DNA from: a virus
DNA length: 22,343 bases
Reading direction: 5' to 3' (one strand)
Virus record (IMG/VR): IMGVR_UViG_3300020200_001516
Span: 1-22,343 of that record
Both the position numbers and the translations under genes were made by a program. The notes below the pieces were generated by a model. That model worked only from the letters and a program-made list of their open reading frames with translations. It made no database searches and had not been told where the DNA came from. Positions 1 to 22,343 of the stretch are shown one piece after another (position 1 is the first letter of the stretch; each line of letters starts with the position of its first letter).

Positions 1-427
1 TCCAAGGACGCATACCCAGACGGTAGGAGAGTTCCCACTCACGACCCATATAAGCATAGATGCCGATGAGGAAGTGGAAGATCACCAGTTGGAAAGGTCC
101 ACCGTTGTATAGCCACTCATCCAGAGAGGCAGCTTCCCAGATGGGATAGAAGTGAAGTCCAATCGCGTTGGAAGACGGAATCACAGCACCAGAGATGATG
201 TTGTTACCGTACAGAAGAGAACCAGCGACTGGTTCACGGATACCATCGATGTCCACGGGAGGAGCAGCGATAAATGCAACGATGAAGCAAATTGTTGCGG
301 CAAGCAGAGTAGGAATCATCAGAACGCCGAACCAACCCACATAGAGACGGTTTTCGGTGCTGGTGATCCAACTGCAGAATTGATCCCAAGTATTCAGTTG
401 TCTTTGTTGTGCAATAGTAGCAGTCAT
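1..427 (-). CDS. psbA: Photosystem II D1 protein, 5' part (gene runs off the left edge)
   Basis: D1 is the photosystem II reaction-centre core subunit that turns over fastest under light. Phage copies replace host D1 so that photosynthesis continues during infection (established for cyanophages). Reading the minus strand from the ATG at 427 gives about 142 codons with no stop before the window edge. Recognisable D1 segments follow in order: [20 protein letters not shown], then [20 protein letters not shown], then [20 protein letters not shown], and finally [16 protein letters not shown] at the edge, where the second transmembrane helix would follow. The visible part is uninterrupted: no intron or frameshift. 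Codon use is host-like (many CTG, GGT and ATC codons), unlike the AT-rich halogenase upstream. A leader of about 160 bases separates it from the hybrid promoter at 590-623. The identity is very secure; the 3' two-thirds lies outside the window. Confidence 0.98.
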
Positions 428-589
428 TTGTTTGAAAAGTTAGTAAGACCATCAGGGAAATGGTGGTTCGTACTATGCTCCCCCCACCCTCAAGGGGGAT
501 ATGAGAGACGTTCTTAGACACCCATAGGTCTCGGTTAGCGGGTGTGTACAATGTTAGGAAATCCTTAAATCCCTTTACATTTGTTTACC

Positions 590-623
590 TATTTATCATA
601 CTACAATTTTGTCGCCATGGCAA
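590..623 (-). promoter_or_regulatory. psbA promoter: sigma70-like -35/-10 fused to a T4-type late motif
   Basis: On the minus strand the sequence reads TTGCCA (618-623), a 17-base spacer, then TATGAT (595-600), running straight into GATAAATA (590-597). The hexamers match the sigma70 consensus at 5/6 each. GATAAATA fits the NATAAATA late motif of T4-like cyanophages. The -35 begins one base after the halogenase stop codon. The leader down to the psbA ATG is about 160 bases and contains one weak 6-bp C/G-rich hairpin (479-499) with no other visible gene. The presence of both promoter types on the same bases is read directly; use both early and late is inferred. Confidence 0.75.
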
Positions 624-624
624 G

Positions 625-2112
625 TCAGATAAAAACCTTCTCGTCCCTTACCAGTTCAACGTAATCTAAATGATGCATAGTCTCAGCTTCTCGTTCTCTC
701 AAAAGAAAAGGAACTTCTGTAGTGTAAGTTTCCCAAGAAACGTTTCTTCCGGCCAATGTCTGTTGGAAAATGTAGGGAGGCAATCCATAATAATCCCAGT
801 ACTCTTTACTATGGAGATGCGAATAGATGTCATCATAGTGATCAGATTCCAGTGATGTATAATCTCTCCAAAATTTAGTATCTCTTCTATGACAATTTTT
901 ATACTGAGCAAATACAAAAGAAGACCAGAATTCATAAAATACGGATACCTTTCTATTCTGTCTTTTTATAATACTATTCCATTCATGATTTGGATTATGA
1001 ACTCCATTCATAATGTGTTTTCTATTAGGATACTCATCCAAATATTCCAAAAGATCCAATATGTTCATAGAAGTAACTGATAATCCTGGTGCATCCAAAG
1101 GTTCCATAAATCCATTTGCCATACCAATGGTAATACTATTGGGTTTAAGAGTGTGAGCACTATACCTAGGAATAAAATCAACTACATTAGGCACAATACT
1201 AGGATCTCCAATATCATTCACAAATTCTTTGATGGCATCTTCATCAGAAATGTACTTTGTACTAAAGACATACCCAGTACCAATCCTAGAATAAGTTGGT
1301 GTTATCCACCTCCACCCACAGTTCATTGTCTTTGCAACTGTATATGGGTGGAATTGTTTTTTCTTATCGGAAAACTCTAGTGGATAAAAAAGAGCTCTGT
1401 CCGTTAATAGTCTATCTGATAATGAAATGTATTTTTCCTTAAATACTTTCTCATTAATATCAGAACCACCAGTAGAATTAATGTAAAAATCTGCGGTTAA
1501 TTCTACACCAGATTCTAAAATTACTTTGGATATGACTTCAATATTATTTTCTATTTTAAACTGACAGTCAACAACAGTATCGACAATAAAATTTATCTTT
1601 GAATTTTTTTTATGAAGGTTGGTAATGTAAGAGATATATTTTCCAGCATCAAAGTGCCAGGAGGTTGGATAATCCGTATCCTGATACAATTTTCTATCTA
1701 ATACGACATGATGTTTTTCTGCATATTCAAACATCTTCTTAGCACAGATGTCATGAACATGAATATTTTTTGGCAAATTACCAAGAATTAAATTGTAGTC
1801 CCACAAACTTATTCCATTGGTTTCTGTTTGCCATCTAGATTTGAAATAATTTATCCATCCCTTTCCAAGATTCCAATTCTCATAATACACACCATATTTG
1901 AGAGCCCCATCAATCTCCCTTACCATTTCGGAGTAATCTTCTACAAAAATTCTATTTGTTTCTTCAAAATTTAATGTAGTAGACTCCCCTACTCCTATAG
2001 TAGGTATTCGTGACGATCCAATCAGAGTTACCTTTGTTACATATTCTCTGGATGCAAACACTCCTGCGGCCATTAGTCCCGCAGTTCCTGTTCCTATAAT
2101 GCATATATGCAT
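625..2112 (-). CDS. prnA: Flavin-dependent tryptophan-halogenase-like protein
   Basis: The 495-residue length is close to the usual 500-540 of PrnA/RebH-type enzymes. These use FADH2, O2 and chloride or bromide to make HOCl, which is passed to a catalytic lysine. Visible motifs in order: the Rossmann FAD site GTGTAG at residues 7-12; the family signature PTIGVGEST at 37-45; a lysine at 72 in a GALKYG context where PrnA has its catalytic Lys79; GWRWITP at 266-272 matching GWxWxIP (I to T); and FMEPL with Glu337 where PrnA has Glu346. So the catalytic set appears intact. The substrate cannot be read; free tryptophan is only the family default. The ATG follows directly after a terminator T-run and has no Shine-Dalgarno. 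Codons are more AT-rich than in psbA, suggesting separate acquisition. It lies between hli and psbA, whose -35 starts just past its stop. Halogenases of this type occur in several cyanomyoviruses. Confidence 0.9.
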   Translation of the reverse strand: MHICIIGTGTAGLMAAGVFASREYVTKVTLIGSSRIPTIGVGESTTLNFEETNRIFVEDYSEMVREIDGALKYGVYYENWNLGKGWINYFKSRWQTETNGISLWDYNLILGNLPKNIHVHDICAKKMFEYAEKHHVVLDRKLYQDTDYPTSWHFDAGKYISYITNLHKKNSKINFIVDTVVDCQFKIENNIEVISKVILESGVELTADFYINSTGGSDINEKVFKEKYISLSDRLLTDRALFYPLEFSDKKKQFHPYTVAKTMNCGWRWITPTYSRIGTGYVFSTKYISDEDAIKEFVNDIGDPSIVPNVVDFIPRYSAHTLKPNSITIGMANGFMEPLDAPGLSVTSMNILDLLEYLDEYPNRKHIMNGVHNPNHEWNSIIKRQNRKVSVFYEFWSSFVFAQYKNCHRRDTKFWRDYTSLESDHYDDIYSHLHSKEYWDYYGLPPYIFQQTLAGRNVSWETYTTEVPFLLREREAETMHHLDYVELVRDEKVFI

Positions 2113-2138
2113 AAAAAAAGAGGGGAGTTTACCCCTCT
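2113..2138 (-). terminator. Rho-independent terminator after hli
   Basis: On the minus strand AGAGGGG (2132-2138) pairs perfectly with CCCCTCT (2119-2125) around the loop TAAACT, followed by a run of seven Ts (2113-2119, sharing one base with the stem). It lies 8 bases past the hli stop and closes the six-gene operon starting at 3504. Its T-run touches the ATG of the halogenase gene at 2112. Confidence 0.9.
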
Positions 2139-2145
2139 ATCTATA

Positions 2146-2265
2146 TCACCACACACCAGGAATAATCTGGCCAGTAGTGAGATAAGTGCCAACAGCAATG
2201 ACGAAACCGAGCATTGCCAGGCGAGCGTTGAGGATTTCTGCCTCAGGGGTGAATCCGAATTTCAT
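2146..2265 (-). CDS. hli: High-light-inducible protein, short single-helix form
   Basis: A 39-residue protein of the Hli/single-helix chlorophyll-binding family. These insert in the thylakoid membrane, bind chlorophyll and carotenoid, and protect photosystems under stress; phage copies are common in cyanophages. It begins MKFGFTPEAEILNARLAMLG: the E(I)LNARLAML segment is the chlorophyll-binding signature (normally ExxNGRxAMxG, here Ala for Gly). A hydrophobic helix and the typical end TTGQIIPGVW follow. A strong Shine-Dalgarno AAGGAG lies at 2274-2279, upstream of ATG 2265. The start overlaps the stop of the preceding gene by 4 bases (ATGA). It is the last gene of the operon and is followed at once by the terminator. 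Confidence 0.95.
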   Translation of the reverse strand: MKFGFTPEAEILNARLAMLGFVIAVGTYLTTGQIIPGVW

Positions 2266-2588
2266 TTTGTTTCTCCTTGATAGGGGTGTTGTTGTTTGAG
2301 TTCAGGATTAGGTTGGGAGAAAACCATAGGACTTCTGGTTTTATTTTTGATGACAATAAAGGCATCGTTCTGATACGTTACAGTTCCAAATGGTTTTGCC
2401 CACTTAGCATTAGCGTCTGGATGAGTTGCGGTTCCTGTTGCCGATGCGCCAGCGATTTCTACAGAGAGTTCATCGTCAGCGTCCCATCCAAGTTTTTGAA
2501 GAGCAAGGGCAAATTGTCCAAGCATATCGGAGGTGCGAGTGGGTCTGGGGGACATCACTCTTTCCTCTGGTTCAAGATTTCCAATCAT
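2262..2588 (-). CDS. Hypothetical 108-residue protein in the hli operon
   Basis: I do not recognise a family. The protein is soluble-looking: a charged N-terminus (EPEERVMSPRPTR), a central acidic stretch around residues 36-45 (WDADDELSVEI), then Thr/Ala-rich and beta-like segments and a polar, Gln/Pro-rich C-terminus. There is no signal peptide or membrane segment. It shares one base with the stop of the gene before it (TGATG at 2588) and its own stop overlaps the hli start (ATGA), so it is almost surely translated by coupling within the operon. A role linked to photosynthesis or light stress is suggested only by position. Confidence 0.75.
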   Translation of the reverse strand: MIGNLEPEERVMSPRPTRTSDMLGQFALALQKLGWDADDELSVEIAGASATGTATHPDANAKWAKPFGTVTYQNDAFIVIKNKTRSPMVFSQPNPELKQQHPYQGETK

Positions 2589-2884
2589 CAGTAATCATCT
2601 CCATACTTTAGTCCAGATTCGGCATTCATTAATTCTACCGTAGTCTGGTATCCATTTGCGACGGTGAGGTCATGGGTTTTTCCAATGTCATACACTGCTG
2701 CAACGTCGTAGACGGGCGCGGTAATCCAAGAAAATCCCTTGCCGAATGTATTATCAGGATTGACGACGTACCAATGACAAGCAGTGTCAGGTACGGCAAC
2801 CGAACATTTTTTCCAATCATTATCCCATTGTGGTACTTGGACAAATTGTAACACAGCAAATAAAAGTGCAAAAATGTGTGTCAT
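2588..2884 (-). CDS. Small putatively exported protein in the hli operon
   Basis: A 98-residue protein of unknown function. Residues about 4-15 (IFALLFAVLQFV) form a short hydrophobic core that looks like a cleavable signal peptide or membrane anchor. The rest is Trp/Tyr- and Asp-rich (PQWDNDWKKC, SWITAPVYDVAAVYDIG) and beta-like, with two cysteines (residues 27 and 36) that could form a disulphide. It would act in the periplasm, thylakoid lumen or membrane if exported. The gene lies 8 bases after its upstream neighbour and is coupled (TGATG) to the 108-residue gene downstream. No strong Shine-Dalgarno is seen. Export and lumen location are inferences. Confidence 0.75.
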   Translation of the reverse strand: MTHIFALLFAVLQFVQVPQWDNDWKKCSVAVPDTACHWYVVNPDNTFGKGFSWITAPVYDVAAVYDIGKTHDLTVANGYQTTVELMNAESGLKYGDDY

Positions 2885-2892
2885 GGTAGTTC

Positions 2893-3210
2893 TTAAAATT
2901 TTTTATTGTGAATCCCAGCCCCAGACATCCACCCATCTTGGAAGTTTTCAGAACCCCCAAGAGAAGGAAGTGGATTTAAAGAGATCGTAGTTGCAACATT
3001 TTTAGTTGCAATTTCATAGATAATTTGATGAATATTTTCTGGTTCCCTAGATTTGGGTTCGAAAAATTCTGCCAAAATTTGATTATCTAATTCTGCTTGT
3101 TGTCTTGCTTTTTTAAAAGCAAAAGATTTTTCTGTTTCTGGAGCAGGACCAAACCAAGGATCATCCTTTAACATTTCTGGAGCAGGAATTCCAATGTAAG
3201 TAAGTACCAT
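2893..3210 (-). CDS. Hypothetical 105-residue protein in the hli operon
   Basis: Family not recognised. A TTG at 3225 would give a longer frame, but the ATG at 3210 sits in TGATG, sharing one base with the stop of the 28-residue reading frame upstream. That is the same coupling seen at 2588, so I prefer it. The protein begins MVLTYIGIPAPEMLKDDPWF, then has a charged helical middle (KKARQQAELDNQILAEFFEP) and a Gly/Ser-rich C-terminus. No signal peptide. Its N-terminus coincides with the end of a possible internal promoter unit (3274-3302), so it may be expressed both with hli and separately. Function unknown. Confidence 0.7.
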   Translation of the reverse strand: MVLTYIGIPAPEMLKDDPWFGPAPETEKSFAFKKARQQAELDNQILAEFFEPKSREPENIHQIIYEIATKNVATTISLNPLPSLGGSENFQDGWMSGAGIHNKKF

Positions 3211-3296
3211 CAATAAGTCTCGCAAACCTTTTCTACTGATGCTGTCAACAAAACGAAGAAAGCAATACTAGTAATTGTAAAGATAATTTGTGCCAT
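3210..3296 (-). CDS. Candidate 28-residue single-helix membrane protein
   Basis: A short frame, ATG 3296 to TGA 3210: MAQIIFTITSIAFFVLLTAS followed by VEKVCETY. It is one predicted transmembrane helix (residues 4-20) with a short charged tail. That is the size and style of small photosystem or cytochrome b6f subunits, though I could not match it to PsbI, PsbM, PsbT, PetL, PetN, PsaI, PsaJ or PsaM. Support: it lies exactly between hli and the next gene (13-base gap before it) and ends in TGATG coupling. Against: no Shine-Dalgarno, and a promoter-like TTGACA/TACAAT pair overlaps its start, which could by itself constrain the bases. Plausible, not proven. Confidence 0.5.
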   Translation of the reverse strand: MAQIIFTITSIAFFVLLTASVEKVCETY

Positions 3297-3302
3297 TGTC
3301 AA
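3274..3302 (-). promoter_or_regulatory. Possible internal sigma70 promoter in the hli operon
   Basis: Minus-strand TTGACA (3297-3302), a 17-base spacer, then TACAAT (3274-3279; 5/6). The start codon of the 28-residue frame follows the -35 directly, so a transcript from here would begin inside that frame and serve the 105-residue gene and those after it. Good hexamers and ideal spacing, but chance is possible in AT-rich DNA. Confidence 0.45.
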
Positions 3303-3309
3303 TCACTTA

Positions 3310-3504
3310 TCAGAAGATTCCGAAGAAGAACTTGTCAGTGAGAGCATAAGAAATGAACCCAGCAATAATGCCGACCATAGCCCAGCGTCCATTAACTTTC
3401 TCCTTTACTTGATTGGGGGAATCCATACCGTAGTTTTCGTAGTACATAGTAGGCTCAGTCGCCCACATGTTTTGTTGACCACGCTCATTTGTTGTTACAG
3501 TCAT
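3310..3504 (-). CDS. hli: High-light-inducible protein, longer form
   Basis: A 64-residue Hli protein when started at the ATG at 3504. The open frame reaches 3555, but that part lies over the promoter -10 (3532-3537), so the longer start is excluded if that promoter is used. The N-terminal 35 residues are polar. Then the signature EKVNGRWAMVGIIAGFISYA (ExxNGRxAMxG, intact) begins a single chlorophyll-binding membrane helix, ending TDKFFFGIF. It should bind chlorophyll/carotenoid in the thylakoid and protect photosystem II. First gene of an operon whose last gene is another hli. The leader is about 20 bases and has no clear Shine-Dalgarno. Confidence 0.93.
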   Translation of the reverse strand: MTVTTNERGQQNMWATEPTMYYENYGMDSPNQVKEKVNGRWAMVGIIAGFISYALTDKFFFGIF

Positions 3505-3531
3505 TGTAGTTTTATTACAGATTGTTACGTA

Positions 3532-3560
3532 ATTATATAGGAAAAGTAAAGGCATGTCAA
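3532..3560 (-). promoter_or_regulatory. Perfect-consensus sigma70 promoter of the hli operon
   Basis: Minus strand: TTGACA (3555-3560), exactly 17 bases, TATAAT (3532-3537). Both hexamers and the spacing match the sigma70 consensus fully, as expected for an early promoter read by host RNA polymerase. Predicted start of RNA is near 3525, about 20 bases before the hli ATG at 3504. There is no late motif here, unlike the psbA and beta-barrel promoters. Confidence 0.9.
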
Positions 3561-3568
3561 GCGTCTAT

Positions 3569-3584
3569 GTTAGAGAACTCTAAC
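3569..3584 (-). repeat. Perfect inverted repeat between a stop codon and the hli promoter
   Basis: GTTAGA and TCTAAC arms, 6 bp each, separated by 4 bases. It abuts the stop codon of the 55-residue gene (3585) and ends 8 bases before the -35. There is no T-run after it, so it is not a classical terminator; it could be an mRNA 3' end or an operator. Confidence 0.55.
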
Positions 3585-3752
3585 TCAGTAGTTGTATTCT
3601 TGTATTTTATCTAACACTTTATTCAGATAATAGTGGGCCAACCATTTTGGATCGTGTCCTTCAGATTTATTCATCCACTGATTATCTAAGTCCAATTTAA
3701 GTTTGAGAACTTCATATTTTATAGCTTCTTTAGTCAGTTGACCTCTAGGCAT
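3585..3752 (-). CDS. Conserved-looking 55-residue protein
   Basis: ATG 3752 to TGA 3585. It begins MPRGQLTKEAIKYEVLKLKL and continues with DLDNQWMNKS, then a Trp- and Tyr-containing segment (DPKWLAHYYLNKVLDKIQEY). It is a small, charged, mostly helical protein, probably two helices, with no membrane segment. Function unknown; small charged helical proteins of this kind are often early-expressed in cyanophages, but that is inference. It lies 25 bases after the 2OG-oxygenase gene and before the inverted repeat. The Shine-Dalgarno is weak (AGAAG about 13 bases upstream). Confidence 0.75.
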   Translation of the reverse strand: MPRGQLTKEAIKYEVLKLKLDLDNQWMNKSEGHDPKWLAHYYLNKVLDKIQEYNY

Positions 3753-3777
3753 AATGAGTAATTTAATCTTCTATTAT

Positions 3778-4341
3778 CTATGATTCATCATAGGAATACC
3801 ACCCAGTTGCTAGGTACTTTGATGTGGTTTCACTGACTTGACTTTTGTGAGTGTGTGTCCAATAAGCAGGCCATATCACAATTCTTCCGGCTTTTGCTTC
3901 ACATGTAAAATTTTGCTCCATAAACATCGTCCCACCATCAGGAACATCATTCAAATATATCATCCACACCAACACTCTTTTTGAACTGCGGCCCTCGGGG
4001 GAACTATTTTCGCAGTGCCATATTTTAAATCCGCCGCCAGGGAGATATTTTTGTATATTATAGCTGTGAAAAACAGACCATCTACACGTCAACAGGTCAA
4101 TTGATGGATGAATTTTTTTATATTCTTTAGTATGTTCTTCAAGAACGTCAAGTATAATTTCATCTACAGCATCCTTGTCTTCAAACTTTTTATACCAATC
4201 AAAGGAATCTTTTGCTTCGGGGGAATACCCGATTGTCGTAATTCCTCTATACTGCTTTTTTTTATTAATTTCAAAAAATTTTATGCATCTCTCACAGTTA
4301 AGTTGAGACATTGCATTATCTCTAATATAGATGAACTCCAT
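3778..4341 (-). CDS. 2OG/Fe(II) oxygenase, prolyl-4-hydroxylase-like fold
   Basis: A 187-residue protein of the family that couples oxidation of 2-oxoglutarate to hydroxylation of a protein or small molecule. The core is the double-stranded beta-helix stretch RVLVWMIYLNDVPDGGTMF followed by AKAGRIVIWPAYWTHTHKSQ and TSKYLATGWY. Iron ligands would be His109, Glu111 and His163 (or His165). The usual HxD is HxE here (WHCEN), as in the paralogue at 15423-16040. Lys166 or Lys175 could hold the 2OG carboxylate. Start chosen at ATG 4341 with a weak GAGA upstream. It follows the terminator of the beta-barrel gene with no strong promoter seen. The substrate cannot be deduced. Confidence 0.85.
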   Translation of the reverse strand: MEFIYIRDNAMSQLNCERCIKFFEINKKKQYRGITTIGYSPEAKDSFDWYKKFEDKDAVDEIILDVLEEHTKEYKKIHPSIDLLTCRWSVFHSYNIQKYLPGGGFKIWHCENSSPEGRSSKRVLVWMIYLNDVPDGGTMFMEQNFTCEAKAGRIVIWPAYWTHTHKSQVSETTSKYLATGWYSYDES

Positions 4342-4374
4342 TTAATCTCAAATGATCTTTAATATCTAGGTACT

Positions 4375-4400
4375 AAAAAAGGGGTTGTTTGTCAACCCCC
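4375..4400 (-). terminator. Rho-independent terminator of the beta-barrel gene
   Basis: Minus strand: GGGGTTG (4393-4399) pairs perfectly with CAACCCC (4381-4387) over a 5-base loop, followed by six Ts (4375-4380). It lies about 25 bases past the stop of the gene ending at 4425. Confidence 0.92.
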
Positions 4401-4424
4401 ATCTATTATCTTATGAGTGAGTTA

Positions 4425-4784
4425 TCAGAAGGAATACTTCACACCTGCTTTCACATTACTGGTCAGTTTATCACCAGTCAGGAAGTAGTATTCACCGTAG
4501 ACGCTAACACGTTCTGCAGCAGCAACGGTAGCACCAACCTTACCAGACACTTTAGTCTTTGCACTACCACCATCGGGAGTGAGCAGAGCAGGACCAACTT
4601 GAGCATAACCACTAACGGTATCGCTCAGAGCAAAATCATAACCAACGTGTGCTTCGGTGACTGTGCCAGTGTAGTTAGAGCCAGTAAGACCAGCATTAGC
4701 TTCTACATTTACATAAGGGCCAGCGAACGCAGCGGTGGCAAGGAAAGGTGCAGCTGCAACAGCTGCGATTGCGGATTTAAACAT
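4425..4784 (-). CDS. Exported outer-membrane-type beta-barrel protein
   Basis: A 119-residue protein with a classical Sec signal peptide: MFKSAIAAVAAAPFLATAAF, then A, with cleavage expected after AFA (residue 21). The mature part is alternating beta strands (GPYVNVEANAG, EAHVGYDFALS, SGYAQVGPALL, VSGKVGATVAA, VSVYGEYYFLT, NVKAGVKYSF) and ends in Phe, the usual last residue recognised for outer-membrane insertion. About eight strands fit a small OmpA/OmpX-like barrel. The protein would act in the host cell envelope. Its job is unknown (surface exclusion, receptor masking or permeability are guesses). The start has an AGAGG Shine-Dalgarno. It forms its own unit: hybrid promoter at 4893-4926, about 110-base structured leader, terminator at 4375-4400. 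Similar proteins occur in other cyanophages as I recall; not checked. Confidence 0.82.
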   Translation of the reverse strand: MFKSAIAAVAAAPFLATAAFAGPYVNVEANAGLTGSNYTGTVTEAHVGYDFALSDTVSGYAQVGPALLTPDGGSAKTKVSGKVGATVAAAERVSVYGEYYFLTGDKLTSNVKAGVKYSF

Positions 4785-4804
4785 AATTGTACCTCTAAGT
4801 TTCT

Positions 4805-4847
4805 CGCAGAGTTTTACCTGCGGATGTAAGGAGTTTCGACAAACTCC
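4805..4847 (-). promoter_or_regulatory. Two stem-loops in the leader of the beta-barrel gene
   Basis: In the transcribed strand, GGAGTTT (4841-4847) pairs perfectly with AAACTCC (4830-4836) around a 4-base loop. CGCAG (4818-4822) pairs with CTGCG (4805-4809) around 8 bases. The second ends about 10 bases before the AGAGG ribosome site. The pairing is seen; control of translation or mRNA stability is inferred. Confidence 0.5.
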
Positions 4848-4892
4848 GTGTTCAGTGAGTCAACGAGTAATTGAGGTATCATCACTTGAATG

Positions 4893-4926
4893 TATTTATT
4901 GTAACATATTACTATGATTATGTCAA
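4893..4926 (-). promoter_or_regulatory. Promoter of the beta-barrel gene: sigma70 plus late motif fused
   Basis: Minus strand: TTGACA (4921-4926), 17-base spacer, TACAAT (4898-4903; 5/6), overlapping AATAAATA (4893-4900), a T4-type late motif. The -35 lies about 20 bases beyond the stop of the glycan operon's last gene (4945), with no terminator between them, so read-through may also contribute. Confidence 0.78.
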
Positions 4927-4944
4927 CTAAAATTTTGTTAAGAT

Positions 4945-5745
4945 TTAATCAACAGAAGGAGGTGGATCACCACCAGCAATTCTACCAAGATACGGATCAT
5001 ATTCCATTAATCGTTCAATTGTAAGGTCCGATCCACGAGTTTCCCAAAGTTCTCTAAGTCCATCATGACTTCCCCTATGGAAAATCTCAATATGTTCTGG
5101 ATGAATAGAAGACCCAAGTTCAATCTTGTAAAGGAAAATCGGACACGCATAGGATACGCCAGAATTATAAATCAGATCATCCGCGACTGGTCGGGGTCTA
5201 ACGCCATTATCAAGACGATATCTATCTTCACCTTTCACATGAAGATCTAAAAGTTTTTTCGCATGATGTCTAGTAATTACATAACATGCTGTAGAAAAAT
5301 CATTGACGAATCTACGATGAATGGTTACATGAAGTTCGCCTGGACAGATGATTGCGGTCTGAACAATATCCCAATCATATGGAACATTGGCCATAAATTG
5401 CCTCCAAGTAAATGTCCAACATTTAGCAATATTAATATCACAATCATCTTCCATAATAATTGCATATGGGTCATCTGTATTTTCATAAAAATGTTTGATA
5501 GCCTTGAGGTGCGAAGTTACGCATCCAATTTCTCCTGACAAAACACCTTCTGGATACCTTCCAACGATGATATCACTTAAATCATCATTCCTACCATCAT
5601 ATGCAGAGATCCTAGTATAATTTTCAATTTCCCAATATTTTAATTGTTCCTCCACCCACTCCCATCTTTCTGGTTGGCCATCAAGATTGATAACATAGAG
5701 AGGACCAAATCCTTTTAACTTGTACGCAGATTTATTCTTATCCAT
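4945..5745 (-). CDS. GT25-family glycosyltransferase (LPS/procollagen galactosyltransferase type)
   Basis: GT25 enzymes transfer galactose or another hexose from a nucleotide sugar to LPS or to hydroxylysine in proteins. Visible family features: LYVINLDGQPERW (residues 16-28), the segment GEIGCVTSHLKAIKH (71-85), and IIMEDDCDI (96-104), where EDD is the metal/nucleotide-sugar motif. The frame extends to an ATG at 5760, but the ATG at 5745 sits in TAATG, sharing a base with the upstream stop, so I chose it (266 residues). It ends in a short Pro/Asp-rich tail. Last gene of the glycan operon. GT25 acting on hydroxylated lysines would be interesting beside the phage hydroxylases, but that link is speculation. 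Confidence 0.88.
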   Translation of the reverse strand: MDKNKSAYKLKGFGPLYVINLDGQPERWEWVEEQLKYWEIENYTRISAYDGRNDDLSDIIVGRYPEGVLSGEIGCVTSHLKAIKHFYENTDDPYAIIMEDDCDINIAKCWTFTWRQFMANVPYDWDIVQTAIICPGELHVTIHRRFVNDFSTACYVITRHHAKKLLDLHVKGEDRYRLDNGVRPRPVADDLIYNSGVSYACPIFLYKIELGSSIHPEHIEIFHRGSHDGLRELWETRGSDLTIERLMEYDPYLGRIAGGDPPPSVD

Positions 5746-6602
5746 TAGACTACAATCCAACCATTACAATACAAATCTTTAGTTTTTTTATCAGCGTAGT
5801 CGGGCCCAAACCATACCTTAGGAGCAACAACAGGTCCCCTTCTATTCTGAAGCCAAGCCCCCCACCAAGAGAGGGAACTGTTGGCAATAATTGCACCAGA
5901 ACAAAGGCTCATGATACAAAGATCAACAAATGGTTCATAAGATCCATCTGAATACTTATCAGTAGGTTCTGAGATGAGGAATCTATCATTAGAGAACAAT
6001 TCCTGTTCTTGAACCCACTCGGGAGAGTCAGAACAAACCACGACTGGTTGATCCTGGGGGAAATGTTTTAGAGCTTCTTCGTAATATTCAAGAGATAATG
6101 GTGGATGTTGTGACGAACACTGAGTATAGGACCATTTAAATCCTCTAGAATCAACAAGATTCGGATCACCACGGCGAACATGAAGAAACAATGGAACCGT
6201 ATCGAGAGAATCAATCATCTCTTTACATGGTTCTAAAATAGAATTATGGAAAGTAAAATCACTACGAATTTCTTGTTCAATATTCAAAAAGTATTTTTCG
6301 CTTTGAAAGAATCCGAACAAACTAACATCATTCGGACACATACGATGAAGTTCCTCATCAAAATGGAAATGTTTTTCCATTACAACTGGGGCATGTCCGT
6401 TATCAAGAACAAATTGATTACTAGCTTTAACAGACTCAAGGGTAAATGCCCTACTCAAACTGTAATTATCAACTCGTCTAATGTCAAAGGGTGGAATACA
6501 AAATTCATATCCACGCATTGCAGCAATACCTCTTACTGCTGCATACTGGAACATCTGGTTACCTAATCGGCCCAGATTTCCCATCTCATTAAAGGCTAAC
6601 AT
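5745..6602 (-). CDS. GT11 fucosyltransferase-like protein, copy 1 (canonical motif)
   Basis: GT11 enzymes are alpha-1,2-fucosyltransferases using GDP-L-fucose; some accept GDP-L-galactose. This 285-residue protein shows the N-terminal GRLGNQMFQYAAVRG (residues 11-25), the donor-binding HVRRGD (141-146, the intact HxRRGD motif), and the C-terminal IIANSSLSWWGAWLQ. Length is normal for bacterial GT11 (280-300). The start at 6602 is supported by a GAGGGGAAG ribosome site and by lining up with the two paralogues; it overlaps the preceding gene by 14 bases. Of the three GT11 copies this one has the textbook donor motif, so it is the best candidate for a working enzyme. The sugar acceptor is unknown. 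Confidence 0.93.
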   Translation of the reverse strand: MLAFNEMGNLGRLGNQMFQYAAVRGIAAMRGYEFCIPPFDIRRVDNYSLSRAFTLESVKASNQFVLDNGHAPVVMEKHFHFDEELHRMCPNDVSLFGFFQSEKYFLNIEQEIRSDFTFHNSILEPCKEMIDSLDTVPLFLHVRRGDPNLVDSRGFKWSYTQCSSQHPPLSLEYYEEALKHFPQDQPVVVCSDSPEWVQEQELFSNDRFLISEPTDKYSDGSYEPFVDLCIMSLCSGAIIANSSLSWWGAWLQNRRGPVVAPKVWFGPDYADKKTKDLYCNGWIVV

Positions 6603-7425
6603 CTAATTCTTCCCCTCTTTTTTTCAAATAATCTAATTTAGAATAATATGCGGCAAGAGTATCTCTATCCTGTTTACGAATCCAATTCCATAGAGCATCA
6701 TTATCTCTAAACTTTGGATTATGATAATGCGAATTAAATGTTCTTCCGTGTTCAAAGTGATAGATATCATCAAGAACTCGACCCACCTTAAAACCAAAAA
6801 GATTCAATCGGTAATAAAATTCACAGTCTTCGGCTCCCCATGAGATAAATTCTTCATTCCACATGCCACAAGAAACTTCTGCGGCCTTTGTAATCATTTG
6901 TCCCCACCCAATAGAGGATGGTATCCTTACACAACTAGATTTAATAGTATCAAAATCAAAGTTTTTGCCATCGTGAGATGATAAAAATTTGTTCATCAGG
7001 TCATCAGAATATGTAACGGCCCATTGATAGATACCACATCCAAAAGGATATACTGCATCAGATCCCTCTCCAGTAATGGCATGATATGCCATTTTATAAC
7101 TATCCAAAGGAAGTACAACATCAACATCATGATTATATACGATATTGGTTTCGGAAGCAACCAATAAATCATTCAAAATTTTAGTCTTATGGAAAAACTG
7201 TTCTGAATTTTGTTCAAAAATATGTCTAAGTTGTGAGGTATCTCCGACATATTTTTTTATTTGAGGTAAAGCATATTCATCAAAGACTGATTTTTTATCA
7301 ACTTCTTTGAGAATTACTTTAGACTCGGGAAAATTTTTGAGAAGGTAACTAGTAGAAGTAATTACATTTCGAAGTCTATCGTCTGTTTCGATTCTACAGG
7401 GTAATAAAAAAGTTAAGTCGTTCAT
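6589..7425 (-). CDS. Galactosyltransferase-like protein (GT2/GT7 C-terminal domain type)
   Basis: A 278-residue GT-A fold protein. NHDVDVVLP (98-106) supplies the DxD metal motif (Asp100, Asp102). The segment SWGAEDCEFYYRLNLFGFKV (195-214) matches the GWGGEDxEFxxR signature of the C-terminal domain shared by beta-1,4-galactosyltransferases and many GT2 proteins. IYHFEHGR downstream adds the usual late His. It should transfer a hexose or HexNAc from a UDP-sugar. The gene overlaps its upstream neighbour by 4 bases (ATGA) and the next by 14. It sits between GT11 copies 1 and 2, so the enzymes probably build one oligosaccharide. The donor is not readable. Confidence 0.85.
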   Translation of the reverse strand: MNDLTFLLPCRIETDDRLRNVITSTSYLLKNFPESKVILKEVDKKSVFDEYALPQIKKYVGDTSQLRHIFEQNSEQFFHKTKILNDLLVASETNIVYNHDVDVVLPLDSYKMAYHAITGEGSDAVYPFGCGIYQWAVTYSDDLMNKFLSSHDGKNFDFDTIKSSCVRIPSSIGWGQMITKAAEVSCGMWNEEFISWGAEDCEFYYRLNLFGFKVGRVLDDIYHFEHGRTFNSHYHNPKFRDNDALWNWIRKQDRDTLAAYYSKLDYLKKRGEELDVSL

Positions 7426-8333
7426 TCTTCTAATTGCACTGGAGATGGATCATTATAAATTTTGGTCCACCTTTCGGGGATCATATCTTTCATATCATAA
7501 TGAGAATATGCAGAACCAAACCAAGGATCTGGCGCAACAATCTCATACGTTGGATTATCAATCAACCAGGCTCCCCACCAAGAAAGAGAACTATTAGCAA
7601 TGATTCCACCACCACAAAGAGACATTAAACACAAGTCAATATAAGGAACTGATGCGCCATCTCCGAAAGTTTCATACGATGAATCTGAGAAATGAAAGTT
7701 TTCTCCCTGTAACCAAGATTGTTTTTTGCACCAACCAATAAGATCAGACACTACAATAACATTAAGATTTTCACTCGCAAGGGGGAAATATTCTAAAGCT
7801 TTTCTATAGTACTCTTCTTTACAAAGAGGATGATATTCTTGAATCATTTGATAGGACCACTTTTCTCCTCTCCTACCAGTTAGACCAGGACTTCCCCTAC
7901 GAACATGGAGAAATATGCACCTTTCACGTCCACCAAGTTGATCAATAAAATCTTTACATGGATCATAGTAACATGCTCGGAACTGGAAATCTTCTCTTAT
8001 AGAATTTTCAATATGCTTGAAATATCTTTCGGTTTGAAAATTACCAGAAAAATTAGTATTATCCTCACACTCATCAAAAATACTTTGGTTGAAATGCATG
8101 TCACGATATTCAACCTTATTGGTAAAAAATTTCTCCGAAATATTTTTTTCAAAATTTAAATTGTTGAGTTGAAAAGCCTCAAACAAACCATAGTTATCAA
8201 GACGATCTGCATCTGGGCCGGGAATTACCCAATCAAATCCCCTGTTGGCAGCAACACCACGGACAAAAGCATACTGAAACATTTGATTGCCTAGTCTGCC
8301 TTCATTTCCTAATCCCTGAAAAGAAATAGCCAT
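7422..8333 (-). CDS. GT11 fucosyltransferase-like protein, copy 2 (Asp of donor motif changed)
   Basis: 303 residues. It has the GT11 opening GRLGNQMFQYAFVRG (12-26) and the C-terminal IIANSSLSWWGAWLI. The donor motif reads HVRRGSPG (143-150): Asp of HxRRGD is Ser. It is a clear paralogue of the neighbouring copies, sharing about the same strand order and the SLCGGGIIANSSLSWWGAW block. The start ATG at 8333 shares a base with the upstream stop (TAATG) and has GGAG 6 bases before it. The change could alter donor choice (for example GDP-L-galactose for GDP-L-fucose) or weaken activity; in the family the two Arg residues, kept here, are the main phosphate contacts. Confidence 0.9.
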   Translation of the reverse strand: MAISFQGLGNEGRLGNQMFQYAFVRGVAANRGFDWVIPGPDADRLDNYGLFEAFQLNNLNFEKNISEKFFTNKVEYRDMHFNQSIFDECEDNTNFSGNFQTERYFKHIENSIREDFQFRACYYDPCKDFIDQLGGRERCIFLHVRRGSPGLTGRRGEKWSYQMIQEYHPLCKEEYYRKALEYFPLASENLNVIVVSDLIGWCKKQSWLQGENFHFSDSSYETFGDGASVPYIDLCLMSLCGGGIIANSSLSWWGAWLIDNPTYEIVAPDPWFGSAYSHYDMKDMIPERWTKIYNDPSPVQLEE

Positions 8334-9193
8334 TACTTACTCCAATCTTTAATAATCCAACGTTCGGGAACAATGTCAGAGGTGTCAAGATGTTCCATCG
8401 CTGATCCAAACCACTTTTCTGGATTCGGAGCAACTACTTTACCACGATCATTTTGCAACCATGCACCCCACCACGAAAATGATGAGTTCGCAATGATTCC
8501 GCCAGAACATAGACTCATCAAACACAGATCTACTTGAGGGAGAAGAGTGTTTTGCATTTTACCAGTGCCATCAATAGTCCTATATGAATATCTGCCGTTA
8601 CTTTCATTGAATAAAAATCGATCTTGATTGAAGAAGTCTTTAGATTTGCACCACTCAAGATCATCAGTGAAAACAAAACAAGGAGTGTTATCGGGAAACT
8701 CTTTTAAAGCTTCTTCGAAAAAACTAATTGGCAGTATTGGGTGGTATTGTTCTCTTCCGATATTATCGCTTTGTCTAATATGAAGAAAAATAGGAGGACT
8801 GTCCAAAGAAGAAATATATTCTTCACAAGGGACCAGGTAGTCTTTTTTGAAAACAAAGTCTTCACGTATTTTATCCGCGATATGAATAAAATATTTTTCT
8901 GTCTGAAGGTACGCATCAATATTTACATTATCTTTTGTATAAAATAGACCCTCATCAAATGCATGTGTATTTTCAGTGACGGTCCTATGGTTTGAAATGC
9001 CTAGATTTTCTGATTTTACATGGGGAAGTTCAAAGGTTTCAAATAAACCATAGTTATCTCGGTGAGAAACATCTTCAGGAGGAATCAACCATTCATATCC
9101 ATTGTATGCAGAAATGCCTCGCAACGAGGCATACTGAAACATCTGATTTCCCAGTCTACCGTTACTACCAAGGCGGTTATAACTAATCGTCAA
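8333..9193 (-). CDS. GT11 fucosyltransferase-like protein, copy 3 (degenerate donor motif, TTG start)
   Basis: 286 residues with NGRLGNQMFQYASLRG (11-26) and IIANSSFSWWGAWLQ near the C-terminus, so GT11 is firm. The donor motif is HIRQSD (138-143), where the second Arg and the Gly of HxRRGD are replaced. The start is TTG: no ATG precedes the GT11 opening, and a strong GGAGG lies 8 bases upstream. The TTG overlaps the stop of the dehydrogenase gene by 4 bases (TTGA). The frame is fully open, so it is not a pseudogene by length. Whether it is active, or has become a different-specificity or structural partner, cannot be told. Confidence 0.88.
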   Translation of the reverse strand: MTISYNRLGSNGRLGNQMFQYASLRGISAYNGYEWLIPPEDVSHRDNYGLFETFELPHVKSENLGISNHRTVTENTHAFDEGLFYTKDNVNIDAYLQTEKYFIHIADKIREDFVFKKDYLVPCEEYISSLDSPPIFLHIRQSDNIGREQYHPILPISFFEEALKEFPDNTPCFVFTDDLEWCKSKDFFNQDRFLFNESNGRYSYRTIDGTGKMQNTLLPQVDLCLMSLCSGGIIANSSFSWWGAWLQNDRGKVVAPNPEKWFGSAMEHLDTSDIVPERWIIKDWSK

Positions 9194-10341
9194 AGATCAA
9201 TCCTCCAATATTTCTCATGAATTTCAGTTTCGTTTACCACAAAAATAACTTTGTCATTATAAAGATCATACAAATAATCTTCATACTGTTTTATGACATC
9301 ATCTATTTCTTGTACATATACAGTATACCCTTTTTTTAGCAAATCTTCAACTAATCGAAGTCTTGGACTTTCGACAACCATATCGGACCCTTTCTTGAAA
9401 GCAATACTTTCAATAAAGAATGGAAGATTATCTACGTTTTCTTCTACACAATAGTTTGCAATGAAGTCTGCGTGAGCGTCATTAAAGGTATCGGTGACAT
9501 TGGGAAGACTATACTTAAGACCTAGGATATTAGCATAGTGTCCTAATGCACGGTTATCTCGGGGCAAACATGGACCACCGAAACCCAACCCGTAACGTAA
9601 ATATTTAGGACCAATTCTAGAGTCGTCCCCAACTGCCTTCAATACATTAGAAATCTGATCACCACAACCAGCGGAATATAAAATTTGGCCCATCATGTTA
9701 GCATAACTAATTTTATATGTCAGAAAACAATTGACTCCGATTTTAGTAATTTCGGCAGCCGTACGAGACATGGGATAAAAACTGATGGGTACAGATTGAA
9801 TACCATCATATATTGAAGATAGTTTTTCAAATCCTTCAGAGTCCGAACCACCACAAAGGATCATATCTGCAGTACGCATGTCATCAATGATGGATCCTTG
9901 AGCAATAAACTCTGGATTATAATATACTCTACATCCTCTACTTAAAAGTCTTTCTTGTACTGTATCACTATATCCAGGGTTTACGGTGCATCCTATTACA
10001 AAAATTTTGTCTTCAATAGAAGGAAAATCCAGAAGATCCTCCACTACAGATTCTACATATTGAACATCATAACTACCATCTTCTAATGATGGAGTTGGAA
10101 CAAAAGTAAAAATAATATCAGAATTACGAATGACTTCTCTATTGTTAGTAGTTGCTCTTAGATTTTCAGATCGCATTAAAAGATCTTCAACTTCTGGTTC
10201 ATTAGTATAAATTTCTTTATTAATTAAGTCTTTGATATAATTTTTGTTTATATCAGAAACAATTACATCGTGGCCAGATTCCTCACACAACAATGCAAAA
10301 CAAATACCTAATCTACCAGCGCCAATAACTCCGATTTTCAT
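9190..10341 (-). CDS. UDP-glucose/GDP-mannose dehydrogenase family protein, UDP-glucose 6-dehydrogenase-like
   Basis: This family oxidises the C6 hydroxyl of a nucleotide sugar to a carboxylate with two NAD+, for example UDP-glucose to UDP-glucuronate. The 383-residue frame has the N-terminal NAD site GVIGAGRLG (4-12), the central FVPTPS, VNPG and YNPEFIAQGS segments, a KxGxN active-site helix (Lys200, Asn204), and the catalytic cysteine in YGLGFGGPCLPRDN (Cys258). The ATG at 10341 lies in TGATG at the NAD synthetase stop with GAGGA before it; I prefer it to the TTG at 10344. The C-terminal UDP-binding domain is somewhat short but present. UDP-Glc versus GDP-Man cannot be settled by eye. Confidence 0.9.
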   Translation of the reverse strand: MKIGVIGAGRLGICFALLCEESGHDVIVSDINKNYIKDLINKEIYTNEPEVEDLLMRSENLRATTNNREVIRNSDIIFTFVPTPSLEDGSYDVQYVESVVEDLLDFPSIEDKIFVIGCTVNPGYSDTVQERLLSRGCRVYYNPEFIAQGSIIDDMRTADMILCGGSDSEGFEKLSSIYDGIQSVPISFYPMSRTAAEITKIGVNCFLTYKISYANMMGQILYSAGCGDQISNVLKAVGDDSRIGPKYLRYGLGFGGPCLPRDNRALGHYANILGLKYSLPNVTDTFNDAHADFIANYCVEENVDNLPFFIESIAFKKGSDMVVESPRLRLVEDLLKKGYTVYVQEIDDVIKQYEDYLYDLYNDKVIFVVNETEIHEKYWRIDL

Positions 10342-11138
10342 CAATTGTCCTCAAATTTAAAAGTAGGAATCGGTTCCATCTTATGTTTATTATGAAGATT
10401 GAACTTACTGAGAGTGTTGATTGCAAAAGTTTGTTCTTCACTAAGTTGTTCTGGAGGGGTCTTCACTCCTTCTTCCATTGCCCACTCAAGCAATTGATAT
10501 GAAGTCCCAATCTGATCTTCATCCGTTCTACCATCATCCCACAGTCCATCTGTAGGACTAGCATTAATAATGCGTTGATCTACACCAAAAAATTTACCAA
10601 GTTCCCACACCTCAGTCTTATACAAATCTGCAATTGGTGCGATATCCACACCACCATCACCATACTTAGTATAGAATCCCACTCCATAATCTTCAACTTT
10701 GTTACCAGTTCCCACTACAATACCATTTACAGAAGCAGCAATCTGATATAGGGTGACCATTCTAAATCTAGATCTTGTATTTGCTTGAGCAAGTTTATTC
10801 GTAGCAAACTCCAAACCAAGTTGAGATCCCACATTGGCCATAAAATTAGAATAACTTTCCCCAAGATCAATTTTAAGGGGAGTTACATTTTTATAATTAT
10901 CGCACAGCCATTGGATATGTGCATCGGAAAGAGATTCTTGTTCTTGATTTTGTTTAATAGGCATACCAACTGCATAAACAGGCAATCCAGTCTTAGATGC
11001 CAAAGTGGAAACAACCGCAGAATCAATTCCACCAGAAACTCCAATAACTAAAGACTGGATATTATTATCATCACAATACTTACATAACCATGCAACAATT
11101 TTACATGTTAACTTCAATGGATCCTTAATTCGATTCAT
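10341..11138 (-). CDS. nadE: NH3-dependent NAD+ synthetase
   Basis: NadE amidates deamido-NAD+ to NAD+ with ATP and ammonia. The 265-residue length fits the single-domain, ammonia-using form (no glutaminase domain). Features: the N-type ATP pyrophosphatase loop VSGGIDSAV (34-42), VGTGNKVEDYGVGFYTKYGD (the NaAD/Mg loop), IAPIADLYKTEVWELGKFFG, and the SPTDGLWDDGRTDEDQIGTS loop. AAGGA lies just before ATG 11138. It overlaps the methyltransferase gene by 14 bases and is coupled to the dehydrogenase (TGATG). In this place it probably keeps up NAD+ for the NAD-using sugar enzymes. An alternative is a sugar amidotransferase related to NadE, but the NadE-specific loops favour the standard role. Confidence 0.9.
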   Translation of the reverse strand: MNRIKDPLKLTCKIVAWLCKYCDDNNIQSLVIGVSGGIDSAVVSTLASKTGLPVYAVGMPIKQNQEQESLSDAHIQWLCDNYKNVTPLKIDLGESYSNFMANVGSQLGLEFATNKLAQANTRSRFRMVTLYQIAASVNGIVVGTGNKVEDYGVGFYTKYGDGGVDIAPIADLYKTEVWELGKFFGVDQRIINASPTDGLWDDGRTDEDQIGTSYQLLEWAMEEGVKTPPEQLSEEQTFAINTLSKFNLHNKHKMEPIPTFKFEDN

Positions 11139-11919
11139 CTTTCCTTGTGGCTAAAATAACAGTGTTTTCATAGTCTTTACCAACATCAAAGGTATAATCT
11201 TCTTTGATCTTGTCTATGAAGTCATTATAATGGAAATCATTAAAATTGACAAGGTTGTAAATGATGTAAACATATTTGGAATTCTTGACCAACTTATCAT
11301 AATATTCCATCTGAATATCTAGATCGCACTCAGATAAAGCATAGTTACTAATGAATAGATCAATATTTTCAATCTCTTCATACTCGGTACAAGGAATACA
11401 CTTAATTTTATCTTTAATTTCTGGGAAACAATCTAAATATTTTTTCTGAAGTGCCGATACTTCTGGAAGATCGATAAGAATATATTCATCAAATTCACAT
11501 ACAGAACTCAGAACTTTACAAAGTCCTCCATATCCACCACCAACTTCAACAATTCTACTGACGGGATTGCCATCAAGCAGAAAAGACATTTCAAAAGTAT
11601 TTTTAATGTATCTAAGAGTAGTAGGAGAAACCCAGCCTACCCCTGGATATAATTCTACAGTGGGTTTGCCAATAAAATCATTCTCCTTAAAAGAATCAAG
11701 ATTCGATAAGAACGCTTCTTCATTCATATCAATACACATATTCATGTATTCTTGTCCCTGATGTTTTAAAACATGTTCTAAAATTGTAGTATACTTTGGA
11801 TTTGATTTAAAAACTGAAAAAGATTCTTCGTTTTCTACAGCATCTTTACAGGCACTAAGATATTCATCAGCGATAGAATCTTCAGCTTGCCATCCTTTTC
11901 TTTCAGTGGTCATTGTCAT
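11125..11919 (-). CDS. Putative sugar O-methyltransferase
   Basis: A 264-residue class I SAM-dependent methyltransferase. The SAM-binding motif I is RIVEVGGGYGGLCKVL (122-137), with an acidic strand-2 end (YILIDLPEV) and the later segment IDLFISNYALSECD. The long N-terminal helical region before the SAM domain, and the VSPTTLRYIKN stretch, resemble the family annotated as putative sugar O-methyltransferases in capsule and LPS clusters. It probably methylates a hydroxyl on the finished or growing glycan. Start ATG 11919 overlaps the GT10 stop by 4 bases (ATGA). The exact position methylated is unknown. Confidence 0.78.
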   Translation of the reverse strand: MTMTTERKGWQAEDSIADEYLSACKDAVENEESFSVFKSNPKYTTILEHVLKHQGQEYMNMCIDMNEEAFLSNLDSFKENDFIGKPTVELYPGVGWVSPTTLRYIKNTFEMSFLLDGNPVSRIVEVGGGYGGLCKVLSSVCEFDEYILIDLPEVSALQKKYLDCFPEIKDKIKCIPCTEYEEIENIDLFISNYALSECDLDIQMEYYDKLVKNSKYVYIIYNLVNFNDFHYNDFIDKIKEDYTFDVGKDYENTVILATRKDESN

Positions 11920-12875
11920 AATGGATCAATCCTTTTACTTCTAAGTGGATCTATTTGTATTAGATAATTTTTATACATGTAATCTTCTGCGACTCTCATA
12001 TGCAAAGCAATTTCAAAGTTTTCTTGAATTGCTTCTTTCTTAGATTCATAGTACTCTGGGGTCAATTTATCCCAAGGAATATTTTCCCAAGGACAACCTT
12101 CATTTAAGAAAATAATTCCATCTGGATTGAAATACTGTGCGACTCCAGCAGTACCATAATAAACGGGAATTGTACCACATGCAAAGCAATCAGTCAATTT
12201 CTCAGTAAAATAGGTAGGATAATTTGCATTTTCTACAGCAAATGAAAACATATAATCTCTAAGAGCTTTAGATTTTTCTTTGAGAGGAAGTTCCTGGGGG
12301 AGACCCCACCCGAACAAATCATCACCGCCAAATTTATGAAAATATTGTTCAACAACTTTAAGTCTACGTTGGTGGCCAACAGTATATCCTTTATTAGATG
12401 CAACCATTGAAACTAATTTAGACTTAGGATAGATGTCTCTATCCATAACCCAAGGAGCAGCATTACTAATACAATATAAGAATTTACCATCGGGACCAGC
12501 TTCATGTGTAAGTCTCTGATCGCAAGTAAATATACCATCTACTCGACTAGCAACAAAATCATAATTTTCCTCAATCCACTTATACTGATCTGGAATAATT
12601 TCTCTAGATTCCAATAACCAAATAAATTTTAGTTTGTCTGTAGGATCTTTTAATACCTCCAATGCGGCATGATTAACATAGAGATTTACAAATCCTTCTC
12701 CATTCCTGCACCATTTAGTATAAACAGATCTATTGTTTGCAGAAGTAGAAGGTTCTAAAGAATCATTACAAAACAAATTGATGGGGAACTTTTTATCAGG
12801 ACTCAATACTGGAATATCAATTCCACCTGGAGTATTTTTAGCCAGTTCTATTGTTTTTAAAATTTCAGAATCCAT
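11916..12875 (-). CDS. GT10 alpha-1,3/1,4-fucosyltransferase-like protein
   Basis: GT10 enzymes move L-fucose from GDP-L-fucose (in some cases a related L-sugar) onto GlcNAc or Glc. The 319-residue protein shows the diagnostic C-terminal motif FSFAVENANYPTYFTEKL (210-227), followed by the acceptor/donor block CFACGTIPVYYGTAGVAQYF (230-249). Upstream, WLLESREIIP (87-96) and the SNAAPWVMDRDIYPKSKLVS region resemble the acceptor domain. Ribosome site AAGGA before ATG 12875, overlapping the SDR gene by 11 bases. With the upstream GDP-mannose epimerase, the natural donor here might be GDP-L-galactose, which differs from GDP-L-fucose only at C6. Confidence 0.88.
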   Translation of the reverse strand: MDSEILKTIELAKNTPGGIDIPVLSPDKKFPINLFCNDSLEPSTSANNRSVYTKWCRNGEGFVNLYVNHAALEVLKDPTDKLKFIWLLESREIIPDQYKWIEENYDFVASRVDGIFTCDQRLTHEAGPDGKFLYCISNAAPWVMDRDIYPKSKLVSMVASNKGYTVGHQRRLKVVEQYFHKFGGDDLFGWGLPQELPLKEKSKALRDYMFSFAVENANYPTYFTEKLTDCFACGTIPVYYGTAGVAQYFNPDGIIFLNEGCPWENIPWDKLTPEYYESKKEAIQENFEIALHMRVAEDYMYKNYLIQIDPLRSKRIDPL

Positions 12876-13716
12876 ATTCCTTCTTCATGCAATTAAATAC
12901 TTTTTCAACTCCATCCTGAAGATTGGTTTTAGGCATCCACCAACCAAGGATGTAATTGTTGGCTTGATTTCTTTTGTCCATTTGAACACTATCTTTAGCA
13001 AGACCAGGAGAAATTTTTACTGGTTTGCCAATCATATTAAACTGTCCCTGAATGATGTCAGCAACTTCCTTGATAGTGTCTCCACGGAAAGAAGTAATGT
13101 GCAATGGATCTTCTGGTTTGAAATCAGTATAGGACTCCATAATAGTTTCTAAGGCTTCACAACAGTCCTCTGCATACAGAAACTGACGTTCTTCCGTACC
13201 GTCAGTCATCATCTCAAAATCACCTTGTTCAAATCCTTTACGAATAAAGTCAGTAATTACATGAGACTTTTCTGCATCATGTTCAATACCATAGACATTC
13301 CAGAAATGAACTGTAAGACCCCTAAGTGTTTGTGTATAAAGTTCCCCAACTCTTTTCATAACCCCATAAGGAGAGTAACTCATGTTACTCATTTGTGAAG
13401 AAGCAAATACAAATCTTTTGTTATACTTTTCAAGGAGACCAAAAGTATTCACCATTAACCTGGCATTGTTATTGATGAATTCGAATGTATGTTGATACTT
13501 CTTGAGGTAACGAGATCCACCAACATCAAATGCAAGAAAGAAAACAAAATCTGCGGTCTGAATTGCATTCTCAAGATATTGATTTGGAATTGTTGCTAGG
13601 TCATGATTATCATTATCTACCTTATCAAAGTCAATGACTACGTGTCCTTTACGACGCAGATAGTCCGAAAGGTAGGCTCCGATCTGCCCACTCGATCCAA
13701 GATTTAAAATTTTCAT
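12865..13716 (-). CDS. NAD(P)-dependent sugar epimerase/dehydratase (extended SDR)
   Basis: 283 residues. GSSGQIGAYL (8-17) is the GxxGxxG dinucleotide site. FASSQMSNMSYSPYGVMKRV carries the SDR active site: Tyr117 and Lys121 (YxxxK) with Ser106/Ser107 before them. NVYGIEHD and RQFLYAEDCCEAL are typical of nucleotide-sugar epimerases, which accept the sugar in the C-terminal half. It differs from the 349-residue epimerase in the same operon, so two separate sugar conversions are likely. The gene begins 3 bases after its upstream neighbour and overlaps GT10 by 11. Substrate unknown: 4-epimerase, dehydratase or 4-reductase are all possible. Confidence 0.85.
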   Translation of the reverse strand: MKILNLGSSGQIGAYLSDYLRRKGHVVIDFDKVDNDNHDLATIPNQYLENAIQTADFVFFLAFDVGGSRYLKKYQHTFEFINNNARLMVNTFGLLEKYNKRFVFASSQMSNMSYSPYGVMKRVGELYTQTLRGLTVHFWNVYGIEHDAEKSHVITDFIRKGFEQGDFEMMTDGTEERQFLYAEDCCEALETIMESYTDFKPEDPLHITSFRGDTIKEVADIIQGQFNMIGKPVKISPGLAKDSVQMDKRNQANNYILGWWMPKTNLQDGVEKVFNCMKKEYGF

Positions 13717-13719
13717 AAA

Positions 13720-14307
13720 TCAAACCAAGCTAATTACATGTTTTGAGCCAAAGTTAACTAAACCAGTCCCACTCATATGACCAACTTCGGTAACATCAAG
13801 TTTAGGTTCTGAAATTGAATTCCACATATCTTCAACTTCTGGCCAAGCAGGGCCAATATCATCGAGGAGAATAATTCCTTTCCAATTTTTATCTTCAAGA
13901 AATTCCATCATTTCAACTTCTTGCACACCATCATGTGGATCAACATCAATCATGATCATTGAGACTTTATCCCAGTCCAGGGAATCATCTTCTCGAAAAT
14001 CTTGAATTTTCCACTCAATATTATCTTTCTGAATTTGACTTGCACCTTGTTCAACTAGATCATAACTAATGACTTTGTTGGTAGGGTTATGTGAAAGAGC
14101 AAGAGCAGATCCACCAACTCTAGTTCCAACGTCAAGAATACACGACTCATTAAAGAATGTAGAAAGGTATGCATACAGACGATACTCACTTTGCCCTGCA
14201 GAAAGCCAATCGTTTGGGTTAAGTGATTGACTTTCTAGTGCAGATACATCCAGAGCAATTACATCATTCTTATTAATTTTAATTGTTTTTTTAGTTACCT
14301 TACGCAT
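13720..14307 (-). CDS. Class I SAM-dependent methyltransferase-like protein
   Basis: 195 residues with motif I CILDVGTRVGGSALAL (56-71), then a strand-2 acidic end (KVISYDLVEQG), VSMIMIDVDPHDGVQEVEMM and GIILLDDIGPAWPEVEDMWN. The DPHDG and DDI elements resemble metal-using small-molecule O-methyltransferases of the Methyltransf_24 type. It lies directly before the SDR and overlaps the GDP-mannose epimerase gene by 8 bases, with AAGGA before its ATG. Probably decorates a nucleotide sugar or the glycan; a role on protein is possible. Family firm, substrate open. Confidence 0.75.
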   Translation of the reverse strand: MRKVTKKTIKINKNDVIALDVSALESQSLNPNDWLSAGQSEYRLYAYLSTFFNESCILDVGTRVGGSALALSHNPTNKVISYDLVEQGASQIQKDNIEWKIQDFREDDSLDWDKVSMIMIDVDPHDGVQEVEMMEFLEDKNWKGIILLDDIGPAWPEVEDMWNSISEPKLDVTEVGHMSGTGLVNFGSKHVISLV

Positions 14308-15349
14308 TGATCAGTTCCTTTACTTCAGTATTACTATTTGTACGAGAATTAATTTGTTCAGAGATCCAATTATAAGTCCTGCGGATACCCTCTTCTAAAG
14401 TCTGAGAATAATCCCAACCAAGTTCTCTACGAACTACGTCGTTGTTAGAGTTGCGACCACGAACTCCAAGAGGAGCATCAAGTTTATGTTTTCTATATAC
14501 TTCCTTATTAGACACTCTTGCCGCAGTTTCTACAAGTTGATTGATAGTGACCATTTCTTCGGAACCAATATTTACGGGTCCAATAAAATTAGAATCCATC
14601 AGTCTGCGGGTTGCTTCGATGCATTCATCAATGTACAAGAAGGAACGAGTCTGCAAACCGTCTCCCCACACCTCTATGGTTCCGCCTTCCTCTGGAAGGT
14701 ATGCTACTTTGCGGCAGATTGCTGCGGGTGCTTTTTCTCTACCACCTTCCCAGGTTCCCTCTGGTCCGAAAATATTATGATATCTAGCAACACGTACAGG
14801 GATGCCATAGTTACGATGATAAGCAAAGTAGAGACGTTCCGAGAACAATTTTTCCCAACCATATTCAGAATCTGGGTTGGCTGGATAAGCGGATTCTTCA
14901 CGGCAATCTGGATTATCAGGATCTAGTTGATTATGTTCTGGATACATACATGCAGACCCAGAATAGAAAATTTTAGTAGAAGTAGTACCTAGTTTTTCAT
15001 TTATATTACGTTGCAGTTCAAGAACATTCAGATTAATCTGAACTGAATTATGCATAATGTCTGCATCATTTTCGCCAGTAAAGACAAACCCAGCACCGCC
15101 CATATCAGCAGCAAACTGATATATTTCATCAAAGGGACGGCCTTCTTTATCAAGTAACATATTATGAACGACATCATAATGACGGAGATCTCCTCTGAAA
15201 AATTCGTCTGCTTCTGATGGAGAAAACTCTGGACGTTTTAGGTCTACACCACGGACCCAATACCCCTCAGATTTCAATCTTTTTACCATATGACTTCCAA
15301 TAAAGCCACCTGCACCTAAAACCAATGCAGTTTTTTTAAATCCAGACAT
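14300..15349 (-). CDS. gme: GDP-mannose 3,5-epimerase-like enzyme (to GDP-L-galactose)
   Basis: 349 residues, extended SDR. NAD site LVLGAGGFIGSHMVKRL (9-25). It carries the distinctive GME blocks seen in plant enzymes: AADMGGAGFV, SGSACMYPEHNQL, the SEYGWEKL helix, YHNIFGPEGTWEGGREKAPA, VWGDGLQTRSFLYIDECIEA, VNIGSEEMVTINQL and GVRGRNSNN. Catalytic residues fall at Cys134, Tyr163, Lys167 and Lys206; the spacings (29, 33 and 72 from the Cys) equal those of plant Cys145, Tyr174, Lys178 and Lys217. So GDP-D-mannose to GDP-L-galactose (and some L-gulose) is the likely reaction. It is the first gene of the glycan operon, about 30 bases from the hybrid promoter. Host GDP-mannose would feed it. Confidence 0.9.
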   Translation of the reverse strand: MSGFKKTALVLGAGGFIGSHMVKRLKSEGYWVRGVDLKRPEFSPSEADEFFRGDLRHYDVVHNMLLDKEGRPFDEIYQFAADMGGAGFVFTGENDADIMHNSVQINLNVLELQRNINEKLGTTSTKIFYSGSACMYPEHNQLDPDNPDCREESAYPANPDSEYGWEKLFSERLYFAYHRNYGIPVRVARYHNIFGPEGTWEGGREKAPAAICRKVAYLPEEGGTIEVWGDGLQTRSFLYIDECIEATRRLMDSNFIGPVNIGSEEMVTINQLVETAARVSNKEVYRKHKLDAPLGVRGRNSNNDVVRRELGWDYSQTLEEGIRRTYNWISEQINSRTNSNTEVKELINA

Positions 15350-15376
15350 AAGAGATGAAAGAACTCAATTGTATTT

Positions 15377-15410
15377 TATTTATTCTACCAAAAAACGGTC
15401 ATATTCGCAA
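15377..15410 (-). promoter_or_regulatory. Promoter of the glycan operon: weak sigma70 fused to late motif
   Basis: Minus strand: TTGCGA (15405-15410; 4/6), 17-base spacer, TAGAAT (15382-15387; 5/6), overlapping AATAAATA (15377-15384), a T4-type late motif. It lies in the 73-base gap between the 2OG-oxygenase stop and the epimerase ATG (15349). The late motif is the stronger part; the -35 is poor, so late use is more likely here. Confidence 0.7.
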
Positions 15411-15422
15411 GATCCGAACATA

Positions 15423-16040
15423 CTATTCTTTTGGCCCTGCATCTAATGAACCCCCAGTGTTAACGATTCTTATACCATTAACACCTTGATACCAACCAGT
15501 AACGACATACTTAGTATTACTTGGAGGATTGCCTCTATGCAAATGTGTAAATGATCCAGGCCAAATTACAACTCTACCCGCCTTTGGTTTTACTCGCAGC
15601 CCCTGATAAATGAATTCGGTTTCGCCGGCTTCTTCAATATCATTTAAATAAACCATCCAAGCTAATACACGATCATTGACATTCCAATCAACATTCTCGG
15701 CGTGAAAAATATGATACCCTCCCCCAAGAGGTTCAGTTACCTGGAGGAGAGCAGCACTAGAAACAAAATTGAATGTAGATAAGTAAGGATAGTGAGAACA
15801 ATAATTTAGAAGACAGGGTGTCAACGCATTCTCGTAAAGGGACTTTACGGAAGGAGCGTGAAAACCATCCAGAACGAGTTGCCTATCTTTGATCATAGAA
15901 GTAGTTCTATTGTAAATGAAACTACTATTATCTGCAATATCCATAAGATGTTTACAGAATTCTACAGGAACTACATTATTGTAAATTCCAACGAATTGAT
16001 CTAGATGAAAATCTAGTTCTTGGTGTTCATCATTTTCCAT
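15423..16040 (-). CDS. 2OG/Fe(II) oxygenase, prolyl-4-hydroxylase-like, second copy
   Basis: 205 residues when started at ATG 16040, which has GGAG six bases upstream; a GTG at 16061 would add seven residues and is less likely. The domain resembles the oxygenase at 3778-4341: RVLAWMVYLNDIEEAGETEF, then PKAGRVVIWPGSFTHLHRGN and TKYVVTGWYQG. Iron ligands: His113, Glu115 (HAEN, again HxE and not HxD) and His166 or His168; Arg169 or Lys177 may bind 2OG. It has an extra C-terminal tail (IVNTGGSLDAGPKE) not seen in the first copy. It lies between the glycan promoter and another oxygenase. The substrate may be phage tail proteins or glycan; not known. Confidence 0.85.
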   Translation of the reverse strand: MENDEHQELDFHLDQFVGIYNNVVPVEFCKHLMDIADNSSFIYNRTTSMIKDRQLVLDGFHAPSVKSLYENALTPCLLNYCSHYPYLSTFNFVSSAALLQVTEPLGGGYHIFHAENVDWNVNDRVLAWMVYLNDIEEAGETEFIYQGLRVKPKAGRVVIWPGSFTHLHRGNPPSNTKYVVTGWYQGVNGIRIVNTGGSLDAGPKE

Positions 16041-16111
16041 ACTACACTCCAGGCTCGCCACTTAGTTTTTACTGAACTAAGAAACAGGCGGGAGTTACCC
16101 CATCCGCACCA

Positions 16112-16132
16112 CCAGTTTTTGAGAGAAACTGG
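16112..16132 (-). repeat. Perfect 7-bp hairpin in the gap between two oxygenase genes
   Basis: CCAGTTT and AAACTGG arms (16112-16118, 16126-16132) with a 7-base loop. It lies in the 125-base gap 16041-16165, which has no gene I can support and no sigma70 or late promoter. There is no T-run, so this is not a standard terminator; an RNA-processing or pausing site is possible. Confidence 0.5.
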
Positions 16133-16147
16133 AAACTCATTGAGGGG

Positions 16148-16186
16148 GGTTCCCGACCAGTGCTGTTAGAGTCCATCCGTGACTAT
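16148..16186 (-). repeat. Imperfect direct repeat, copy A
   Basis: Minus-strand copy covering the last codons (VTDGL, stop) of the oxygenase gene and some bases after it. It matches copy B at 16830-16866 in 27 of the first 31 bases by my hand alignment; shared cores are CACGGATGG, TAACAG and ACTGGT. The two copies flank the oxygenase gene 16166-16828. Confidence 0.7.
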
Positions 16187-16828
16187 TAATTTGTTTGTAC
16201 CTCTGCCATAACAACCAAAAACAAAATAATTGAACGCTATACTGTATCTAGGTTCTTCAGATACAGAAGGTTCAACAAAATGTTTAAGGTGAGATGGCCA
16301 CAGAAACAATTTACCAGTTGTTGTAGAAAACTTTTTTTGTTTAGCATTTATATTATCATGACTATTTACATTAAATTCCCAATCTAAGGTTGACCAATCT
16401 TTTCCACATTGAGCAAATGTGATATCCGAAGAATCGTTTGGTACATGCAAGTAAAACACCCCACTAAAATGTGAATTTGCATGATAATGTTCGTGAATAT
16501 ATTCCCCCCTACACACTCTATTTGCCCACGAAATAGTTCTTTTTACATTATGTTCTTCCCTACTAACATGTAGGACATCATGAACATAGACTTCCATTTC
16601 ATGATTTATTCGCTCAGATAGTTCTAAAGTTTCTGGTCTTGATAATATATCAGTAGTATCATAATCCTTCATTCTAATGTAAGCACCATTAGGTCTATTA
16701 AACATATCTAAATTTTGTTCCCAACCAATGGAATCTAATAGATCTAATATATGTTTTATTTTCTTTGGACTTAAAATTATTTCACTTTCGTAAACGGGGG
16801 TTGGGAATAAACAATGTAAACTTGCCAT
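16166..16828 (-). CDS. 2OG/Fe(II) oxygenase-like protein of the cyanophage type (2OG-FeII_Oxy_5-like)
   Basis: 220 residues from ATG 16828 (GGTGGAG just upstream; a GTG at 16837 is the alternative). It begins MASLHCLFPTPVY, the usual opening of this family in cyanophages. Core: SWANRVCRGEYIHEHYHANS (100-119), then FSGVFYLHVPNDSSD, then GKLFLWPSHLKHFVEPSVSE and RYSIAFNYF. Iron-binding His candidates are His114/His116 and His183, with Arg194 for 2OG. It is a different subfamily from the two P4H-like copies. In cyanophages such genes often lie near tail-fibre genes, suggesting hydroxylation of virion protein, but no such gene is visible here. The gene is bracketed by the direct repeats. Confidence 0.85.
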   Translation of the reverse strand: MASLHCLFPTPVYESEIILSPKKIKHILDLLDSIGWEQNLDMFNRPNGAYIRMKDYDTTDILSRPETLELSERINHEMEVYVHDVLHVSREEHNVKRTISWANRVCRGEYIHEHYHANSHFSGVFYLHVPNDSSDITFAQCGKDWSTLDWEFNVNSHDNINAKQKKFSTTTGKLFLWPSHLKHFVEPSVSEEPRYSIAFNYFVFGCYGRGTNKLIVTDGL

Positions 16829-16829
16829 A

Positions 16830-16866
16830 GGCTCCACCAGTACTGTTACAGACCATCCGTGTCTAT
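16830..16866 (-). repeat. Imperfect direct repeat, copy B
   Basis: Lies between the stop of the gene at 16863 and the oxygenase ATG at 16828, and includes the oxygenase's ribosome site. In one frame it reads IDTDGL then stop, almost the same as the oxygenase's own C-terminal IVTDGL and stop, so it looks like the left-over 3' end of a second oxygenase gene. Confidence 0.65.
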
Positions 16867-17102
16867 CTATGAGATTCCTTTTCTAGACGCTCTAGTTCGT
16901 TCTCCAATTTATTCAATAGCCCCTCTCTGGTATAAGCACCAGTTTGTTGCTTACGATTTTCCATTTCCTTCTCAATTTTTTGAGTGATAGAGGCATGGCG
17001 ACGGATTTCTCCACCCATCGACATTTGTTTTTTTGTTTGTTCCATACAGAACTGAAGTTGCATCAGTTCCATATCATCAAAATACATTAGGTTCTTCATC
17101 AT
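16863..17102 (-). CDS. Small helical hypothetical protein
   Basis: Up to 79 residues, strongly helical, rich in Met, Gln, Glu and Lys (MELMQLQFCMEQTKKQM; EGLLNKLENELERLEKESHR), so probably a coiled coil or helical hairpin. The start is uncertain: ATGs at 17102, 17099, 17087 and 17072 are all in frame, and the region up to 17077 overlaps the gene before it; 17087 has a GAAGA upstream. No known family. The stop codon is followed at once by direct repeat copy B. Confidence 0.65.
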   Translation of the reverse strand: MMKNLMYFDDMELMQLQFCMEQTKKQMSMGGEIRRHASITQKIEKEMENRKQQTGAYTREGLLNKLENELERLEKESHR

Positions 17103-17319
17103 CTTTTACATAACATGGGACACGATCTGGATCTAACCATTTAGTATATTCAAAGTCTTCTATGGCAGTCAGAAGTTGCATCTGGTTGTCAAGAAGATAC
17201 ATATCACGAAAACGTTTAGTCCAACTATCTGCTTTTTGAATACGATAATCGGGGAATCCGTTATCAAGAATTCCACACTCGACATAACGATATGGAAATC
17301 TTTCAAAAACAACTTTCAT
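17077..17319 (-). CDS. Hypothetical 80-residue protein
   Basis: Family not recognised. It begins MKVVFERFPYRYVECGILDN and is rich in aromatic and acidic residues, with FEYTKWLDPDRVPCYV near the C-terminus and an acidic end (DDEEPNVF). No signal or membrane segment. The ATG at 17319 overlaps the stop of the preceding gene by 4 bases (ATGA), so the two are probably co-translated from the promoter at 17554-17582. Confidence 0.75.
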   Translation of the reverse strand: MKVVFERFPYRYVECGILDNGFPDYRIQKADSWTKRFRDMYLLDNQMQLLTAIEDFEYTKWLDPDRVPCYVKDDEEPNVF

Positions 17320-17531
17320 ACTACCTCAACAGTTTCCAAATCACTAGAGATATACTCCATAAGAATTTCATAATCATCTAGAGGATCACCAGAAAATACA
17401 ACCCCTTCATTTTCATAGAATCGACGAACTTTTCTGTAAAGTTTTGGATTCTTTACATCAAGGTAGAAATCGCCGTTCGAGGCATTCCGAAGAATTTGAA
17501 TGTCTTTCTTGAATTTTGCTGTGAGCGTCAT
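17316..17531 (-). CDS. Hypothetical 71-residue protein, first gene of a three-gene unit
   Basis: MTLTAKFKKDIQILRNASNG from ATG 17531. The open frame continues to a TTG at 17582, but that stretch is the promoter itself, which fixes 17531 as the start. The protein is a small alpha/beta type with a conserved-looking middle (DFYLDVKNPKLYRKVRRFYE) and an acidic C-terminus (EYISSDLETVEVV). Function unknown. It is followed by two overlapping small genes (17077-17319, 16863-17102) and then oxygenase genes. Confidence 0.78.
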   Translation of the reverse strand: MTLTAKFKKDIQILRNASNGDFYLDVKNPKLYRKVRRFYENEGVVFSGDPLDDYEILMEYISSDLETVEVV

Positions 17532-17553
17532 TGTTTTGAATGTTGACCTTGTT

Positions 17554-17582
17554 ATTATAGGGTATTGACAGGAATCTGTCAA
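17554..17582 (-). promoter_or_regulatory. Perfect-consensus sigma70 promoter with palindromic -35 region
   Basis: Minus strand: TTGACA (17577-17582), 17 bases, TATAAT (17554-17559): full consensus. The -35 forms one arm of a perfect inverted repeat, TTGACAG/CTGTCAA with a 4-base centre (17565-17582), which could be an operator. It lies 2 bases from the 3' end of a tRNA gene and about 23 bases before the ATG at 17531. Typical of an early host-read promoter. Confidence 0.88.
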
Positions 17583-17583
17583 G

Positions 17584-17656
17584 TGCTCCTTGAGGGGATC
17601 GAACCCACCTCACATCGATTATGAGTCGATTGCTTTCACCAGATAGCTAAAGGAGC
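17584..17656 (-). tRNA. tRNA with CAT anticodon (Met, or Ile if lysidine-modified)
   Basis: 73 bases. Acceptor GCTCCTT/AAGGAGC is perfect and the discriminator is A; there is no encoded CCA. Anticodon stem ATCGA/TCGAT with loop CTCATAA gives CAT. The T-arm GTGGG/CCCTC has one U-U mismatch; the T-loop TTCGATC is standard. The D-stem has three pairs. CAT could be elongator Met or the Ile2 type that reads AUA after lysidine change. The anticodon arm (CGACTCATAATCG) looks like Ile2, but this is not decisive. Confidence 0.85.
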
Positions 17657-17657
17657 A

Positions 17658-17748
17658 TGGTACGAGTGCCTGGATTCGAACCAGGTCAAAGCCGCTAATC
17701 TGGCGGAAAGAGTTTATAAGACTCCTCTGACTACCAAGTCTCACTCGC
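17658..17748 (-). tRNA. Class II tRNA (long variable arm), anticodon probably TAT, encoded CCA
   Basis: 91 bases with CCA encoded. Acceptor GCGAGTG/CACTCGT (last pair G-U), discriminator A. T-arm CCTGG/CCAGG with loop TTCGAAT is perfect. Anticodon stem GGAGT/ACTCT with loop CTTATAA gives TAT by the U33 rule. The variable region is about 23 bases with a CCGC/GCGG stem, as in Leu, Ser or Tyr tRNAs. The D-arm is 4 bases shorter than normal (GACT-TGGT-AGTC). Acceptor and long arm look like tRNA-Leu, but the anticodon is not a Leu one. It is one base from the next tRNA. Confidence 0.7.
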
Positions 17749-17755
17749 ATGAAAA

Positions 17756-17992
17756 TCACGCACCTTCTTCGTGATCGGTATGAATACGTATGAGTTCTTC
17801 ATCCGAATCACTGGTCGGAGAATATGGAACGGCTATACCGTCTTCGATGATATCTTTGATTTGATCTTTATATGGAATTAAAACAACATCCTTTTTATCT
17901 GGAGTTGCAATATAAAAAGATTCTCCATTTTCAACTCTACTGAAGATTTCATCAAAGTTGCTTTCTAATTGTTCTAGAGTGATGTGTTCCAT
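17756..17992 (-). CDS. Phd/YefM-like antitoxin homologue without visible toxin
   Basis: 78 residues. The N-terminal half, MEHITLEQLESNFDEIFSRV then ENGESFYIATPDKKDVVLIP, follows the Phd/YefM pattern: a short beta strand, a helix ending in RVENGE, then a beta hairpin in which YIATPDKK stands where Phd proteins have ITRRGKP, and a final VLIPY. The C-terminal part is acidic, as expected for a toxin-binding tail. Phd-type proteins bind DNA as dimers and neutralise RelE/Doc/YoeB toxins. No toxin gene lies on either side; neighbours are tRNAs. It could counter a host toxin or act only as a repressor. No strong ribosome site. Confidence 0.65.
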   Translation of the reverse strand: MEHITLEQLESNFDEIFSRVENGESFYIATPDKKDVVLIPYKDQIKDIIEDGIAVPYSPTSDSDEELIRIHTDHEEGA

Positions 17993-18008
17993 AGTTGTTA
18001 TAAACTAA

Positions 18009-18082
18009 TCGGAGTGGCAGGATTTGAACCTGCGACATCCTGCTCCCAAAGCAGGCGGTCTACCAAGCTGACCTACACCCCG
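18009..18082 (-). tRNA. tRNA-Pro (TGG)
   Basis: 74 bases, acceptor CGGGGTG/CACTCCG with one G-U pair, D-arm GGTC/GACC, anticodon stem CCTGC/GCAGG with loop TTTGGGA (anticodon TGG), T-arm GCAGG/CCTGC perfect, discriminator A. No CCA is encoded. It sits between the antitoxin-like gene and the peroxiredoxin gene. Confidence 0.95.
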
Positions 18083-18098
18083 TTTGTTGATTTTACTA

Positions 18099-18614
18099 TT
18101 AGTGTTTTAGATAGGCAAGAAGTGTTTCTGGAGAAGAAAACTCATAAGGATCTTCTTCTGCATTTTCTTTTTTATTGTCTTCAACATGCCAAGAAGAAAT
18201 TACACCGTCGTCAACAACACATGCATATCTCCAAGAGCGCACACCAAATCCCAAATTTTCTTTAAGGACATCCATTCCAGCCCACTTAGTAAATACTGCA
18301 TTCCCATCGGGGATATATTTAACATTTTTAATTTTCAGTTCTTTAAACCAAGCATTCATTACAAATGAATCATTTACACTTAGACAATAGACTTCATCAA
18401 TTCCAAGTTTTTTAAATTTAGAATATGATTTCTCATATCCAGGAAGTTGTTTTGATGTACAAGTAGGAGTAAAAGCTCCAGGCAAAGCAAACACAACTAC
18501 TTTTTTTCCAGAAAAAATATCAGAAACATTTTTTGTTATCCATTCTCCATCTTCCCTGTAATTCCAAGAAATCCAACTAGGAATAATTCTAATGTTTGTA
18601 ATAGGACTAGGCAT
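18099..18614 (-). CDS. Peroxiredoxin of the Prx5 (AhpC/TSA) type
   Basis: 171 residues. Prx5 enzymes reduce hydrogen peroxide and alkyl hydroperoxides using a peroxidatic cysteine and thiol donors such as glutathione/glutaredoxin or thioredoxin. The active site is PGAFTPTCTSKQLPGY (45-60) with Cys52 in PxxxTxxC. The partner Arg126 is in GVRSWRYACVVDDG. There is no fused glutaredoxin domain, and Cys77 (VYCLSVND) is another cysteine of the fold. The protein is full length and acts in the cytosol. In an infected cell it could remove peroxide made by stressed photosynthesis, fitting the phage psbA and hli genes. It lies between tRNA-Pro and tRNA-Ser, read from the promoter at 18756-18784. Confidence 0.93.
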   Translation of the reverse strand: MPSPITNIRIIPSWISWNYREDGEWITKNVSDIFSGKKVVVFALPGAFTPTCTSKQLPGYEKSYSKFKKLGIDEVYCLSVNDSFVMNAWFKELKIKNVKYIPDGNAVFTKWAGMDVLKENLGFGVRSWRYACVVDDGVISSWHVEDNKKENAEEDPYEFSSPETLLAYLKH

Positions 18615-18660
18615 CGTGAATAGGATAATAATAGTTTATATATGTTCTTCAAGAGAAGAA

Positions 18661-18745
18661 CGGAAAGGGTAGGATTCGAACCAACGGATGCTTTCACATC
18701 GGCAGTTTTCAAGACTGCTGCCTTAAACCACTCGGCCACCTTTCC
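18661..18745 (-). tRNA. tRNA-Ser (TGA)
   Basis: 85 bases with a Ser-type long variable arm (GATG/CATC stem, 6-base loop). Acceptor GGAAAGG/CCTTTCC, anticodon stem GCAGT/ACTGC with loop CTTGAAA (TGA), and discriminator G as expected for Ser. The T-stem GTTGG/CCTAC has one U-U mismatch. No CCA is encoded. It starts about 4 bases after the predicted RNA start of the promoter just upstream. Confidence 0.94.
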
Positions 18746-18755
18746 AATACCAGTA

Positions 18756-18784
18756 ATCATAGGACATCTAATAAAAATTGTCAA
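18756..18784 (-). promoter_or_regulatory. Strong sigma70 promoter before tRNA-Ser and peroxiredoxin
   Basis: Minus strand: TTGACA (18779-18784), 17-base spacer, TATGAT (18756-18761; 5/6). The -35 overlaps the stop of the gene at 18781, so this promoter restarts transcription for tRNA-Ser, the peroxiredoxin, tRNA-Pro, the Phd-like gene and the two further tRNAs. No late motif. Confidence 0.82.
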
Positions 18785-18996
18785 GGATCACTTAAAGGAT
18801 GTCCATTACGCCAACGACTTGTATCTGGAGGATCACACTTTGCATCCCAAGATCGTACTAAAAGTTTTGTGAACAGTTCCATTTTGTCTGGATGAACTGC
18901 TGCTGGATTTTGATTGATTTGTTCCTTAAGTGCCACTAATTCATTCCATTCTTCATCTGTAAGCGCCGATTGTTCGGAGTTTGGGGAATGAGTCAT
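18781..18996 (-). CDS. Hypothetical 71-residue protein
   Basis: Family not recognised. An acidic helical N-terminal half (SEQSALTDEEWNELVALKEQ) is followed by AVHPDKMELFTKLLVRSWDA and a Pro/Asp/Trp-rich end (CDPPDTSRWRNGHPLSDP). No membrane segment. The ATG at 18996 shares a base with the stop of the zinc-ribbon gene (TAATG), so the two are coupled. Its stop codon overlaps the -35 of the promoter at 18756-18784. Confidence 0.75.
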   Translation of the reverse strand: MTHSPNSEQSALTDEEWNELVALKEQINQNPAAVHPDKMELFTKLLVRSWDAKCDPPDTSRWRNGHPLSDP

Positions 18997-19244
18997 TAAC
19001 GCACCTCGAAATCTAGTTTACGGACCTTTCTTTTTTTTCGGTCTTCTTGGTATTTTAGGTCATCTTTTGTCAGGATATCCTGATTTTTTAAATTTTCTTC
19101 ACATTTTATTAGAATAACTTTGCTAAGGTCCACAGCTACAACAGTATCATTAACCACTTGCATCATATTAGGACACCCACAACACTGGGGTTTAGAACTA
19201 CTTGTTAGTTCTTTATTGCAAACTTTACATCTTACGGTAAACAT
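18996..19244 (-). CDS. Small zinc-ribbon-like protein
   Basis: 82 residues. The start MFTVRCKVCNKELTSSSKPQ gives CxxC (Cys6, Cys9), then CCGC (Cys21, Cys22, Cys24), a four-cysteine metal site typical of a zinc ribbon. The rest is a hydrophobic strand (TVVAVDLSKVILIKCE) and a very basic helical tail (YQEDRKKRKVRKLDFEVR). Small zinc-ribbon proteins usually bind nucleic acid or protein; in phages they may change host transcription or translation, but nothing specific can be read. Four bases after the cupin gene. No clear Shine-Dalgarno. Confidence 0.75.
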   Translation of the reverse strand: MFTVRCKVCNKELTSSSKPQCCGCPNMMQVVNDTVVAVDLSKVILIKCEENLKNQDILTKDDLKYQEDRKKRKVRKLDFEVR

Positions 19245-19248
19245 TTTT

Positions 19249-19809
19249 TCAGGCCGTTAAATTTAGTGTTAATGATAATCTGGGTTCTGGAGCTTCTAAT
19301 ACAGCGTGTTGGGTATTTGATGGAAGGACAATGATATCCCCTGGGCCAATTTTTTGAACGGCATCCCCAATTAACCAAGTGCATACACCGTAAATTGGCT
19401 TTATAATTACATGATATTCGTGACTATGAGGCGGGAAACTAACTCTAGAGTTAGTATTTCCCTTCCCAATGTAGAAATTAGAAACAGTTCTAGACCCTTT
19501 GACTGCAAAGATTTTATCATCTAATTCTCTAAGTTCAGAGGTAACATCCATAATATCTGTAATGTGGGAAGTAAATCCCAAATCATAAAGATGTTTCCAT
19601 TTTATAAAATCCAAATAACCATCATTGGTATAGAATTCTACAGATCCTCTACCACATGCGTTAATAGTCTCAACTACTCCTCTGGGCCATCGATAACGAA
19701 TTTGAAGAAGATCTAATACTTTTTCTTCATCTAAGGAAATTGTATGATTTCCTATTATTTCTGATAAAGTATATAGATACGTTTCATCATTAATACTTTG
19801 TATTTCCAT
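19249..19809 (-). CDS. Cupin-domain protein
   Basis: 186 residues. The C-terminal half is a single cupin barrel. Motif 1 is SFPPHSHEYHVIIKPIYG (124-141), with His128 and His130 as metal ligands and His133 or Glu131 as a third. Motif 2 is GPGDIIVLPSNTQHAV (155-170), ending in the metal-binding His168. The N-terminal ~100 residues are less typical, with LLQIRYRWPRGVVETINACG. Cupins bind Fe, Mn or Zn and act as isomerases, dioxygenases, sugar-binding or regulatory modules; the fold does not decide. The gene stands just before tRNA-Val with no strong promoter between. Not obviously part of the glycan operon, although sugar isomerase is one possible role. Confidence 0.82.
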   Translation of the reverse strand: MEIQSINDETYLYTLSEIIGNHTISLDEEKVLDLLQIRYRWPRGVVETINACGRGSVEFYTNDGYLDFIKWKHLYDLGFTSHITDIMDVTSELRELDDKIFAVKGSRTVSNFYIGKGNTNSRVSFPPHSHEYHVIIKPIYGVCTWLIGDAVQKIGPGDIIVLPSNTQHAVLEAPEPRLSLTLNLTA

Positions 19810-19828
19810 ATTTTATTCTAAAAATAAA

Positions 19829-19900
19829 TGGGCGATACTGGAATCGAACCAGTGACTTACCACTTGTAAGGAGGCCACTCTACCGCTGAGTTAATCGCCC
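19829..19900 (-). tRNA. tRNA-Val (TAC)
   Basis: 72 bases. Acceptor GGGCGAT/ATCGCCC is perfect, D-arm ACTC/GAGT, T-arm ACTGG/CCAGT with loop TTCGATT, discriminator A, no CCA. Anticodon loop CTTACAA gives TAC. The anticodon stem GCCTC/GTGGT has a U-U mismatch in the middle and a G-U at its base, so it is weaker than usual. Confidence 0.9.
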
Positions 19901-19913
19901 AAGAAAAAGTTCT

Positions 19914-20153
19914 CTATTGTTTATACAATAAATTATGATAGTAAAGAACTTCTGGATTTTCCAGATCTTTACAACGAGGATAAAAGATACCGTCCTTGTA
20001 ACAAGAAGCTTCTGGATTGGGTTTATTATATTTTACCACATTTGTGGGATAATCCCTAATGTTGCAAAGTTCTCCCTGACGATACACAAAGTTATCAATA
20101 CACAGAGCCCCAGCAAATGGTGCCAGGAACTTTAACATTTCAAGTGTATACAT
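19914..20153 (-). CDS. Small Cys-containing hypothetical protein
   Basis: 79 residues from ATG 20153 (MYTLEMLKFLAPFAGALCID); ATG 20138 (MLKFLAP...) is an alternative, and the longer frame to 20186 runs deep into the previous gene. Residues 6-18 (MLKFLAPFAGALC) form a short hydrophobic stretch that may be a signal or anchor. Downstream are three more cysteines in a polar, Tyr/Asn/Pro-rich region (GELCNIRDYP, EASCYKDGIFYPRCKDL), so a disulphide-held exported domain is possible. Function unknown. It overlaps the AbrB-like gene by 14 bases at the chosen start. Confidence 0.6.
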   Translation of the reverse strand: MYTLEMLKFLAPFAGALCIDNFVYRQGELCNIRDYPTNVVKYNKPNPEASCYKDGIFYPRCKDLENPEVLYYHNLLYKQ

Positions 20154-20754
20154 TAACTTTACTGAGTGTATAAGAACCATCACCATTATCTACCCAGTTT
20201 ACTTCATCACCCTCTTTCAGTTTTGCTGCTTTTAGCAAATCATCGGGGAAAGAAACATAGTAGTCATCGTGAACTTGTTCGACAGGTAAGACCCATTTCT
20301 TTTTAGAGACTTCAGGTGTCCATTCATATCCACCAGCCTCACTTACTTCTTTCGTTAGGGCATCTAGTTCTGCTCGCTTATTATAATACTCCGCCTCACG
20401 CAAATTATATTCACGACACTTTTCTTTCTCTTCGTCCGATGCTGCCTTATCACACATCGCATTCAGTTCTTCTTCAGTATACTTCATTGCTTCTATATCA
20501 CTATGCCCCCAAGGAGGCATACAATGATCAATTGGCCATTTTTCTCCAGTTGCAGTATAATCAAATATAGGTGATCCAAGTTTAGTCAACAACTTACTAG
20601 ATTCATCAGCATATTTTTTATGATGATAATAGTTATCACGAACAACACTTACGATGCAATCATAAATCTCATCCGATGTTGCATCACCAGAAGTTGCATC
20701 ATGCATCCAATTCTCAAGTTGTTCGAGTGAATACTTTTTGTAATCAAAAGACAT
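20140..20754 (-). CDS. Protein with helical N-terminus and AbrB/SpoVT-like C-terminal domain
   Basis: 204 residues from ATG 20754, chosen because AGGTGA lies six bases upstream; ATG 20760 would overlap the preceding stop (ATGA). The N-terminal part begins MSFDYKKYSLEQLENWMHDA and is helical and acidic, ending in a long charged helix (EEKEKCREYNLREAEYYNKR). The C-terminal ~50 residues, VEQVHDDYYVSFPDDLLKAA then KLKEGDEVNWVDNGDGSYTL, match the swapped-hairpin pattern of AbrB/MazE-type domains (strand, PDDLL helix, LKEGDEV strand). Those bind DNA as dimers, often as transition-state regulators or antitoxins. The fusion suggests a regulator, but the DNA-binding positively charged face is not clear. 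Confidence 0.72.
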   Translation of the reverse strand: MSFDYKKYSLEQLENWMHDATSGDATSDEIYDCIVSVVRDNYYHHKKYADESSKLLTKLGSPIFDYTATGEKWPIDHCMPPWGHSDIEAMKYTEEELNAMCDKAASDEEKEKCREYNLREAEYYNKRAELDALTKEVSEAGGYEWTPEVSKKKWVLPVEQVHDDYYVSFPDDLLKAAKLKEGDEVNWVDNGDGSYTLSKVNVYT

Positions 20755-20756
20755 GA

Positions 20757-21065
20757 TCATTCACCTAAAGAAAATTTAGAGAGGTTTTGGGTAGTTGTGA
20801 CTTGACTGTCAATTTTATTATAGATCTCATACAACTCATTTGTCAAGCCTACATTTTCTTCTTCTAGTTTTGAAACTTTTTCTCGCAAATAATCTACAGA
20901 TTTATACAAATCATCTATCGATTCAATCAAAGAATGGCTCGCATACTGTTCATCAAGGCAATAAATTTTATAATGCATAAGAGGATCTTTTTCGTATGGA
21001 AACAGTTTATTGAAAACTTTTACTATTTTTAGTGACATTAGGTCCCAGTAGTAACGGAAATTCAT
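20757..21065 (-). CDS. Hypothetical coiled-coil protein, 102 residues
   Basis: Starts MNFRYYWDLMSLKIVKVFNK. Residues about 50-90 (DLYKSVDYLREKVSKLEEEN, then VGLTNELYEIYNKIDSQ) give a heptad-like pattern of hydrophobics, a dimeric coiled coil. The N-terminus is basic/aromatic. No known family. It ends just before the AbrB-like gene; a sigma70-like promoter lies within its 3' end. Confidence 0.72.
   Translation of the reverse strand: MNFRYYWDLMSLKIVKVFNKLFPYEKDPLMHYKIYCLDEQYASHSLIESIDDLYKSVDYLREKVSKLEEENVGLTNELYEIYNKIDSQVTTTQNLSKFSLGE
20817..20846 (-). promoter_or_regulatory. Possible internal sigma70 promoter before the AbrB-like gene
   Basis: Minus strand: TTGACA (20841-20846), 18-base spacer, TATAAT (20817-20822). 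Both hexamers are perfect, spacing one over ideal. It lies inside the coiled-coil gene, about 55 bases upstream of the AbrB-like start, so that gene may be read separately. Confidence 0.55.
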
Positions 21066-21079
21066 TTTAGTCTAACTCT

Positions 21080-21280
21080 CTACGATACTATTCTTTTGTT
21101 TTTTGATTGCTCAGAATCAAATGTCGTCCACTTTGCTATACTAAGACACATCAATATCGTATCTTGTTCACGACGATACAACTCCCAGTTTTTTTTGACC
21201 ATAGCATTATACCTTCGTTGATAGGCACAACACCAGACATCACGAAAGATTTTGTCCTTCTCAGTCACAGGTTTCGTCAC
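21080..21280 (-). CDS. Hypothetical 66-residue protein
   Basis: MTKPVTEKDKIFRDVWCCAY begins a basic, aromatic, mainly helical protein (QRRYNAMVKKNWELYRREQD) with two adjacent cysteines and a Ser/Lys-rich end. Family not recognised. The ATG at 21280 overlaps the end of the gene before it by 20 bases, and it ends 14 bases before the coiled-coil gene. Confidence 0.65.
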   Translation of the reverse strand: MTKPVTEKDKIFRDVWCCAYQRRYNAMVKKNWELYRREQDTILMCLSIAKWTTFDSEQSKNKRIVS

Positions 21281-21614
21281 TCCACCAATAACTCAGTTTA
21301 TCACCAACGGCAGAAATATTCAAGTGGTAGGTTTTGCCGTCTTGAGTATAGACACCGACCCACAGACTGCGTTCGTTCATACTTTCCAGGTGAAACATCT
21401 TCACATCTTCTAGCACAATCTCATCTGGATTTTGTTCTGGAGTTTTTACATCCCACGATCCTCCAACACCTCCATCCATGTTGACAACAATATCCTGATC
21501 CATAAGTTCTCGGATTTTCTCCTTTCCGTATTGTGTGAGTTCTTGTTTCTTACTACGAAGTTCATCAACTTCTTCTTGAGTCAGATTGACCCAGGGCATA
21601 TCATCTTGTGTCAT
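21261..21614 (-). CDS. Hypothetical 117-residue protein
   Basis: An N-terminal charged helical part (NLTQEEVDELRSKKQELTQY, then GKEKIRELMDQDIVV) precedes a beta-type domain with acidic loops (MDGGVGGSWDVKTPEQNPDE; MFHLESMNERSLWVGVYTQD) ending YWWSDETCD. No family recognised. Start ATG 21614 overlaps the stop of the 2OG-oxygenase gene by 4 bases (ATGA), so the pair are probably co-translated, which may hint at a shared role. Confidence 0.72.
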   Translation of the reverse strand: MTQDDMPWVNLTQEEVDELRSKKQELTQYGKEKIRELMDQDIVVNMDGGVGGSWDVKTPEQNPDEIVLEDVKMFHLESMNERSLWVGVYTQDGKTYHLNISAVGDKLSYWWSDETCD

Positions 21615-22111
21615 ACTTTTTTTACATAATGAAGGAACAACTGAGTGTAAGTCTGCCCTTTATATGGAGTTCTCCAATGTGTTACCTCAGTGCCAGAGTA
21701 AAGAACTCCCTCACCTGGATTTATCTGACTACGAATAATTTTACCAGTTTTATCGCGCAAACACAAGTCCCATGGATTATCTTGTGAAATATTTACACTA
21801 ACGGATATCTCACAAGCTTCACGATCTTTATGTGCTACCATATAAGATTTGTGATAGTATTGAGTACAGAACCAATAAGTAGGTTGTAAAGGAGTTTGCA
21901 AATATATTTCTAAAAAATAATGCATTTGATTGAATATATCCTTAGCGCATGGAGGGCAGTACACCATTTTAACGGCACCTCGAGCTGGATCCTGTTCTAT
22001 GGGATCTTTATCAAACTCCTCTTTCTGCAACCTCATGTGAAGATTTGCAGTATCTTCTAGAGATAGAATTCCTGGTATAAAATCATATCCGTAGACTTCA
22101 AAATCACTCAT
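21611..22111 (-). CDS. 2OG/Fe(II) oxygenase with canonical HxD
   Basis: 166 residues from the ATG at 22111, which overlaps the preceding stop by 4 bases (ATGA); a start at 22117 is also in frame. The core motif is VAHKDREACEISVSVNIS (92-109), with His94 and Asp96 as iron ligands, then GVLYSGTEVTHWRTPYKG (135-152) with His145, and Lys151 or Arg147 as the 2OG carboxylate contact. Unlike the two P4H-like copies (HxE), this one keeps HxD. It is short and has no added domain. Substrate unknown; protein hydroxylation is only a guess. Confidence 0.85.
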   Translation of the reverse strand: MSDFEVYGYDFIPGILSLEDTANLHMRLQKEEFDKDPIEQDPARGAVKMVYCPPCAKDIFNQMHYFLEIYLQTPLQPTYWFCTQYYHKSYMVAHKDREACEISVSVNISQDNPWDLCLRDKTGKIIRSQINPGEGVLYSGTEVTHWRTPYKGQTYTQLFLHYVKKV

Positions 22112-22343
22112 AACCAACCTGCAAAACTAAAGATATAAGAAAGCCCCCACTCTAATGTATGAGGCGGTAGTTCATCAATATGCTCAAATGCAAGGCGTCG
22201 GGCGTGTAGAATACGTTCCTTACCAATCGCAAGTAGATTGGCTTTGGAACCTTTAAGAAACTCATTAAAATCTTCTTGATTGTTTTGCTTTTGACCTGAA
22301 ATATACAATCGTCTCATTTCAGTCATCAGTTCTTTTGTTTCGG
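22108..22343 (-). CDS. Hypothetical helical protein, possibly partial at its 5' end
   Basis: An internal ATG at 22326 gives 72 residues (MTEMRRLYISGQKQNNQEDF, then NEFLKGSKANLLAIGKERIL). The frame stays open through the right edge (ETKEL precedes that ATG), so the true start may be outside the window. The protein is mostly amphipathic helix with an aromatic C-terminal end (LEWGLSYIFSFAGWL). Family not recognised. Overlaps the 2OG-oxygenase gene by 4 bases. Confidence 0.65.
   Translation of the reverse strand, partial: ETKELMTEMRRLYISGQKQNNQEDFNEFLKGSKANLLAIGKERILHARRLAFEHIDELPPHTLEWGLSYIFSFAGWL

Follow-up and report, generated by a model that had tools for sequence, protein, structure and literature searches.

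Superimposed sigma70-type and T4-type late promoter elements upstream of psbA, an outer-membrane barrel gene and a glycan epimerase gene in cyanomyoviruses

In a viral record of 22,343 bases, parts of which match Synechococcus T4-like cyanophages (the window, meaning the whole stretch of DNA analysed), a sigma70-type promoter overlaps a late motif of the T4 type in one register upstream of psbA, of an outer-membrane beta-barrel gene and of an epimerase gene that opens a glycan cluster. This overlap is not a product of chance. The layout, its fixed register, its enrichment, its conservation and its association with particular genes were observed directly, as were the short gp55 homologues of reference phages. 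Each of the three sites is probably a composite promoter, which would be read by the host sigma factor first and by the phage late sigma factor afterwards. Judged from the sequence, this reading is weakest at the epimerase gene, because the late half is found there only in a minority of relatives.

Promoter layout in the window

The minus strand from 15410 to 15377 reads TTGCGA-ATATGACCGTTTTTTGG-TAGAAT-AAATA, which bears out the preliminary description of a TTGCGA element 17 bases from a TAGAAT hexamer that shares bases with a late motif. The final AT of the -10 hexamer is the opening AT of ATAAATA. Compared with the sigma70 type (-35 near TTGACA, spacer of 16-18 bp, -10 of the form TANNNT), the site agrees at 9 of 12 positions and has an extended -10; its -35 is the weakest among the three sites of the window. 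By sequence, it also agrees with the T4-type late motif, (N)ATAAATA, which covers -13 to -6 in T4 (PMC1524935), the start at the epimerase site being a predicted one. The predicted starts lie at about 15375 for sigma70 and about 15371 for the late motif (Table 1).

Table 1. Coordinates of promoter elements and associated features in the window
Feature	Position	Strand	Remarks
-35-like hexamer TTGCGA, epimerase promoter	15405..15410	-	4/6 match to TTGACA
Extended -10 bases TGG	15388..15390	-	extended -10 T and G enriched in such promoters
-10 hexamer TAGAAT	15382..15387	-	sigma70-like promoter near the same position upstream of most relatives
Late motif AATAAATA	15377..15384	-	overlaps the -10 end; AAATA part is 15381-15377
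NAD-dependent epimerase/dehydratase	14300..15349	-	PF01370 2.1e-38; first gene after the promoter, opens the glycan cluster
psbA promoter, TTGCCA-N17-TATGATAAATA (-10 TATGAT)	590..623	-	same layout as the epimerase site
Barrel-gene promoter, TTGACA-N17-TACAATAAATA (-10 TACAAT)	4893..4926	-	same layout; seen in relatives too
psbA (D1 protein), truncated by the window end	2..427	-	
PhotoRC-II leader RNA, between promoter and psbA	465..556	-	RF01717, 66.5 bits
Cyanophage outer-membrane beta-barrel protein	4425..4784	-	PF24653 Phage_OMP 5.8e-40

The epimerase ATG lies 27 bases from the promoter (15377), and sugar and glycosyltransferase genes run on after the epimerase gene. A wcaG cis-regulatory RNA (RF01761, 82.6 bits; 16047-16140, minus strand) overlaps the start of a 2OG-Fe(II) oxygenase gene, which precedes the promoter and its cluster. 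Since this RNA and the oxygenase gene lie before it, the epimerase promoter probably lies within a longer unit. A wcaG RNA is also found near the epimerase promoter of phage Sf-FS3 (locus L800).

ATAAATA occurs exactly three times in the whole window, each time on the minus (coding) strand and within TANNATAAATA with TTGNNA at 17 bases. The design had been claimed for psbA and the barrel gene as well, and the geometry at both proved identical. The other strong promoters had been described as lacking the late motif; this holds at 3560-3532, 17582-17554 and 18784-18756, where the sigma70-like promoters are stronger than the hybrid sites. The only minus-strand CTAAATA of the window (9602-9608) is intragenic and out of this frame. 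ATAAATA is under-represented (3 copies versus 9.6 in dinucleotide shuffles), a scarcity that looks like avoidance of stray late motifs.

The order of promoter, PhotoRC-II and psbA is repeated in eight reference phages. The end of a tryptophan halogenase-like gene (625-2112, minus strand; PF04820, phrog_2928) adjoins the psbA promoter. The barrel-gene leader showed a folding signal that was no more than modest (z -2.1). Elsewhere in the window, five tRNA genes (Met, Ile, Pro, Ser and Val) stand among small genes at 17583-19901 (minus strand), and a gene for a Phd-like antitoxin (17756-17992, minus strand; phrog_375) lies amid them.

Register, gene association and conservation

Under the window's own composition, the joint chance of the layout is 8.5e-4 per site and about 6e-10 for three of three, a value that takes no account of the pattern having been picked after it was seen; the pattern was therefore tested on other phages. 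The comparison set had three groups of 80 viral loci, one for each of psbA, the epimerase and the barrel gene. Six complete cyanomyoviruses were also examined, and T4 and RB49 were included for comparison.

At the psbA loci, TTGA stands at the exact 17-bp register in 44 of 302 non-redundant ATAAATA sites, against 0-7 at other distances; at the barrel loci the corresponding counts are 16 of 162 and 0-6. Read in the other direction, TTGAC-N17-TANNAT is followed by AAATA in 38 of 286 cases and by words of the same composition (AATAA, ATAAA, TAAAA, AAAAT) in 0-3. A tandem arrangement of the elements was rejected, as the psbA and barrel loci show no peak at other offsets. Hybrid sites are enriched for the extended -10 TG, and the predicted sigma70 start is a purine in 84% of them.

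A scan of cyanophage genomes for the pattern, as proposed in the preliminary description, placed the register far above its controls. Among 18 complete cyanomyoviruses, 79 copies of TANNATAAATA were found, 20 of them with TTG at 17 bp, versus none for the reversed control pattern. All 20 sites precede a correctly oriented gene, namely psbA (11), a PF24653 gene (3), a member of the epimerase family (2), psbD, talC, gp32 and a small gene (1 each), the gp32 site being 245 nt ahead of its gene. The three families of the window thus rank first and account for 16 of the 20 sites. The identities of psbD and talC come from record annotation, and those of the barrel and epimerase genes were assigned from translated sequences. 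In an independent scan of IMG/VR, where the comparison was made on the genes downstream of the matches listed and not on pattern frequency, the exact pattern precedes psbA, gp32 or PF24653 in 22 of 81 matches listed, versus 3 of 81 (all gp32) for one control pattern and 0 of 80 for another.

A complete cyanophage genome carries about 40-60 copies of ATAAATA, nearly all on the coding strand, of which just 0-3 are in this frame; the hybrid kind makes up about 2% of late motifs. These whole-genome counts rejected the idea that all late motifs share the design. The observation that three of three late motifs in the window sit in the frame was therefore correct in not being due to chance, as the relatives confirm independently, but it is no general rule and reflects which genes the window holds. 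Two phages with complete genomes, S-SSM7 and Sf-FS3, show the layout at the epimerase gene; their -35 elements there are weak, like that of the epimerase site in the window. No in-frame site was found in the T4 genome. In RB49, the sole in-frame site is TTGCCT-N17-TATCATAAATA at 61542 (minus strand), before an 86-aa ORF.

Conservation differs among the three families. TTGAC-N17-TANNATAAATA occurs upstream of psbA in about three quarters of the 80 loci, some with an 18-bp spacer, and the spacer sequences are almost unrelated. Several psbA relatives without ATAAATA have TATACTAAATA instead; loss of the design in these phages was set aside, as TATACTAAATA pointed to a CTAAATA variant. The idea that phages took over the psbA promoter with the host gene was rejected, as none of the 28 host psbA genes checked has ATAAATA in its 260 upstream nt. 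At a similar distance from the start, some barrel relatives have a hybrid site (with diverged spacers), others just the sigma70 promoter and others again just the late motif, and the two halves are thus separable. At both the psbA and the barrel sites, the two elements occur upstream of the gene in one conserved register. The 58 non-redundant epimerase relatives comprise 8 hybrid, 37 sigma70-only and 2 late-only loci and 11 with neither, so that 37 of the 47 with any signal have a sigma70 promoter without the late motif. Their -10 is mostly followed by ATATA or ACATA and in a minority by AAATA; loci L142, L087 and L111 are examples of this A[T/C/A]ATA pattern. Because only this minority carries AAATA, the putative late half at the epimerase gene is less secure than that at psbA or the barrel gene. 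The AAATA there may be a genuine late motif that some phages acquired, or a variant of a conserved discriminator.

Motif variants were compared in the six cyanomyovirus genomes, against a baseline of about 6% non-coding sequence per genome. Of ATAAATA and its one-base variants, only ATAAATA (47% non-coding) and CTAAATA (38%) are strongly concentrated in non-coding DNA; ATATATA reaches 34% on few sites, and the remaining variants 4-23%. With its strong coding-strand bias, CTAAATA looks like a second late motif in cyanophages, and the late motif of Aeh1 resembles it (PMC1524935). The distribution of ATATATA is mildly late-like. The base shared by the two superimposed elements is A or C in 53 of 54 hybrids versus 331 of 407 other sigma70-like sites (Fisher p 7e-4). 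A second factor reading that base would be expected to restrict it in this way. No base bias is seen immediately upstream of ordinary late motifs.

A putative hand-over and its rivals

Use of the sites by both sigma factors, its timing and the starts themselves are what we infer from these patterns. Before late proteins are present, host RNA polymerase with SigA/sigma70 would read TTGNNA-N17-TANNAT. Later, gp55 together with gp33 and the gp45 clamp, on the same polymerase core, would read NATAAATA, a motif that shares the last bases of the -10 and reaches 5 bases past it. The two starts would be no more than about 4 bases apart, leaving the mRNA leader nearly unchanged while control passes from the host to the phage sigma factor; at psbA, the leader kept through the hand-over would be the PhotoRC-II RNA. 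One reason for superimposing the elements, instead of arranging them in tandem, may be that either start would leave the PhotoRC-II leader intact. The users would be genes wanted through most of the infection, encoding D1/D2, the outer-membrane barrel, sugar-coat enzymes and SSB.

Instead of a hand-over, the late holoenzyme itself could read the -35, giving a single stronger class of late promoter. The joint occurrence of the -35 and the late motif in fixed register would fit this, and yet it is the least probable of the readings considered, as nearly all late motifs lack a -35 and the gp55 homologues of the six reference cyanophages measure only 155-185 aa (T4 gp55, 185 aa), which leaves no room for a -35-reading domain. 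The late polymerase of T4 works without a domain equivalent to sigma4 (PMC2988020). Taken with the short gp55, this makes a host sigma factor the most likely reader of the -35. Scarcely more probable are pure late promoters with a chance or relict -35. The late motif does stand alone in some barrel relatives and the -35 at the epimerase gene is weak, but TTGAC is kept at one exact spacing in most psbA relatives despite their diverged spacers, the extended -10 bases are enriched in hybrids, and sigma70-only states exist among relatives.

A more substantial rival, though still an unlikely one, holds that the sites are pure sigma70 promoters in which AAATA is a favoured discriminator, or a preference of an alternative host sigma factor, and which gp55 does not use. 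The epimerase relatives, with A[T/C/A]ATA after the -10, speak for it. Outside that family, AAATA follows in 50 of 511 cases versus 4 for ATATA, 1 for ACATA and 2 for AATAA, and the shared base is held to A or C as in free late motifs. Late-only versions near the same position in barrel relatives also count against the pure sigma70 reading, as do the host sequences, where AAATA was absent from 35 sigma70-like sites and psbA lacked ATAAATA in the upstream regions checked. Host-like promoters of Syn9 were reportedly assigned to middle genes by Doron et al. in 2016. In P-HM2, whose psbA has a hybrid promoter, the metabolic genes carried by the phage were assigned to the middle cluster alone (PMC5082946), which favours the pure sigma70 reading; it argues for naming the sigma70 half "middle" and calls for caution about the late half. 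Of the term "hybrid early/late promoter" used in the preliminary description, the superposition of a sigma70-type promoter and a late motif in one register thus stands, but "early" is probably the wrong name.

Known systems and implications for cyanomyoviruses

An overlapping sigma70/gp55 promoter is already known as a kind from psbA. For the psbA of cyanomyoviruses, Puxty et al. 2018 (PMC5931967) describe sigma70 -35 and -10 elements whose -10 motif contains the gp55 site, and they infer expression both early and late; the sites reported here are alike in this respect. Their motif is reported for psbA alone, and the text searched does not mention a fixed register, a restriction of the shared base to A or C, or members at the barrel, epimerase, psbD, talC and gp32 genes. 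According to a 2010 review (PMC2984593), overlapping early and late promoters have been proposed for the middle genes of RB49 and for S-PM2; there too, genes of T4-like phages without MotA would carry both sigma70 and late elements. No fixed geometry is stated in the review, in contrast to the register found here, and a middle profile was not borne out by qPCR of a few S-PM2 genes (PMC2984593). The T4-type late promoter (TATAAATA; gp55, gp33, gp45) has the NATAAATA motif in common with these sites, and gp55 homologues are present in the six reference genomes; unlike in that promoter, a full sigma70 promoter (-35 plus extended -10) is superimposed here. The cis-regulatory RNAs PhotoRC-II (RF01717) and wcaG (RF01761) are markers of the same psbA and glycan neighbourhoods but are RNA leaders, not promoters, and the composite promoter of psbA stands upstream of PhotoRC-II. 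Neither the fixed register nor the genes other than psbA turned up in the literature searched, a search that did not extend to Doron et al. 2016. The recurrence of this kind of promoter is shown at the outer-membrane gene and, less certainly, at the sugar-coat gene.

More tentatively, and with the balance of probability somewhat against it, psbA, psbD, the outer-membrane barrel gene, the glycan epimerase gene, gp32 and talC may form a "bridge" regulon of cyanomyoviruses, in which one composite promoter would pass from SigA to gp55 with the leader unchanged, a MotA-less answer to the need for sustained expression. At base resolution, the composite-promoter reading predicts a pair of starts separated by about 4 bases, with the upstream start used first, which is testable in 5'-end time courses of Syn9, S-PM2 and P-HM2. 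If both halves work, a few metabolic and surface genes would be kept on from the host-dependent into the phage-dependent phase by about 34 bp of DNA. If this is true, the pattern could predict which cyanophage genes are expressed throughout infection.
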